Source: Lachnospiraceae bacterium
GTDB taxonomy: Bacteria > Bacillota > Clostridia > Lachnospirales > Lachnospiraceae
DNA: 64,000 nt
Reading direction: 5' to 3'
Assembly: GCA_014804645.1 (NCBI GenBank)
Contig: JAAUZI010000041.1
Span: 15,033-79,032 of the forward strand
Made by a program: the position numbers and the translations under genes. This document shows positions 1-64,000 of the stretch, piece after piece. The notes beneath the pieces are model-generated. The model saw only the letters and a list, made by a program, of their open reading frames with translations, had not been told where the DNA came from and did no database searches. Position 1 is the first letter of the stretch, and every line of letters starts with the position of its first letter.

Positions 1-255
1 TTTCCGATCGCGGGAATGTTAATTTTCTGTATTTTCGCGACAGCGGCAGGGATTGTGTGTGACTGGCTGTATGAGAAAAGCGGGAATATCTGGATTCCGT
101 CTGTATTCCATGGGGCGGTCAATGCGGCGGGTACTGTTCCCATGGCCCTTTGTCTGGCAAATACAGGGTCTATGATATTGCTTGGCCCTGCACCGAGCGG
201 AATGCTTGCAGGGATTCCTCTCATTGTCTTTGCAGTCATATTGCTTTTGGTGTGA
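1..255 (+). CDS. CPBP family intramembrane metalloprotease, C-terminal fragment
   Basis: Only the last 84 codons are in the window; the frame is open from base 1 (FPIAGML...). The pattern GIVCDWLYEKSGNIWIPSVF followed by HGAVNA matches the conserved end of CPBP (Abi/CAAX-protease-like) membrane proteins, where a G..LY..TG.IW.P stretch precedes an H...N motif in a membrane helix. Two hydrophobic segments are visible. Family members are membrane peptidases or bacteriocin self-immunity proteins; the substrate cannot be judged from this piece. It ends 188 bases before glnN, with a promoter and terminator in between, so it is not clearly in the same transcript. Confidence 0.7.
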   Translation, partial: FPIAGMLIFCIFATAAGIVCDWLYEKSGNIWIPSVFHGAVNAAGTVPMALCLANTGSMILLGPAPSGMLAGIPLIVFAVILLLV

Positions 256-301
256 TTGTACAGACAGTTTCAGAGAATTATGAAGAAAATAAAAACAGCA
301 C

Positions 302-330
302 TTGACAAATCTCTCCCATAGGTGCATAAT
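302..330 (+). promoter_or_regulatory. sigma-A-type promoter upstream of glnN
   Basis: TTGACA at 302-307 and CATAAT at 325-330 are separated by 17 bases. The predicted start lies near 337, just upstream of the hairpin at 350-392, so a transcript from here has to pass an intrinsic terminator before reaching glnN. Confidence 0.6.
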
Positions 331-349
331 GCAGAATATGAAAGGCAAG

Positions 350-392
350 GGTGTCTTTGAGTGATGTACTCAAGGACGCCTTTTCTTTTTTT
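350..392 (+). terminator. intrinsic terminator or attenuator before glnN
   Basis: A 13-bp stem (350-362 with 368-380, two G-U pairs, 5-base loop) is followed by TTTTCTTTTTTT at 381-392. It could terminate the upstream CPBP gene, but a good promoter lies before it and none is visible between it and glnN. That arrangement suggests regulated readthrough into the glutamine operon. Confidence 0.7.
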
Positions 393-443
393 GTGAAAAA
401 ATGCATTTAATTTGAGGAATTGTGAAAAGAGGAGGAGCGTGTT

Positions 444-2540
<2,097 letters not shown>

Positions 2541-2590
2541 CAGAAAGCAGCGGGTCTGCTGCCAATCAGTCTAAATAATGGAGGTACAAA

Positions 2591-5778
<3,188 letters not shown>

Positions 5779-5781
5779 GTT

Positions 5782-7221
5782 ATGAGTGTACATGAAGAGT
5801 GCGGTGTGTTCGGTGTCATCAGTCCCCGTACCACTGACGTGGCGGGCATGGCCTATTATGGGATGTACGCTCTGCAGCACCGGGGGCAGGAGAGCTGCGG
5901 TATTGTGATAAATGATGACGGCGTGTTTTCCTCCCATAAAGATTTGGGGCTGGTCAGCGAGGTGTTTTCCGCAGACGCTCTATCCCGGCTGCCTCAGGGG
6001 AATATGGCGGTGGGGCATGTCCGTTACGGCACCACCGGCGGCACCAACCGCAATAACTGCCAGCCCATAGAGGTCAACCACCAAAAGGGAAAAATGGCGC
6101 TGGCCCACAACGGCAATCTCAGCAATGCGGCGCAGCTCCGCAATGCGCTGGAACTCTCCGGAGCCATTTTCCACACCACCAGCGACACGGAGACCATAGC
6201 CTATATCGTCACCCGGGAGCGCCTGAGAACCCCCTCCATAGAGGACGCCCTCAGCGCAGCCATGAGTTCCCTGGAGGGAGCTTATTCCCTGGTGCTGATG
6301 TCCGCGCAGAAACTGATCTGTGCCAGGGACCCCTATGGTTTCCGACCCCTCTGTTATGGCAAAACCCCGGAGGGTCTGTATGCGGTGGCATCCGAGAGCT
6401 GCGCCCTGAAAGCCATCGGAGCCGAGTTTGTGCGGGATTTGGAGCCGGGGGAAATCCTGGTATTTGGCCCAGGCGGCGTCACATCCCGCAGGGAACATTG
6501 CGGCAGCCGGGGCAAAAAGCTCTGCATCTTTGAGTACATTTATTTTGCCAGACCGGATTCGGTGATAGACGGGGTCTCGGTTCATGGCGCGAGAATTCAG
6601 GCCGGGAGAATCCTTGCCCGCCAACATCCCGCGGAGGCGGACCTGGTGGTGGGAGTGCCAGACTCGGGGCTGGATGCGGCGCTGGGATTTTCCATGGAAT
6701 CCGGGATTCCCTACGGCATCGGACTGATCAAAAATAAGTATATCGGCAGAACCTTTATTTCTCCGGGGCAAAGTGCCAGACTGGACCAGGTTCGGATCAA
6801 GCTGAGCGCCATTGAGGAGAGCGTCCGGGGCAAAAGGGTGGTGTTGGTGGACGACTCCATCGTGCGGGGAACCACCAGCGGCCGTATCGTGAGACTGCTG
6901 CGTGAGGCGGGAGCCAGCGAAATCCATATGCGGATATCCTCACCTCCTTTCCTGCACCCCTGTTACTACGGCACGGACATTGACTCTCGGGAGCATCTGA
7001 TCGCCTGCCATCACAGCGTATCCGAGACAGCGGAGATGATCGGCGTGGACAGCTTGGGCTATCTGCCGGTGACGGAGCTGCAGGCGTTAATCGGAAACTG
7101 CGGCTACTGCAGCGCCTGCTTTGACGGGGAGTATCCCACACCTGTCCCCACGGACACCCGAAAGGACCGTTTCGAGCAGAAACTGTCGGAGAGAAGTAAG
7201 AGCAAAAAAACAGATATATAG
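5782..7221 (+). CDS. purF: amidophosphoribosyltransferase
   Basis: This is the first committed enzyme of purine synthesis, making phosphoribosylamine from PRPP and glutamine. The start MSVHEECGVFGV places the catalytic Cys at position 7, implying removal of a short propeptide as in the Bacillus-type enzyme. The PRPP loop VVLVDDSIVRGTTSG lies near residue 352. Cysteines in KKLCIFEYI and the C-terminal GYCSACF fit the [4Fe-4S]-containing Bacillus/Clostridium class. The gene begins 3 bases after pyrG with its ribosome site (AAAGGA) inside pyrG, and a strong terminator follows. It stands apart from other pur genes, grouped with glutamine users instead. Confidence 0.95.
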   Translation: MSVHEECGVFGVISPRTTDVAGMAYYGMYALQHRGQESCGIVINDDGVFSSHKDLGLVSEVFSADALSRLPQGNMAVGHVRYGTTGGTNRNNCQPIEVNHQKGKMALAHNGNLSNAAQLRNALELSGAIFHTTSDTETIAYIVTRERLRTPSIEDALSAAMSSLEGAYSLVLMSAQKLICARDPYGFRPLCYGKTPEGLYAVASESCALKAIGAEFVRDLEPGEILVFGPGGVTSRREHCGSRGKKLCIFEYIYFARPDSVIDGVSVHGARIQAGRILARQHPAEADLVVGVPDSGLDAALGFSMESGIPYGIGLIKNKYIGRTFISPGQSARLDQVRIKLSAIEESVRGKRVVLVDDSIVRGTTSGRIVRLLREAGASEIHMRISSPPFLHPCYYGTDIDSREHLIACHHSVSETAEMIGVDSLGYLPVTELQALIGNCGYCSACFDGEYPTPVPTDTRKDRFEQKLSERSKSKKTDI

Positions 7222-7276
7222 TAAGCGATAGGGCGGCCCTGACGGTGCTGCCCACGGTATTTGTCTACAGTCTGGC

Positions 7277-7312
7277 GGCTTTCCAACTAAAGGTTGGAAA
7301 GCCGTTTTTTTA
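7277..7312 (+). terminator. terminator of the glnN-purF operon
   Basis: A near-perfect stem GGCTTTCCAAC/GTTGGAAAGCC around an AAAG-type loop is followed by GTTTTTTT. It closes the glutamine operon before the divergently themed XRE gene. Confidence 0.9.
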
Positions 7313-7415
7313 TTCCAATTATTCCTCCATTGTGCGCATCTATGGCTCATGTTATGATGTGCATGTGGCCACAGATGATCGAGAAGATTTGTATATTTGA
7401 AAAGGAGAAGAAGTT

Positions 7416-8258
7416 ATGGAAAATAAACAGAATAATGAAAGACAGGCCAATATGGCCCAGCAACTTTGCGGGGATGCGGCGGAAGAACTGCGCTGCGGGG
7501 AGCAGCTGGCCTTTCTGCGCAAGGAGAAACAGATTACGCAGGAGCAGCTGGCCCAGGCCATGGGCGTGACCAACCAGGCCGTGTCCAAATGGGAGAGCGG
7601 ACAGAGCTACCCGGACATCACATTGCTGCCCAGGCTGGCGGCGTATTTTCAGGTGACGGTAGACGAACTGCTGGGAGTGGCAAAGCCCCAGAGCATGCAA
7701 AATATCTATCTGGGGATCAAGGAACTGTTCCGGGAGACGCCGGGAGAGGAATGTTTTTCACTGGCCTTTAAGCTGGCGACATTGATGCATGAGGGAGCGG
7801 TGTCGAGGGGATATAAAGGGTATCTGCCCTGGGAAGAGGGCAAACAATATGGTCTGGACAGGGAGCCTTATAAATGGGGCTGCTCTATCTGCTCCGAGCC
7901 GGAGGGAGCAACGGCGCACATACGCAATGGCATATTTTTCTCCGACCAGAAATACTATGAGCCTATTGCCCGAGGGGATATGGCGGCCATATGCGAAACC
8001 CTTCAGACCCTGGGGGACCTGAATGTACTGAAAACCCTGTATGCCCTGTATGAGCTGACGGTCGAGGATTTTGACAACAGCTATGCGTCCGTGGCGGAGA
8101 TTGCCAGCCAGGCCCATCTGTCCGAGGACACGGTGAGTCAGTGCCTGCAGCTGCTGTGGCCCCAGAAGAATCCGGAGGACAGCAGCCGCTGCCGTCTGCA
8201 TGGCGGCTACATGCATCTGCCCGCTCTGCTGCAGATGTTTTTGATGCCCGCTCTGTAG
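7416..8258 (+). CDS. XRE-family transcriptional regulator with unknown C-terminal domain
   Basis: The 280-aa protein has an HTH_3 domain at about residues 29-83 (LRKEKQITQEQLAQAMGV followed by VSKWESGQSYPD), a typical Cro/CI-type DNA-binding fold. The remaining 190 residues have no membrane segment and end in a helical, possibly winged-helix part (ASQAHLSEDTVSQCL). The start is set by the AAAAGGAGAAGAAGTT ribosome site. It is a single-gene unit after the purF terminator and before a convergent aminotransferase. DNA targets and ligand are unknown. Lachnospiraceae carry many such XRE-sensor proteins, and nothing adjacent reveals its regulon. Confidence 0.8.
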   Translation: MENKQNNERQANMAQQLCGDAAEELRCGEQLAFLRKEKQITQEQLAQAMGVTNQAVSKWESGQSYPDITLLPRLAAYFQVTVDELLGVAKPQSMQNIYLGIKELFRETPGEECFSLAFKLATLMHEGAVSRGYKGYLPWEEGKQYGLDREPYKWGCSICSEPEGATAHIRNGIFFSDQKYYEPIARGDMAAICETLQTLGDLNVLKTLYALYELTVEDFDNSYASVAEIASQAHLSEDTVSQCLQLLWPQKNPEDSSRCRLHGGYMHLPALLQMFLMPAL

Positions 8259-8285
8259 CAGAGGTTCTGAGATAGAGCGCATGAG

Positions 8286-9482
8286 TCAGGGGTGCTGCGT
8301 CCTGTTTAAGAATGATTGCAGCTCCCCTCCCAACCGACGAATGCCCTCTTCAATAGTCTCGCAGTCGGCATTGGTGTAGTTCAGGCGCATGGTATTGGCA
8401 TTTTCAATACCGATGTAGAAAGGATCACCGGGCACAAAGGCAACCTTTTTCTCCAAAGCTCTCGGAAACAGGGACATAGCGCTTACGCCGTCGGGCAGCG
8501 TTACCCACAGGAACATACCGCCATGGGGCTTTGTGTATTGAACGGTGGGTGGAAAATATTTGTCCATGGCATTCATCATTGCCTGGGCCTGCCTCTGATA
8601 CAGCGTCTTGATTTTGGCAATATGAACATCCAGATCATTATGTTCCAGATAATCCCAAATCAGGTACTGTGAAAAAATATTTGTGTGCAGGTCACTTGCC
8701 TCTTTGGCGATGGAGATATACTTTAATAGCTCCGTATTTTCGGAAATGATAAACCCCATGCGCATTCCCGGCGTAACCGTCTTGGAAAAAGTTCCCAGCA
8801 ATATGCTGCCCGGCAGCTTACCGGCGCCGATATAGGGCAGTCTTTCGCCGTCAAACCGAAGCTCGCCGTAGGGGTCGTCCTCAATCAGAACAATGTCGCG
8901 GCCCTTCAGTATTTCACTGATATGTTTCCGGTTCTCAGCAGAGTAAGTGAGTCCTGTTGGATTCTGGAAATCGGGAATCGTATAGATGAATTTAACCGGA
9001 TTCTGCAGCGCCTTTTCCAGCTGCTCCAGATCCAGGCCGTCCTCTGTTAATGCAACGGGGTAAAACACAGGCTGCTGCATGGAGAAAGCCTGTATGGCGG
9101 CGAGGTAAGTCGGTTTTTCAACAATGATGCCGTCTCCCTTGTTCAGCAGAACCTTTCCAATGAGGTCAAGAGCCTGCTGCGAACCGGTTGTGATAAGGAT
9201 ATTGTCAATGGTGAGGCTCATCCCGTATATCCGATTGTATCTATCCGCAATATATTGTCTGAGTTCAGGCAGACCCGCAGTGATGGAGTATTGAAACACA
9301 TTGCTTCCGTAAGTTTTTACAATGCGCTCCATGGACTTCAGGAGCTCCTCCTGCGGGAAGGAGATGGGATTCGGAAGTCCGCCCGCAAAGGAGATCACGC
9401 CGGGATCGGAGGCCGCCTGTAAGATGCCTCTTACAAAAGATGGTGGGGTTGCCTTTATCCCTTCAGATAATAAATGATTCAT
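8286..9482 (-). CDS. PLP-dependent aminotransferase (class I/II, LysN/ARO8-like)
   Basis: This is a fold-type I pyridoxal-phosphate enzyme of 398 aa. The PLP lysine lies in GTFSKTVTPGMRMGF. Other family marks are FAGGLPNP near the N terminus, PDFQNPTGLTYS and IEDDPYGELRF. This subfamily includes 2-aminoadipate and aromatic/branched-chain aminotransferases, and substrate cannot be fixed from sequence. The start at 9482 is chosen because GAAAGGA lies upstream at the right distance; the longer frame to 9551 would add 23 unlikely residues and has no ribosome site. It is divergent from a MocR-type regulator that probably controls it; the two promoters overlap. Confidence 0.85.
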   Translation of the reverse strand: MNHLLSEGIKATPPSFVRGILQAASDPGVISFAGGLPNPISFPQEELLKSMERIVKTYGSNVFQYSITAGLPELRQYIADRYNRIYGMSLTIDNILITTGSQQALDLIGKVLLNKGDGIIVEKPTYLAAIQAFSMQQPVFYPVALTEDGLDLEQLEKALQNPVKFIYTIPDFQNPTGLTYSAENRKHISEILKGRDIVLIEDDPYGELRFDGERLPYIGAGKLPGSILLGTFSKTVTPGMRMGFIISENTELLKYISIAKEASDLHTNIFSQYLIWDYLEHNDLDVHIAKIKTLYQRQAQAMMNAMDKYFPPTVQYTKPHGGMFLWVTLPDGVSAMSLFPRALEKKVAFVPGDPFYIGIENANTMRLNYTNADCETIEEGIRRLGGELQSFLNRTQHP

Positions 9483-9522
9483 ATACATCATTCCTTTCTT
9501 ATGAATAGTTCCGCGTATTCCC

Positions 9523-9560
9523 AGAATAGCATTGACAGCAAATCCACACAATAGTATGAT
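9523..9560. promoter_or_regulatory. overlapping divergent promoters of aminotransferase and MocR genes
   Basis: On the plus strand TTGACA (9532-9537) and TATGAT (9555-9560) with a 17-base spacer fit the mocR-like gene. On the minus strand TTGTGT (9551-9546) and TATTCT (9528-9523), also spaced 17, fit the aminotransferase. The two core promoters interpenetrate, so polymerases would exclude each other. A TTGTAT direct repeat (9560-9565, 9577-9582) next to them may be the regulator site; this is inference. Confidence 0.55.
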
Positions 9561-9602
9561 TGTATGGCAAACAATTTTGTATTTTGAAAGGAAACAATCA
9601 CC

Positions 9603-10985
9603 ATGCCGGTAAACTCATTTGACAATTACCCTATGAATTGGAGGCCGGATTTAAGCGGGGAAACAGGCCCAAAATACAGGGCGCTGGCAAGAATGCTGGA
9701 GGAGGATATAAAGAGCGGTGCGTTAAAGGCGGGAACAAAATTGCCGCCCCAGCGTGAGCTCGCCGATTTTCTGGATGTAAATTTAAGCACAATATCCAAG
9801 GCATATAAACTGTGTATGCAAAAGGGGCTGCTGTCCGCCTCCGTGGGCAACGGGACTTATGTCTCTTCCGATGCCGCCGCCGAGTCGATTCTGCTGTGTG
9901 GAAAAGAGGACTCCCATTTGATTGAGATGGGAGCCATAGTGCCGTTTGTCACAAGTAACTTGAAAGTGAAACAATACACGGAGCGTCTGATGAAAAAGCC
10001 GGACGCTCTAAATCTGTTTTCCTATGGAGCGCCCGAGGGAACCAAAAGACAGCGGGAGGCAGGCGTCATGTGGCTGCAAAAGTCGGGATTTTACACAGAC
10101 AGCGCACATATCCTTTTGGCGGCAGGAGGGCAAAACGCAATCACGGCGGCGCTGGGGGCTTTTTTTGAGAACAATGACAAAATAGGCACAGAACCCATGA
10201 CCTATCCGGGCGTAAAAACGGCGGCAAAGCTGTTTGGTATCCAGCTGCTGTCGGTTCAGAGCCACAACCAGGAGATGACGGAAGAGGGAATCCGCTATGC
10301 CCTGCAGAACGAAAATGTAAAGGGTCTTTATGTCATACCTGATTATCAGAATCCCACGGCACATACGATGTCTCTTGAAACAAGAAAAATGATTGCCAGA
10401 CTGGCGGCGGAGGAAAATCTGCTGGTCATAGAGGATGGAATCAATAATCTCCTGGAAGAAAATCCCATGCCGCCCATTGCGTCCTTTGCGCCGGAAAACG
10501 TGGTCTATATATCAAGTCTGTCAAAGACTGTTTCACCAGGGCTTCGGACTGCGTTTATTCATGTGCCGGACCGATTACATGAAAAACTGGTGGAGGCGTT
10601 GTACTCCATGAATATTGCTATCTCCCCGTTGCTGGCAACCGTTTCCGCCGCATTGATTGAGGACGGGGCCGCCGATGAAATTATGGCGCAGCGCAAAAGA
10701 GGGATTGCGGAGCGAAATTTGGTCGTCAATGAAATGCTGAATGGATATGTGATGCCAAGCGGGCTTACCGCGCCGCTCAGGTACATACAGCTGCCAGAGC
10801 ATTTTACAGGGAAAAGCTTTGAAATCTGTGCCAGACAGGCAGGGGTAGAGGTCTGCGGGGCGGAGCGGTTTGCCGTGGGTAATAAGCCTGCCGAAAAAGC
10901 GGTCCGCATTTCGGTGACGACTCCGCCAACGACAGAGATTCTGGCAGAGGGGGTAAAACGCTTGAGAGAGATATTGCGACAGTAG
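9603..10985 (+). CDS. MocR/GntR-family regulator with aminotransferase-like domain
   Basis: The 460-aa protein combines a winged-helix GntR domain at about residues 20-85 (LPPQRELADFLDVNLSTISK) with a fold-type I aminotransferase-like domain carrying the PLP lysine in SSLSKTVSPGLRTAF. This is the MocR architecture (PdxR, GabR, TauR relatives), in which bound PLP and an amino compound control DNA binding. The start codon follows TTGAAAGGAAACAATCACC. It lies divergent from a stand-alone aminotransferase across 120 bases containing overlapping promoters, the standard regulator-target layout. The effector is unknown. A catalytic role in addition to regulation cannot be excluded. Confidence 0.87.
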   Translation: MPVNSFDNYPMNWRPDLSGETGPKYRALARMLEEDIKSGALKAGTKLPPQRELADFLDVNLSTISKAYKLCMQKGLLSASVGNGTYVSSDAAAESILLCGKEDSHLIEMGAIVPFVTSNLKVKQYTERLMKKPDALNLFSYGAPEGTKRQREAGVMWLQKSGFYTDSAHILLAAGGQNAITAALGAFFENNDKIGTEPMTYPGVKTAAKLFGIQLLSVQSHNQEMTEEGIRYALQNENVKGLYVIPDYQNPTAHTMSLETRKMIARLAAEENLLVIEDGINNLLEENPMPPIASFAPENVVYISSLSKTVSPGLRTAFIHVPDRLHEKLVEALYSMNIAISPLLATVSAALIEDGAADEIMAQRKRGIAERNLVVNEMLNGYVMPSGLTAPLRYIQLPEHFTGKSFEICARQAGVEVCGAERFAVGNKPAEKAVRISVTTPPTTEILAEGVKRLREILRQ

Positions 10986-11027
10986 GCTCCGGAACGGAGA
11001 TGAACCTACCTTGTTATATTAATAATG

Positions 11028-11080
11028 ATCCGAACTGCATTATCTAATCCGGTAATGCGTTCGGATTTATTATTTATGGC
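11028..11080 (+). terminator. hairpin after MocR gene, possible weak terminator
   Basis: ATCCGAAC-T-GCATTA pairs with TAATGC-GTTCGGAT, followed by TTATTATTTAT. The T tract is interrupted, so termination strength is uncertain. The rest of 10986-11211 holds this hairpin and the ECF-type promoter described next. Confidence 0.5.
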
Positions 11081-11139
11081 AATAAATAATTCACAAGGTG
11101 CGGATTATATTGTTTCTTCCGAAAATATAAAAGTGGATA

Positions 11140-11166
11140 CAACCATTCACCTGCAAACCGTACTTA
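11140..11166 (+). promoter_or_regulatory. putative ECF-type autoregulatory promoter
   Basis: CAACCATT (11140-11147) and CCGTACTTA (11158-11166) resemble the AAC-containing -35 and CGT-containing -10 elements used by ECF sigma factors, positioned upstream of the sigma gene at 11212. No vegetative promoter of comparable quality is seen here. The identification rests on pattern only. Confidence 0.4.
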
Positions 11167-11211
11167 CATGATGTGAGCGTATTTTGAAGACTTACAGAGA
11201 AGGAGGATCCG

Positions 11212-11769
11212 ATGGACGATAAGAGAATAATTGACTTATACTGGGCGAGGGATGAGGCGGCGATCAGGGAGACATCCTTCAAATATGGCAGACTGTGTGC
11301 CTATATCGTGAAAAATATCCTTGCCAGCCACGAGGACTGCGAAGAGTGCTTGAATGACACTTATCTTGCCGTGTGGAATGCGATTCCGGAGCAGCGGCCG
11401 AGCAGATTTTCCGCATTTGTCAGCAAGATTGCGAGGAACCTGGCGTTAAAAAAATATGAGTATGTCACCGCAGCCAAGCGCAATCCCAAGGCAGTTTTGT
11501 CCCTGGAGGAACTGGGGGACTGCGTTTCAGGAACCGAGAGCGTGGAGTCGGAATTGGAGAACAGGCGCATCGAGAGCGCCATTGAGGATTTTCTCTGGCA
11601 GCAGAGCGATGAAAAACGGAATGTTTTTATCAGGCGGTACTGGTATTTTGACTCGGTTGAAAGCATCTGTAAAAATACAGGTTTCAGTCAAAGCAAAGTG
11701 AAATCCATGCTGTTTGAGATGCGCCGGAAACTGAAAGAACATTTGAAGGGTGAGGGGATAGATTTATGA
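11212..11769 (+). CDS. ECF-type RNA polymerase sigma factor
   Basis: The 185-aa protein has sigma region 2 at about residues 15-85 (DCEECLNDTYLAVWNAIPEQRP) and region 4 at about 125-180 (FIRRYWYFDSVESICKNTGFSQSKVKSML), the two-domain plan of extracytoplasmic-function sigma factors. The start follows GAAGGAGGATCCG. Its stop overlaps the next start by four bases (ATGA), so it is translationally coupled to a single-pass membrane protein that is probably its anti-sigma factor or sensor. Stimulus and regulon are unknown. An ECF-like promoter upstream suggests positive autoregulation. Confidence 0.88.
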   Translation: MDDKRIIDLYWARDEAAIRETSFKYGRLCAYIVKNILASHEDCEECLNDTYLAVWNAIPEQRPSRFSAFVSKIARNLALKKYEYVTAAKRNPKAVLSLEELGDCVSGTESVESELENRRIESAIEDFLWQQSDEKRNVFIRRYWYFDSVESICKNTGFSQSKVKSMLFEMRRKLKEHLKGEGIDL

Positions 11770-12791
11770 ATAAAGAACAGTTATCGGAACGAATCGGAAA
11801 TATTGACGACAGACTGATACAGCAGGCGGAGCGGATTCCCAATTACCGAAAGCGGCAATGGAGAAAGAGAATCACGCAGTTGGCAGCGTGTGCGGCGGCT
11901 CTAGTATTGATGGCGGGCAGCTTTGCGATGGGCATGATGGTGCAGGCTGACAGAACTGTCACAAGAGACCCAGCAGGCATAGGGATAATAGACTTGACAG
12001 ATGAGGTGGGTATTTTGATGCTGCTGCCGGAGAGCTGGAAGGATGATTGGGACGGGGGTTTTGGCGTGGATGCGAGGCAGGACGGGTCTTACGGCATATA
12101 CAGCAGAGAAATCCGCAATGCATGTATGGCATCGGACGACAATGCCTTTATTCAGGGGGGGATCCTGTTTTATGTAGTCAGGCTGCCCGGCCAGTTGACA
12201 GAGGAACAGATAAAGGCAAAAGGGGAGAAGGGCTGTGTCTATATTGCGGCTACGGGGGAATACACATATCTGCTCTACTATGAAAATGGTGTGCAGTACA
12301 CGCCGGATACGGAGGAAAAATATCTTCGCATGCAATCGGAGGTCAAGGAGATTCAATTTATCATCAGTGATATTGCCAGAGATGCAATATCCATGAAAGG
12401 GCTGGAGGAAAAATTTGAAGGTACTGTCGCGGGCATTGTGAAAGGGTTTTCAGAAGACAGTATTACAATAGATGTGGCCGAGTATATCGAGGAGGACGAT
12501 ACCGAGCGACTTAAGGAGTTGGGGGTGACAGAGGAGGACATGTGGGATGGTTTTTATATTTACAATCCCAGCGAAGAACAGACTACCTATACCTACAATG
12601 AGGAAACGGTTTTTACCTTTATTGACTGGAGTGGTGATTTTAGCGGTCTGCCCTATCCGTCAATTTACACCACGAAAAGCCCGGCTCAGTTCCATGAATA
12701 TTTGGAGACATATGCGGGGGGCTGGCTGTTGCTGTTCTTTAAGGTTGAGGATGGAACCGTTCAATATGTTCTGGAAAGACCGATCATGTAG
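11766..12791 (+). CDS. probable anti-sigma factor / sensor, single-pass membrane protein
   Basis: The 341-aa protein has a ~33-residue charged cytoplasmic N terminus starting MNKEQLSERIGNIDDRLIQQ, one hydrophobic segment at about residues 38-58, and a ~280-residue extracytoplasmic part rich in acidic and aromatic residues. It overlaps the ECF sigma gene by four bases, the usual position of an anti-sigma factor, and the short helical N terminus is of suitable size to bind sigma. I do not recognise the extracellular domain. The anti-sigma role is inferred from context rather than homology. Confidence 0.65.
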   Translation: MNKEQLSERIGNIDDRLIQQAERIPNYRKRQWRKRITQLAACAAALVLMAGSFAMGMMVQADRTVTRDPAGIGIIDLTDEVGILMLLPESWKDDWDGGFGVDARQDGSYGIYSREIRNACMASDDNAFIQGGILFYVVRLPGQLTEEQIKAKGEKGCVYIAATGEYTYLLYYENGVQYTPDTEEKYLRMQSEVKEIQFIISDIARDAISMKGLEEKFEGTVAGIVKGFSEDSITIDVAEYIEEDDTERLKELGVTEEDMWDGFYIYNPSEEQTTYTYNEETVFTFIDWSGDFSGLPYPSIYTTKSPAQFHEYLETYAGGWLLLFFKVEDGTVQYVLERPIM

Positions 12792-12871
12792 CGCTCGCAT
12801 CGACAAGTGTTTTAAAGCTGATTTAGAGGCGGACTTGCTATAGTGAAAAAAAGCACAGAGGAGAAACGTCT

Positions 12872-13582
12872 ATGGAGCTTGCGGATTTTTATGCGAATGA
12901 GGGGAAACAAGTCGCCATAGTGGCAGACGGTAAAACCTATGCCCGCCATGCCATCACAACACATTTTGTCCAGATCGGGGAAAGCTATATCGACCTTATC
13001 GAAAAATATGTGAAACCGATATATGAGCCGGGAGATATTCTCTTCTCCAGTGAAAAAGTCATTGCCCTGTGTCAGGGGAGGATTGTGAGGGAGGAGGAGG
13101 TCAGGCCCGGCGTCTGGGCCAGAATCCTGTCCCGGTTCGTCCGCCGGACTCCGGCCGGGCCGGGTATGGGGCTGCCGATGAAGATGCAGTTTGCCATCAA
13201 TCATTGCGGTCTGGGGAAGGTTCTCAGGGCGGCGGTCTGTGCGGGGATAGACGCATTCCGTGGGATTCAGGGCACTTTTTATAGTATGCTGGGCGGAGAG
13301 ATACGGGGGCTGGACGGTTTCTACGGGGAGGACATCTCAGAGTACGCGCACATGGGCATCCGCATCCCCAGCGAGCCGGACAGGGTCTGTGACGAGGTCT
13401 GGGAGAAGACAGGGATTGTGATGGCGATTGTGGACGCCAATGACCTGGGCATTGAACTTCTGGGCAGGAGCAAACAACTTCGTGATTGGCCCGTGCCTGC
13501 GCTCTTGCAGCTGGTTTTGGACAATCCGGCAGGGCAGAGCCGACAGTTTACTCCGTTTATTTTAGTCAGGGAGTCAAAATAG
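12872..13582 (+). CDS. CofE-like protein (F420-0:gamma-glutamyl ligase family)
   Basis: The 236-aa protein resembles the F420 ligase fold: a central FSSEKVIALCQGRIV stretch and a C-terminal IVDANDLGIELLG resemble the conserved KVVSKAEGR and DANDxG regions of CofE. CofE adds glutamates to coenzyme F420, but Lachnospiraceae are not known for F420 and no other cof gene is nearby. The protein may therefore glutamylate another substrate. The start follows AGAGGAGAAACGTCT. It stands alone between the sigma/anti-sigma pair and an XRE gene. Family assignment is moderately sure; the reaction is not. Confidence 0.6.
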   Translation: MELADFYANEGKQVAIVADGKTYARHAITTHFVQIGESYIDLIEKYVKPIYEPGDILFSSEKVIALCQGRIVREEEVRPGVWARILSRFVRRTPAGPGMGLPMKMQFAINHCGLGKVLRAAVCAGIDAFRGIQGTFYSMLGGEIRGLDGFYGEDISEYAHMGIRIPSEPDRVCDEVWEKTGIVMAIVDANDLGIELLGRSKQLRDWPVPALLQLVLDNPAGQSRQFTPFILVRESK

Positions 13583-13619
13583 TAAATTGAAAATTTTTAA
13601 ACTTTTTTCAAATAGGGGC

Positions 13620-13667
13620 TTGACATAAATCTCGTATGTGATAACATATCCCATATACGAGATTTAT
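13620..13667 (+). promoter_or_regulatory. promoter with 13-bp inverted-repeat operator for XRE gene
   Basis: TTGACA (13620-13625) and TAACAT (13642-13647) form a promoter with a 16-base spacer. A perfect inverted repeat ATAAATCTCGTAT (13625-13637) / ATACGAGATTTAT (13655-13667) straddles the -10 box, one arm in the spacer and one at the start site. This is a likely autorepression operator for the HTH protein encoded 27 bases downstream. Confidence 0.7.
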
Positions 13668-13693
13668 TTTATTCAAGAAATGGAGGAATAGCA

Positions 13694-13984
13694 ATGAGAG
13701 AAGCAATGGATTACATTCTGGACCTGAACGGCAACAAAATTATGATCGAGGCGGAGCAGAAACAGATGAAACAGAGTCTGGCGGATCAGTATGTGCGTAT
13801 GCGCAAAGATATGAAACTGACTCAGGAGCAGGTATCCCGCCGCTCCGGCATCCCCAGATCCAATATCGCGCGTTTTGAGAGCGGCAGATATAATCCCTCT
13901 CTGGAGTTGATGGTGAAGATGGCGGCGGCCATGGGCCTGAAAGTGCAGATTCAGCTGGTGCCGGACAAGGAGGCCAAGGGCTGA
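13694..13984 (+). CDS. small XRE/HigA-like DNA-binding protein
   Basis: The 96-aa protein has an N-terminal ~35-residue helical part followed by an HTH at about residues 36-85 (LTQEQVSRRSGIPRSNIARF) and a short tail (KVQIQLVPDK). The size and layout resemble HigA-type antitoxins, but no RelE/HigB-like toxin frame precedes or follows it. The ribosome site is AAATGGAGGAATAGC. Its promoter contains a perfect 13-bp inverted repeat that fits autorepression. It is followed after 42 bases by a DUF308 membrane protein and may be co-transcribed with it. Confidence 0.75.
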   Translation: MREAMDYILDLNGNKIMIEAEQKQMKQSLADQYVRMRKDMKLTQEQVSRRSGIPRSNIARFESGRYNPSLELMVKMAAAMGLKVQIQLVPDKEAKG

Positions 13985-14026
13985 GAACCGCTGCGCGGCG
14001 GAACTTAAAATAGAGAGGCGTTCATT

Positions 14027-14680
14027 ATGTTGAAAGAGATGAAATGGAATATGATGTTGTCGGCGGCGCTGTACATGGTGCTGGGGTTAATCCTGGTAAT
14101 TTTCCCCGCTACCACCGCCCGCACAGTCTGTTATCTGATATCCGGGATTGCCATTGTGATCGGCATGGTGAATCTGGTGGTCTACTTTACCCGGAATATT
14201 ACCAGGAACTACTACCGCAATGACTTTGTGATGGGGCTGATGCTCATAATTCTGGGGATTTTTGTGATATATAAGGCGAATCTGGTCATTGAGCTGGTGT
14301 CCTTTATTCTTGGCCTGTGCATTATTGTCAGCGGTCTGTTCAAGCTCCAGGGAGCGCTGGACGTGCAGCGCATGGGCGGCAATGCCGTGCTGATTCTGGG
14401 GGTGGCGGTGGTCAATGTGGTGATTGGTATTCTGATGGTAATCAATCCCTTTGAATCGGCTCTTCTGTTGTACCGTCTGCTGGGCGCAGGTCTATTGTTC
14501 AGCGGACTGACCGACATGGCCTCCACCCTGTATCTCTCCAAAAAGATGCACAGCTATGTGAATAAATTGAGCGATGCAGACGAGGCGATTAAGGTGACAG
14601 AGATTCAACCTGAGGAGGCGCCCGGGAAGAACAGTCCGGAGAGCGCACCGGCGCAGGAACAGGAGAATGACGCCGAGTAG
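14027..14680 (+). CDS. DUF308/HdeD-like multipass membrane protein
   Basis: The 217-aa protein has about six hydrophobic segments in the first 175 residues, arranged as short hairpins with glycine-rich patterns (SGIAIVIGMVNLVVYF; LGLCIIVSGLFKLQGAL), typical of the DUF308/HdeD family. The last 40 residues form a charged, Pro/Glu-rich cytoplasmic tail. The family's biochemical role is unknown; HdeD in enterobacteria is linked to acid resistance. The gene is preceded by an XRE gene and followed by a strong terminator, so these two may form a small operon. Confidence 0.75.
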   Translation: MLKEMKWNMMLSAALYMVLGLILVIFPATTARTVCYLISGIAIVIGMVNLVVYFTRNITRNYYRNDFVMGLMLIILGIFVIYKANLVIELVSFILGLCIIVSGLFKLQGALDVQRMGGNAVLILGVAVVNVVIGILMVINPFESALLLYRLLGAGLLFSGLTDMASTLYLSKKMHSYVNKLSDADEAIKVTEIQPEEAPGKNSPESAPAQEQENDAE

Positions 14681-14714
14681 ACCGGGTATCATATAGCTTG
14701 TCCAAACAGAAACA

Positions 14715-14750
14715 AACGCCGACACAGTTTCGACTGTATCGGCGTTTTCT
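14715..14750 (+). terminator. intrinsic terminator after DUF308 gene
   Basis: AACGCCGA and the inner ACAGT pair with ACTGT and TCGGCGTT around a stable TTCG tetraloop, followed by TTTTCTAT. Bases 14751-14972 between here and the tRNA promoter hold no gene or clear signal. Confidence 0.88.
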
Positions 14751-14972
14751 ATCATAAACAGTGCGCGTATATACCATGCGCGGCACTGCAATATTTAGTC
14801 GAAGCTGGTCAACACCGAAAACAGCACTGGCAGCTTCTTTTGGTATCAGTTCATCCGTTTGCTGATAAATACAGCATATCAGGAAATTGTGTCCAAAGTG
14901 TAGATGAATCCGAAATATTTCATGAAGAAAAAATAAAAAAAGCGGAAACACCCGCATTTGAAAAATTGGGGC

Positions 14973-15000
14973 TTGCATTTTGGACATATCGTGCTATAAT
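14973..15000 (+). promoter_or_regulatory. tRNA-Val promoter
   Basis: TTGCAT (14973-14978) and a perfect TATAAT (14995-15000) are spaced 16 bases, giving a start about 3 bases before the mature tRNA at 15010. Confidence 0.65.
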
Positions 15001-15009
15001 AAAACACAT

Positions 15010-15083
15010 GGAAGCATAGCTCAGCCGGGATGAGCGTTCGCCTCACACGCGAAAGGTCAGGAGTTCGAGCCTCCTTGCTTCCA
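15010..15083 (+). tRNA. tRNA-Val (anticodon CAC)
   Basis: A full cloverleaf is visible: acceptor GGAAGCA/TGCTTCC, D arm GCTC...GAGC, anticodon stem TTCGC/GCGAA with loop CTCACAC (anticodon CAC, reading GUG), T arm AGGAG-TTCGAGC-CTCCT, and discriminator A. CCA is not encoded. It is a single tRNA with its own promoter, not part of an rRNA or tRNA array. Confidence 0.93.
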
Positions 15084-15093
15084 TTTTTCACTG

Positions 15094-15146
15094 CCTGCGA
15101 TTTTAATGGTTTAAAGTGTGAAACTTTAAAGCGTTAAAATCGCAGG
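15094..15146. repeat. long AT-rich imperfect palindrome after tRNA-Val
   Basis: CCTGCGATTTTAA (15094-15106) pairs perfectly with TTAAAATCGCAGG (15134-15146). An inner stem TTTAAAGT/ACTTTAAA closes on GTGAA. No T tract follows, so it is not a standard terminator. It could be a processing or rho-independent-like 3' structure of the tRNA transcript, or a protein-binding palindrome before the next gene. Confidence 0.7.
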
Positions 15147-15208
15147 GCGATGTGATGGCATCTGACTAAACAGGCGCAAGACTCAAACAGAAAGGAATGG
15201 TTGTAGAC

Positions 15209-16192
15209 ATGAGCAGAGAGAGACAGGGCAGTCTGGTATCCTTCCGCCCGGATATCAAGGTAGTTGACTGTACACTACGGGACGGAGGACTGGTGAATAA
15301 TTTCCGTTTTTCGGACGAGTTTGTAAAGGACTTGTACCTGGCCAATATCAAGGCCGGTGTGGACTATATGGAGTTTGGCTACAAGGCCTCCAAGGAGATA
15401 TTCAAGCAGGAGGACTTCGGTAAGTGGAAGTTCTGCGACGAGAAGGATATCCGGGAGATCGTGGGGGACAACAAGACGGACATGAAGATTTCCGTCATGG
15501 CCGATGTGGGACGGACCGATTATAAGAAGGACATTTTAAACCGCAAGGACAGCGTAATCGACCTGGTGCGTGTGGCAACCTATATCAATACGATCCCGGC
15601 GGCCATAGAGATGTTGGAGGACGCCAAAAAGAAAGGGTATGAAACCACTGTCAATATTATGGCGGTATCCAAGGTGAGCGACGTGGACCTGGACGGCGGT
15701 CTGGAGCTGCTGGCCCAGAGCAGTGTGGATGTTATCTACCTGGTGGACAGCTTTGGCGCATTCTATCCTGAGCAGGTGGAGCGGTTGACGGACAAGTATC
15801 TGGACATTGCGGCCAAATACGGCAAGAAAGTGGGCATGCATGCCCACAACAATCAGCAGCTGGCATTTGCCAACACCATAGAGAGCCTTTCCCGGGGGGC
15901 AAGCTATCTGGATGCCACTGTGAGCGGCATGGGAAGAGGAGCGGGCAACTGCTATATGGAGCTGCTGCTGAGTTTCCTGCGCAATCCCAAATACAACAAG
16001 ATTGCGATTATGAACTTTATCGAAAAGCATATCGGCAGGCTGAAGGAGGAAGGCGCTGTGTGGGGCTATGATATCCCCTATCTGCTGACCGGCACTTTGA
16101 ACTGTCATCCCTCCTCCGCAATCCAGTTTATCAAGGAAAATAGAACGGATTACGCCATGTTTTATCAGGATCTGATTGATAGCGCCCTGTAA
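15209..16192 (+). CDS. HMGL-like aldolase catalytic domain protein
   Basis: The 327-aa protein has a DRE-TIM metallolyase barrel. VVDCTLRDGGLVNN near residue 20 supplies the metal-binding Asp and the Arg-Asp pair, and MHAHNNQQLA near 210 supplies the HxH metal ligands. The family includes 4-hydroxy-2-oxovalerate aldolase, HMG-CoA lyase and isopropylmalate synthase. At about 330 aa without a C-terminal regulatory domain this resembles the aldolase/lyase branch. I chose ATG 15209 because AGAAAGGA lies 13 bases before it; the ATG at 15197 is only one base from that site. Substrate is unknown and it is a single-gene unit. Confidence 0.72.
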   Translation: MSRERQGSLVSFRPDIKVVDCTLRDGGLVNNFRFSDEFVKDLYLANIKAGVDYMEFGYKASKEIFKQEDFGKWKFCDEKDIREIVGDNKTDMKISVMADVGRTDYKKDILNRKDSVIDLVRVATYINTIPAAIEMLEDAKKKGYETTVNIMAVSKVSDVDLDGGLELLAQSSVDVIYLVDSFGAFYPEQVERLTDKYLDIAAKYGKKVGMHAHNNQQLAFANTIESLSRGASYLDATVSGMGRGAGNCYMELLLSFLRNPKYNKIAIMNFIEKHIGRLKEEGAVWGYDIPYLLTGTLNCHPSSAIQFIKENRTDYAMFYQDLIDSAL

Positions 16193-16206
16193 GAATGGAC
16201 AGTGTA

Positions 16207-16237
16207 GGCCCCCTCCGGTATGCGGAAGGGGCTTTTG
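16207..16237 (+). terminator. terminator after aldolase gene
   Basis: GCCCC(C)TCCG pairs with CGGA(A)GGGGC around GTATG, followed by TTTTGG. The T tract is short. Its position also argues against the upstream ATG at 16220 as the start of the next gene. Confidence 0.6.
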
Positions 16238-16267
16238 GTTGGGAAAAAGTGTGCAGAGGGTAATTCA

Positions 16268-18391
16268 ATGTATATAGAGAATATTACAAAAATCAGGAAA
16301 AAAGTCTGTCTGGCATTAGTTATGCTATTGGTTGCTGCCCCTGCTCTGTCTGCCTGCGGGAAAAAGAGCAGCGAAGAAACGCCGGAAAGGGCATTTGGCG
16401 TAGACCTTATCCAGGAACTGACTGTTCAGTCCCCAGAGCAGGTGGTCTGCGGGTCGGACGGCGCATGGGCGATCACTGCTCAGAAAAATGCTCCGATTTA
16501 TTATCTTGCGTATGAAACTGAAACAGTGGGAATAGAGACAGTGGAGTGGCAGCAGGAGGAGGGAGAAAGTCTTATCAATATAGCGGAGCGGAACGGAACG
16601 CTATATGCGGAGGTTCAAAGCCCGGACGGGGATACCCTCACGATTCGAAAATACGGCATGGGCGGCTGGTGGAATAAGGTTATGGATATAGAGGCGGAAG
16701 ATAGGGGATGGCGCTCTGTGGGGAGCGGCCTGTTCGTGGATGACGCCGAGAATGTATATCTAGTAAGCGGGAGCACAGTGACACGTTTTGGAGAGACAGG
16801 GGAAAAGGTCTGTGAGTATGAAATGAAGGGCAGTTCCTGCTTTTTTCAGGGGCAGAGTGGGCAATACGTGGAATGCGCGGCCGTGGGCGATCAGCGAATC
16901 ATTTTGTATGAGATGCGTGAAAAGGAGGCAGTGGAAAAGTGGACGCTGGATGTGCCTGTCAGATGCGCCTATGGCATTGCGTGCAGTGAGGAGGGAACAC
17001 TGTGTTTGGCCACCAGTGAGGAACTCCTCTTTGTTGACAAAACGAACGGAAAGTTGCTGGCACGGTCAAGCTATGTCATGATGGGAGTGTCCCCTGTCAG
17101 AGCGGGGGTATATAATGTGGAGGAGGAGACATTGCGTCTGTATGGAACTGGTGAAAGCAGCGCCGGAAATCTATTTTGCGGCCTTTTAAGTGGACGGGAT
17201 GCGGCCGCGCAGCGAACAGAGCTGGTATATGGCACGCTTGGAACAGAAAACCGCGAGGCCGCCGCCAGCATACAGGCGGCCATCAGAGATTTTAATCGAG
17301 AAAATGAGAATTATTACATTACAATCAGAAATTATCACAGCGATACCTATGACGGTACCTACGCCCAGCGTCTGCATATGGATATGGCTAGCGGAAACGC
17401 TCCGGATATTATTGAGATGGACGCCACGTTGATGTATTATGAATCTTACGTGAGAAACGGTTATCTGGAAGACCTGTCTCCGTATCTGGAACAGTCAAAA
17501 TATGGGGAGGATATTTTGTGGAACGTTTTAAGTGTGTATGAAATGGACGGAGGATTGTATCTCCTTGCGCCTCATTTTAATCTTAATACATTTCAGGTGA
17601 ATCCGGAATATGAAATAGATGTGGATGAATGGAACATGGAGACTTTTCTTGAACTGATAGAGGAGAATGGATGGGAAAAGGATATCCTGCTGGCGGGTAC
17701 GCCCCAGCTGCTGCTTTATCATTTGATAGCAGGCCAGCAGAACCAGTTCATAGATTGGGAACACAAGACGGCGGCCTTTGAGACAGAGGAATTTAAGGAG
17801 ATACTTGCGCTGTGTGGGGAGTATGCGGCGAGGGACTGGCCGGATATTGACGGGCGGACAAACGTTGAACTGAGGAGAGATTCATTGTGCGCAACGGACT
17901 TCTTTTTTTCGTATCAGGATTATCTGAGGGACGTAAATGTATACGGCAGGGAGTATCCGCTGTATGGATATCCCACGTCTTCCGGGCAGGTGTATACAAT
18001 CGGGACATGTTCCGACGGCTGTGCGATGTATGCGGGAAGTAAGAACAAAGAGGGGGCATGGGAGTTTATGGAGAGTCTTTTAGGGGAGGTGAATCAGAGA
18101 TGTCAGAATGTCTATGATGTTGGCTTTCCTATCCGGGAGTCCATGATGAGAGAATTGAAAGAGGAAGGCGCAGTGCTCACGGTTGACCGGGAAGAGGTGA
18201 CGATGACAGAGAGTGAATTCCGGATCGTGGACAACGTCCTTCAGAGTGGGGAATTTACCAGAACTTTGCTTAACTACAACATATGGGTTGTGATAGAGGA
18301 GGAAGCGAACGCTTACTTTGCCGGAGATAAGAGTGTGGAGGAGGTAGCTCATATCATACAGAGCAGAGTAGAGATAATTCTGAATGAGTAG
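16268..18391 (+). CDS. lipoprotein with C-terminal extracellular solute-binding domain
   Basis: The 707-aa lipoprotein has a signal peptide ending in the lipobox LSAC (Cys30 from this start). Residues about 40-330 look like repeated beta-strand blades (recurrent W/Y-x-V patterns), reminiscent of a beta-propeller. Residues about 330-700 resemble family 1 solute-binding proteins (MDMASGNAPDIIEMDATLMY; a region ending with GAWEFMESLLG). No permease or ATPase genes are adjacent, so it may serve a transporter encoded elsewhere or act as an extracellular sensor. The start at 16268 places the signal peptide at the N terminus and lies after the upstream terminator. Confidence 0.72.
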   Translation: MYIENITKIRKKVCLALVMLLVAAPALSACGKKSSEETPERAFGVDLIQELTVQSPEQVVCGSDGAWAITAQKNAPIYYLAYETETVGIETVEWQQEEGESLINIAERNGTLYAEVQSPDGDTLTIRKYGMGGWWNKVMDIEAEDRGWRSVGSGLFVDDAENVYLVSGSTVTRFGETGEKVCEYEMKGSSCFFQGQSGQYVECAAVGDQRIILYEMREKEAVEKWTLDVPVRCAYGIACSEEGTLCLATSEELLFVDKTNGKLLARSSYVMMGVSPVRAGVYNVEEETLRLYGTGESSAGNLFCGLLSGRDAAAQRTELVYGTLGTENREAAASIQAAIRDFNRENENYYITIRNYHSDTYDGTYAQRLHMDMASGNAPDIIEMDATLMYYESYVRNGYLEDLSPYLEQSKYGEDILWNVLSVYEMDGGLYLLAPHFNLNTFQVNPEYEIDVDEWNMETFLELIEENGWEKDILLAGTPQLLLYHLIAGQQNQFIDWEHKTAAFETEEFKEILALCGEYAARDWPDIDGRTNVELRRDSLCATDFFFSYQDYLRDVNVYGREYPLYGYPTSSGQVYTIGTCSDGCAMYAGSKNKEGAWEFMESLLGEVNQRCQNVYDVGFPIRESMMRELKEEGAVLTVDREEVTMTESEFRIVDNVLQSGEFTRTLLNYNIWVVIEEEANAYFAGDKSVEEVAHIIQSRVEIILNE

Positions 18392-18440
18392 AGAATGCAA
18401 TTTAAATATTAAAAAAATGTTAAAAAGTTTTTACAAAGTA

Positions 18441-18469
18441 TTGAGAATTATTACAAAACGTGTTATGCT
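18441..18469 (+). promoter_or_regulatory. promoter of the NlpC/P60 gene
   Basis: TTGAGA (18441-18446) and TATGCT (18464-18469), 17-base spacer, with an AT-rich upstream stretch that may act as an UP element. It lies 58 bases before the start codon. Confidence 0.6.
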
Positions 18470-18527
18470 GAAAATCGGTACTGTAGGAAAAGGTGCAGGA
18501 ACGTGTAAGACAGAGGTATAACACATT

Positions 18528-19793
18528 ATGAAAAAAAGAGTTATCAGTGTACTGTTAGTGGGAATTCTGACAGTGTTTGTATATCGGCAGGTGGCTGTGG
18601 CAATGCCGTCCGATGCGGAGACAGTGGGCATGGCGGAGGCGGAGGTACGGGTTTATGCCGTAGAGCAGGCGGAACCTCTAGTGCTGGAGAGTATGGAGGA
18701 GCCTGAGCCGGAAGAGGATGCCGCCGTGGTACCTGAGGTGGCGGGAGACGAAAACGATGCCATGGAACCTGAGGTGGTGGGAGACGAAAACGATGCCGTG
18801 GAACCTGAGACGGCTGGAGACGAGGCCGCTGATGAGGAGCCAGAGAGCGAGTATGCCAACCTGGCCATTGCGCAGGTGAACAACTATGTGAATGTGCGCC
18901 AAGAGCCAACTACGGATAGTGCCGTTTTAGGCAAGATATATAACGGAGCTGTGGCCCAGATTCTGGACGTTGCCGGGGAGGAGCAGGACTGGTTCCATGT
19001 GGTGTCCGGCAGCGTGGAGGGCTATGTCAAAGCAGAGTTTTTCCTGTATGGGGATGCGGCCGTGGAGGCGGTGGATAACTACCTGACACGCTATGCCACG
19101 GTGATTGTGGACAGACTGAACGTGCGGCAGGAGCCGGGTACGGACTCCAAGCGTATCGGCTTTATCACTCACGGCGAAAAAGTGAAAATTCTGGAGATGC
19201 TGGAAGACTGGATGCTGGTACAATATACCGAGGACAGGACAGGCTATGTGGCCTCCGAGTATGTGACCGTCTCAGAAGAATTTATCTATGCCAAATCCAT
19301 AGAGGAGGAGAGGGCAGAGCAGGAGGCCCTGCGTGAGATGGCCAGACGGATGGCTCAGCAGGAGCAGGCCGCACCGGAAAACACGGCGGTAACGCCCCTG
19401 ACTCCCCCGACCACTGTCTATACCAGCAACGAAGAGCTGCGCAGTTCCATCGTGGCGTATGCCATGCAGTATCTGGGCTATCCCTATGTACACGGGGGAA
19501 AAAGCCTGGCAACAGGCACGGACTGTTCGGGTTTCACCTGCTATATCTATGCCGATTTCGGATATTCGATCAGCAGGACTCCCTCCGGACAGTACAGCTC
19601 AGACGGCAAGAGTATTGACTACAGTGAGATACAGCCGGGGGATATTATCTGCTACGGAAAAAGCAAGTGCACCCACGTGGGTATGTATATCGGGGACGGA
19701 CAGATTATTCATGCCGCCAATTCCCGCAAGGGCGTGGTGATCTATGAGGCCGGTTACGACAACATACTGGGCATTAAGAACATTATTGACTGA
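18528..19793 (+). CDS. SH3-domain NlpC/P60 peptidoglycan endopeptidase
   Basis: This is a secreted cell-wall hydrolase of 421 aa. A signal peptide occupies about residues 1-26. An acidic linker (about 40-105) contains tandem 13-residue repeats. Two bacterial SH3 domains follow (NNYVNVRQEPTTDSAVLGKI near 120 and VDRLNVRQEPGTDSKRIG near 200), then a coiled, Glu/Gln-rich spacer and the NlpC/P60 catalytic domain from about 305. The catalytic Cys is in GTDCSGF and the His in CTHVGMY. The family cleaves D-gamma-Glu-diamino acid bonds in stem peptides. The 3' end overlaps the convergent capA-like gene by 11 bases. Confidence 0.88.
   Translation: MKKRVISVLLVGILTVFVYRQVAVAMPSDAETVGMAEAEVRVYAVEQAEPLVLESMEEPEPEEDAAVVPEVAGDENDAMEPEVVGDENDAVEPETAGDEAADEEPESEYANLAIAQVNNYVNVRQEPTTDSAVLGKIYNGAVAQILDVAGEEQDWFHVVSGSVEGYVKAEFFLYGDAAVEAVDNYLTRYATVIVDRLNVRQEPGTDSKRIGFITHGEKVKILEMLEDWMLVQYTEDRTGYVASEYVTVSEEFIYAKSIEEERAEQEALREMARRMAQQEQAAPENTAVTPLTPPTTVYTSNEELRSSIVAYAMQYLGYPYVHGGKSLATGTDCSGFTCYIYADFGYSISRTPSGQYSSDGKSIDYSEIQPGDIICYGKSKCTHVGMYIGDGQIIHAANSRKGVVIYEAGYDNILGIKNIID
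18735..18820 (+). repeat. in-frame tandem 39-bp repeats in the NlpC/P60 linker
   Basis: Two nearly identical 39-base units and a degenerate third encode EPEV(A/V)GDENDA(M/V). The period is a multiple of three, so copy-number change would alter linker length without a frameshift. Confidence 0.8.
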
Positions 19794-21192
19794 CGGCGGA
19801 TTCGGAAAGGGTTTCCCCTAGGACGTCCGGCCAGCGGAGAGTACTGTCTCCAAATATTTCAGAGGACCATTTCAGCAGGTCGTCCAGGCTTAGGGTTACG
19901 CCCCCGTAGGAGCGAATACCGTGCCGGGCGGCCTGTTCCTGTGTATAGTTCTGCAGCAAATAGACACCTTCAAAACGCACTCGTCCGCTGGTGTACTGAC
20001 ATACCAGCGGAATTGCACCGCTTTGGCTCTCTACGATAGTAACTTCCTGTTCGCCCACGTGCAAAGTAACCCAAGCCATGGCCTCCAGCATACAGATTCC
20101 CTCTTTCTGCGTGGACACATAATTACCCAGTGAGTAAAAGCACAGACAGCGGTTGCCGTTTTCCGCCTCGATCCACTCCACCGGCTGCACCACATGGGGA
20201 TGAGTGCCAATGATAATGTCTGCTCCGGCCTCGGTCATTTGCAGGGCGAATTTCTCCTGATAGCTGGAGGGAGTGGTGACATATTCCGTCCCCCAGTGGG
20301 GGCAGACCACCACTACGTCCGCCTGTTCCCGGGCGATGGCAATATCCTCCAGCACCTGAGGATTCAGACTGGTAAAGTCCAGTTGTCCGCTCTGGGGGTT
20401 ATAGTCACAGAGAATATTCAGATGTCCCATGATGGAAGTGGGAATCACCTCCATGTTGGGTCCGTAGGTATAGTTCAAGACGGCAAAGGTAACGTCTCTG
20501 ACAGTCATATAGCCAATGCCCCTCTCATCTGTCCGCCAGTCGGCAGTCTGGCCTTCGCCCGCGTGCGCAGAGCCGGTGCGCGGTGCGATCCTGCCGTTTT
20601 CGTCAAAGTCATTCTCTCCATGAATTCCCAGCATCATTACCTCTGGGTGCTGCTCCCGCCAAAATGCGGCGCAGTGATTCAGTCCCTGAAGTTTCTGGTC
20701 CGCCGCATGGTTGGAGGCGTGGAGCACTACGTTGAAACCGGCCGAAGCGATGGCGTCACCCACCTCCGTTGGGGAGTTGAAAAAGGGAAAGCCGGAGAAT
20801 CCCAGGTCGTTGCCTCCCAGAATAGTCTCCTGGTTAATGATTTTAATATCTGCCTCCCCAAGCTGTTGGGATATATTTTCGTACAGCATGTCATAGTTGT
20901 AACTGCCGTCCTCCTGCTGTCCGCTGCGAATAATGCCAAGATGCAATAAATTGTCTCCCACCATCATCAGCGAGAGATCGTATTCGGGAAATGGCGTGGA
21001 TGTAGGCATCGGTGTGGATGTAGGCGTAGGCGCGGGTGTGGAATTGAAAACCGGGGGAGTGGACGCAGCGCTATCCGTATGCTCCGGGGATAGCTGCCCG
21101 GAGGCGTCGGTAAACAGGTCGCCGCAGCCGGTAAGAGTTAACAGCAAAGCCAGCAGTATTGCACTGCGGCGCAAAGGTATGGTAAGTTTCAT
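19783..21192 (-). CDS. CapA-family poly-gamma-glutamate synthesis-type lipoprotein
   Basis: The 469-aa protein has a signal peptide with lipobox LTGC (Cys22), a Pro/Thr-rich spacer with STP repeats, and a CapA metallophosphatase-like domain from about residue 80 (LSLMMVGDNLLH; INQETILGG; ASNHAADQ; VVCPHWGTEY; GTHPHVVQP). CapA proteins act in capsule poly-gamma-glutamate assembly in Bacillus, but no capBCD genes are here and many clostridial homologues are of unknown role. Start 21192 is chosen because it begins the signal peptide and has an AAAGAGG site. The longer frame runs through a hairpin leader element. The stop overlaps the convergent NlpC/P60 gene by 11 bases. Confidence 0.82.
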   Translation of the reverse strand: MKLTIPLRRSAILLALLLTLTGCGDLFTDASGQLSPEHTDSAASTPPVFNSTPAPTPTSTPMPTSTPFPEYDLSLMMVGDNLLHLGIIRSGQQEDGSYNYDMLYENISQQLGEADIKIINQETILGGNDLGFSGFPFFNSPTEVGDAIASAGFNVVLHASNHAADQKLQGLNHCAAFWREQHPEVMMLGIHGENDFDENGRIAPRTGSAHAGEGQTADWRTDERGIGYMTVRDVTFAVLNYTYGPNMEVIPTSIMGHLNILCDYNPQSGQLDFTSLNPQVLEDIAIAREQADVVVVCPHWGTEYVTTPSSYQEKFALQMTEAGADIIIGTHPHVVQPVEWIEAENGNRCLCFYSLGNYVSTQKEGICMLEAMAWVTLHVGEQEVTIVESQSGAIPLVCQYTSGRVRFEGVYLLQNYTQEQAARHGIRSYGGVTLSLDDLLKWSSEIFGDSTLRWPDVLGETLSESAVSQ

Positions 21193-21272
21193 TATAACCT
21201 CTTTCCTGCATATCGCAAGCCGTGCTTGCGATACTGCGTTAATCAGTATTTGAAACGTTAGTTTCAAACGTG
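21193..21272 (-). repeat. 5'-leader hairpin element, copy D (before capA-like gene)
   Basis: Reading the minus strand there is an upstream hairpin TTTGAAAC/GTTTCAAA, then AATACTGAT, then a near-perfect stem GCA-(G)-TATCGCAAGC / GCTTGCGATATGC (21237-21208) with one bulged G. After 15 bases containing GGAAAGAGG comes the start codon. The sequence of the stem differs from copies A-C but the bulge and flanks match. Confidence 0.75.
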
Positions 21273-21354
21273 TTCCTTTCGTAAAGTGTGGGTAGTGTCC
21301 CGAAACAAAATGGGGATACTGTCACATAGTATCAGGTCCATATTGACCGGATAC

Positions 21355-21383
21355 TTGACTCTGCGTATCACAAATATTATACT
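21355..21383 (+). promoter_or_regulatory. promoter of the 118-aa membrane protein gene
   Basis: TTGACT (21355-21360) and TATACT (21378-21383), 17-base spacer. It lies about 94 bases before the start codon. Confidence 0.65.
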
Positions 21384-21476
21384 GGACACAGAGAGTCGTC
21401 TGGCTGTTACTTGCCATGGACAAGGCTATTATACTATAAATTGATACAGGAAAAAAGATGAAAATGGAGGCATTTC

Positions 21477-21833
21477 ATGGAGAAGCGGTTGAAAAGTTAC
21501 CTGGCTGCAATGGAGAAACTGACGGAGTGCAGGGAAAAGCTGCGGGACATGGACACGGCAGCGCGGCGGCAGACTGCCGATGAATTGCTGGTGCAGATTC
21601 AGTTTTTTCAGCATGAGAGGCTGGTACATTTGATTGTGACGGTGACGTTTGCCATTCTCACGCTCCTGTCCATTCTGGGCTGTGTGCTGGCACCGCAGCC
21701 CGCTATATTTGCGCTGGTGGCGCTGCTGCTGGTCCTTCTGGTGCCCTATATCCGGCACTATTACATTCTGGAAAACGGGGTGCAGAAACTGTATGTGTGC
21801 TATGATCGCCTGGCGGAGACATGTAGCAAATAG
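21477..21833 (+). CDS. small two-helix membrane protein of unknown function
   Basis: The 118-aa protein has an N-terminal amphipathic, charged part (MEKRLKSYLAAMEKLTECRE), two adjacent hydrophobic segments at about residues 50-70 and 75-95, and a short Tyr/Cys-containing tail. A good ribosome site (AAAATGGAGG) and a 17-spaced promoter support it being a real gene. I do not recognise a family. The long structured intergenic region downstream could be its 3' UTR. Confidence 0.6.
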   Translation: MEKRLKSYLAAMEKLTECREKLRDMDTAARRQTADELLVQIQFFQHERLVHLIVTVTFAILTLLSILGCVLAPQPAIFALVALLLVLLVPYIRHYYILENGVQKLYVCYDRLAETCSK

Positions 21834-21923
21834 AACACTTTCAGGCTCTTTTTGATGTACCGCAGGGAAGAAATGGCGCTTTTGGTGCAACATAGTGTTA
21901 TGACTTTTGGATATGATTTAAAC

Positions 21924-22062
21924 ACAGGGAATAAGGGAAATGCAGCTGCACATGGGAAAACCCCGTTTCGGGGTGGTGCATATGCTGTAGGATTTCCTGT
22001 ATAAGGGGATTGGTGTCCGCTGCATAAAAGGGGAATGATGCGGGATCGCATCTAGTGGACAC
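21924..22062. ncRNA. candidate structured RNA, two multi-stem domains
   Basis: Domain 1 has ACAGGGAAT (21924-21932) with ATTTCCTGT (21992-22000), CAGC/GCTG, TGCAC/GTGCA and CCCCG/CGGGG nested on one axis. Domain 2 has GTGTCCGCT (22013-22021) with AGTGGACAC (22054-22062) enclosing GATGCG-GGAT-CGCATC. The plus-strand orientation is a guess. No obvious reading frame lies here. This fills most of the 290-base gap between the 118-aa gene and the convergent DUF3592 gene. Confidence 0.45.
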
Positions 22063-22074
22063 AATACACAAGGC

Positions 22075-22117
22075 AGTAAAAAAAGAGTCATCGGAGAATC
22101 CGAAGGCTCTTTTTCGC
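22075..22117 (-). terminator. bidirectional terminator between convergent units
   Basis: On the minus strand GAGCCTTCGGA pairs with TCCGATGACTC, followed by TTTTTTT. On the plus strand the same hairpin is followed by CTTTTTC. It lies right after the stop of the DUF3592 gene. Confidence 0.8.
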
Positions 22118-22124
22118 TGTGTTT

Positions 22125-22847
22125 TCAGGTGTAGTCGATCACCTTGGGATTGGCCGGCGTGTCCGCATCGACCACATATTTGCTGTAATCATCGGGATCC
22201 ACATACACGTCAATGGAATCTCCGGGCGCATACCCAGGGTTCCTCATTACATTTTTCTTGAAACGATAGGTCACATCCCTGTAGGGATCCTGGTAAGTGC
22301 AGAAAATGACATAGGGATGCCGGCCGTTATAGGTGACGGAGTAGTTAAAGTCAATGTTCTCCACGACAGCCTGCAGCCGTTTTCCGCTCTGCATCAGTTT
22401 CTTGCCCTTCGCGGAGCCAACCAGCATGTGGGTCGTGGGGATAACGCCCACCAGTGTAAAGACAAGGCCCATTCCCAGCAGAATCACAAAGAGCACATTG
22501 TCACCGGCCGTGGATTTCACATGGCCGGGCTGGCCGGGGTCCACCAGCAGGGGGATTTCCTTGCCCACATACATGCTGCTGCTGTAGTATCCCAGATGCA
22601 CATGCTCAAAGTTCTGGCCGCCGTAGCTGTAGTTGACATAGGTTGTGTGAGTGACGTCCCCGTCGGAGTTCCGGCTGGCTTGGATATCAGCGATGGTGCC
22701 TGTGATTTCCACCGCAATGCTCCGAAAACGGAGACTGCTGCTCAGATATACAAATCCACCGATGAGCAGAACGATTCCGACCAGTCCGAAAATCACGAAA
22801 AAAATAACAAGAGAAAAGTCTCTTTTCTTTTTGGATGTCTTTGCCAT
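22125..22847 (-). CDS. DUF3592-like two-pass membrane protein
   Basis: The 240-aa protein has a basic N terminus (MAKTSKKKRDF), a membrane helix at about residues 12-34, an extracytoplasmic segment containing THTTYVNYSYGGQNFEHVHLG, a second helix at about 115-137, and a C-terminal soluble part with repeated YVDPDDYSKY-like aspartates. This tandem layout resembles DUF3592 proteins, whose function is unknown. Start 22847 is chosen because the first helix then sits at the N terminus and ACGAGG lies upstream. The frame extends 36 codons further without a ribosome site. Confidence 0.6.
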   Translation of the reverse strand: MAKTSKKKRDFSLVIFFVIFGLVGIVLLIGGFVYLSSSLRFRSIAVEITGTIADIQASRNSDGDVTHTTYVNYSYGGQNFEHVHLGYYSSSMYVGKEIPLLVDPGQPGHVKSTAGDNVLFVILLGMGLVFTLVGVIPTTHMLVGSAKGKKLMQSGKRLQAVVENIDFNYSVTYNGRHPYVIFCTYQDPYRDVTYRFKKNVMRNPGYAPGDSIDVYVDPDDYSKYVVDADTPANPKVIDYT

Positions 22848-22976
22848 AGTTCGAATTACCTCGTTTCTGTAGTATTTTCTCAAGGGATTTTGGTACTTGT
22901 CCCTTTGGGGGAAATCAAGTATGATATATATGTAAGTATACAAATAGTATAACATAGATCAATGGAGGATGAAAGT

Positions 22977-23729
22977 ATGAAATTGATTTCCTGGAACGTA
23001 AACGGGCTGCGTGCCTGTCTGGATAAGGGATTTATGGATTTTTTCAGGGACGCGGAGGCGGATGTGTTCTGTCTGCAGGAGATTAAGCTGTCTCAGGGAC
23101 AGCTTGAGCTGGAACTGCCGGGTTATTACCAATACTGGAATTATGCGGAGAAAAAAGGGTACTCCGGCACGGCCATATTCAGCAGAGAGGAACCTCTCAG
23201 CGTGTCCTACGGTATCGGTATCCCGGAGCACGATCACGAGGGCAGAGTGATTACGGCGGAGTTTTCGGACTTTTATGTGGTGACAGTGTATACTCCAAAT
23301 TCCCAGCGGGAACTGACCAGACTGTCCTATCGAATGGAGTGGGAGGCGGCCTTTCTGGCGTATCTGAAAGGACTGGAGGAGCGTAAGCCGGTGATTTTCT
23401 GCGGAGATCTGAATGTGGCCCACAGGGAGATCGATCTGAAAAATCCCAAGAGCAATCGGCACAATGCGGGCTTTACCGACGAGGAGAGAAACTGCTTTAC
23501 CAAGGTGCTGGAGAGCGGATTTGTGGATACGTTCCGGCATTTTTACCCGGATTTGGAGGGCGCGTACAGCTGGTGGTCCTACATGGCCCAGTCCAGGGCC
23601 AGGAATATAGGGTGGCGTATCGACTATTTCGTGTGTTCCGAGACTCTCCGGGACAGGCTTACGGACGCCAAAATCCACGCACAGGCAATGGGTTCGGACC
23701 ATTGTCCGGTGGAGCTTGATATTGCGTAA
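22977..23729 (+). CDS. xth: exodeoxyribonuclease III
   Basis: This is an AP endonuclease/3'-5' exonuclease of the EEP superfamily acting in base-excision repair. In the 250 aa the motifs appear in order: [21 protein letters not shown] (catalytic Glu), VYTPNSQ (Tyr), [14 protein letters not shown] (Asp/Asn) and the C-terminal [11 protein letters not shown] (Asp-His). Start 22977 follows GGAGGATGAAAGT; the ATG at 22962 overlaps that ribosome site. It lies 11 bases before addB, suggesting a DNA-repair operon xth-addB-addA. Confidence 0.93.
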
Positions 23730-23740
23730 AGGAGGAGGCT

Positions 23741-26700
23741 ATGAGCCTGCGGTTCTATTTTGGCCCTTCGGGCGTCGGAAAAAGTCATAGGCTGTATCAG
23801 GAGATTGTAGAGAGGTCTATGGAGGGGCAGGGCACCCAAGAAAAGCGCAGTTTTCTGATTGTGGTTCCGGATCAGTTCACGATGCAGACACAGCAAAATT
23901 TAGTGACAATGCATCCTTGTGAAGGTATAATGAACATTGATGTGTTGAGCTTTGGACGATTGTCCCACCGTATTCTGGAGGAAGTGGGAGGGGAGGATAT
24001 CCCCGTGCTGGACGATACCGGCAAGAGCCTGGTGCTGCAGAAGGTGGCGGCAAGTTTGAAGGATCAGCTGCCCGCTCTGGGGGGATATCTGCACCGGCAG
24101 GGCTATATTCACGAGGTGAAAAGCGCCATATCGGAGTTTATGCAGTATGGTCTCTCGCCCAAGGATGTGGAAAAACTGACGGAGTTTGCGTCCGGGAGAG
24201 GCGCACTGCACCACAAGCTAAAGGACCTGGGGCTGCTCTATCAGGGATTTCTGGACTATATCAGGGGACATTTTATCACCACAGAGGAAACCCTGGACCT
24301 GGTGTGCCGCTCTCTGCACAAATCTCGGCTGATTCCCGGCAGCGTCATTGTCTTTGACGGGTTTACCGGTTTTACGCCCATACAGAACCGGGTGATCCAG
24401 GAGCTCATGCGTCTGGCATCGGAAGTGATCGTCACCGTGACGCTGGGGGTGGGTGAGAATCCCTACGAGCTTGACGGGGAGCAGAAACTGTTCTATTTGA
24501 GCAAAAAGACCGTGCACGATCTGACGGCGCTGGCGGCGCAGGCGGGGGTGGAGCGGGGGCAGGATGTGACGATCAGTCCCGGTGCGGAGCATCGCTTTGC
24601 GGATAACCCGGCGCTGCAGAGTCTGGAGAGGAACCTATTCCGAATCAGTCCTGAGCCCTATACCGGACAGCAGGAGCAGATAAGGCTTTTTGAGGCGGAC
24701 ACGCCCAAGGAGGAGGTGCACCAGGCCGGTCTGGCGATTCTGGGACTGATTCGCCGGGAGGGCTTGCAGTATCGGGATATTGCGGTGGTTACGGGCAACT
24801 TAGAGACCTATGCCGTACATGTGGAGACAGAGTTTGCGGACATGGAGATCCCCTGCTATATCGACCGTACCAGAGGCATTACCTTAAGTCCCATGATCGA
24901 GTACATAAAGAGCGCCCTGCAGTTGTTTCTGCAGGACTTTTCCTATGAGACGGTATTTCATTATCTGCGCAGCGGTCTGGCGGCGCTGACTCCGGAGGAG
25001 ACGGATGATCTGGAGAACTATGTGCGTGAGACAGGTATCAGAGGGCTGAAAAAGTGGAGCAGTCTGTTCACGAGAAAGACCCGCGCCATGGGGGAGGAAG
25101 AGGAGGAGCTGCAGCGAATCAATGCGCTGCGGCAGAGGATGATGGAGCAGCTGCAGCCCCTTGCGGGCAGCAGTCGGGCCAGAGCCTGCGACTATGTCAA
25201 TCAGCTGTATGATTTTCTGCACGACAACGAGGTGCAGCGCGGACTGGTGGACATGGCGGCGGATTTCAAGGCCGCCGGGGACTTGGTGCGCGCCAAGGAG
25301 TATGAGCAGATATACCGGCTGGTGATGGAGCTGCTGGAGCAGATTTACGGGCTGCTGGGCGAGGAGGAAATCTCGCGGCAGGAGTTCTATGAGATCCTGG
25401 AGGCGGGATTCGGGGAGATTCAGGTGGGTACGCTGCCTCAGAATGTCGATCGCATATTGGTGGGAGATATGGAGCGCACCAGGCTGGGGCAAGTCAAGGT
25501 GCTGTTTTTTCTGGGCGTCAATGACGGCAATATCCCCAAGAGCGTATCCAAGGGCGGCATTATCTCGGATATGGACAGGGAATTTTTGAAAGGCTCCCGG
25601 CTGGAGCTGGCGCCCACGCCCAGACAGCAGATGTTCATTCAGCGGCTGTACCTGTATCTGAATCTGACAAAACCCTCCCGGCAGCTGTATCTGTCCTATG
25701 CCCGCATGGGTAACGATGGCAAGAGCATTCGCCCTGCCTATCTGGTGGGAACTCTCATGAAACTGTTTCCCGGGTTGGAGGTACAGTACCCTGCCCGGGA
25801 GTCGGTGCTCTCCCAGGTGGTGACGCCACGGGAGGGCATGCGCTATCTCGCCCAGGGACTGCGGGACTATGTGGATGGGGGCAGCGGGGAACTGACCGGA
25901 CGGGATTTTTTCACACTGTATGCGGCGTATGCGGGACAGGAGGAACGGCGGGGAACGGTGGAGCTGCTGCGCCGGGCGGCGTTTTTGCGCTACGAGGAGA
26001 GTGGATTGTCCCGGGCGGTGGCCAGAGCGCTCTATGGCCTGCAGCTGGAGAACAGTGTCAGCCGCCTGGAGACCTATGCCGCCTGCGCCTATCGGCATTT
26101 TCTACAGTACGGATTGACTCTGCGGGAGCGGGAGGAATTCGGATTTGAGAACGTTGATATGGGAAATGCCTTTCACCAGGTGCTGGACGTGTTTGCGGAC
26201 TGCCTGGAGGAGAGCGGCTACACCTGGTTTGATTTTCCCCAGGACTGGGCGCAGCGGACTGTGGAGGAATCGCTGGAGCAGTTTGCGGCGCAGTACGGGG
26301 GCAGCGTGCTTTACGCCAGCGCCCGCAGTGCTTACGGCATTCAGCGCATGGGCAGAATCCTGAAAAGAACGGTGCAGGCGCTGCAGAGCCAGCTGAAAAA
26401 GGGCAGCTTTGCGCCGGACGGCCACGAGCTTTCTTTCCATATGGCGAACAGCCTGGAGACGGTGAATATTGCCCTGTCGGAACAGGAAACAATGCGGCTG
26501 CAGGGGCGCATTGACCGGGTGGATATCTCGGAGAGCGAGGACAAGGTATATGTGAAAGTGATCGACTACAAATCCGGAGACCGCCGCTTTGACCTGGCGG
26601 CGCTGTACTATGGGCTGCAGCTGCAGCTGGTGGTGTACATGAACGCCGCCGTAGAGCTGGAGGCGCGCAGGCACCCGGACAAGGAGATCGTTCCGGCGGC

Positions 26701-27217
26701 CATGCTCTATTACCATGTGTCGGACCCCATGGTGGAGACTCAGGAAGAATTGACTCCCCAGGAGGTCAATGAGCAGATTCTGGAGCAGCTGCGGATGAAC
26801 GGCGTAGTGTGCGGCGAGGAGGATATCATCCAGCGGCTGGACCGGGAGATGGGAGACCGCTCCAGCGTCATACCGGTGGAGAAAAAGAAGGACGGCAGCT
26901 ACTCTGCCCGTTCCTCCCTTATGAGCAGCCAGGAGCTGGGGGTGGTGTCCGCCTATGTGAGCCACAAGGTGCGGCAGATCGGCCGGGAGATCTTGGAGGG
27001 ACACACGGAGATAAATCCCTATGAAAAAGGCAGTTCGGAGGCCTGTACCTACTGCGCCTACAAAAAGGTGTGCGGATTTGACTTAAGCGTGCCCGGGTAT
27101 CGCAGGCGGGTGCTGCAGGATATGGACAGACAGGCAGTTTTTGAGACTATGGAGACGGAACTGGGCGGCACGGGCAATGCATCCAAACTGTCCCGGGGAG
27201 AAGGAGATACGCAATGA
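23741..27217 (+). CDS. addB: ATP-dependent helicase/deoxyribonuclease subunit B
   Basis: AddB pairs with AddA to form the Gram-positive counterpart of RecBCD, resecting double-strand breaks and recognising Chi. The 1158-aa protein opens with the Walker A FYFGPSGVGKSHRLY, has a degenerate helicase core, and ends in a RecB-type nuclease domain (YVKVIDYKSGDRRFDL). Its four iron-sulfur cysteines are visible: one in YAACAYRHF near residue 784 and three in ACTYCAYKKVCGF near 1103-1112, as in B. subtilis AddB. The start follows AAAGGAGGAGGCT. The last four bases overlap addA (ATGA). Confidence 0.93.
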   Translation: MSLRFYFGPSGVGKSHRLYQEIVERSMEGQGTQEKRSFLIVVPDQFTMQTQQNLVTMHPCEGIMNIDVLSFGRLSHRILEEVGGEDIPVLDDTGKSLVLQKVAASLKDQLPALGGYLHRQGYIHEVKSAISEFMQYGLSPKDVEKLTEFASGRGALHHKLKDLGLLYQGFLDYIRGHFITTEETLDLVCRSLHKSRLIPGSVIVFDGFTGFTPIQNRVIQELMRLASEVIVTVTLGVGENPYELDGEQKLFYLSKKTVHDLTALAAQAGVERGQDVTISPGAEHRFADNPALQSLERNLFRISPEPYTGQQEQIRLFEADTPKEEVHQAGLAILGLIRREGLQYRDIAVVTGNLETYAVHVETEFADMEIPCYIDRTRGITLSPMIEYIKSALQLFLQDFSYETVFHYLRSGLAALTPEETDDLENYVRETGIRGLKKWSSLFTRKTRAMGEEEEELQRINALRQRMMEQLQPLAGSSRARACDYVNQLYDFLHDNEVQRGLVDMAADFKAAGDLVRAKEYEQIYRLVMELLEQIYGLLGEEEISRQEFYEILEAGFGEIQVGTLPQNVDRILVGDMERTRLGQVKVLFFLGVNDGNIPKSVSKGGIISDMDREFLKGSRLELAPTPRQQMFIQRLYLYLNLTKPSRQLYLSYARMGNDGKSIRPAYLVGTLMKLFPGLEVQYPARESVLSQVVTPREGMRYLAQGLRDYVDGGSGELTGRDFFTLYAAYAGQEERRGTVELLRRAAFLRYEESGLSRAVARALYGLQLENSVSRLETYAACAYRHFLQYGLTLREREEFGFENVDMGNAFHQVLDVFADCLEESGYTWFDFPQDWAQRTVEESLEQFAAQYGGSVLYASARSAYGIQRMGRILKRTVQALQSQLKKGSFAPDGHELSFHMANSLETVNIALSEQETMRLQGRIDRVDISESEDKVYVKVIDYKSGDRRFDLAALYYGLQLQLVVYMNAAVELEARRHPDKEIVPAAMLYYHVSDPMVETQEELTPQEVNEQILEQLRMNGVVCGEEDIIQRLDREMGDRSSVIPVEKKKDGSYSARSSLMSSQELGVVSAYVSHKVRQIGREILEGHTEINPYEKGSSEACTYCAYKKVCGFDLSVPGYRRRVLQDMDRQAVFETMETELGGTGNASKLSRGEGDTQ

Positions 27218-30200
27218 GCATTCAATATACGCCGGACCAGCAGAAGGTCATAGATCTGCGAGACCGGAATATTTTGGTGTCCGCGGCGGCGGGCAGCGGC
27301 AAGACCGCAGTGCTGGTGGAACGGATTATCCGCATGATATGCGATGAGACCCGGCCGGTGGACGTGGACAGGCTGCTGATCGTGACATTCACCAATGCGG
27401 CTGCGGCGGAGATGCGGGAGAGGATACGGCTGGGACTGGAGAGGGAGCTGGAGGAGCATCCGGACTCGGAGCATATCGAACGTCAGGTGACGCTGCTGCA
27501 CAATGCGCTGATCACCACCATCGACAGTTTCTGTCTCTACCTGATACGCAATCATTTTCAGGAGATCGGTCTGGACCCCGCCATGCGGGTGGCCGACGAG
27601 GGGGAGAGTAAGCTGCTGAAACAGGATGTGCTGCAGGCTCTGCTGGAGGAGCATTTTGCCGGGGGAGATCCGGCTTTTGCGGCGTGTGTGGAATTTTTCT
27701 GTCCCGGCGGCAGGGAGAGCGTGCTGGAACAGCATATCCTGAAACTGCACGAGTATGCGGAGAGCTGTCCCTGGCCGGAGCAGTGGCTGGAGGAGAGAAA
27801 GGGCGATTATGCCGCGGCGGACGAGGCGGCTTGGGGGAACTCCGCCTGCGGGGAATATCTGCGGCGGTATCTGATAAGGATGGTGCAGGGCTGCGCGGAT
27901 TCGCTGGAGCATATGCTGGAGCTGTGCGCAGAGGGAGACGGGCCTTACATGTATGTGCCCGTGCTGGAGCAGGAGAGAGACATGTTGCGCAATCTGCCGG
28001 AGAAAATAGCTCCCGAGGGGGAGGAATTCTCCATGAGCCGCATGGCCCAGGGGTTGTCGGAGCTCAATTTCGGAAAACTGCCGGTGAAAAAAGATCCCGC
28101 CGTGTCCGCTGAAAAGCGGGAGCTTGTGAAGTCTCTGCGCAGCGAGGTGAAGGATACTCTGCGGGAGCTGCGGGAGCAGTTTTTTGCCACGCCCATCTCC
28201 TTAAGTCTGGAACAGATGAGCGCCTGCCAGGGACCCGTGTGTACGCTGGTGGAACTTGCCCAGGAGTTTGGGCGGGCGTTTCGGGAGCGCAAGCAGGAGA
28301 AAAAGCTTATGGATTTCTCCGACATCGAGCACTATGCCTTGGAGATTTTGCTGCACCGGGAGGAGGGGGAGATCGTCCCCAGCCCTGTGGCCCGGGAGTA
28401 CAGGGACTATTTTCGGGAGATACTGATCGACGAGTACCAGGACAGTAATCTGGTGCAGGAATATCTGCTCCGGGCGGTGTCCGGCGAGGAGGAGGGGCAT
28501 TATAATCGCTTTATGGTGGGGGATGTCAAGCAGAGTATCTACAAGTTCCGCCTGGCCAGACCGGAGCTGTTTCTTGAGAAATATGAGACCTACACCCGGG
28601 AGGACGGCATATTGCAGCGGATAGACTTAAGCAGGAATTTCCGCAGCCGCCGGGAGGTCCTGGAGGCGGTGAACGGTATGTTTGCCAATCTGATGAGCCG
28701 GGAAAAGGGAGGTATTGACTACGATGAACAGGCGGCTCTGTATGTGGGAGCTGTGTATCCCGAGAGACCGGACTGCCGCAGCGAACTGCTGCTGGCGGAG
28801 AAACCGGAGAAGGACAGCCAGGTTACGGTAAAGACCAGGGAGGCGCAGATGATTGCGGCCAGGATTCACAGACTGCGCCGGGAATATCAGGTGACTGACA
28901 GGGCTACCGGACGGCTGCGGCCCGCCAGATACGGGGACATAGTGATTCTGCTGCGCACCACCAGCGGCTGGGACGAGGAGTTCAAGGAGGTGCTGGAGGC
29001 GGAGGGAATCCCTGTGTATATCTCTTCCAAGACAGGTTATTTTGCCGCCACTGAGGTGCAGGAGCTGTTGCAGCTGCTGCGGGTGCTGGACAATCCCACC
29101 CAGGACATTCCCCTGTTCGGCGTCATGAAATCCGTGTTTGGCGGTTTTGAAGAGGATGAGATTGCACTGTTGAGAAGTGAAAATAGGGAGATAAGTCTGT
29201 GGAGAGCCGTTTGTAATGCAGCGGAGGGAGAAGACTGCGGCGGAGAAATCCGCGAAAAATGCAGTCGGTTCAGAGAGCGCATTGACCTATATCGGAGCTA
29301 CACCGTCTATATGCCCATACGCCAGCTGCTGGAGACTGTTCTCAGAGAGCACGACTATCTGCAGTATGTGACCGCCATGCCCGCCGGTAGCAAGCGCCGG
29401 GCCAATGTGGAGATGCTGCTGACGAAGGCCTCGGATTTTGAAAAGACCAGCTATTTTGGACTTTTTCATTTTGTGCGCTACATCGAACAGTTGGAGAAAT
29501 ACGATGTGGATTTCGGGGAGGCTGGGGCTTTGGATGAGAACGCGGACGTGGTGCGCATTATGAGCATTCACAAGAGCAAGGGGCTGGAGTTCCCGATCAC
29601 CTTTGTCTCCGGCCTTGCCAAGCGGTTCAATATGCAGGACGCAAACCAGAGTTTTCTCATGGACATGGATTTCGGGTTGGGAACGGACTTCGTGGATACC
29701 GAGAGGCGGGTGCGCAATAGGACCCTGCGCAGGATGGTGGTCTCCAGAAAAATGCGTGAGGAGAATCTTGCGGAGGAGCTGCGGGTGCTGTATGTGGCGC
29801 TGACCAGAGCCAGGGAGAAACTGATTATGACCGCCTGCGCAGCGGATGCGGAGGCACTGTGGCAGCAGTATCAGCTGCGGGGGGCGGGGCCTCTGAGCTA
29901 TCTGGATTTTATAAGTGCGGGGAGCTATCTGGACTATATTCTGCCATCTCTGAATCCGCAGAGGGTGCAGGTGACGGTGTGGCAGGAGGAAGAACTGTCG
30001 GAGCAGGCCGTGCGGGAGCAGGTGGATCTGGCCGGGAGAGAGCTGCAGCTTGAGCAGGCCGGATTGTGGGCGGACCGGGAGCAAGTCCAAGCGTTGGAGC
30101 AGCGTTTTGCATATACATATTCCTACAGGCAGCTGGAGCGGCTGTATACCAAGACCAGTGTCTCCGAGCTGAAAATTGCTGCTATGGAGGAGAAAGACGA

Positions 30201-30858
30201 GGCGGCTTATCAGGCCTTTGAACAGAAAGAGGTGGTGCCCTATGTGCCCAGTTTCAGGCAGGACGCGCAGGAGGCCGGAGGCACTCTGCGGGGCAATGCC
30301 TTCCACAAGGTCATGGAATTGGCGGACTACGAGGCATTGTACAGAGATGTGTATGAGAAAATGCCGGAGAGCCAGGACGCCTTCCGGCAGATGGGAGACG
30401 AGGGAAAATTGAGGGATAATCTGCGGGAATTTCTTGCCCGGGAGACAGCGCAGGGACGGCTGCCGGAAAGCTACCGCCAGGTGCTGCAGGAGCACAAGCT
30501 GCTGCGCTTTTTCCGGGATGGTCTGGCATGGCGCATGTGGCGGGCGGACCGAGCAGGGGCGCTGTACCGGGAACAGCCCTTTGTCTACGGGATCAGCGCC
30601 GCCCGGCTGAAACCTGATTTCCCGGCGGAGGAAAAGGTGCTGATTCAGGGAATCATCGACGCCTTTTTCATAGAGAACGACCGGATTGTGGTGGTAGACT
30701 ACAAGACGGACCGGGTACAGAGCGGTCAGGAGCTGTGGAACCGCTATGCGGAGCAGCTCAGATACTATGAGGAGGCCCTGGGAAAACTGATGGGGCTGCC
30801 GGTGGGAGAAAAGATTCTCTACTCCTCCAGTCTGGGCTGCTGCGTGACGGAGCCTTAG
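27214..30858 (+). CDS. addA: ATP-dependent helicase/nuclease subunit A
   Basis: The 1214-aa protein is a UvrD-like SF1A helicase fused to a C-terminal RecB-type nuclease. Visible motifs: Walker A ILVSAAAGSGKTAVLVERI (about residues 20-38), LIVTFTNAAAAEMRERI (motif Ia), LIDEYQDSN (motif II), VGDVKQSIYKFRLARPELF (motif III), VRIMSIHKSKGLEFP (motif V) and LRVLYVALTRAREKL (motif VI). The nuclease core VVVDYKTDRVQSG lies near residue 1160. It is translationally coupled to addB. Its stop codon overlaps that of the convergent thiT gene, so there is no room for a terminator between them. Confidence 0.95.
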   Translation: MSIQYTPDQQKVIDLRDRNILVSAAAGSGKTAVLVERIIRMICDETRPVDVDRLLIVTFTNAAAAEMRERIRLGLERELEEHPDSEHIERQVTLLHNALITTIDSFCLYLIRNHFQEIGLDPAMRVADEGESKLLKQDVLQALLEEHFAGGDPAFAACVEFFCPGGRESVLEQHILKLHEYAESCPWPEQWLEERKGDYAAADEAAWGNSACGEYLRRYLIRMVQGCADSLEHMLELCAEGDGPYMYVPVLEQERDMLRNLPEKIAPEGEEFSMSRMAQGLSELNFGKLPVKKDPAVSAEKRELVKSLRSEVKDTLRELREQFFATPISLSLEQMSACQGPVCTLVELAQEFGRAFRERKQEKKLMDFSDIEHYALEILLHREEGEIVPSPVAREYRDYFREILIDEYQDSNLVQEYLLRAVSGEEEGHYNRFMVGDVKQSIYKFRLARPELFLEKYETYTREDGILQRIDLSRNFRSRREVLEAVNGMFANLMSREKGGIDYDEQAALYVGAVYPERPDCRSELLLAEKPEKDSQVTVKTREAQMIAARIHRLRREYQVTDRATGRLRPARYGDIVILLRTTSGWDEEFKEVLEAEGIPVYISSKTGYFAATEVQELLQLLRVLDNPTQDIPLFGVMKSVFGGFEEDEIALLRSENREISLWRAVCNAAEGEDCGGEIREKCSRFRERIDLYRSYTVYMPIRQLLETVLREHDYLQYVTAMPAGSKRRANVEMLLTKASDFEKTSYFGLFHFVRYIEQLEKYDVDFGEAGALDENADVVRIMSIHKSKGLEFPITFVSGLAKRFNMQDANQSFLMDMDFGLGTDFVDTERRVRNRTLRRMVVSRKMREENLAEELRVLYVALTRAREKLIMTACAADAEALWQQYQLRGAGPLSYLDFISAGSYLDYILPSLNPQRVQVTVWQEEELSEQAVREQVDLAGRELQLEQAGLWADREQVQALEQRFAYTYSYRQLERLYTKTSVSELKIAAMEEKDEAAYQAFEQKEVVPYVPSFRQDAQEAGGTLRGNAFHKVMELADYEALYRDVYEKMPESQDAFRQMGDEGKLRDNLREFLARETAQGRLPESYRQVLQEHKLLRFFRDGLAWRMWRADRAGALYREQPFVYGISAARLKPDFPAEEKVLIQGIIDAFFIENDRIVVVDYKTDRVQSGQELWNRYAEQLRYYEEALGKLMGLPVGEKILYSSSLGCCVTEP

Positions 30859-31553
30859 AACGCCATTTTTTTCACATTGCCCATGGCTTTCTTTACCGGG
30901 GGCAGGAGAAGGAGAACGATGGTTACAGCGGCCTCGCAAAAGATATATATGGCGTTGTAGGCCAGGGAGTAAGGCAGCGGCGCCCAGCCCTCCCAGGCAT
31001 AGGCCCCAAAGAAAATCCATCCGGAGAGCACGGCGAACACATATCGGCCCAGCACCGCCACGATATAGCCTTTGAGCAGCCCGTTTTTGCTGCGGGAAAA
31101 TATTCCCGAGAGTCCCAGCGCTCCAAAGGCCAGCAGATAGTCCACCACCAGCTGCGTGGGATAGAGCACATAGGGATCGATCAGCAGCTGCAGCACGCCG
31201 TAGGCGACGCCGGTCAGCAGTCCTGCGCCCAGCCCAAAGAAATATCCGGGCAGGCAGATCACCAGCATGGACAGCAGCGTGACAGAACCGCCCCAGGGAA
31301 ATGAAAACAGTTTGACATTGGACAGTATCGTGCCCAGCGCTATGGCCATGGCACAGAACGCCAGCTGTTTGGCGGTCAGTTTGCCGTGTGGCTTTTTGGC
31401 GGAGGCGTCCGCCTTTTTCTTTTCCTGGGCACGGGCAAATGCCACTGCGCCGCCCAGCAGAGCCAGGACGAGAATGACCAGCAGAATCTTACTCAGAGTG
31501 GTGGGGACATAGGTGGTTTCTCCCCAGTCGTTGACAACAACATCATAGAACAT
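30855..31553 (-). CDS. thiT: thiamine ECF transporter S component ThiT
   Basis: The 232-aa membrane protein has a ~60-residue N-terminal extension with one helix, then a six-helix ThiT core. Conserved features are the NVKLFSFPWGGSVTLLSML segment and YPTQLVVDYLLAFGALGLSG, near thiamine-binding residues in known ThiT. It works with the shared EcfA/A'/T module, which is not encoded here, to import thiamine. A TPP riboswitch and a ribosome-site-sequestering hairpin precede it, giving strong independent support for thiamine transport. The N-terminal extra helix is unusual for ThiT. It is convergent with addA. Confidence 0.88.
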   Translation of the reverse strand: MFYDVVVNDWGETTYVPTTLSKILLVILVLALLGGAVAFARAQEKKKADASAKKPHGKLTAKQLAFCAMAIALGTILSNVKLFSFPWGGSVTLLSMLVICLPGYFFGLGAGLLTGVAYGVLQLLIDPYVLYPTQLVVDYLLAFGALGLSGIFSRSKNGLLKGYIVAVLGRYVFAVLSGWIFFGAYAWEGWAPLPYSLAYNAIYIFCEAAVTIVLLLLPPVKKAMGNVKKMAF

Positions 31554-31561
31554 AAAAAATC

Positions 31562-31584
31562 CTCCTTTGTGGGTGCAAGGAGGG
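31562..31584 (-). promoter_or_regulatory. Shine-Dalgarno-sequestering hairpin of the thiT riboswitch
   Basis: On the minus strand CCTCCTT (31584-31578) pairs perfectly with AAGGAGG (31568-31562), the thiT ribosome site. This is a ready-made translational off-switch downstream of the TPP aptamer. Confidence 0.7.
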
Positions 31585-31639
31585 ACGACATCGTAATACG
31601 GAGAGGGAGAGCGTTTTGCCGCCCAGGCCGTATACTTTT

Positions 31640-31730
31640 GCTTCCTTACGCCGGTATTGTCCGGGTCAAGTAGTGAGGGTTAGGATCTGGAAGATCCAAT
31701 CTCAGCGATGCGCTCCCCTAGCGAGTATTT
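31640..31730 (-). promoter_or_regulatory. TPP riboswitch (THI element)
   Basis: On the minus strand the conserved parts appear in order: GGGGAGC, GCTGAGATTGGA (pyrimidine sensor with CTGAGA), AACCC, then TTGACCCGGACAATACCGG and CGTAAGGAAGC (pyrophosphate-sensor helix). Together with thiT downstream the call is secure. Confidence 0.93.
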
Positions 31731-31747
31731 AATTTGGTTCGTAGCCT

Positions 31748-31776
31748 ATCATATACAATGACAGCGGCGTTGTCAA
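31748..31776 (-). promoter_or_regulatory. thiT promoter
   Basis: On the minus strand TTGACA (31776-31771) and TATGAT (31753-31748) have a 17-base spacer, placing the start just upstream of the TPP aptamer. Confidence 0.75.
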
Positions 31777-31804
31777 GAAATTTTTTTGAATATGAAAATT
31801 CCGG

Positions 31805-31832
31805 TTGCATATGCGGACATTTCATGTAAAAT
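31805..31832 (+). promoter_or_regulatory. promoter of GH3 gene
   Basis: TTGCAT (31805-31810) and TAAAAT (31827-31832), 16-base spacer, in an AT-rich stretch 54 bases before the GH3 start. Confidence 0.5.
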
Positions 31833-31885
31833 TGATTTAGAGAAGAAACTGTTTACTATAAATATAAGAAAGGTGTGAACGGATT

Positions 31886-34315
31886 ATGGAGAGATGGGCA
31901 AGGGCAAAGTATCAGCCGGTTCTTCCGCTGGGGGAGGACGGACGACGCATCACAGGCAGCAGGGAGCATATTATGCTCTCCAAGGATGCGGCAAAGGAGG
32001 GCATGGTACTTCTGAAAAATCAAGGGAATGTGCTGCCGCTGGCGAAGGGCAGCAGGGTTGCGCTGTTCGGTAAGGCAACTATCGATTATGTGAAGGGCGG
32101 CGGAGGCAGCGGTGACGTGACGGTGGCTTACGCCCGCAATCTGTATGAGGGGTTGAAACAAAAGGCCGGTCATGTGGAGATCTTTGAGGAGCTTGCACTA
32201 TTTTACAAGGAGAATGTGAAGGGGCAGTATGCCAAGGGCAGAGGCCCGGGCATGACTGTGGAGCCTGCGCTGCCGGAGGAGCTTTTGAAAAAGGCCAGGG
32301 CGTTCACGGATACCGCCATCATCAGCATCTGCCGCTATTCCGGTGAGGGCTGGGATCGAAAGAGCATCTACGATAAGAAAAACAAGACGGACGATATGGT
32401 CATCGCCGGACTGGAACAGAGGCAGGACGCCGAGGAAGAGGTGTTCGAGGAGGGAGACTTTTACCTGACCCATGCGGAGAAAGCCATGGTGGAGTCGGTA
32501 AAGAACAGCTTTCCCAGGGTAATCGTCGTCATGAATGTGGGCGGCATGGTGGACACGGACTGGTTTGCCGGAGAGGATAAGATACAGGCAGTACTCATGG
32601 CGTGGCAGGGCGGCATTGAAGGCGGGCTGGCGGCGGCAGAGCTGCTGATCGGTGAGGGCAGTCCCAGCGGTAAGCTCTCGGATACCTTTGCAAAACGGCT
32701 GGAGGATTATCCCTCCACTTATAATTTTCATGAATCGGACGATTATGTGGAATATACCGATGATATCTACGTGGGATACCGCTACTTTGAGACGATTCCC
32801 GGGGCGGCGGACAAGGTAAATTATCCCTTTGGGTTTGGATTGTCTTACACAAAATTTAGTCTCTCCGTGCCGGTTGTGGAAAAGGGAGAACATGATCTCC
32901 GCGTCATGGTGGATGTGTGCAACGTGGGAGCCGTGGCGGGAAAAGAGGTGGTACAGGTCTACTACAGCGCTCCCCAGGGCAGATTGGGAAAGCCTGCAAG
33001 AGAGCTGGCTGCTTTTTGCAAAACCAGGCTGTTACAGCCCGGGGAGACACAGACTGTCACGCTGCGGATCGACATAAACGATATGGCATCCTACGATGAT
33101 CTGGGCAAGGTGGTCAAGTCGGCTTATGTGCTGGAAAGGGGTGAATATCGTTTCTATGTGGGCACCTCTGTGCGGGACACCGTGGAGAGCAGCTATGTGA
33201 TGGTGCTTAATGAGGATGTGGTCACAGAGCAGCTTTCTCCCAAAATGGTTCCCACCCAGCTCAGCAAGCGCATGCTGGCGGACGGCAGTTTCGAAGAGCT
33301 GCCCCAGGGAGAGCCTGTGGATACGGACGCAAGCGTATTTGCGGCCAAATTGTCTGAAAAAGAGACAGCTGGGGTGACGCCTGTCGTAAGGCGCCGTGAA
33401 AGCTATCGACTGTGGGGAGATATCGACAACAGGCCGAAACTTATAGATGTGGCGGAGGGGAGAATGACGCTGGAGGAGTTTGTGGCCCAACTCCCCGACG
33501 AGCAGCTGGCGGAGCTTTTGGGGGGACAACCCAACACCGGCGTGGCCAACACCTTCGGATATGGCAATCTGCCGGATTACGGCGTTCCCAATATTATGAC
33601 GGCGGATGGTCCGGCAGGGGTGAGGATTGCTCCTCAGTGCGGCGTCTGCACCACCGCGTGGCCATGCTCTTTCATGCTGGCGTGCAGCTGGAATCCTGAG
33701 CTGGCAGAGCGGGTCGGAGAGGCTGGCAGCGCGGAGGCGAAGGAAAACAATATCGGCGCATGGCTGACTCCCGCCATCAATATTCACCGGAGTCCTCTCT
33801 GCGGCAGAAACTTTGAGTATTATTCCGAGGACCCCTATCTGACCGCAAAGATGGCGGGGGCTATGGTGACGGGTATCCAGAGCAACCATGTGGCGGCTAC
33901 GGTTAAGCATTTTGCTCTGAATAATAAGGAGACAAACCGCACGGAAAGCGATTCCAGAGCCTCCGAGCGCGCAATCCGGGAGATCTATCTCAAGGCCTTT
34001 GAGAGGATTGTAAAGGAGGCGAAACCCTGGAGCATCATGTCCTCCTACAATATTATCAACGGGCACAGAGCCTCCGAGAATCGGGAAATGCTGGAGGACA
34101 TTCTCCGCGGCGAGTGGGGATTTGAGGGCATGGTGACCACCGACTGGTGGGCCCACAGTGAGCATTACAAGGAGACCAAGGCGGGGAATGATGTGAAAAT
34201 GGCATGTGGTTTTCCGGGGAGACTCCTTGAGGCCATGGAGAAAGGGGCGCTTACCAGGGGCGAGATGGAAATTTGTGCCAGAAGGATTCTGGGACTGATT
34301 TTAAGGATAGACTGA
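31886..34315 (+). CDS. glycoside hydrolase family 3, domain-permuted
   Basis: The 809-aa probable beta-glucosidase/beta-xylosidase lacks a signal peptide, so it likely acts on imported oligosaccharides. The domain order is reversed relative to most GH3 enzymes. The C-terminal-type alpha/beta sandwich comes first (KEGMVLLKNQGNVLPL near residue 38; FGFGLSYTKFSL near 313), then a fibronectin-III-like domain (about 320-400), and the TIM-barrel domain comes last (NIMTADGPAGVRI near 570; AATVKHFALNNKETNR near 671; MVTTDWW near 750 with the nucleophile Asp). Such permuted GH3 enzymes are known from rumen Firmicutes. It is flanked by its own promoter and terminator. Confidence 0.9.
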   Translation: MERWARAKYQPVLPLGEDGRRITGSREHIMLSKDAAKEGMVLLKNQGNVLPLAKGSRVALFGKATIDYVKGGGGSGDVTVAYARNLYEGLKQKAGHVEIFEELALFYKENVKGQYAKGRGPGMTVEPALPEELLKKARAFTDTAIISICRYSGEGWDRKSIYDKKNKTDDMVIAGLEQRQDAEEEVFEEGDFYLTHAEKAMVESVKNSFPRVIVVMNVGGMVDTDWFAGEDKIQAVLMAWQGGIEGGLAAAELLIGEGSPSGKLSDTFAKRLEDYPSTYNFHESDDYVEYTDDIYVGYRYFETIPGAADKVNYPFGFGLSYTKFSLSVPVVEKGEHDLRVMVDVCNVGAVAGKEVVQVYYSAPQGRLGKPARELAAFCKTRLLQPGETQTVTLRIDINDMASYDDLGKVVKSAYVLERGEYRFYVGTSVRDTVESSYVMVLNEDVVTEQLSPKMVPTQLSKRMLADGSFEELPQGEPVDTDASVFAAKLSEKETAGVTPVVRRRESYRLWGDIDNRPKLIDVAEGRMTLEEFVAQLPDEQLAELLGGQPNTGVANTFGYGNLPDYGVPNIMTADGPAGVRIAPQCGVCTTAWPCSFMLACSWNPELAERVGEAGSAEAKENNIGAWLTPAINIHRSPLCGRNFEYYSEDPYLTAKMAGAMVTGIQSNHVAATVKHFALNNKETNRTESDSRASERAIREIYLKAFERIVKEAKPWSIMSSYNIINGHRASENREMLEDILRGEWGFEGMVTTDWWAHSEHYKETKAGNDVKMACGFPGRLLEAMEKGALTRGEMEICARRILGLILRID

Positions 34316-34332
34316 TAAGGTGAAACACAAGT

Positions 34333-34374
34333 AAAAAGGACCTTGTTCTGATAACTGAGGGGGGTCCTTTTTGC
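34333..34374 (+). terminator. terminator after GH3 gene
   Basis: AAAAAGGACC pairs with GGTCCTTTTT around a loop containing TTGTTCTGATAACTGAGG. The T tract continues into TTTTTGC. Confidence 0.82.
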
Positions 34375-34442
34375 TTGCCAAAATTTTTTTCGCACATCTG
34401 CGGAGTCTGATCCGTTATACACAGTGAAAGGAGGGCGGCCTG

Positions 34443-34895
34443 GTGTCCATGGACGAAAAATCAATGTACGACAAGATATACCGCTACTGCTACTATCGGC
34501 TGGGGCAGGCACATACGGCGGAGGATATAACCCAGGAAGCCTTTCTGCGGCTGTGGGAGAGCAGAACTTACCGGGAGCAGGGCAAGGCGCTGCAATATCT
34601 GTACACCACGGCCAGGCATCTGTGTATTGACGAATACCGCAGATGCAAAGCCCAGCCATTGACGCAGGAACTGGAAGGGCAGCTGGCGGCAGAGCCGGGG
34701 CTGGAGCCGGAATTGCGGCTGGGGCTGCGACAGGCACTGGAAACTCTGGAGGAGAGCGAGAGGGAGCTGTTGGTGCTGCGTTACGGGAGTGAAATACCTC
34801 TGGGAGAACTGGCGAAAATGTTGGGCATGTCCCGGTTTGCGGCCCGCCGACGGATAACGGCGGCCCTAGAGAAATTGCGGGCGCAGCTGGATTAG
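34443..34895 (+). CDS. small sigma-70-family (ECF-like) sigma factor
   Basis: The 150-aa protein has region 2 at about residues 8-70 (AHTAEDITQEAFLRLWE; YTTARHLCIDEYRR) and region 4 at about 95-148 (ERELLVLRYGSEIPLGELAKMLGMS). The GTG at 34443 is favoured because AAAGGAGGG lies 7-8 bases upstream; the ATG at 34449 is the alternative. It heads a run of genes encoding a membrane protein and an ABC transporter, separated by structured intergenic elements. There is no anti-sigma motif next door, although the membrane protein could play that role. Target promoters are unknown. Confidence 0.82.
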   Translation: MSMDEKSMYDKIYRYCYYRLGQAHTAEDITQEAFLRLWESRTYREQGKALQYLYTTARHLCIDEYRRCKAQPLTQELEGQLAAEPGLEPELRLGLRQALETLEESERELLVLRYGSEIPLGELAKMLGMSRFAARRRITAALEKLRAQLD

Positions 34896-34962
34896 CAGCC
34901 TGGCCTGTCTCGGTGAGACAGAGGAAGACGAGGAATCTGATTGAAAAATCAAGGATCTTTCA

Positions 34963-35037
34963 ATTTTCTATTTGAGCAATATCGCAGACACAGCGGTAGT
35001 TGGCAAAGCCAACTACAGATATGCATGGGGGATTAGT
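34963..35037 (+). repeat. 5'-leader hairpin element, copy A
   Basis: An upstream TTGAAA/TTTCAA hairpin leads into GCA-(A)-TATC (34976-34983), which pairs with GATATGC (35018-35024). This encloses a perfect 9-bp hairpin GTAGTTGGC-AAA-GCCAACTAC (34996-35016). After 13 bases containing GGGGGA comes the start codon at 35038. Nearly identical to copy B in the van operon. Confidence 0.82.
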
Positions 35038-35811
35038 ATGAGGAAAAACAGGATAGAACGAGAACATAGCAGCGCCGGAGACGGGCGCTTGGAAGACAGC
35101 TTGGAGCGGCAACTCAGCGTGCTATGGCAGGCTCCGGCTCCTGAGAGAAGGGACACTTTTCTGGCTGGCAGCCCCCCGCTCCCTATAAGTCACAGCGCAT
35201 TCGTCCTTTGCCAGGCGGCATATATACGCAAGCGAGTGTGGGCGCTGTCGGTGGCGGTATTTGCCGCCCTAGTGGGAATTACTGCCGGATGGCAGAGAGA
35301 TGCTCTGTGCGTGGCGGCCGGCGCCATGCCGTTCTTTGCTCTGATTGCGGCCCAGGAGCAGACACGCTCTTCAGTGTACAACATGACAGAGCTGGAGTTT
35401 GCCACCCGCTTTTCGGTAAAAAGTATTGTTCTGGCGAGAATGGGGCTGCTGGGAAGCTTTCATCTGGCGCTGCTGCTTTTGCTGCTGCCATTGTTGGCCC
35501 TGTATGAGCAGATGAAGTTCTGGCATACCGGCGTGTACCTGCTGGTGCCCTATCTGATGACCACGTTTTTGAGTATGGTCTGGTCCAGAAGGGTGCGGGG
35601 GCGGGAGGTCATGTACCTGTGTCTGGGTAACGCCGTTCTGGTGGGCTGCCTGCAGATGGTGGGATATGGGTTGTTTGAGTGGTACAGGGAGAGCTTTTTT
35701 GGCTATTGGATCGCGGCGCTGGCGCTGCTGCTGGCAGCAAACGGATGGGAGTATTATCAGGCCGCCTGCCGGGCCAACTGTATCTATGAGCGGGCAGCTG
35801 CGGAACTTTAA
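35038..35811 (+). CDS. multipass membrane protein of unknown function
   Basis: The 257-aa protein has a ~60-residue charged N terminus and about six hydrophobic segments (for example AVFAALVGITAGW, LALLLLLLPLLALYEQ and WIAALALLLAANGW). The pattern and its place before an ABC ATPase and permease suggest a regulatory or accessory membrane component of that system, possibly an anti-sigma-like partner of the upstream sigma factor. I do not recognise a family. The start at 35038 lies just after a leader hairpin element; the open frame upstream to 34972 is simply that element read in frame. The stop codon lies inside the first linker of the tandem structured units. Confidence 0.6.
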   Translation: MRKNRIEREHSSAGDGRLEDSLERQLSVLWQAPAPERRDTFLAGSPPLPISHSAFVLCQAAYIRKRVWALSVAVFAALVGITAGWQRDALCVAAGAMPFFALIAAQEQTRSSVYNMTELEFATRFSVKSIVLARMGLLGSFHLALLLLLLPLLALYEQMKFWHTGVYLLVPYLMTTFLSMVWSRRVRGREVMYLCLGNAVLVGCLQMVGYGLFEWYRESFFGYWIAALALLLAANGWEYYQAACRANCIYERAAAEL

Positions 35812-36020
35812 ACAGCATACTCCCGAACAGCGCACTGATCCATGTTCGGACAGCAAAGCGGCCGAATATGGATCACCGGCCTTGTGTGCTGTCAGGGAGT
35901 ATGCGGAACTCTAATCAGTAACTGTCCGAACAGTGCCCAGAAGAATATACGGCCGCATTAAAGGACGGATATTCTTCTGCTGGGATGGTACTGGAAGGAC
36001 GGTTACGGAACTCTAAATAG
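35802..36020 (+). ncRNA. two tandem ~90-nt multi-stem units with conserved linkers
   Basis: Unit 1: GCATACTCCC (35815-35824) pairs with GGGAGTATGC (35895-35904); inside it ACAGCGCAC with GTGTGCTGT, TGATCCAT (35836-35843) with ATGGATCA (35868-35875), and TTCGG with CCGAA. Unit 2: GTAACTGTCC (35918-35927) with GGACGGTTAC (35997-36006); CCCAG with CTGGG; AGAAGAATAT (35939-35948) with ATATTCTTCT (35969-35978). Linkers CGGAACTTTAA, CGGAACTCTAA and CGGAACTCTAA precede, separate and follow the units. Both share CCGAACAG after the first arm and a CGGCCG near the apex. The last linker leads directly into the ribosome site of the ABC ATPase gene. Confidence 0.75.
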
Positions 36021-36032
36021 GAGAAAGAAGAT

Positions 36033-36794
36033 ATGGATGAGACGAGAGAAAATGTTGTGCTGTGTGTAGACAATATCAGCAAAAAATATCAGAGCAGAAC
36101 CGTGGTGGATCATATCAATATCAATCTGACCAAGGGAGTCTACGGTTTGCTGGGGGCCAACGGCGCGGGCAAGACCACTTTGATGCGGATGCTCTGCGGT
36201 ATTCTGCTGCCCACGGAGGGACAGATCACTCTGGCCCGGCAGCCCGTGACCAGTGAAAGCTACCGGGCCATGCTGGGGTATCTACCCCAGGATTTCGGGT
36301 ATTACCCGGATTTTACAGGCAGGGAATTCCTGCTCTATATGGCGGCGCTCAAGGGACTGCCGAAACCCCAGGCCCGGCAGAAAAGTAAGGAGCTGCTGGA
36401 ATTGGTGGGGCTGGCGGAACAGGCGCATAAAAAGGTCAGAACCTATTCCGGCGGTATGAAACAGCGGCTGGGAATTGCCCAGGCGCTGTTGGGGGACCCC
36501 AAGTTGTTGGTGCTGGATGAGCCTACGGCGGGATTGGACCCCAAGGAGCGAGTGAGATTCAGGGACTTGATCGCCTCGGCGGGAAAGCGCAGTATCGTGC
36601 TGCTGTCCACTCATATCGTGTCAGATGTAGAGCATATTGCAGATAGTATCCTGATGATGAAGGACGGAAAGATGATCTATCAGGGTAAATGGGAGGAGAG
36701 CCGCGGTGATCTGGAGGCATTTTATCTGGAGCAGTTTGGAGACGGCATCGACAGGGCAGATGAAAAACAGAGAGAAGGAGGGCGGCAGGAATGA
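36033..36794 (+). CDS. ABC transporter ATP-binding protein
   Basis: The 253-aa nucleotide-binding subunit has Walker A GLLGANGAGKTTLMRML (about residue 40), Q-loop YLPQDFG, signature TYSGGMKQRLGIAQAL (about 138), Walker B LLVLDEPTAGLD and the H-loop LLSTHIV. The family is the ABC-2 type exporter ATPases (CcmA-like). It partners with the overlapping permease gene (ATGA junction). The ribosome site TAGGAGAAAGAAG directly follows the tandem structured units. The substrate could be a peptide, lipid or drug; the nearby sigma factor suggests an envelope-stress or bacteriocin-related role, as an inference. Confidence 0.9.
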   Translation: MDETRENVVLCVDNISKKYQSRTVVDHININLTKGVYGLLGANGAGKTTLMRMLCGILLPTEGQITLARQPVTSESYRAMLGYLPQDFGYYPDFTGREFLLYMAALKGLPKPQARQKSKELLELVGLAEQAHKKVRTYSGGMKQRLGIAQALLGDPKLLVLDEPTAGLDPKERVRFRDLIASAGKRSIVLLSTHIVSDVEHIADSILMMKDGKMIYQGKWEESRGDLEAFYLEQFGDGIDRADEKQREGGRQE

Positions 36795-38068
36795 GTCAGT
36801 TGGGAACGCTGTACCAATATGAAATAAAAAAGATTTTAAAGAGGAAAATGACATGGATCGCCTTTTGTGGTGTGATGTTGATTATAGTATTTTTATGCTA
36901 TGAGCCGCTTTTGGACAACTATACCAGCATTGACGCGCGGACCGGGGAGAGTGTGCGCGTCACTAAATACGATTATGTGTTGGAACAACAGGAGCGGGCA
37001 GAGAGATTCAACGGCCGGATTATCGACGATACATTGCTGCAGGAGATGCAGACGGCCTATATGGGAGTACAGACCCAGGAGATGCAGACGGTGAGGGACG
37101 GCGTTGTTTCGACAACCTCAAGTATGCAGACAGTAGCACTTCCCGTCGATGGAACGGAAGCGGAGTTGCTTAAGATTATAGAACAACAAAGGCAGTATGA
37201 GGCCATCTATAATTATATTAGAGGAGTGGTGGGAAATGAGAGGGTACATACTGTGGACGCCGCTGCTTTCTACGGAGAGAGGCAGCGAGCCGTGGCAGAC
37301 TACGAGCGCATTTTGTATCTCACTGAGGGGGAGAAACAATATTGGCGTGAAAACGAGGTTCGGTCTCCTTATGCCTACTATTGGGATATGGGGCCGGATA
37401 TGATGTTGTCCAGCGTTAAGACGATTCTGGCGTTGACCGCACTGATGATCGGCATGGTATTCTCGGGCGTATTTGCGGATGAGCGAATGAGAAAGACGGA
37501 CCAGTTGGTGCTGTGCAGCCGCCATGGCAGGGGGACGCTCTATTTGGCAAAGCTGCTGGCTGTCGCTACCCTGGGGACAGCGGCAACGTTTCTGGTGAGC
37601 GGTATTACAATGCTGAGTTTTGGCGTTCTCTACGGATATGAAAAAAACTGGAATGCGCCGCTGCAGATATATCTGCCGTCTTCGCCCTTTGCCCTGACTA
37701 TGGGTGAGGCAATCGTGATTCTGATGGTGCTGCTGCTTTTGGCTGCGGCATTGCACAGTGTTCTGACGCTGGTTTTGTCCAGCTGGACCAGGAGCAGCGT
37801 TGCGTCTATAAGTCTGATGGTGGTTTACACCCTGGGGACCATGTTGGTTAATGTGCCCGAGCGGCTACGGTTTCTGTCCCAATCTCTGTATCTGATGCCT
37901 GCCAAACTGGTTCGCAGCAGCGCTCTATGCGACATACGGCTGGTGGGGGGAGCAGGACATTATTTGAACTGTTGGCAGATGGGTATGCTCCTGTACCCCC
38001 TGTTGATCCTTGTGCTTGCGCTGCTGGGCGGTCTGATTTATCGCAGGTGGCAGATCAGCGGGCGGTAA
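36791..38068 (+). CDS. ABC-2 type permease
   Basis: The 425-aa protein has an N-terminal membrane helix at about residues 20-40, a large extracytoplasmic domain (about 40-205) containing coiled Gln/Glu-rich stretches, and five further helices in 210-420 (for example TILALTALMIGMVFSGVFAD and LLALVALALLGG-like segments near the end). This one-plus-five layout with a big first loop is common in ABC-2 exporters. The start overlaps the ATPase stop by four bases and is preceded by GAAGGAGGG. No terminator is obvious after it, but a new promoter lies at 38087. Confidence 0.82.
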   Translation: MSQLGTLYQYEIKKILKRKMTWIAFCGVMLIIVFLCYEPLLDNYTSIDARTGESVRVTKYDYVLEQQERAERFNGRIIDDTLLQEMQTAYMGVQTQEMQTVRDGVVSTTSSMQTVALPVDGTEAELLKIIEQQRQYEAIYNYIRGVVGNERVHTVDAAAFYGERQRAVADYERILYLTEGEKQYWRENEVRSPYAYYWDMGPDMMLSSVKTILALTALMIGMVFSGVFADERMRKTDQLVLCSRHGRGTLYLAKLLAVATLGTAATFLVSGITMLSFGVLYGYEKNWNAPLQIYLPSSPFALTMGEAIVILMVLLLLAAALHSVLTLVLSSWTRSSVASISLMVVYTLGTMLVNVPERLRFLSQSLYLMPAKLVRSSALCDIRLVGGAGHYLNCWQMGMLLYPLLILVLALLGGLIYRRWQISGR

Positions 38069-38086
38069 ATCAGACAAAAAATTTTC

Positions 38087-38115
38087 TTGCAATCCTGCCC
38101 CACATATGCTAATAT
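38087..38115 (+). promoter_or_regulatory. promoter of the Rpn-like gene
   Basis: TTGCAA (38087-38092) and TAATAT (38110-38115), 17-base spacer. It leaves a ~190-base leader before the GTG start at 38310; no gene is apparent in that leader. Confidence 0.6.
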
Positions 38116-38285
38116 ACTTTCAAAGCATATATTTCTTTTCACTTTTGATAAAGCAATTCACTTTTCAAGACATCGGAAACTCTATGCTTTTAATTCAAAA
38201 TGAGACAATTGAAAAGAAGCAGGGGATTTTCGGCACAGGGTACATTTCTGCTTGTGCGTTATTGAGAAGTGACTTTATCCGGTAT

Positions 38286-38303
38286 CTCCTGCGAGTCAGG
38301 AGG
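38286..38303 (+). promoter_or_regulatory. hairpin occluding the ribosome site of the Rpn-like gene
   Basis: CTCCTG (38286-38291) pairs with CAGGAG (38297-38302), which contains the AGGAGG ribosome site (38298-38303) of the gene starting GTG at 38310. Translation should be low unless the stem opens. Confidence 0.5.
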
Positions 38304-38309
38304 TAAGAA

Positions 38310-39374
38310 GTGGGAACAAAAGAAGTGCGGAGGAAATTTCTTCCCCCAAAGTCAGACGTGGCTTTCAAGGAACTGATGCGCAATGAGACAGTGCGCAGAC
38401 ATTTCATCAGCGATGTGTTGGAGATCCCCCTGGAGGAAATCAGGGAAGTGCGGCTGGAAAATACTTTTTTGAGCAGACGCAGCCGCCGGGAGAAGGAGGG
38501 CATCCTGGATGTAAGACTGCTGATGAACAATGATCGCAGAATCAATATCGAGCTGCAGATCAGGGAAGTCCCTGCCTGGGACAAGCGCAGCCTGTTTTAT
38601 CTGTCAAAGATGTATTCAGAGGGGGCGTATGCCGGTGAGGATTACGGCCGACTGCAGAAGTGCATTGTAATATGCGTGTTGGGGTTTAAGTGGGACGCCA
38701 AGCCGGGTTACCACAAAGTGTACCATCTGCGGGATCAGGAGGGACAGCTGTATTCGGATCAGTTCGAGATACATGTCATTGAATTGGACAAGGAACTCAC
38801 CGGGGACAGACTGGATGATTGGATCAGTCTGTTCCGGGTGGAAAGCATGGAGGAATTGAAAATGATACGAAGCACGAATCCGGGCATCGTGGAAGCGGTG
38901 AGAGAGGTAATGGCAATGAATCTGGGAAGACGACTACGGGCGTTGTATGAAGAGCATATGAGGATAAAGCGGGATCGATTGTATTTAAGGAACATAGCTA
39001 TAGCTGAGGGACTGGCCGAAGGGCATGCAGAAGGACTGGCAGAAGGACTGGCCGAAGGGCATGCTGAAGGGTTGGCAGAGGGGCGCGCCAAGGGACTGGC
39101 CGAAGGGCTGGAAGAGGGACGTGCCAAGGGACTGGCCGAAGGGCGCACCATGGGACATGCCGAGGGACATGCCGAGGGACATGCCGAGGGACATGCCCAA
39201 GGACATGCCCAAGGACATGCCCAGGGTCTGGCTGAGGGAAGAGAACAAGGTATGATTGATTCTGTGCGGAAAATGCTGGCAAAAGGCTATGCCCATGAAG
39301 AGATTTCCGATGTTCTGGAGATTGGCATTGAGGAAGTGAAACGGATTCAGGAAGAGCAGGAGCGGTCTGTCTGA
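38310..39374 (+). CDS. Rpn-family PD-(D/E)XK nuclease/transposase-like protein with repeat tail
   Basis: The 354-aa protein begins with a PD-(D/E)XK-type domain over about residues 1-200: FLPPKSDVAFKELM, an LEIPLEEIREV stretch, then DVRLLMNNDRRINIELQIRE (Asp and Glu-x-Gln active-site pattern) and RSLFYLSKMYSEG. This is the Rpn (recombination-promoting nuclease) or PDDEXK-transposase family. Residues about 231-311 are 4-residue repeats GLAEGHAEG, ending in a short helical tail (KMLAKGYAHEEISDVL). GTG start with AGGAGG. It carries no inverted repeats or partner genes and is solitary. Rpn proteins cut DNA and may act in defence or horizontal transfer. Confidence 0.82.
   Translation: MGTKEVRRKFLPPKSDVAFKELMRNETVRRHFISDVLEIPLEEIREVRLENTFLSRRSRREKEGILDVRLLMNNDRRINIELQIREVPAWDKRSLFYLSKMYSEGAYAGEDYGRLQKCIVICVLGFKWDAKPGYHKVYHLRDQEGQLYSDQFEIHVIELDKELTGDRLDDWISLFRVESMEELKMIRSTNPGIVEAVREVMAMNLGRRLRALYEEHMRIKRDRLYLRNIAIAEGLAEGHAEGLAEGLAEGHAEGLAEGRAKGLAEGLEEGRAKGLAEGRTMGHAEGHAEGHAEGHAQGHAQGHAQGLAEGREQGMIDSVRKMLAKGYAHEEISDVLEIGIEEVKRIQEEQERSV
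39000..39240 (+). repeat. degenerate 12-bp tandem repeats coding (G-H/L-A-E)n
   Basis: About twenty 12-base units related to GGACATGCCGAG encode alternating Gly-(His/Leu)-Ala-(Glu/Gln/Lys). The best preserved run is near 39150-39230. The unit is a multiple of three, so slippage changes tail length but not frame. Confidence 0.88.
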
Positions 39375-39375
39375 C

Positions 39376-40548
39376 TCAGCGGGAGAGAATGCCGCTCTGC
39401 TCGATAACTGCAATCAGTTCCTGTATGGTTTCCACGGGCAGCACTAGGGCAAAGCGCACATAGCCCTCGCCCTGGCTGCCGAAAGCGTCCCCGGGGGTGC
39501 AGATCACGCCGGTGCGCTCCATCAATTCCATGCAGAAATCCTGGGAGGAGCTAAAGCCATCGGGAATATGTGCCCAGGCGAACATAGTGCCCCGACTGTC
39601 CGGCACATTCCAGCCGATGGCCCGCAGGCCGCCGCAGAGCGCATCCCGGCGGGCCTGATAGGCCAGGCACTGGGCCTTGACTCCCTCCAGGGGACCGGTC
39701 AGAGCGGCGATAGCTGCTTTTTGAATCGGCGCAAACATACCAAAATCATACTGGGAGCGCAGGAGCTTTAAGGGTTTGATAATCTCCCTGTTGCCGATCA
39801 GGAAGGAGATTCTGGCGCCTGTCAGATTAAAACTTTTGGACAGAGAAAAAGCCTCGATCCCCACCTCCTTTGCGTGGGTATACTCCAGAAAGGAGCCACC
39901 GTAATTGCCGTCATAGATAATGTCCGAGTAGGCGTTGTCATGTACCACAATGATGTTATATCTTTCCGCAAAGGCGATCAGCTCCTCATAGAAGGAGGGC
40001 GTTGCAATGGCACATACCGGATTGTAGGGGTAGGATACCATAATGTACTTGGCCCGACGGGCGATGGATTCAGGGATATCTTCCAGGCGGGGCAGGAAGT
40101 CATTTTCCTCTTTCAGATCGTAAAAATATAGTTCGGCGCCGCCCAGATAGGCTCCTACCTCAAACACCGGGTAACCGGGATTGGGCAGCAGCACCACATC
40201 CCCGGGATTGCACAGGGCCATACCGATATGGGCGATTCCTTCCTGAGAGCCGGGCACTGCCAGAATCTCGTCTGTCTCCAGTTCCACCCCAAAACGCCTG
40301 CGATAGTAGCTCTGCACCGCCTGAGTCAGCTCGGGCAGATCTCGCAGAGTATAGTGGTATTGTTCCGGGTCGCCGGCGGCGTCGATCAGTGCCTGGCGCA
40401 CGTGCTCTGCCACAGGGAAATCCGGGGTGCCAACGGACAGATTGTATACTTTGCGGCCGCTGGCCAGCAGCTGCTCTTTTTTCTCGTTCAATGCGGCAAA
40501 AATGCCGGTCTGAAAATGCGCAAGACGCGCGCAGGGTTCTATTTTCAT
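39376..40548 (-). CDS. PLP-dependent aminotransferase (class I/II, DapL/AspC-like)
   Basis: The 390-aa fold-type I enzyme has YNLSVGTPDFP near residue 36, YHYTLRDLPELTQAV, VLLPNPGYPVFEVGAYL and VSYPYNPVCAIATP (the PxNP-equivalent), with the PLP lysine in FSLSKSFNLTGAR. It resembles LL-diaminopimelate or alanine/aspartate aminotransferases. Without neighbours of a lysine pathway the substrate stays open. It ends just after the Rpn-like gene, convergent, and is divergent from a response regulator gene. Confidence 0.82.
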   Translation of the reverse strand: MKIEPCARLAHFQTGIFAALNEKKEQLLASGRKVYNLSVGTPDFPVAEHVRQALIDAAGDPEQYHYTLRDLPELTQAVQSYYRRRFGVELETDEILAVPGSQEGIAHIGMALCNPGDVVLLPNPGYPVFEVGAYLGGAELYFYDLKEENDFLPRLEDIPESIARRAKYIMVSYPYNPVCAIATPSFYEELIAFAERYNIIVVHDNAYSDIIYDGNYGGSFLEYTHAKEVGIEAFSLSKSFNLTGARISFLIGNREIIKPLKLLRSQYDFGMFAPIQKAAIAALTGPLEGVKAQCLAYQARRDALCGGLRAIGWNVPDSRGTMFAWAHIPDGFSSSQDFCMELMERTGVICTPGDAFGSQGEGYVRFALVLPVETIQELIAVIEQSGILSR

Positions 40549-40659
40549 CTGATTTTCCTCACCTTCGGCTTTGGTCTAGGTCTTTAGTTTACCCCTTTGC
40601 GCAGAAAATTACAATAGGGGAACTTAAGACGTCCAAATCCTGATTATTTTCCCAAAATA

Positions 40660-40689
40660 TTGTTTATTAATATACAGTTGTGATAGAAT
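40660..40689 (+). promoter_or_regulatory. promoter of response regulator gene
   Basis: TTGTTT (40660-40665) and TAGAAT (40684-40689), 18-base spacer. A 21-bp direct repeat lies just downstream at 40701-40742. Confidence 0.5.
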
Positions 40690-40700
40690 AAAAAAGTCGG

Positions 40701-40742
40701 GTTTTCCATGGAGAGCATTTAGTTTTCCACAAAAAATGTTTA
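40701..40742 (+). repeat. 21-bp tandem direct repeat in the response regulator leader
   Basis: Two adjacent 21-base units start GTTTTCCA and end with TTTA (40701-40721, 40722-40742) with variation in between. The two-turn spacing suits a dimeric regulator binding one DNA face; autoregulation is possible but unproven. Confidence 0.55.
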
Positions 40743-40768
40743 GAGGACAGAAAAGAGGAACTGCAGCA

Positions 40769-41494
40769 ATGACAAAGATTTTGATTATAGAAGATGATAC
40801 GGATATCAACAATCTCCTGGCCAAAATTATGCGCAGACAGGGATATGAGGCGGTGCAGGCTTTTTCCGGCACGGAGGGAAAGCTGCGATTGGAGTTGGAA
40901 CAATATGATCTGTTGCTGCTGGATTTGATGCTGCCGGGGATGATGGGGGAGGAGCTGATCGGAGAAATCCGTCAGACGGACCCGGATCTGTCCATTATCG
41001 TGCTGTCGGCTAAGTCCGGACTGGAGGAGCGGGTGGAGGTGCTGGAGCTTGGGGCGGACGATTATATGGTCAAGCCCTTTGCCGCAGCAGAGGTAGAGGC
41101 CCGTGTGGCGGGCGCTCTGCGGCGCAGCACCCGGCGCAGGAAACTGGAGGAGGCACAACAGGAGAGTGCACAACAGGAAAGTGCGGAAGGTTTGCAGTTT
41201 AAGATATTGCAGTACAAGGAATTGACCTTGGACGCAGACCGCCGGGAGGTGCGGGTCCGGGGACAGATTTTGAATCTGACAGCTCACGAATACGACATTC
41301 TGTATATTCTGCTCAAGGAACCGGGGAAGGTGTATTCCCGGGAGCGTCTGTATGAACTGGTCTGGCAGGGGGGCTATTACGGGGAGGACAACACCGTGAA
41401 TGTCCATGTGAGCAATCTGCGGAAAAAGATTGCCGTAGCGGATACCGATGAATACATAGCCACCGTGTGGGGCATCGGTTTCCGCATGGCTTAA
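40769..41494 (+). CDS. OmpR/PhoB-family response regulator
   Basis: The 241-aa protein has a receiver domain (about residues 1-118) with acidic pair EDD near 8-10, phospho-acceptor Asp in LLLLDLMLP and Lys in VKPFAAAE. A winged-helix output domain occupies about 140-240 (ILNLTAHEYDILYILLKEPG; WQGGYYGEDNTVNVHVSNLRKKI). The start at 40769 begins the canonical MTKILIIEDD and has AGAGGAA upstream; the frame runs 11 codons further up. Together with the ABC genes and the histidine kinase downstream it forms a four-gene signalling and efflux module. Confidence 0.9.
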   Translation: MTKILIIEDDTDINNLLAKIMRRQGYEAVQAFSGTEGKLRLELEQYDLLLLDLMLPGMMGEELIGEIRQTDPDLSIIVLSAKSGLEERVEVLELGADDYMVKPFAAAEVEARVAGALRRSTRRRKLEEAQQESAQQESAEGLQFKILQYKELTLDADRREVRVRGQILNLTAHEYDILYILLKEPGKVYSRERLYELVWQGGYYGEDNTVNVHVSNLRKKIAVADTDEYIATVWGIGFRMA

Positions 41495-41502
41495 TCGCAT
41501 TC

Positions 41503-41557
41503 TTTACGATTTCTTTAAACTTTCTAAAGGACTTATTTACAGGGAATGGTCTATGAT
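41503..41557 (+). promoter_or_regulatory. putative activator-dependent promoter with 11-bp direct repeats
   Basis: TTTACGATTTC (41503-41513) and TTTAAACTTTC (41514-41524) are adjacent 11-bp repeats typical of OmpR-family sites. TATGAT at 41552-41557 is a -10 box with no good -35, as expected if the regulator of the preceding gene recruits polymerase to the ABC operon. Confidence 0.45.
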
Positions 41558-41625
41558 CGAATCATCACAGGGAAGGGCAGGGGGGTGAAAGAGATACCTC
41601 TTGCCCGCAGAAAGGAGAATATGGG

Positions 41626-42561
41626 ATGACAAGCGGAAACGTGATCGTACAGACCCACGGATTGACCAAGCAGTACGGGAAAACAACTGCTCTGGATCAT
41701 GTGGATCTGACCATTCCCTCAGGGAGTATCTATGGCCTGGTAGGTAACAACGGCGCAGGCAAAACCACTCTATTAAAAATTTTGCTGGGTCAGGTGTATG
41801 CCACTTCAGGGGAATTCAGTCTCTGGGAGGCAAGAGAGGAGGTCTCCTGGCGGAAGAACCGCAGACGCTGCGGCGCTATCATTGAGGAGCCGGGTTTCTA
41901 TCCGAACATGACAGCGGCCCAGAATCTGGAGTATTACAGAATACAGAGGGGGATTCCGGGCAGGGACAAGGTCTCAGAGAAACTTAAGCAGGTGGGACTG
42001 GCCGATGCGGCCAACAAAAAGTTCAAACAGATGTCTCTGGGCATGAAACAGCGCCTGGGGCTGGCTCTGGCCCTGCTGGGAGAGCCGCAGTTTCTACTGT
42101 TGGACGAACCCATCAACGGACTGGACCCGGCGGGAATCATTGAGATGCGCAGTCTGCTGCTGCGGCTGAACAGAGAAAAACATATTACCATACTGATCTC
42201 CAGTCACAACCTGCCGGAGCTGGAAAATATGGCTACAGACTATGGATTTCTAAGCCGGGGCAAGGTGGTACAGCAGATCGGGGCCAGGCAGCTTCATGAG
42301 CAGTGCGGCACCTATCTGGAGATCCGGGTGACGGAACCGGAGAGGTATGTGGCTCTGCTGGAGAGGGAGTTGCACCTGACGAATTATAAGGTGCTGCCGG
42401 ACGGAACCGTTCATATCTCAGAACAAACCCAGGATGTGGCACCTTACGGAAGGTTGGCTGTGGAGCAGGGAATCGATCTGCTGGCGCTGGAGCGCCGGGA
42501 AATGCAGCTGGAGGACTATTACATGCACCTGATAGCGGAGCAGGAGGGAGGAGAGCAGTGA
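41626..42561 (+). CDS. ABC transporter ATP-binding protein (bacitracin/lantibiotic-type)
   Basis: The 311-aa ATPase has Walker A GLVGNNGAGKTTLLKILLG, Q-loop region AIIEEPGFYPNMTA, signature QMSLGMKQRLGLALALLG, Walker B FLLLDEPINGLDP and H-loop ISSHNLPEL. The ~90-residue C-terminal extension and EEPGFYPNMTA segment resemble BcrA/LanF-type ATPases for antimicrobial peptide export or immunity. The start follows AGAAAGGAGAATATGGG. Overlap with the permease is TGATG. It lies between a response regulator and its histidine kinase, consistent with an inducible efflux or immunity system. Confidence 0.88.
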   Translation: MTSGNVIVQTHGLTKQYGKTTALDHVDLTIPSGSIYGLVGNNGAGKTTLLKILLGQVYATSGEFSLWEAREEVSWRKNRRRCGAIIEEPGFYPNMTAAQNLEYYRIQRGIPGRDKVSEKLKQVGLADAANKKFKQMSLGMKQRLGLALALLGEPQFLLLDEPINGLDPAGIIEMRSLLLRLNREKHITILISSHNLPELENMATDYGFLSRGKVVQQIGARQLHEQCGTYLEIRVTEPERYVALLERELHLTNYKVLPDGTVHISEQTQDVAPYGRLAVEQGIDLLALERREMQLEDYYMHLIAEQEGGEQ

Positions 42562-43331
42562 TGACAAACTATATTAAAAGTGAGTTTTATCGAGTATTTC
42601 GCACCAAGGCTTTGTACATTATGACAGGAGCCTGCCTGATGGTGGTGCTGCTCTTTCTCACAGTGCTGTGGGCTATGTCCGTGTTCACTGTAGATTTTCC
42701 GTGGGCCACGACCAAGTATGCCTTTTCCACGTTGGAGACGGGTATGAATATCCCGCTGTATCTGTCGGCCGTGATGGGCAGCCTGGTGGTCTCTGACGAA
42801 TTAAAGTACAAGACCTTCAACAACAGCGTGGCCTTTGGAATTCCACGGGAACTGGTCTATCTGTGCAAGGTGGTCGTGGGAATGGCGGCGTCTGCCATCT
42901 GCCTGCTGGTGACAGAAACCGGACTGATCGGCGGCGGGTATCTGCTGCTGGAGAACAGCGGGGCGGCATACACTCTGTCTCTGCTGAAGGGAACGGCTGC
43001 CTGTATTCCGGCATGGATCGCAGGAATGGTAGCGTTTATGAGCCTGTACTATGTGACTGGCAGCAGGAGCGCCAGCATCTGGATATGGCTGCTTGTTATT
43101 GTGGCGGCGCCGGCAGTGGTGAGCGTGTTGGGAATGCGATTCGAGTTCTGTGCAAGACTGGCGTCCTGGCTGCTCTACCCTATGGTGTCCTCCGTCACGC
43201 CGACAGAGGAATGGCTGGAATTTAACTGGTCCACTGCGGCGGGATTTCTGAAGTGTCAGGAAGCGGGTATTATCGGTGTGGCGGTGTTTATCACACTGGG
43301 AATTATGGCAATCCGCCGCAAGGAGCTGTAG
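42561..43331 (+). CDS. ABC-2 type permease (lantibiotic-immunity-like)
   Basis: The ~256-aa protein has six predicted helices: about residues 20-42, 60-80, 100-125, 140-165, 170-190 and 235-252. It lacks a large extracellular domain, as in LanE/LanG or BcrB permeases. I prefer ATG 42561 (TGATG overlap with the ATPase stop and GGAGGAG upstream) to GTG 42558. It works with the ATPase just upstream. A histidine kinase gene follows after 50 bases. Confidence 0.82.
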   Translation: MTNYIKSEFYRVFRTKALYIMTGACLMVVLLFLTVLWAMSVFTVDFPWATTKYAFSTLETGMNIPLYLSAVMGSLVVSDELKYKTFNNSVAFGIPRELVYLCKVVVGMAASAICLLVTETGLIGGGYLLLENSGAAYTLSLLKGTAACIPAWIAGMVAFMSLYYVTGSRSASIWIWLLVIVAAPAVVSVLGMRFEFCARLASWLLYPMVSSVTPTEEWLEFNWSTAAGFLKCQEAGIIGVAVFITLGIMAIRRKEL

Positions 43332-43381
43332 TCGTCGGCCATAGAGAGCAAAAGACGGATCATGTCAGAAGGGAATACCAT

Positions 43382-44308
43382 ATGTGGGTTGCGATAGGAA
43401 TTGCTGTGGGAATGGGCATTGCGGTCCTTTTCCTCGCGCTGAGATACAGAATGCTGCAAAAATGTGTGAGACAGGCCGGCCGGGATATGGAGGAAATATT
43501 GGAAAGTCCGCAGGAGAACCGTATCCTGCGGATATCCACTCCCTCCCGGGAGGCGGAGCGTCTGCTGGAGCAGATCAATCGTTATATACAGTATCACCAG
43601 CGAGAGCGGATCGACTGGCAGCGACAGGAGCGGCAGCTGCAGGAACAGATCGAGAACATCAGCCACGACCTGCGCACTCCGCTGACGGCAATTCTCGGCT
43701 ACCTGGAGTTGGTGGACGGCAGCGGCCTGTCCGAGGCGGACAGGGAGGCTTTGGCGGTGGTAGAGAGAAGGAGTCGCTATCTGCAGAGGTTGATCTGTGA
43801 TTTTTATGATCTGTCCAGGCTGGAGCGGAAAAATGTACAGTTACAACGCAGGCCGGTGGAGATAACCCGCTTGATCAGAGAGACGATGCTGTCCTATTCC
43901 CCGGAGTTTGAGGAGCGGCGGCTGGCGGTGGAACTGTCGTTGCCGGAGACGGCAGTGCCAGTTCTTGGCGACCGGGAGGCTCTGGAGCGGATCTTACACA
44001 ATTTGGTACAGAATGCGCTGCGGTACGCTCGCAGCCGCTTTTGGATATGCGTCCGTGAGACCGATTCAGCGGAGGGAGAATCCCGGGTATTTCTGGAGTT
44101 TTGTAACGATACAGATTCGCTTACTCAGGCGGATATTCCCTTTCTGTTTGGACGCTTTTATACGGCGGACCATGCCCGTCCCAGCGGCAGCACCGGATTG
44201 GGGCTGACCGTCAGCAAACTGCTGGCCCAGGCCATGGGAGGAGCGGTGTGGGCAGAGCTTACAGAGCAAGGGGACCTGCGGCTGATATTTATGTTTATTC
44301 CTTCATGA
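43382..44308 (+). CDS. sensor histidine kinase
   Basis: The 308-aa protein has one N-terminal helix (about residues 2-20), a cytoplasmic HAMP-like/coiled region, HisKA with the phosphorylated His in ISHDLRTPLTAILGYLEL (about residue 98), and a HATPase_c domain with N box (LHNLVQNALRYA) and G2 box (GSTGLGLTVSKLL). There is no extracellular sensor domain, as in intramembrane-sensing kinases paired with ABC transporters. The start is set at 43382 by AGAAGGGAATACCAT; the frame upstream overlaps the permease without a ribosome site. Its cognate regulator is probably 40769-41494. Confidence 0.88.
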   Translation: MWVAIGIAVGMGIAVLFLALRYRMLQKCVRQAGRDMEEILESPQENRILRISTPSREAERLLEQINRYIQYHQRERIDWQRQERQLQEQIENISHDLRTPLTAILGYLELVDGSGLSEADREALAVVERRSRYLQRLICDFYDLSRLERKNVQLQRRPVEITRLIRETMLSYSPEFEERRLAVELSLPETAVPVLGDREALERILHNLVQNALRYARSRFWICVRETDSAEGESRVFLEFCNDTDSLTQADIPFLFGRFYTADHARPSGSTGLGLTVSKLLAQAMGGAVWAELTEQGDLRLIFMFIPS

Positions 44309-44349
44309 TTAAGGGACTGGAATCTAAGGAGGTGAAAAACGTGGCCATC

Positions 44350-45552
44350 CTACAGGATCAGCCGCTCCAGGCGTGGCCCCAGACAGCTCAGCAGTTCATT
44401 GGTGATGGTGCCGCAGGTATCGGCCAGGCTTGCGGCGGAAATGCTCTCCTGGCCGTCTTGGCCGATCAGAGTGGCGATGTCGCCGGGCTGGATCTGGGGC
44501 AGAGCGGTCACATCCGCCAGCAGTTGATCCATGCAGATTCGGCCTACAATAGGAGCACGCTGCCCGTGGAGCAGCACACAACCCCTGTCCTGCTGTAGTT
44601 CCTGTGCTGCAGGGGGCTGTGAGAGGCTGCGGGGCAGGCCATCCGCATAGCCGATGGTAATGGTGGCTACGGTCGTAGGGCGCGTGGCGGTGTAGGCCAT
44701 ATCATATCCGGCAGACTCCCCGGGAGAAAGCAGGTGAACCGAGGCCACTCGGGCGCGCAGAGAGAGCACCGGGCGCAGCCTGTCCGAGAAATCCCCGGTG
44801 TCGGCGGCGTTGCTCAGCAGCCCGTACAGAGCTATGCCGGGTCGGGCACAGTCCACATTCTGCAGGGGATAGCGCAGTATGCCGTAGCTGGCCTGGAGAT
44901 GGAGTTTTACGCATGGAGGTATGTCCTTCTCCAGTTTCGCCGCAAGCTGGTAGAATGCGTCAATCTGCTCTCTGGTAAAGTTTTGGGAGGCAGGGTCGGT
45001 TCCGCTGGCGGAGGCCAGGTGAGTATACATGCCGGTGATCTGCAGCCCGGGCAGTGTAAAGATTTCCCGGATCTGCGTCTCATGTCCGGCAGGTTCCCCC
45101 AGACGGTGCATGCCGGTGTCTATAGCGACATGTACAGGGAGGAGTTTCTGTCTGGAGGCGCAGCAGGCATAGGAACTCAGCGCCAGAGCGTGGGCATGAT
45201 CCACTGCTGTCGGGGTCAAAGCATATTGATCCAGCAGGGGAAATTGATCGGGGTGGGTATAGCCCAGCACCAGAATCTCACCGGCAATATTCTGTCTGCG
45301 CAGTTCCATGCCCTCGCTGACGCAGGCCACGCAAAAGGAGCGGATGCCCATGTCACTCAACTCTCCGGCAATCAGTCCGGCCCCGTGTCCGTAGGCATTG
45401 GCCTTGACTACGGGCATCAGAGCGCAGCGGCCGGGCAGCAGGGATTGCAGATATTTCACATTGTGGCGCAGGGCATCCATGTTGAGTTCTATCCAGGCCC
45501 TGCTGCGATTCTGTCGGCAGGACTCTAATGTTTTAATAGCTGTTTCTTTCAT
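44350..45552 (-). CDS. vanTr: VanT-type serine/alanine racemase, catalytic subunit
   Basis: The 400-aa fold-type III PLP racemase has RAWIELNMDALRHNVKYL at the start of the barrel, the PLP lysine in VVKANAYGHGAG (about residue 50), HVAIDTGMHRLGEP, and a catalytic tyrosine region LQASYGILRYP. In a VanG-type cluster it should supply D-serine for the ligase. In VanG and VanC types VanT is one protein with a membrane domain; here the membrane half is a separate upstream gene, as in the vanTm/vanTr pair of the VanL type. ATG 45552 has GGAGATT upstream, contributed by leader element copy B; the ATG at 45564 lies inside the element. Confidence 0.85.
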   Translation of the reverse strand: MKETAIKTLESCRQNRSRAWIELNMDALRHNVKYLQSLLPGRCALMPVVKANAYGHGAGLIAGELSDMGIRSFCVACVSEGMELRRQNIAGEILVLGYTHPDQFPLLDQYALTPTAVDHAHALALSSYACCASRQKLLPVHVAIDTGMHRLGEPAGHETQIREIFTLPGLQITGMYTHLASASGTDPASQNFTREQIDAFYQLAAKLEKDIPPCVKLHLQASYGILRYPLQNVDCARPGIALYGLLSNAADTGDFSDRLRPVLSLRARVASVHLLSPGESAGYDMAYTATRPTTVATITIGYADGLPRSLSQPPAAQELQQDRGCVLLHGQRAPIVGRICMDQLLADVTALPQIQPGDIATLIGQDGQESISAASLADTCGTITNELLSCLGPRLERLIL

Positions 45553-45625
45553 AATAATCTCCATGCATATCTGTAGTTGGCAAAGCCAACTACTGCTGTG
45601 TCTGCGATATTGCTCAAATAAAAAA
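45553..45625 (-). repeat. 5'-leader hairpin element, copy B (before vanTr)
   Basis: On the minus strand GCA-(A)-TATC (45613-45606) pairs with GATATGC (45571-45565), enclosing a perfect GTAGTTGGC/GCCAACTAC hairpin. Twelve bases including GGAG separate it from the vanTr ATG. It matches copy A at almost every position across ~65 bases. The stop codon of vanTm lies at its upstream edge. Confidence 0.85.
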
Positions 45626-46654
45626 TGTGTGAGATTCGGCTTTGGGCAGTGAGGTGAGCAGCCATGCCGCAGCCAGGGACAGCAGACTCACTGTCAGATA
45701 GTGTACCAGGCTCTGGTCGATCAGAAACTGCAGCCTGGGAATCCGGGCGCAGATTCGAACAGCTACAATGATAGCGGGGTGGAGCACATATACCAGAGTA
45801 GAGATATGGCGCAGCCGGGGGATGGTGGGCAGTTCCAAGCACATCAACAGGCCATAGAGACAATACATGACCGGCACCAGCAGCAGGTACATACTGTCGT
45901 GTCGCTGAAACTCCAGGCCGCGCAGCAGAAAAGCTTCCCCGGACATTCCCAGCAGGGACAGGCCCAAACCCGCCGCCAGAAACTTTCCCTGAAAGTGCGC
46001 CTGTGGGCGGGAATCCTGGCTGTGTATATTTTCCATATGCGCTCCCATCAGCAGGAACAGAGGGGCCAGAAACAGTCCGTTGCGGGTGTGAGACCATACC
46101 TGAAACCCCAGGTCGCACAGGCTGCGCAGCGGGGGAAGAAATGCGGTCAGCCCATAGTAGCTGTCTCCGCACAGGCCCAACAGGTACAGCACCCCGCAGA
46201 CTGTAGCCATGGCGCGTACCCTCAGGCAGCGGCTGAGCAGCCACAGCAGGACCATTCCCAGCATACAGGCGGGGAAATACCACAGGTGATAGAAAGGGCC
46301 ATCCCACACTAGCAGCTGCAGGATTTTTGCCGGAGTGAGTTCCCTGTAATGGCCCGCATAGATTCCCAGCGGCAGATACAGCAGAATACACGCCAGATAG
46401 AGGACTCCTGTGCGGGTTAGATAGCGCCAGAGTCTTTTTCCGCTTCCTGGCCCCGGCTCCAGAATTCGGGGCAATACGAACTGCCCCGTCACCATCAGAA
46501 AAAAGGGCACGGCTACTCTGGCCAGAATCCGGGTGAGCAGGAAATCCGCCTCCGCAGATATACAGGTAAGGGGTGAGGTATGGATGGCAACGACCAGCAG
46601 AGCCGCCGCCAGGCGGAACCGATCCAGTCCGCCGGTGAAAGTTTTCCTATTCAT
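45614..46654 (-). CDS. vanTm: VanT-type membrane acyltransferase-like subunit
   Basis: The 346-aa protein has about ten hydrophobic segments and an N-terminal LDRFRLAAALLVVAIHTSPL, the active-site-like region of Acyl_transf_3 proteins (R-x3-A..H). This corresponds to the N-terminal membrane domain of VanT serine racemases, thought to help D-Ser synthesis or L-Ser uptake. Start 46654 overlaps the vanXY stop (ATGA); the frame upstream is element C read out of its vanXY frame. It is separated from the racemase domain gene by leader element B. Confidence 0.82.
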   Translation of the reverse strand: MNRKTFTGGLDRFRLAAALLVVAIHTSPLTCISAEADFLLTRILARVAVPFFLMVTGQFVLPRILEPGPGSGKRLWRYLTRTGVLYLACILLYLPLGIYAGHYRELTPAKILQLLVWDGPFYHLWYFPACMLGMVLLWLLSRCLRVRAMATVCGVLYLLGLCGDSYYGLTAFLPPLRSLCDLGFQVWSHTRNGLFLAPLFLLMGAHMENIHSQDSRPQAHFQGKFLAAGLGLSLLGMSGEAFLLRGLEFQRHDSMYLLLVPVMYCLYGLLMCLELPTIPRLRHISTLVYVLHPAIIVAVRICARIPRLQFLIDQSLVHYLTVSLLSLAAAWLLTSLPKAESHTFFI

Positions 46655-47490
46655 ACTTTCCTCTTTCCCGCATACCTGTAGTTGGCAGAGCCAACTACGG
46701 CTTTGCCTGCGGTATTGCACCGATCAGTATTTGGAAGATCACTTCCAAAATTCCTCCATTGTGTCAGTACAAAGCCGTCTACGTTGTTGCCGGAGATGTA
46801 GTAGGGAGCGGTCTCGTTGACCTCTACAACGGTCTGGGCTGAGTTCGCGGCGATGTAGGACACATAGACGGCCCGCCCTCCGACCCGGATACAGTAAGGG
46901 TGGAGGGGGCTGTCAAACTGTTTGATATAGTCGGTGTACTCCTCCAGAGTCAGATTATTCTCGGTCATGATCCGGGCGTGGGGAATTCCCACATAACGGA
47001 AATGCCAGGGTTCGCAGCCGATGCCGGTGATTTTTTCCTTTCCTGCGGGATAGCGCAGGATAAAACCATAGTCGGCGGCGCGTTTCCCAAATTGTCCGCA
47101 CACGCCGGTGTCGGGAAATGCCGGGCAGATAAAGTCGATATGCTCCTGACGCAGCCCCAGGTCGATGGCCAGACCGGTCTGATGCTCGCTGTGTCCGGGA
47201 AGAGCCACATAGGTCCGAGTGTACTCCGGTCCGTTTTCCCGCAGACTGGAGTCCCATATGGACTGCTGCTCCGCCCGGGAGCGCCAGCCGCTGACAGGGA
47301 CAATGGAACTCCAGCCGCCGATCTCCCGCATCAGTTCCTCCAGCAGTACAGCGGTCTGCCGCTCCAGCTGTATATCTGCATCAACATTTGTCAGCTCGCC
47401 GGGGGCGTCGCAGGTGATTCCGTGACGCTCATTGACCAGAATCAGCGTGCCCTTATGTAGTTCCTCCCGGCTCAGTATCACTTTCTTCAT
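46651..47490 (-). CDS. vanXY: VanXY-type D,D-dipeptidase/D,D-carboxypeptidase
   Basis: The 279-aa zinc peptidase (VanY/M15 family) has Zn ligands in SEHQTGLAID (His103, Asp110) and the catalytic/ligand pair EPWH (Glu160, His163), with substrate motif VSGWRSRAEQQ. It removes D-Ala-D-Ala and D-Ala-ended precursors so that D-Ser-ended ones dominate. There is no signal peptide, consistent with cytoplasmic VanXY. The last ~21 residues (259-279) are encoded by leader element C, which runs in frame to a stop overlapping the next start. The gene starts with an ATGA overlap to vanG. Confidence 0.85.
   Translation of the reverse strand: MKKVILSREELHKGTLILVNERHGITCDAPGELTNVDADIQLERQTAVLLEELMREIGGWSSIVPVSGWRSRAEQQSIWDSSLRENGPEYTRTYVALPGHSEHQTGLAIDLGLRQEHIDFICPAFPDTGVCGQFGKRAADYGFILRYPAGKEKITGIGCEPWHFRYVGIPHARIMTENNLTLEEYTDYIKQFDSPLHPYCIRVGGRAVYVSYIAANSAQTVVEVNETAPYYISGNNVDGFVLTQWRNFGSDLPNTDRCNTAGKAVVGSANYRYAGKRKV
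46655..46760 (-). repeat. 5'-leader hairpin element, copy C (inside vanXY 3' end)
   Basis: On the minus strand TTGGAAG/CTTCCAA, then AATACTGATCGGT, then GCA-(A)-TACC (46718-46711) pairing with GGTATGC (46676-46670) and enclosing GTAGTTGGC/GCCAACTAC. Fifteen bases with GAAAGAGG lead to the vanTm start. Compared with copy A the outer stem has changed from ATC/GAT to ACC/GGT, keeping the pairs. Confidence 0.83.
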
Positions 47491-48575
47491 GACGGAATCC
47501 TCACTTTCTTATCACTGTCTTGTGCCTGCTTAGTCAATGTCTGTTCCAAAATTCGGTTCAGCACCTCCGAAAAGGAGAATCCCGCGGCCTTCATCATGCC
47601 GGGGTAGCGGCTGTGTTCAGTGAATCCGGGAATGGTGTTGACCTCGTTGAATACTATTTCTCCCTCCGGTGTGAGAAACATATCCACCCGGGCAAAGCCG
47701 GAGCACCCCAGAGCGCGATAGATTTTTACGGCGGCCAGCTTGATCTCCTCCCTCTTTTCGACACAGATTCGGGCAGGTACATGGATAGCGGAGGTCTTGA
47801 GGGTATACTTTTCTGTGTAGTCAAAAAATCCCCCGGACAGCTCGATCTCGTCCACCTCCCCGGTGATTGGTTCCCGGGTGCCCAGCACGGCGCAGCCCAC
47901 CTCGAATCCGGGAATGTTTTCCTCCAGAATTATCTGACTGTCATACGCAAAGGCCTCTTCCATGGCAGGCTCTAACTCGACAGGGGAACTCACCTTTGTC
48001 ACCCCGTAGGAGGAACCGGCCCTTACCGGTTTCACGTACAGGGGAAAACCAGTCTGGCGGGCAAAGGCGTGGGCCTGGTGGGGAGCAGGAGACTCCAGCA
48101 CCAGAGCCTTAGGCGTGCGGATTCCGCTCAGGGAGACCAGCCGATGGGCGCGATCCTTATCCATGCAGAGAGCGGAGGGCAGAGTGCCGCAGCCAGCTAA
48201 GGGAATGCCTGCCAGCTCAATCAGGCCCTGGATTGTGCCGTCCTCGCCGTTGCGGCCATGTAGGATGGGCAGCGCTGCATCCACAGGTATCCGCCGCAGC
48301 TCATCTGAGCCGCATATCAGCAGTTCGTGACAGCTGCGGCAGGGGGATAGGATCGCAGGGGTGCAGTGCGCTCTGTCCGTGTGCCAGGTGTCCGCCGCAA
48401 TCTGCTGTGTTTCGCCTGTGTAGTGATACCAGTCTCCCTGCCGGGTGATTCCCACCGGTACGGGGCTATACCGCTCCCTGTCCAGATTGCGGATCACCGC
48501 GGCGGCAGAATTCAGCGAAACGGTATATTCGGAGGAACATCCCCCGAAAAATACAATAATGTTTTTCTTATTCAT
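47487..48575 (-). CDS. vanG: VanG-type D-alanine-D-serine ligase
   Basis: The 362-aa ATP-grasp ligase resembles E. faecalis VanG from end to end. Matching segments include FFGGCSSEYTVSLNSAAAV, PILHGRNGEDGTIQGLIEL, PSALCMDKDRAHRLVSLSGI, VKPVRAGSSYGVTKV and FNEVNTIPGFTEHSRYPGMM. The VanG-type omega-loop signature TEKYTLKTS follows FFDYTE. Product D-Ala-D-Ser lowers vancomycin affinity of peptidoglycan precursors. It is second gene of the vanW-vanG-vanXY-vanTm-vanTr operon on the minus strand. Confidence 0.93.
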   Translation of the reverse strand: MNKKNIIVFFGGCSSEYTVSLNSAAAVIRNLDRERYSPVPVGITRQGDWYHYTGETQQIAADTWHTDRAHCTPAILSPCRSCHELLICGSDELRRIPVDAALPILHGRNGEDGTIQGLIELAGIPLAGCGTLPSALCMDKDRAHRLVSLSGIRTPKALVLESPAPHQAHAFARQTGFPLYVKPVRAGSSYGVTKVSSPVELEPAMEEAFAYDSQIILEENIPGFEVGCAVLGTREPITGEVDEIELSGGFFDYTEKYTLKTSAIHVPARICVEKREEIKLAAVKIYRALGCSGFARVDMFLTPEGEIVFNEVNTIPGFTEHSRYPGMMKAAGFSFSEVLNRILEQTLTKQAQDSDKKVRIPS

Positions 48576-48617
48576 AATAATTTACATCCTTTCCAAACAA
48601 TTTTCATGCGGTTCAAA

Positions 48618-49442
48618 TCACCGGTCCTCCACAATAGAGGTGCCCTCCGGCAGCGGATACCCGATGCGGCAGACATTGCGGTACAGAGTCCGGGTGCTCT
48701 GTACCTGTCCGTTCTTCCGGTCGGTCAGCGTCCGAATCACGTCCACCTCCTCCCAGATACCGCTCTGTCTGCGGTGGTAGCTCACCGGACCGTTTTCTAC
48801 GGAGTAGAGCAGTGGGTCCTGGCGGTCGGCGTACAGATATCCGGAGATATTTTCCGGGTCAAAGGCAATGTGAATCTGGAATGTAGAGTCCGTATCGTTG
48901 CGCACCTTCAGGTCCTTCCAGCCCTCCGCCAGAGTGGCGTCCACCCCCATGGGAGCATCGCTGGGCGGTTCCGGAAAATCTTTGCTGCCATGGCCGTGGC
49001 GTTCCACAACAGTCAACGGAGAGTGGAGGAATACCCAGAACAGCAGATTGCTGAGCTGGCACATACCTCCGCCGGGGGCGGTGGTCAGACGGCCGTTGAT
49101 TACGGTCAGGCCGTCCCTGTAGGATTCCCTGCGGTCTGCGTGGCGCGTGGCCAGACTAAAGGAAAAGGTTTCTCCTGGACGTATCAGCATGCGATCAAAA
49201 GCTGCAGCCGCCAGTTTCAGGTTGTGAACTTTATTCTCCTGATAGATCATATCAAATCCGGTGTTCCTGTTGTACATGGGACAGCTGGAAGAAAATACCT
49301 CCACCGGCAGCAGCTCTTCCGCCACGGAGGCGCTGTAGCGATTGCGGTCCAGCCTCATCCCCAGATAAAAGAAAACCTTTCGCTGCCAGGTGCGCAGGGG
49401 AATCAGCCATGGAAAAATCTGTGTTATTCGTCTTCTCTTCAT
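48618..49442 (-). CDS. vanW: VanW-family protein
   Basis: The 274-aa protein contains the VanW domain: FPVEVF-like entry, RNTGFDMIYQENKVHNLKLAAAA, RPGETFSFS, GGGMCQLSNLLFWVFLHSPL and VVERHGHGSKDFPEPPSDAP. VanW accompanies VanB and VanG clusters; its biochemical role is unknown. No signal peptide is obvious. It is the first gene after the vanRS terminator, with a putative VanR-type operator upstream. Position and order match known VanG operons, except that vanY is missing. Confidence 0.9.
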   Translation of the reverse strand: MKRRRITQIFPWLIPLRTWQRKVFFYLGMRLDRNRYSASVAEELLPVEVFSSSCPMYNRNTGFDMIYQENKVHNLKLAAAAFDRMLIRPGETFSFSLATRHADRRESYRDGLTVINGRLTTAPGGGMCQLSNLLFWVFLHSPLTVVERHGHGSKDFPEPPSDAPMGVDATLAEGWKDLKVRNDTDSTFQIHIAFDPENISGYLYADRQDPLLYSVENGPVSYHRRQSGIWEEVDVIRTLTDRKNGQVQSTRTLYRNVCRIGYPLPEGTSIVEDR

Positions 49443-49480
49443 TTTTTTCCTCTTTTCAGCAGTATTTGGAACGTAGATGT
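49443..49480 (-). repeat. truncated leader element, copy E (before vanW)
   Basis: On the minus strand GTTCCAAATACTG is followed at once by CTGAAAAGAGGAAAAAA and the vanW ATG. It has the outer edges of copies C and D but lacks the central hairpin, so it looks like a deletion remnant. Confidence 0.5.
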
Positions 49481-49507
49481 CGCGGGCGCTGCCTCGCTTT
49501 TGGGGCC

Positions 49508-49540
49508 AGTATAACAGCTTTAAGTGACAATTTGGTTACA
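49508..49540 (-). promoter_or_regulatory. putative VanR-controlled promoter of the vanW operon
   Basis: On the minus strand 11-bp direct repeats TGTAACCAAAT (49540-49530) and TGTCACTTAAA (49529-49519) precede a TATACT -10 box (49513-49508) without a good -35. This is typical of promoters activated by OmpR-family regulators such as VanR. Confidence 0.5.
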
Positions 49541-49546
49541 GGCAGC

Positions 49547-49593
49547 AAAAAAATCCCTCCCTGATACCTGTATTGTATCAGAGAGGGAAAAAA
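49547..49593 (-). terminator. terminator between vanRS and vanW operons
   Basis: On the minus strand CCCTCTCTGATAC pairs with GTATCAGGGAGGG, followed by ATTTTTTT. It lies just after vanS and directly before the vanW promoter, separating regulatory and resistance units. Confidence 0.9.
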
Positions 49594-49651
49594 CATGTTT
49601 TCGCAGTTTCTGTGGATAGTCTTTTATATTTATGAATAAAATCTTACAATT

Positions 49652-50710
49652 TTATGATAGCGGCAGCCACAGGGTAAAAACGATGCGTTCATCGGCGCTC
49701 TCCGCCTGTATACCGCCTCCGTGCAGCTCTATGATCTCCTTGGAGATGGCCAGCCCCAGTCCGGCGCCGCCGGTGGCGGAGCTGCGGGAGGAGTCCAGAC
49801 GGAAGAACTGTTCAAAGATACGGCTCAGTTTCTCAGGGGGGATGGTTCTGCCGCGGTTGCTGATCTGCACCTCGACCCGGGATCCATTCGGCCCGTTTGC
49901 CGTCCTCATTATCAGACAGACGGCGGTATCCGCATAGCTGTAATTTACAGCATTGCGAATCAGATTGTCGAACACGCGCTGCAGTTTGTCCGGATCACCG
50001 TTTATCTGTACCTCCGGCTGAATCTCCAGCTGCCAGGACAGGCCCTTGTCAGCCAGCACCGGCAAGAATTCGTAGGTGATCTGCTCCAGCATGCGGCTCA
50101 GATTTATTTGTTCCGCCTCCAGCGTCAGTGTGGTCAGATTAAAACGGGTGATATCAAAAAATTCGTTGGTCAGTTCCTCCAGCCGTAGCGCCTTGTCCAG
50201 AGCGATTCCCGTGTACCTGGCCCGCAGCTCAGGGGATATCTGAGGCTCGTCCTGCAGCAGGCTCAAGTAGCCGATAATGCTGGTCAGCGGCGTTTTTAGA
50301 TCGTGGGCCAGATATATGATCAGGTCATTTTTTCGCTGCTCCGCCTCCCGGGCCATGGTTTCCGCCTGAAGTCCCTGAAGTCGAAAACGGTTCAATTGCT
50401 GTTCTACCTCTACCAGTATAGCCGAGAGCTGCACCGGTTCCTCCCTGGAAGTAATCAGCTTTCCGGAGGCATTGACGATCTCGTCCAGGTACCGCAGGGG
50501 GCGGTTCATAAAACGATAGGTTATGAAGGCCCAGCCTATCACGATGATAACGGCCATGACCAAGACCAGATAGTCCTCCACCAATACCAAAAGCTTGTAC
50601 AGGGGCTCATAATCATACCAGATGCGCAGGCCACAGAGGAACCAGCATATGAAGACAAAGAGAATCAGCCCCAGCACGAAACCTATCAGAGACAGTATAT
50701 AGCGCAGCAT
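49652..50710 (-). CDS. vanS: VanS-type sensor histidine kinase
   Basis: The ~352-aa protein has two N-terminal helices (about residues 5-30 and 40-65), a HAMP-like linker, HisKA (IYLAHDLKTPLTSIIGYLSLL), and HATPase_c with DNLIRNAVNYS and GGAGLGLAISKEIIELHGG. It lies next to vanR, as in VanG/VanB systems, and should activate it on glycopeptide exposure. The start is uncertain: ATG 50710 lies 37 bases after the vanR stop without a clear ribosome site, and the frame stays open into vanR (to 50788). Confidence 0.88.
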   Translation of the reverse strand: MLRYILSLIGFVLGLILFVFICWFLCGLRIWYDYEPLYKLLVLVEDYLVLVMAVIIVIGWAFITYRFMNRPLRYLDEIVNASGKLITSREEPVQLSAILVEVEQQLNRFRLQGLQAETMAREAEQRKNDLIIYLAHDLKTPLTSIIGYLSLLQDEPQISPELRARYTGIALDKALRLEELTNEFFDITRFNLTTLTLEAEQINLSRMLEQITYEFLPVLADKGLSWQLEIQPEVQINGDPDKLQRVFDNLIRNAVNYSYADTAVCLIMRTANGPNGSRVEVQISNRGRTIPPEKLSRIFEQFFRLDSSRSSATGGAGLGLAISKEIIELHGGGIQAESADERIVFTLWLPLS

Positions 50711-50747
50711 GATACGCCGTGAAATCCGGCTTCTCTGTAATATTAGA

Positions 50748-51440
50748 CTATTCAATGGTATACCCCACCCCCCATACCGTTTTGACATATTTGGGCCGTC
50801 TGGCTGGTTCTTTCAGTTTCTCCCGTATCCGGGCAATGTGGGCCATGACGGTATTGTTGTTGTCCAGATATTTTTCACCCCACACCGCCTCAAAAAGCTC
50901 CTCGGAGGATACCACGCTGCCCTGATGCTCACAGAGATACCATAGGATATTAAACTCAATGGGCGTCAGAACCACCTCCTGGCCGTTTATGCTGCAGTGG
51001 TGTGCATCCTTGTCCATATGTAGTCCTCGAATATCCCTCTCCGTCTGCTCCTGTTGGGGCACCGCCGTGTTGTAACGGGTGTAGCGCCGAAGCTGGGTGC
51101 GCACTCGGGCGGTGAGCTCCAGGGGATTGAAGGGTTTGGTGATATAGTCGTCCGCTCCCAGCGTCAGCCCTGTGATCTTGTCCATGTCTTCCCCTCTGGC
51201 TGTCAGCATGATAATGGGAAACAGATACTTTTCCCTGATCTGCTGGCACAGGGCGAAACCGTCCATATCCGGCAGCATTACGTCCAGTATAGCCAGACTT
51301 AAGGATTCCTGTGCCACACATGTCAGTGCCTGGGCGGCGGTGTAACAGGTGAATACTTGGTAGCCCTCGTTTTTCAGGTAGACGGTCACCAGATCGGCAA
51401 TGGCCGCCTCATCGTCAACAATCATGATTTTGTCCTGCAT
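50748..51440 (-). CDS. vanR: VanR-type response regulator
   Basis: This is an OmpR-family regulator of ~230 aa. The receiver domain has IMIVDDEAAIADLV, phospho-Asp in LAILDVMLPDMDG and Lys in YITKPFNPLELTARV. The C-terminal winged helix has VVLTPIEFNILWYLCEHQGSV and NTVMAHIARIREKL. The close match to VanR of VanB/VanG types plus location give the name. The start is taken as ATG 51440; a GTG at 51467 overlaps the AAAGGAG ribosome site and is less likely. It has a 17-spaced promoter upstream. Confidence 0.88.
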   Translation of the reverse strand: MQDKIMIVDDEAAIADLVTVYLKNEGYQVFTCYTAAQALTCVAQESLSLAILDVMLPDMDGFALCQQIREKYLFPIIMLTARGEDMDKITGLTLGADDYITKPFNPLELTARVRTQLRRYTRYNTAVPQQEQTERDIRGLHMDKDAHHCSINGQEVVLTPIEFNILWYLCEHQGSVVSSEELFEAVWGEKYLDNNNTVMAHIARIREKLKEPARRPKYVKTVWGVGYTIE

Positions 51441-51517
51441 ATCGCTGGGTGTACTCCTTTCCGACACTTACAAAAACCATGAAATTTGTAATGTCGTTAA
51501 CTATAATTTCAGACCTT

Positions 51518-51546
51518 ATTGTAACAGCGTATCGGTAAAAACGCAA
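51518..51546 (-). promoter_or_regulatory. vanR promoter
   Basis: On the minus strand TTGCGT (51546-51541) and TACAAT (51523-51518), 17-base spacer, giving a leader of ~70 bases before vanR. Confidence 0.65.
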
Positions 51547-51705
51547 GAGTCGATAAAAACCACGGGATAGAGGCAATACAATTAAAAAAGAAAAAATCGT
51601 AAACAGCACGTGCAGAAGCGCACATAATCAAGGTATAAAATCCCACATTTTACAGATACTAGCTCTACAGAAATCAGAATTTGTAAAAAGGAGAAAATCA
51701 GAATT

Positions 51706-52251
51706 ATGAAAGCAACTGGAATAGTCAGAAGAATAGATGATCTTGGCAGAATAGTAATCCCCAAAGAAATCCGCCGTACCCTGCGGATCAGGGAGTCGGA
51801 CCCCCTGGAGATATACACAGACCGGGAGGGACAGGTGATTCTGAAAAAGTATTCTCCCATAGGGGAGATGACCACCTTTGCTAAGCAGTATGCGGAATCA
51901 CTGGCTCAGGTGTCCGGCCACACGGCCCTCATCAGCGATAGGGATCAGTTCATCGCCACTGCGGGAGGCGGAAAAACGTATCTGGGCAAGGAAGTGAGCA
52001 AGCAGCTGGAGGAGAAAATGAATAACCGGGAGACTGGAATCTGTTCCCAGGGAGACAGAAATTTTTTCCGAGTCTGCGAAGAACTGGAGGGAGAGTACCA
52101 GCATATGGCCTTCACGCCGATTATCTGCGAGGGTGATGTGATCGGCTCTGTAATTCTGCTGGAGAACGACTACAAGGGTAAAATGGGTGAAGTGGAGTAC
52201 AAGCTAATCATGTCGGCAGCGGGTTTTTTGGGCAGGCAGATGGAACAATAG
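51706..52251 (+). CDS. spoVT: stage V sporulation protein T
   Basis: This is an AbrB-family transcription factor active in the forespore. The 181-aa protein has the swapped-hairpin DNA-binding domain (MKATGIVRRIDDLGRIVIPK followed by EIRRTLRIRESDPLEIYTD) and a C-terminal GAF-like domain (about residues 60-180). Length and sequence match SpoVT rather than the short AbrB. It follows AAAAAGGAGAAAATCAGAATT. It implies a spore-forming lineage. It is divergent from the van regulatory genes and ends in a bidirectional terminator. Confidence 0.92.
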   Translation: MKATGIVRRIDDLGRIVIPKEIRRTLRIRESDPLEIYTDREGQVILKKYSPIGEMTTFAKQYAESLAQVSGHTALISDRDQFIATAGGGKTYLGKEVSKQLEEKMNNRETGICSQGDRNFFRVCEELEGEYQHMAFTPIICEGDVIGSVILLENDYKGKMGEVEYKLIMSAAGFLGRQMEQ

Positions 52252-52254
52252 CAC

Positions 52255-52292
52255 AAAAAAGGGTCTGACCTCTCAGGGGTCCGACCCTTTTA
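52255..52292. terminator. bidirectional terminator between spoVT and DHH gene
   Basis: AAAAAGGGTC and GACC pair with GGTC and GACCCTTTTT around CTCTCAGG. A-tracts and T-tracts on both sides suit both convergent genes. Confidence 0.88.
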
Positions 52293-52323
52293 ATATTCTC
52301 TATGTTCTCACCGAACAGGTCTA

Positions 52324-53244
52324 TCAGGCATTTGCCATCTCGCACAGCTCCGCAAGCATCTTAGGCAGCTCAGTCTCCATATTCTCATCGGTAAACTGGC
52401 AGGTTCCCACCGCCTTGTGACCGCCGCCGTTGTATTTCAGCATCAGGCGGCCCACGTTGACGTCACTGGTGCGGTTCAAAATGCTGTAACCCACAGCAGC
52501 GGAACAGCCTAGGCCTCCGCGGCCGCTGACAATCCAGGCGGAAATATTCTGCTCGGGATACATGCTGTAGATCATGAAACGGTTGCCGGTGTAGATCGGG
52601 TCCACACCCCGCAGGTCCGTAATGATCACATTGCCCTCCAGACGGGTATATTTGGTAACCATCTCCTTAAACTTCTCAGTCTGCTCATTGTATACCTCGA
52701 TGCGCTCCTGCACGTCCGGCAATGCCAGTATCTCTGCAGTGGTCATGGTGCGGCAGGCATCTATCAATTTTTCCATCAACTGATAGTTGGAGATTGTAAA
52801 CTGTCTCCAGCGGCCCAGACCTGTGCGGGGATCCATCAGGAATCCCACCAGAATCCAGCCCTGGGGGTTCATCACCTCGTCGACGGTCAGATGTCCGGAG
52901 TCCACCTTGTCCACGGCCTCCATCATATCGTCAAACTGGGGAAAACGCTCTCTACCGCCGTAGTATTCATAGATAATCCGGGCGCAAGAGGGGGTGATAC
53001 GGCTTTCTCCCTTATATTTCCCCTTCAGCTCGTTTCTCTCATGTTCGCTGGAGTGATGGTCAAACCATAGACCGCACCCTTCCACAAAAGGCACGTTAGC
53101 CAGGCAGTCATTCTCGTTTACCTCCACCAGGCCGTCCTGCAGATCCTTGGGATGGGCAAACTTCCAACTGTCAATAATACCGGCCTCCTTCAGCAGGGCA
53201 CCGCAGGCCAGGCCATCAAAATCAGAACGTGTAATCAATCTCAT
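52324..53244 (-). CDS. DHH-family phosphoesterase
   Basis: The 306-aa protein has N-terminal ITRSDFDGLACGALL (DHH motif I, Asp-x-Asp) and LWFDHHSSEHER (the DHH-type motif), and a C-terminal DHHA1-like GGGGHKAVGTCQF. The family includes nanoRNases, c-di-nucleotide phosphodiesterases and exopolyphosphatases; this clade is often annotated exopolyphosphatase-like without proof. It sits beside a diguanylate cyclase gene, but it has its own promoter and no GGDEF or CBS domain, so a link to cyclic-dinucleotide turnover is speculative. Confidence 0.82.
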   Translation of the reverse strand: MRLITRSDFDGLACGALLKEAGIIDSWKFAHPKDLQDGLVEVNENDCLANVPFVEGCGLWFDHHSSEHERNELKGKYKGESRITPSCARIIYEYYGGRERFPQFDDMMEAVDKVDSGHLTVDEVMNPQGWILVGFLMDPRTGLGRWRQFTISNYQLMEKLIDACRTMTTAEILALPDVQERIEVYNEQTEKFKEMVTKYTRLEGNVIITDLRGVDPIYTGNRFMIYSMYPEQNISAWIVSGRGGLGCSAAVGYSILNRTSDVNVGRLMLKYNGGGHKAVGTCQFTDENMETELPKMLAELCEMANA

Positions 53245-53290
53245 GTGTATCGATCCTTTCTATAGCTCTGCGCACTTTTGCGCACATTCT

Positions 53291-53319
53291 ATTATATCCC
53301 ATTTGAACTCGGATTGCAA
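53291..53319 (-). promoter_or_regulatory. promoter of DHH gene
   Basis: On the minus strand TTGCAA (53319-53314) and a perfect TATAAT (53296-53291), 17-base spacer. A TGCGCA-AAAG-TGCGCA hairpin follows in the short leader (about 53268-53283). Confidence 0.75.
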
Positions 53320-53322
53320 GGG

Positions 53323-53964
53323 TTATCCGGCAGTCTTTTCCTCGGTGAGTATCCGGCGGTTCACCCATATGCGATACCAGAAAATTCCCAGGAAAATAAG
53401 CTGTATAACAAAGTAGATCAGAGCAATCCACCTCAGGTTATAAAACCAGACCAGCACAGCCACCACTCCCGCAAAACAGCTGATAATCATAAAAATGATG
53501 GAGAGATTGTTAAAACTGTGGTTTTCTGTGGTCTCCAGACTGTCGCAGACGTGCAGCATGGAACGCATCAGGAGCAGTACCTGCAGGATGCCGGAAATAA
53601 AATACAGCAGGTATCCGGCCCGAAAGCGCATGCCCCCGTTCAGCGAAAACGGCATCAGATGCTGGCACAGATAAAATCCAAGACTGACCGCGATCCAGGG
53701 GAGCTGTCGGAAAAAGTGTTTGTTTCCCGGTCCCAGCATAATGCAGGACGCCGTCAGCAGAATATAGCCCAGAATATCCGAAAACAAATCCAGCATCAAA
53801 TTGTGGCCGATCACATGGTTAACCACCAGATCCACCGTCTCGGGGGCCTCGGTCACAAAGGGTTCAAAGGCGGGATAGGCCTTGACAGGTATGCGGACAT
53901 CCACCGCCAGCAGCAGTATTGCCGCAAACATCAGAACATAGGGTAACAGTTTCTTATTGTCCAT
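53323..53964 (-). CDS. multipass membrane protein of unknown function
   Basis: The 213-aa protein has about five or six hydrophobic segments (PYVLMFAAILLLAVDV; LFSDILGYILLTASCIML; LISCFAGVVAVLVWFYNL-like near 165; WIALIYFVIQLIFLGIFW near the end). I do not recognise a family. The start at 53964 overlaps the end of the diguanylate cyclase gene by 11 bases, so the two are likely coupled; it may be an accessory or output protein of that cyclase. No terminator is seen after it before the DHH promoter. Confidence 0.6.
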   Translation of the reverse strand: MDNKKLLPYVLMFAAILLLAVDVRIPVKAYPAFEPFVTEAPETVDLVVNHVIGHNLMLDLFSDILGYILLTASCIMLGPGNKHFFRQLPWIAVSLGFYLCQHLMPFSLNGGMRFRAGYLLYFISGILQVLLLMRSMLHVCDSLETTENHSFNNLSIIFMIISCFAGVVAVLVWFYNLRWIALIYFVIQLIFLGIFWYRIWVNRRILTEEKTAG

Positions 53965-55306
53965 TCTCCGGTTCTTCCTCTTCCTTATGCTGCAGAGAGT
54001 TTTCATCGCAGCACGTCACAATTTGATTTCTTCCATTATTTTTGCCATAATATAGTCTGTCATCCGCATCCTTCAGCAGTTCCTTCAGCTCCTTGGAGGA
54101 ATCACAGGCCATGCCGAAAGTCATGGTTATGTAAATTTGATGCTTGTCGGACTGTATGCAGGTGTTGCGGATATCCTCCAGCAGAGTGTTCAGGGATTCG
54201 TAGGCTTCCTCAAGACGGCTGTTTTCGTATACCAGCAAAAATTCTTCGCCGCCCCAGCGAATGGCATAGCCCTTGCTCTTCATGTGCTCTCTCAGCAGGA
54301 AAGCCACTTTTTTCAACACCTCATCCCCACACAGATGTCCATAAGTATCGTTGACCTTTTTGAAAAAGTCTATATCACCGATCACCAGAGTGAACGGTGT
54401 GTTCATCGTTTTTGCCTTCTCCATGGAGTTAATCAAATGGCGTCCGCCGCTGCGGCGGTTGTAAAGCTCCGTCAGGCTGTCGCGCTCCACCAGGTTGCGC
54501 AGAGAGTTCTGCATGGACAGGGCGGAGCGCCCAAGCTCCGATAATTCGTCTCCGCGTTTCAGCACTGCCGGGTCCAGCTCCTCGCTCAGATTGCCGGTGG
54601 CCACTTGAGAGAAAAAGGTTTTCAGTCCATAGAGCGCCTTTAAAAAAGTACTGGCATAGTAGATCGAGAACAGGCAGACCAAAACGAGAGTCAGGATTCC
54701 CACGATTACAATGGGGGACAGTGCCCTGTTGACCTGGCTGTTTACTTCAGTTGCAGGTTTTCCTACGAACAGGATTCCCGCAATCTGCCCATCGCTGTTG
54801 TACAGAGGGGCATAGTAGGCAAAATAGGAGGTGCCCTTGATAATGACATTGTCATAGAAACAGGACTTTCCCTCCTGCAATACATCCGCCATCACCTGCT
54901 CGGGAGCCTGGGTGCCTATGATCCTCTCCCCTTCCCAGTTCTTGATCGTGGTCAGAATCCGGGTGTCCTGATAAAACAGAGTTACGTCCATGTCAGTGCG
55001 TTCCCGAACGTCATCGATGAGTGTGTAATCGCTGGTAATATCGATGTCTCCCTTGTACAGGGACAGAGCTGTATCGCCTGCCAGAGTGTAGTCTCCGGGA
55101 TATGCCGTATCAAGCAGGGTGTCCACCAGGCTGGCCACATTCTTCAGCTCAGCATACACTTGTTCCTGCATGCTGTGCTTGAAAGAGGCACTGCTGAAAA
55201 TAATGACGACAATGCCGTAGAGCAGCAACGGAATCATACTGATGGCCGGAAACGAATAATAAAGTTTTCCTCGTTTGTTCATGTTAGGATCTTTTTTTCT
55301 GTTCAT
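53954..55306 (-). CDS. membrane diguanylate cyclase with Cache sensor
   Basis: The ~450-aa protein has a first helix at about residues 17-38, an extracytoplasmic single-Cache domain (DTLLDTAYPGDYTLAGD; MDVTLFYQDTRILTTI; GILFVGKP), a second helix at about 205-228, a HAMP-like segment, and a GGDEF domain with IGDIDFFKKVNDTYGHLCGD and active-site RWGGEEF. It should make cyclic di-GMP in response to a small ligand. An intact GGEEF motif suggests it is active. Start 55306 is a best guess between two ATGs in an AT-rich leader. It is divergent from ileS. Confidence 0.88.
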   Translation of the reverse strand: MNRKKDPNMNKRGKLYYSFPAISMIPLLLYGIVVIIFSSASFKHSMQEQVYAELKNVASLVDTLLDTAYPGDYTLAGDTALSLYKGDIDITSDYTLIDDVRERTDMDVTLFYQDTRILTTIKNWEGERIIGTQAPEQVMADVLQEGKSCFYDNVIIKGTSYFAYYAPLYNSDGQIAGILFVGKPATEVNSQVNRALSPIVIVGILTLVLVCLFSIYYASTFLKALYGLKTFFSQVATGNLSEELDPAVLKRGDELSELGRSALSMQNSLRNLVERDSLTELYNRRSGGRHLINSMEKAKTMNTPFTLVIGDIDFFKKVNDTYGHLCGDEVLKKVAFLLREHMKSKGYAIRWGGEEFLLVYENSRLEEAYESLNTLLEDIRNTCIQSDKHQIYITMTFGMACDSSKELKELLKDADDRLYYGKNNGRNQIVTCCDENSLQHKEEEEPENGQ

Positions 55307-55358
55307 AAAAGGGTACTCAACTTTGTGTTTCTTTTTATAGTGATAAAGTACTATAGAT

Positions 55359-55387
55359 AGTATAAACGGAACACGGGGAAATTGCAA
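55359..55387 (-). promoter_or_regulatory. promoter of the diguanylate cyclase gene
   Basis: On the minus strand TTGCAA (55387-55382) and TATACT (55364-55359), 17-base spacer. Confidence 0.65.
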
Positions 55388-55412
55388 TGATAAAGAAAAT
55401 AAACTTTTTTTC

Positions 55413-55442
55413 TTGACAGAAAAGGGAGGCTGGATTTATAAT
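55413..55442 (+). promoter_or_regulatory. promoter of T-box-ileS
   Basis: A perfect TTGACA (55413-55418) and a perfect TATAAT (55437-55442) with an 18-base spacer drive the ~300-base leader before ileS. Confidence 0.75.
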
Positions 55443-55454
55443 CGGATACAAACA

Positions 55455-55715
55455 GAACAATATGAAAAAGCGCAGACGAAGAGAGTACACACAGCGCCAA
55501 AGCCCCAGCGAGCCGGTGAAGGTGGGAGACCGGCGCAAGTAGGCTGTCGTGGAAAATCACTTCCGAGCTGCCGTGCCGAAAGACAGTAGGCACTGCCGTA
55601 TCCCCGGCGTTAGCGGGGAACATATTGATCCGCTTTCTGTGAGCGGTGCGTATGCGTAATGGGTGGTTTATACGAGCAGTACAGCCTCGTCCTTTTACGG
55701 ACGGGGCTTTTTTAT
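55455..55715 (+). promoter_or_regulatory. T-box leader, isoleucine specifier
   Basis: Stem I features are visible: AGAGAGTA near 55480, GGTGAAGGTGGGAGACCGG (distal loop), CAAGTAGGC, then the specifier region GGAAAATCACTTCCGAGC with AUC (55556-55558) matching isoleucine. Downstream AATGGGTGGTTTATACG corresponds to the T-box antiterminator bulge (UGGU pairing with the ACCA end of the tRNA), though the usual UGGUACC context is changed. A terminator with GCCTCGTCC/GGACGGGGC and TTTTTT (55683-55711) follows. Its position right before ileS confirms the call. Confidence 0.88.
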
Positions 55716-55752
55716 TAGAGTTGGAACGGAACTTATAATAGGAGGAGTGCAA

Positions 55753-58700
55753 ATGTATCAGAAAGTATCGACAGATCTGAATTTTGTGGACAGAGAGAAA
55801 CAGGTGGAGCAGTTTTGGAAGGACCATGACATCTTCCGCAAGAGCCTGGAGAAAAATAAGGAGGGGGAGACCTACACCTTTTACGACGGGCCGCCCACGG
55901 CCAACGGCAAGCCCCATATCGGTCATGTAGAGACCCGTGTCATCAAGGACATGATTCCCCGCTACCGCACCATGAAGGGCTATATGGTGCCCCGTAAGGC
56001 GGGCTGGGATACCCACGGCCTGCCGGTGGAGATCGAGGTGGAGAAACTTCTGGGACTGGACGGCAAGGAGCAGATCGAGGCCTACGGCCTGGAGCCTTTT
56101 ATCGACAAATGTAAGGAGAGCGTCTGGAAATACAAGGGCATGTGGGAGGATTTCTCCGGCACCGTGGGATTCTGGGCGGATATGGACGATCCCTATGTGA
56201 CCTATCACGATGACTTTATCGAGTCCGAGTGGTGGGCGCTCAAGGAGATCTGGAACAAGGGCCTGCTGTACAAGGGCTTTAAGATCGTTCCCTACTGTCC
56301 CCGCTGCGGTACCCCTCTGTCCGCTCAGGAGGTAGCCCAGGGATATAAGCTGGTAAAGGAGCGCTCCGCTATTGTCCGTTTTAAAGTGACCGAGGAGGAC
56401 GCCTATTTCCTGGCATGGACCACCACGCCATGGACCCTGCCCTCCAATGTGGCTCTGTGCATGAACCCCTCGGAGACCTACTGCAAGGTGAAGGCGGCGG
56501 ACGGCTATACCTATTATATGGCTCAGGCGCTGCTGGACAATGTGCTGGGCAAGCTGGCCGAGGAGGAGAAACCCGCCTATGAGGTGCTGGAGACATATAC
56601 CGGTAAGGAGCTGGAGTACAAGGAGTATGAGCCTCTGTTTGCCTGTGCCGGGGAGGCCGCGGCAAAGCAGGGCAAAAAAGGATTCTTTGTGACTTGTGAC
56701 AACTATGTCACCATGTCTGACGGTACCGGCATTGTACACATTGCCCCGGCGTTCGGTGAGGACGACGCCAACGTGGGCCGTAACTACGATCTGCCCTTTG
56801 TGCAGTTCGTGGACGGCAAGGGCGAGCTGACGGAGGAGACTCCCTACAGCGGTATCTTCGTGAAAAAGGCGGACCCTCAGATTCTGAAGGATTTGGACAG
56901 CGAGGGCAAGCTCTTTGACGCCCCCAAGTTTGAGCATGATTATCCCCACTGCTGGCGGTGCGATACCCCGCTGATCTACTATGCGAGAGAATCCTGGTAC
57001 ATCCGGGAAACCGCCGTCAAGGAGGATTTGATCCGCAATAACAACACGGTAAACTGGATTCCTGAGTCCATCGGTACCGGGCGCTTTGGCAACTGGCTGG
57101 AGAATATTCAGGACTGGGCCATCTCCCGCAACCGCTACTGGGGTACGCCGCTGAATATCTGGGAGTGTTCCTGCGGACATCAGGAGTGTGTCGGCAGCCG
57201 TCAGGAGCTGGCGGAGAAAGCCGGAAAGCCTGATGCGGCCAAGGTGGAGCTGCACAGGCCCTATATCGATGAAGTTACCTATCCCTGCCCGGAGTGCGGC
57301 GGCGAGATGAAACGTGTGCCGGAAGTGCTGGACTGCTGGTTTGACTCCGGCGCCATGCCCTTTGCCCAGCACCATTATCCTTTTGAAAATAAGGAAGTGT
57401 TTGAAAAGCAGTTCCCGGCCCAGTTTATCTCCGAGGCCGTGGACCAGACCAGAGGATGGTTCCACTCCCTGATGGCGGAGTCCACGCTGCTCTTTAACAA
57501 GGCCCCCTATGAGAATGTCATTGTGCTGGGCCATGTGCAGGATGAGAACGGGCAGAAGATGAGCAAGAGCAAGGGCAATGCGGTGGATCCCTTTGAGGCC
57601 TTGGCCCAGTATGGCGCGGACGCCATCAGGTGGTATTTTTACACCAGCTCCGCACCCTGGCTGCCCAAGCGTTTTGCGGGGAAGATCGTGCAGGAGGGAC
57701 AGAGGAAGTTCATGGGTACTCTGTGGAATACCTATGCGTTTTATATCCTTTATGCGGATATTGACAATTTTGACCCCACCCAGTACACCCTGGAGTATGA
57801 CAAACTGCCGGTTATGGACAAATGGCTCCTGTCCAAGCTGAACACCGTGGTGGGTGAGGTGGATGACAACCTGGATAAATACCGGATTCCCGAGGCCGCC
57901 AAGGCGCTGGAGGAGTTCGTGGATGAGATGAGCAACTGGTATGTGCGCCGCAGCCGTGAGCGTTTCTGGGCCAAGGGCATGGAGCAGGACAAGATAAACG
58001 CCTATATGACCCTGTACACTGCGCTGGTGACTATCAGCAAGGCTGCAGCTCCCATGATTCCCTTTATGACAGAGGATATCTATCAGAATATGGTGCGCAG
58101 CGTGGACAAGGGCGCACCGGAGAGCATCCACCTGTGCGATTTTCCTCAGGTGCGTGCCGAGTGGATCGACAAGGCCCTGGAGGAGTCCATGGAGGATGTG
58201 CTGGCCGTGGTAGTTATGGGCCGGGCCTGCCGCAACGATGCCGCCATTAAGAACCGTCAGCCCATCGGCAGAATGTACATCAAGGCGGATTTCCGTCTGG
58301 ATGACTTCTATATGGATATCATCAGGGATGAGCTGAATGTAAAGGAAGTGATCTTTACCGGCGACGTGCGCGACTTTACCACCTACAGTTTTAAACCTCA
58401 GCTGCGAACCGTGGGGCCCAAGTACGGTAAACAGCTGGGCGGCATCCAGAAGGTTCTCGGCTCTCTGGACGGCAACAAGGCCATGGATGAGCTGAAAGCG
58501 AATGGGAAACTGGCCTTTGAGGTGGATGGCGTGACGGTGGAGCTTACCGAGGACGATCTGCTCATCAGCATGGCCCAGAAGGAGGGCTATGTGTCTCAGG
58601 AGGACAACCGCATGACGGTGGTTCTGGACACCAACCTGACACAGGAGCTGGTTGAGGAGGGCTTTGTCTACGAGATCATCAGCAAGATTCAGACCATGAG

Positions 58701-58905
58701 AAAGGACGCGGGCTTTGAGGTTATGGACCACATCCGGGTATCCCTGGGCGGTAACGCGAGACTTTCCGCCATCGCCGAGGACAACCGGGAGGCTATCTGC
58801 GGCAAGGTGCTGGCAGAGGAGCTGACGGCGGACGTCTCCTATGCGGTGTCTAAGGAGTGGAATGTGAACGGTGAGACTGTGACCATCAGCCTGGAAAAGG
58901 TGTAA
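55753..58905 (+). CDS. ileS: isoleucyl-tRNA synthetase, IleS2 type
   Basis: The 1050-aa class I synthetase has FYDGPPTANGKPHIGH (HIGH motif near residue 48), an editing CP1 domain (TTPWTLPSNVAL), WFDSGAMPFAQHHYPF and KMSKSKGN (near 600). The PRKAGWDTHGLPVEIEVEK sequence and length mark the eukaryote-like IleS2 branch rather than IleS1; IleS2 enzymes are generally less sensitive to mupirocin. The start at 55753 follows AGGAGGAGTGCAA; the longer frame upstream lies within the T-box. A nucleoside phosphorylase gene follows after 4 bases and probably shares the transcript. Confidence 0.95.
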   Translation: MYQKVSTDLNFVDREKQVEQFWKDHDIFRKSLEKNKEGETYTFYDGPPTANGKPHIGHVETRVIKDMIPRYRTMKGYMVPRKAGWDTHGLPVEIEVEKLLGLDGKEQIEAYGLEPFIDKCKESVWKYKGMWEDFSGTVGFWADMDDPYVTYHDDFIESEWWALKEIWNKGLLYKGFKIVPYCPRCGTPLSAQEVAQGYKLVKERSAIVRFKVTEEDAYFLAWTTTPWTLPSNVALCMNPSETYCKVKAADGYTYYMAQALLDNVLGKLAEEEKPAYEVLETYTGKELEYKEYEPLFACAGEAAAKQGKKGFFVTCDNYVTMSDGTGIVHIAPAFGEDDANVGRNYDLPFVQFVDGKGELTEETPYSGIFVKKADPQILKDLDSEGKLFDAPKFEHDYPHCWRCDTPLIYYARESWYIRETAVKEDLIRNNNTVNWIPESIGTGRFGNWLENIQDWAISRNRYWGTPLNIWECSCGHQECVGSRQELAEKAGKPDAAKVELHRPYIDEVTYPCPECGGEMKRVPEVLDCWFDSGAMPFAQHHYPFENKEVFEKQFPAQFISEAVDQTRGWFHSLMAESTLLFNKAPYENVIVLGHVQDENGQKMSKSKGNAVDPFEALAQYGADAIRWYFYTSSAPWLPKRFAGKIVQEGQRKFMGTLWNTYAFYILYADIDNFDPTQYTLEYDKLPVMDKWLLSKLNTVVGEVDDNLDKYRIPEAAKALEEFVDEMSNWYVRRSRERFWAKGMEQDKINAYMTLYTALVTISKAAAPMIPFMTEDIYQNMVRSVDKGAPESIHLCDFPQVRAEWIDKALEESMEDVLAVVVMGRACRNDAAIKNRQPIGRMYIKADFRLDDFYMDIIRDELNVKEVIFTGDVRDFTTYSFKPQLRTVGPKYGKQLGGIQKVLGSLDGNKAMDELKANGKLAFEVDGVTVELTEDDLLISMAQKEGYVSQEDNRMTVVLDTNLTQELVEEGFVYEIISKIQTMRKDAGFEVMDHIRVSLGGNARLSAIAEDNREAICGKVLAEELTADVSYAVSKEWNVNGETVTISLEKV

Positions 58906-58909
58906 GAAA

Positions 58910-59683
58910 ATGATAACAGAAACCTTTGACAATTTATCACAAGCAATTATCAATCCGCAGATCAATGAGAACGCGCCTGCGGTGGACGCCTGCATTTTGA
59001 CGTTCTCCCATGCGATTGAGCAGTTTGTTCTGAACAACTACAGCTGCAGTCGGATTGGGTCCTTCTGGTTTGCCACGGGGGAGACGCCCATATACCAGAT
59101 CGAGCACGAAGGAAAGAAATTTGCCTTTTACAAAACGTATGTGGGTGCGCCTGCGTGTGTGGGAACGGTGGAGGACACGCTTGCGGCAATCAGGACAAAA
59201 AAATATATTGTGTTCGGCGGCGCCGGGTGTCTCGACAGGGAGATCGCCCATGGAAAGGTGATGATTCCCACGGCGGCCTACCGCGACGAGGGAACCTCCT
59301 ATCACTATGCGCCCGCATCGGACTATATTGCGGTCAAAAATGCCGATATTGTGGCAAAGTGCATGGACGAAAACGGAATTCCCTATGTGAAAGGAAAGAC
59401 GTGGACAACGGATTCCTTTTACAGGGAGACGGTCAATAACTTTGAGAGGCACAAGGCGGACGGGTGTATCTCGGTGGAGATGGAATGCGCGGCACTGCAG
59501 GCAATGTGCGACTTCAGGGGACTGGAGCTGTATATGTTCTTTACCAGCGGTGATCTGCTGGATGCGCCCAAGTGGGATGCGAGACGCAAGGAGGGAGACA
59601 ACCGGGGAACGCAGCACGACGCGGGCCACTTTGATATCGCCCTGGAGCTAGCCCGGTATGTCACCATGAATGAAAGTCAATAG
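58910..59683 (+). CDS. nucleoside phosphorylase (uridine phosphorylase-like)
   Basis: The 257-aa PNP/UDP-family protein has FGGAGCLDREIAHGKVMIP near residue 103 (phosphate-binding glycine loop region), RDEGTSYHYAP, and SVEMECAALQAMCDF near 183 (the MEx2 ribose-binding motif). This resembles uridine phosphorylases, which salvage nucleosides. The first ~30 residues are atypical. It begins 4 bases after ileS with AAAAGGTGTAAGAAA upstream and would be co-regulated by the isoleucine T-box, an unexpected pairing. A terminator follows. Confidence 0.83.
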   Translation: MITETFDNLSQAIINPQINENAPAVDACILTFSHAIEQFVLNNYSCSRIGSFWFATGETPIYQIEHEGKKFAFYKTYVGAPACVGTVEDTLAAIRTKKYIVFGGAGCLDREIAHGKVMIPTAAYRDEGTSYHYAPASDYIAVKNADIVAKCMDENGIPYVKGKTWTTDSFYRETVNNFERHKADGCISVEMECAALQAMCDFRGLELYMFFTSGDLLDAPKWDARRKEGDNRGTQHDAGHFDIALELARYVTMNESQ

Positions 59684-59700
59684 GAATTCATAAGATTACA

Positions 59701-59738
59701 AAAGGCGGCGGGGATTTTTCACCGCCGTCTCTTTTTAG
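59701..59738 (+). terminator. terminator of the ileS operon
   Basis: GGCGG pairs with CCGCC around CGGGGATTTTTCA, followed by GTCTCTTTTTAG. The loop is large, so the folding may differ, but the T tract and position fit. Confidence 0.7.
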
Positions 59739-59817
59739 TAAAGCAGCAGGAAATGATAAGCCTCAAAAGTCGGTGCTGTTTATAATAAGATCATCTACTA
59801 TAAAGGAGGCTGATTTT

Positions 59818-60705
59818 ATGAATAACCTGCAGTTAATCGAAAAAATTTTGTACTATATCGATGAGCACTTGGATGAAAGTATTACTTTTGAGTATCTGGC
59901 AGAAAAGTTCAATTATTCTGCTTTCCATTTCCATCGAATATTTTTGGCGGTGACAGGTCAGTCAATAACGGACTATCTAAAGAAACGAAGGCTGATGTAC
60001 GCATATAAGGACCTACTGGAGACGGAAAAGACAATTACGGATATTTGCTATACCTATGGATTTAACAGTATACAGACATTTAATCGTCTTTTCAAAGAAA
60101 CTTATGGCGTAATACCCTCTGAGTTGAGAAAAAGTCATAGGGAAAATACCTTCCGAAGTATTGATACTATTCTGACGGGATATAAAAAAAGAGTGCATTT
60201 TAAGGGTGATTTTATCACGGAACCTCGGTTTATTAATAGAGAAGAATTTATACTTGCCGGATTCAGAAAACATACGGGCAATGGCTTTCAGGTAATAGGT
60301 GAATCGTGGCAGGAACTGAAAGCCAATATGGATAAAATCCCAAGAGCCAATCCCAATACCATGTATGGTTTTGAAGATTACTCTGAAGATTTTTGCCGCG
60401 AGCCATTGCAGTTCTACTATATGGCAGCCGTTGAAATTGAAAGGGATACAAATGTACCGGAGGAAATGTATGTCAAGAAAGTCCCCAAGTCATTATACGC
60501 AGTGTTTTCAGTAAATGGAAATAATACAAATAATGAGATCTACAAAGCTTTCCAATATATTTATTATGAATGGCTGCCTAACTCGGAATATTGTCTTTCC
60601 GATGAACTGTGCGCTGATTTCGAGTACTATGATGAGAGATGGAACTGCCAGTCTGCATCATCACAGATAGATGTCTATATTCCAATAAAGAAAATAGTCG
60701 ATTAG
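59818..60705 (+). CDS. AraC-family regulator with GyrI-like effector domain
   Basis: The 295-aa protein has two HTH motifs at about residues 8-105 (LDESITFEYLAEKFNYSAFH; ITDICYTYGFNSIQTFNRLF) followed by a GyrI/Rob-type small-molecule-binding domain (about 120-295; PRFINREEFILAGFRKHTG; YIPIKKIVD). Such regulators respond to drugs or metabolites and activate efflux or detoxification genes. Start 59818 follows AAAGGAGGCTGATTTT. The gene is AT-richer than the ileS region, as are the following genes, suggesting a separately acquired block. Confidence 0.87.
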   Translation: MNNLQLIEKILYYIDEHLDESITFEYLAEKFNYSAFHFHRIFLAVTGQSITDYLKKRRLMYAYKDLLETEKTITDICYTYGFNSIQTFNRLFKETYGVIPSELRKSHRENTFRSIDTILTGYKKRVHFKGDFITEPRFINREEFILAGFRKHTGNGFQVIGESWQELKANMDKIPRANPNTMYGFEDYSEDFCREPLQFYYMAAVEIERDTNVPEEMYVKKVPKSLYAVFSVNGNNTNNEIYKAFQYIYYEWLPNSEYCLSDELCADFEYYDERWNCQSASSQIDVYIPIKKIVD

Positions 60706-60736
60706 TGCGTAAGGGACAATAAAGGAGGGAGCTTTT

Positions 60737-61303
60737 ATGTTAAAAGATTTTGAGACAAATAAACCGGTCATTCATACACAGAGATTGCTTTTGCGCAAAC
60801 TGGTCGCAAGTGACGCGGATGATTTGCGGGAGTGGCTTGGTTTGCCGGAGATATATGAATTTTGGGGGAGAAAGGCAAGCAGGGGGGAGAGAGAACCGGA
60901 GCTGTTGTTTCTTCCGCCAAGGGAAACCAAACGCCCTAAAGTGAATTTAGATTTTAAATGGGGAATAGAGCTTGTCGAGGAACATAAGATCGTAGGAATA
61001 TTGGAAATTTTTGATATAGAGGATTGTCGTATGGGGTATGTTGGATATCGCATAAATCCCAAGTATTGGAATCAGGGGATCACAACAGAGGCCTTGAAAG
61101 GCGCGATAGATTTCCTTTTTCAAAACACGGAGCTGGAGCGGCTGCATGCAAATGCCAATGTGAAAAATTACCGGTCCAACCGAGTGCTTGAAAAATGTGG
61201 ATTCACAAAAGAGGGAACAATACGGCAGGGCAAAATGGTGAGAGAGTACTGCGACTATAATATTTGGGGGTTGCTGCGAGAGGATTACTGTGCAAAAAAA
61301 TAA
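60737..61303 (+). CDS. GNAT acetyltransferase, RimJ/RimL type
   Basis: The 188-aa protein has the N-terminal TQRLLLRKLVASDADDLREW, the acetyl-CoA-binding region YRINPKYWNQGITTEALKGA (motif A) and NVKNYRSNRVLEKCGFTKEG (motif B), as in RimJ/RimL-type protein N-acetyltransferases and spermidine acetyltransferases. The substrate is unknown. It follows the AraC-type gene by 31 bases with a GGAGGGAGC ribosome site, so it may be its target or share its transcript. Confidence 0.85.
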   Translation: MLKDFETNKPVIHTQRLLLRKLVASDADDLREWLGLPEIYEFWGRKASRGEREPELLFLPPRETKRPKVNLDFKWGIELVEEHKIVGILEIFDIEDCRMGYVGYRINPKYWNQGITTEALKGAIDFLFQNTELERLHANANVKNYRSNRVLEKCGFTKEGTIRQGKMVREYCDYNIWGLLREDYCAKK

Positions 61304-61375
61304 ATTCTACGATTCGTGGGTGTGATTCCATAAGCGCTTATCGTATCCTGTTTTCAAAGAAGGGGAGGTGTCGGT

Positions 61376-62443
61376 ATGAATCAAGTCAAAATCGGCAGAT
61401 TTATTGCGGAAATGAGAAGGCGGCAGAATTTGACCCAGCGGGAATTCGCGGATATTCTGGGCATCAGCGATAAAACCGTGAGCAAGTGGGAATGCGGCAA
61501 CGGTATGCCTGAGTTGTCCTTTATGCAGCCGATCTGTAATATTCTGCAAATTGATTTGAACGAATTGTTTTCCGGCGAAAAGCTGACCGACGCTGACTAC
61601 AAAAAGAAAGCGGAGGAAAATATGATGGCACTGATAAAAGAAGCGGAGAGTGGGAAAAGGAACATTGTTGGCGGTGAGGTGCTGGGCTGTGCGGATAATG
61701 TAAAGCTGAATGCCAGTGAAGCGCATAGAACCAATATGGAGTTTTGGAGTACAATAGGCAGCGAATTTCTGGGTGTAACCGCTCTGCCAAGCTGGGGGGC
61801 TTTCGTTCCGTCAGAGGACAGGCTGAAGATACTTGGAGACTTGTCTGAAAAGCGAGTTCTTGAAATTGGCTGCGGTAATGGGCGCTCTCTGAAATATGTC
61901 GCGGACCGGGGAGCAGCGGAGCTGTGGGGACTGGATATATCCGCAAGTCAGATTGAGCGCACCAAAAACTTTTTAAAGGCGCAGGGGATAGACGCAAAGT
62001 TAGTCTGTTCACCTATGGAGGACGAATGTGGACTGCCAACCGATTATTTTGATCTGGTCTATTCGGTTTTCGGAATCGGCTGGACAACCGATCTGGACAA
62101 AACCTTCCGCCGCATTCATTCGTATCTGAAAAAAGACGGGACATTCGTTTTCGGATGGTCGCATCCGATTCACAAGTGTGTGTCGGTTGAGAAGGGCAGG
62201 TTAATTTTCACTAACTCTTATTTCAATGAAGAATGGTACTGCGCCGATATGAGGGACAAAAAGATCATGCTTTCCAATCGGATGCTGAGTACCTATATTA
62301 ACGCCTTGGCGGACAACGGCTTTGTCCTGGAGAGGCTGATCGAAGAAACGGACAGAGAAAAAGCACAGGCGTCAGATAATGATTTTGGCAGAAAAGCAAT
62401 GATGCTGCCCACGGTTTTTGCCATAAGAGCGAGAAAATTATAA
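61376..62443 (+). CDS. XRE HTH domain fused to SAM-dependent methyltransferase
   Basis: The 355-aa protein has an HTH_3 domain at about residues 8-62 (NLTQREFADILGISDKTVSK), a linker, and a class I methyltransferase domain at about 155-300: motif I VLEIGCGNGRSLKYV, post-I LWGLDISASQ, and a following acidic motif DLVYSVFGIGWTTD. The combination suggests a DNA-binding protein that methylates a small molecule, or an autorepressing methyltransferase. It is an intact single frame. It starts after GGGGAGGTGTCGGT. The neighbours, GNAT and AraC/GyrI genes, fit a resistance or detoxification theme. Confidence 0.83.
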   Translation: MNQVKIGRFIAEMRRRQNLTQREFADILGISDKTVSKWECGNGMPELSFMQPICNILQIDLNELFSGEKLTDADYKKKAEENMMALIKEAESGKRNIVGGEVLGCADNVKLNASEAHRTNMEFWSTIGSEFLGVTALPSWGAFVPSEDRLKILGDLSEKRVLEIGCGNGRSLKYVADRGAAELWGLDISASQIERTKNFLKAQGIDAKLVCSPMEDECGLPTDYFDLVYSVFGIGWTTDLDKTFRRIHSYLKKDGTFVFGWSHPIHKCVSVEKGRLIFTNSYFNEEWYCADMRDKKIMLSNRMLSTYINALADNGFVLERLIEETDREKAQASDNDFGRKAMMLPTVFAIRARKL

Positions 62444-62495
62444 GTTGTCGGTCGAAGTGTGCTGCTGACAAATGCAGGTTGAGAGGAGAATGCGT

Positions 62496-63455
62496 ATGAA
62501 GAACAAATTATTTAGTAAATATTACCTGTTTTCCTGTATCGGCGTTCTGCTCGTTTCCTGTTATCCTCTTTGGATGGGAGTGAGTGTTGTCACCGACATG
62601 ATTGAAGACGGAACGGTATTTAAGGAAAACTATCCCAAATACATCATTCCGTATACGCCGATTTGCCTGGCTGTTTGGATTGGTGTGCTTATAATGCCCT
62701 TATGCATTAAGCTGTTTAAGCAGTTCGCGTTGGTTGGCGGCTCGGTTTTAGCCACCGGAACGTTTTTCGCCCTCGAAATATTGTTTGAGCAAAAAGTTGT
62801 AGTGACAACGGCTGAAACGGCTGCAAGACTTGGAGATTGGCAAATGTTTATGTGCGTTTCCACATATACATACAAAACGCAAACAGCAGTTGAAATTTTG
62901 ATGGGAAATTATAATCCGGCATTTAAGCTGCATTTTTACATTATTTCTGTTGTTCTGATTCTTTCGATACTGAACTGCTTGTATGGATTCGGCCAAATGA
63001 TAAAGAACGGGGATAAGAAGCGGCTGAAGTCGTTGATCATGCAGTCAGTTTGCTCGCTTATATTCCTTGGGCTTTGTATTCTCGCCTGCTTTACCGCTTT
63101 TTGGAGAGATGGCAGTATTCAGGTATCTCCTCTGTCTGCCACTTTGATGACCGCATTTTTCGTTATTTTAGGTGTAACGGTAGGCGTCTATGTGGGCTCA
63201 TTTCTCTCAGGAAAACGAAATTTAGTTTCGATCGGGATTCCGGCCCTAGTTGCTTGCGTGATGACATTCCTTATGTATGTTGGAGAAATGATCCTACTGC
63301 ACGGACATCTATATAGTTTGGGTACAGGATTTATTTTTGACAGCATACCCGGCATTGTTTTTGCCCCTTTTGATCTACTGACTATTGTCGTATCAGGATG
63401 CGTAACCGCATTGATATTCACTTTGCTGAATCGAGCAGGTGGGTTGAAAAGATAG
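62496..63455 (+). CDS. multipass membrane protein of unknown function
   Basis: The ~319-aa protein has about eight hydrophobic segments (YLFSCIGVLLVSCYPLWMGV; CLAVWIGVLIMPLCIKLF; FYIISVVLILSILNCLYGF; SLIFLGLCILACFTAFW; LMTAFFVILGVTVGVYVG; PALVACVMTFLMYVGEMILL; LTIVVSGCVTALIFTLLN). The paired-helix layout resembles permease-like proteins. I do not recognise a family. Start 62496 follows AGAGGAGAATGCGT. It may be co-transcribed with the HTH-methyltransferase gene, 52 bases upstream. Confidence 0.65.
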   Translation: MKNKLFSKYYLFSCIGVLLVSCYPLWMGVSVVTDMIEDGTVFKENYPKYIIPYTPICLAVWIGVLIMPLCIKLFKQFALVGGSVLATGTFFALEILFEQKVVVTTAETAARLGDWQMFMCVSTYTYKTQTAVEILMGNYNPAFKLHFYIISVVLILSILNCLYGFGQMIKNGDKKRLKSLIMQSVCSLIFLGLCILACFTAFWRDGSIQVSPLSATLMTAFFVILGVTVGVYVGSFLSGKRNLVSIGIPALVACVMTFLMYVGEMILLHGHLYSLGTGFIFDSIPGIVFAPFDLLTIVVSGCVTALIFTLLNRAGGLKR

Positions 63456-63535
63456 TAGCTGTAGAACCACGCGAATGAACGGCGGCAGCGCTGTGCCTGT
63501 CAGCCGGGAGAAGATATAAGCGGGAGGAGACGAAT

Positions 63536-63838
63536 ATGGATAAAAATGAATTGAAGAAAGTTATATTGTCATATGGGGACAAAATAGGGGCGGTAGGCAT
63601 AAGCCTGGATTATCTTTCGGAAGGGGATTTTGTGATCGGATACGGGTTTGACGATAAGGAGAATAAGTGGAAGGTCTATCAAAACGGCGAGAGAGGAATG
63701 CCCATGGGCGGACACTACCTGTTTAAGAGTGAGAAGGAGGCACTGGAAAAACTATATGAAATCGTACTGGTTTATCACGAGTATGATGAGAGAGATAAGG
63801 AGCGCCGTAGGAAAATAGCAGCGGAAAAGCAAAAATAG
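63536..63838 (+). CDS. small hypothetical protein
   Basis: The 100-aa soluble protein has mixed alpha/beta character (IGAVGISLDYLSEGDFVIGY; DDKENKWKVYQNGERG) and a highly charged C-terminal helix (DERDKERRRKIAAEKQK). No signal peptide or membrane segment. It starts after GCGGGAGGAGACGAAT. I do not recognise a family. The size and acidic/aromatic core resemble some contact-toxin immunity proteins, but no toxin gene is adjacent, so this is only an impression. Confidence 0.5.
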   Translation: MDKNELKKVILSYGDKIGAVGISLDYLSEGDFVIGYGFDDKENKWKVYQNGERGMPMGGHYLFKSEKEALEKLYEIVLVYHEYDERDKERRRKIAAEKQK

Positions 63839-63867
63839 TTGGCATTCCCGGGAATATTTGGTATAAT
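63839..63867 (+). promoter_or_regulatory. promoter with palindromic operator in spacer
   Basis: TTGGCA (63839-63844) and a perfect TATAAT (63862-63867), 17-base spacer, contain a perfect palindrome ATTCCCGGGAAT (63844-63855) between the two boxes. A related TTCCCGCGGGAG lies downstream near 63916. Confidence 0.7.
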
Positions 63868-63976
63868 GTATATTTGCAGATTGATATTGAAAAGGCAGCC
63901 AGCGGCTATGCAGACATTCCCGCGGGAGGCGGATTGTCAATTTGCCGGTAAACTCAAGCAGAAAAGGAGAGAGACA

Positions 63977-64000
63977 ATGACCAAAAAGAGTACCACTACA
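63977..64000 (+). CDS. start of a gene running off the window
   Basis: ATG at 63977 follows AAAAGGAGAGAGACA, giving MTKKSTTT... to the window edge. A good promoter lies at 63839-63867. Nothing can be said about the product. Confidence 0.5.

Follow-up and report, generated by a model that had tools for sequence, protein, structure and literature searches.

Two structured units before an ABC ATPase gene of a Lachnospiraceae bacterium belong to a dispersed repeat family sited at ribosome-binding sites

The two structured units that precede an ABC ATPase gene in the 64,000-nucleotide stretch of Lachnospiraceae DNA analysed here (the window) are probably copies of a dispersed non-coding repeat of mRNA leaders and intercistronic gaps, which would be moved by a putative trans-acting enzyme and tolerated where it settles. 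Most likely the two units reached the ABC operon independently and do not serve it as a dedicated regulator. One family unites strict docking at ribosome-binding sites (RBSs), a sense-strand structure that is kept despite turnover, and recent copying. If this reading is correct, two questions open to direct test: which agent brings the element to Shine-Dalgarno sites with a fixed orientation, and whether it is the self-contained fold that renders such a passenger harmless at an RBS. The locus also warns against taking covarying tandem leaders for riboswitches when they are known from one genome only.

Two adjacent units are confirmed on the forward strand of the window, at 35812-35914 (unit 1, 103 nt, matching the covariance model described below at 103.3 bits) and 35915-36016 (unit 2, 102 nt, 92.2 bits). 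Both have the 5′ end (A/T)CAG and the 3′ end CGGAACTCTAA. An 11-nt copy of the unit end, CGGAACTTTAA (35801-35811, +), lies 5′ of unit 1 and forms the last codons and stop of a membrane-protein gene (35038-35811, +; an open reading frame), whose stop codon, TAA at 35809-35811, is inside this first linker copy. The membrane protein ends in AAAEL-stop in the window, compared with AA-stop in the homologues L336, L337 and L145, suggesting, by eye, that the repeat end supplies the last residues and the stop. No NCBIfam family matched this protein at 1e-10. On the other side a Shine-Dalgarno-like AGGAGA (36019-36024, +), read from the sequence, adjoins the end of unit 2 and is followed by the ATG at 36033 of the ABC ATPase gene (36033-36794, +), an open reading frame whose best matches, to ABC ATP-binding families, fall below the curated cut-offs. 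The array fills the gap between the upstream stop codon and the ATPase RBS, as an initial annotation of this DNA had proposed. An ECF-type sigma factor gene is located farther 5′ of the array. Elsewhere in the window a TPP riboswitch (31626-31729, −, 61.7 bits) lies 5′ of a membrane-protein frame (30855-31553, −), and a frame at 38310-39374 (+) contains a long AEGLAEGHAEG-type repeat that by eye recalls Rpn/PD-(D/E)XK-type proteins. The genome that holds the window (G000) also encodes a second ATPase homologue with 70% identity and one in-frame TGA (G000:C26:25609-26298, −).

Each window unit comprises a 10-bp closing helix (P1), a 7-9-bp middle helix (P2) and a long apical helix (P3). On the basis of the fold and the covariation of helix 1, the P1 strands are 35815-35824 and 35895-35904 in unit 1, and 35918-35927 and 35997-36006 in unit 2 (all +). 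The minimum free energy of unit 1 is −57.8 kcal/mol against a shuffle mean of −28.2 (z −8.9), and that of unit 2 is −46.2 kcal/mol against −22.9 (z −7.6), with none of 200 shuffles folding as well; the architecture of closing, middle and apical stems is as initially described. In an alignment of 86 units, hand-picked among the matches in this and related genomes, 92.0% of the paired cells can pair, compared with 72.8% in shuffles and 30-48% in slid controls. Both sides have changed in 31 of the 32 pairs, distributed over three helices, and cells with changes on both sides number 513 versus 157 in shuffles; as the rows are relatives, these counts are dependent and do not represent separate events. 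When one mostly G-U pair is omitted, P1 and P2 contain 55 G-U against 14 C-A oppositions, which indicates that the strand kept foldable is the sense, mRNA-like strand; column shuffles also display more G-U than C-A, although the excess is smaller, and the shortfall relative to shuffles is larger for C-A. Stem pairing is under selection while stem sequence changes, which upholds the selection on structure proposed from the two units. Two units of other genera were also folded: L182 has a strong fold (z −9.9), and that of the distant L168 is no better than the folds of its shuffles (z −1.6).

The units are members of a large family. The unit end GCGGAACTYTAA, with at most one mismatch, occurs 115 times in the 4.29-Mb draft of G000, and the reversed pattern 46 times. 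A covariance model (R1), built from 18 units including the two in the window, gave 134 matches in G000 at E≤1, some of which are reverse-strand echoes, as the fold is near-palindromic. The set examined comprises 95 forward units in 85 arrays (76 single, 8 double and 1 triple); with a cut-off of 38 bits the model gave 96 forward matches, one of which, cut by a contig end (L119 1632-1701), was excluded, as were weaker and shortened matches. The consensus unit of ∼103 nt reads (A/T)CAG - P1 - P2 - P3 - CGGAACTNNAA. The motif first taken for a conserved linker does recur, but it is the 3′ end of every unit and is also found alone before RBSs. Indeed, lone unit ends or shortened units stand before other RBSs at 19 places in the fetched loci. 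Within the window the lone unit-end motifs GCGGAACTTAAA and ACGGAACTTATA, at 13998-14009 and 55726-55737 (+), directly precede RBSs and are not accompanied by a unit. A small hairpin, GAGGWTC..GAWCCTC, is present at 32 places in G000 versus 1 in the control; it occurs singly or doubly within the unit linker before RBSs (for example near position 1500 of L282, L283, L288 and L294). The left flank ends in this hairpin in 21 of the 85 arrays and in a unit-end-like motif in 37. A different tandem repeat, ending CGGAACTGGAA, lies before an RBS upstream of alaS in G001 (L258 1200-1560), and is perhaps a further sub-family.

The two window units represent different sub-types, with CAGCAT...ATGCGG ends in unit 1 and CAGTAA...TTACGG ends in unit 2. 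They are 65% identical, compared with a median of 68% over all pairs of the 95 units in G000, and thus look like separate arrivals of two different family members; a fresh tandem duplication of one unit is rejected on the same value. Unit 1 is 91% identical to a unit that stands before a purH-like gene. Mixed pairs like that of the window are found at L009 and L090 and an 82% pair at L014, while near-identical neighbours (93-99%) form six pairs at five loci (L015, L017, L041, L099 and L117). Near-identical units also occur at separate loci. The units of L027 and L031, and those of L122 and L125, are 97% and 95% identical, respectively, and precede unrelated genes, with flanks that differ right up to the unit ends, demonstrating that units have been copied about the genome.

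In G000 a start codon in the same orientation, with an RBS-like site in between, is located downstream of 83 of the 85 arrays, starts being called by a simple rule that accepts loose Shine-Dalgarno matches; it found no start at L095 and L119. The distance from unit end to start is 9-22 nt in 73 of these 83 arrays, with a median of 16, and in the seven arrays with a start at 31-37 nt the GAGGWTC..GAWCCTC hairpin lies in between. A co-directed reading frame ends within 60 nt upstream in 41 of the 85. Across 17 other sources a same-orientation start follows in 72 of 83 rows; of the 11 rows lacking one, 9 are no more than 150 nt from a contig end and L081 and L246 are unexplained, one place without a start (G019:C388, L068 = L327) being counted twice. 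All 26 arrays examined in the congener G371 are followed by a same-orientation start, which in two of them lies ∼125 nt on, behind an apparent further unit; these arrays derive from 30 loci, L390, L397, L409 and L416 having been omitted as tandem partners. The left flank ends in AA in 73 of the 85 G000 arrays (background 9.5%) and a Shine-Dalgarno-like word lies within 18 nt of the right end in 77. The right end of the unit is itself A-rich, like the left flank. In a folding model of 75 arrays, start-site accessibility was 0.525 with the array and 0.539 without it (p 0.10); neither exposure nor occlusion of the start site by the arrays is predicted.

The genes behind the arrays display no obvious shared theme, as 27 of the encoded proteins, scanned against protein families, and the remainder, judged by eye, belong to many pathways. 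Matches above curated cut-offs identified asnS, purM, proC, prfA, gltX, ispE, thiI, pheS, metK, the purH-like gene and a GPH symporter. The scanned fragments of alaS and murD scored below theirs. For 8 of 20 proteins, a subset of the scanned array genes, no family was found at 1e-30. The N-termini suggested, by eye, tsf, lepA, etfA, pyrB, apt, gatA, ilvB and aroE.

Orthologous sites can be empty. An alaS paralogue in G000 is preceded by a T-box, then two units, then the RBS; in its orthologues L251 (G014, 84%) and L252 (G026, 79%) the T-box is kept and the units are absent, despite G014 and G026 carrying units elsewhere. A T-box likewise lies 5′ of the unit at pheS, and a SAM switch 5′ of that at metK. 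At the window locus, 17 same-genus ATPase homologues, read by eye together with the own locus out of 42 ATPase matches, have no full unit in the gap. They include those of G371 and G021 (82% identity), although what is left of a decayed unit may be present in the G021 gap. The covariance model and inspection by eye found no full unit in the gap of L145 either (81% identity). The initial annotation had itself named homologous loci without either unit as evidence against tandem, riboswitch-like control of the ABC operon, and these 18 loci are of that kind. Among 80 named ATPase relatives, the closest of which are Lachnospiraceae, the model matched nearby at three loci (L182 and, more weakly, L168 and L162), each time ahead of another gene in the operon. 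A separate arrangement was seen 5′ of the ATPase homologue of G373 (L351), where near-identical repeats of ∼30 bases were found, every one with its own RBS and start codon (CGGAACGGAGGAGCTGCAATGGAACTGACTG).

The family is patchy both among congeners and across the bacterial family. R1 matched 9 of 37 same-genus genomes at E≤0.001, the own genome included, and none of 24 genomes from other families of the order at the same threshold. A family-wide sample yielded a match in 9 of 299 genomes and a class-wide sample in 2 of 291, namely the own genome and one marginal 70-nt hit. The genus and family counts record presence and not copy number, and in all these searches the filters were stricter and the model, derived from G000, will miss some units. 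The congener G371, a 61% complete assembly, contains at least 149 matches; four units in a row with a spacing of 109 bases (G371:C77:2277-2706) form the longest array among the matches listed. Units of G021 lie near contig ends (for example L298, L299, L302, L309, L313, L319, L320 and L322), a position that would follow if the assembly breaks at near-identical copies.

Some sites are shared between species. For 15 unit-bearing genes, chosen as conserved and not at random, a match lies directly 5′ in 6 of the 9 orthologues found in the incomplete G371 (one of the six being a 68-nt partial unit) and in 2 of the 15 in G021. In the reverse view, 5 of 26 unit-bearing genes of G371 and 3 of 30 of G021 also have a unit in G000. 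By a rough estimate a few percent of the genes in G000 carry arrays, and sites are shared more often than that. Yet pairs of units from shared sites are no closer than other pairs (ranks 21-71 of 87). At seven sites occupied in both G000 and G371, agreement in the variable columns of the unit averages 41% (single sites 13-58%), against 40% in random pairs, and third codon positions of the neighbouring genes agree at 62-71% in six of the seven, the seventh being misaligned. For one site that G371 and G021 have in common, the flanks are readily aligned and P1 is nearly unchanged, while P3 is different with its pairing largely kept. Shared sites may reflect repeated hits, replacement by other copies or rapid rewriting in place.

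How units reach these positions can be outlined conditionally. A putative trans-acting enzyme would recognise the folded sense strand, as ssDNA or RNA, through the constant ends and the loop, and would insert the unit where an A-rich stretch adjoins a Shine-Dalgarno site, 3′ of the A-rich stretch. As Shine-Dalgarno sites have one polarity, such targeting alone would fix both place and orientation, and the AA-ending left flanks and Shine-Dalgarno-like words at the right ends fit insertion of this type. Insertions would be tolerated, and hence accumulate, because the units fold on themselves and are predicted to leave the start site accessible. Equal accessibility, empty orthologous sites and the mixed set of genes together point to a passenger and not a control element. 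Against this, sites are shared between species more often than scattered insertion suggests, which could indicate a selected role, and selection is an equally good source of the strict sense orientation. That the searches yielded no mobiliser, the poor fold of L168 and the lean of shuffled columns towards G-U also count against it. A more far-reaching version is offered tentatively: the units may exemplify a mobile element of a new class, which targets translation-initiation sites, recognises itself by the fold of its sense strand and inserts in one orientation just 5′ of the Shine-Dalgarno sequence. At a given site its stems would then be replaced or rewritten until nothing of the ancestral sequence is left, with no change in pairing, loop and ends.

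One alternative is a shared cis-acting leader, in which a protein, a nuclease or the ribosome recognises the constant loop and ends, and the unit-bearing genes constitute a large regulon or have an mRNA-stability tag in common, the set having grown by copying between genes. Such a leader would account for the strict sense orientation and tight spacing to the start, for structure kept while stems change, and for site sharing above the few percent of genes occupied. We nonetheless consider it unlikely, since the genes lack an obvious theme, some orthologous sites are empty (including one behind a T-box), the family is patchy among congeners and start-site accessibility is unaffected in the prediction. 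Less probable still is a REP/IS200-like element, with sense-strand ssDNA moved in trans by an HUH (Y1) transposase. High copy number, one-strand hairpin structure and constant ends would suit this mechanism, as would the A-richness of both the left flank and the right end of the unit, because HUH-group cut sites often resemble each other. Y1_Tnp (PF01797), on the other hand, had no match in G000, while the same search was positive in 5 of 14 control genomes, leading us to reject a Y1/RAYT mobiliser in G000; in addition, the GTAG tag is absent from the unit ends in the 86-unit alignment, and REPs occur mainly downstream of coding regions (PMC3733652).

A link with reverse transcriptases was also rejected. 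RVT_1 is present in 6 of 10 unit-bearing genomes and in 7 of 10 comparison genomes. The unit-bearing genomes that lack it are G021, G073 and G233, which are 94-97% complete, and G371, which is 61% complete. Seven comparison genomes (all but G366, G368 and G373) had been shown to be without unit matches, and 6 of these 7 have RVT_1. The search has thus found no mobiliser, with no Y1 transposase in G000 and no association with reverse transcriptases. That the two units are tandem riboswitch-like elements controlling this ABC operon, as first suggested, agrees with their structure and their position before the RBS, but is very improbable. Since the same mobile family stands before dozens of unrelated genes, the units are not a switch made for this transporter; the gap contains no full units in 18 homologues, the two units are sub-types only 65% alike, and 76 of the 85 arrays are single. 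The initial annotation had also allowed for a known repeat inserted at random sites. A repeat it is, but not a known one, and its sites are tied to RBSs.

Comparison with described systems places the passenger repeat favoured here close to, but outside, established groups. The window units matched no Rfam family at the gathering score, and the best match at E≤5 scores 20.9 bits where the gathering score is 65.2, which is at chance level; a known Rfam family is therefore rejected, in keeping with the view that no known class is represented. A search of titles and abstract openings, with incomplete coverage of print, returned no description of this family. Integron attC sites were set aside on what we take to be their core motifs. 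T-box and SAM riboswitch leaders are, like the units, structured 5′-leader RNA, but the units sit 3′ of the switch, by the RBS, as additions, and the genes behind them span many pathways and not the single pathway expected downstream of a riboswitch. The bcr1 repeats of the Bacillus cereus group, which have mobile-element characteristics according to a title cited in PMC2267715, and other stem-loop families of Firmicutes are structured intergenic repeats of similar size; by description alone they differ in that the available part of PMC2267715 makes no mention of strict RBS docking. REPs are high-copy, structured, intergenic sequences thought to be moved in trans, with a GTAG or CGTC tag at one end (PMC3733652). 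REPs and BIMEs are palindromes of 20-40 bp, whereas the units are ∼100 nt with three stacked helices; the units, moreover, stand before genes and REPs mainly behind them (PMC3733652). The unit ends are (A/T)CAG and CTNNAA, with no GTAG or CGTC tag, and PF01797 is absent from G000. The nearest likeness is to MIRUs, which are also short repeats, single or in tandem, in leaders and between co-directed genes. MIRUs have the same orientation as the neighbouring genes and have been proposed to insert in overlapping stop/start sites. The units share the many dispersed copies and the orientation of the downstream gene (83/85), but they do not follow the stop/start-overlap rule, end directly before the Shine-Dalgarno sequence at a median of 16 nt from the start, and belong to another phylum. 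With neither this rule nor the tag and transposase of REPs in evidence, the units were assigned to neither group. PMC4128351 describes a gene whose 77-nt 5′ UTR is, in one species, a class I MIRU and nothing else, the orthologue in another species being leaderless. The units work like a MIRU or interspersed repeat with, in addition, a strict RBS address and freely rewritten, still-pairing stems.
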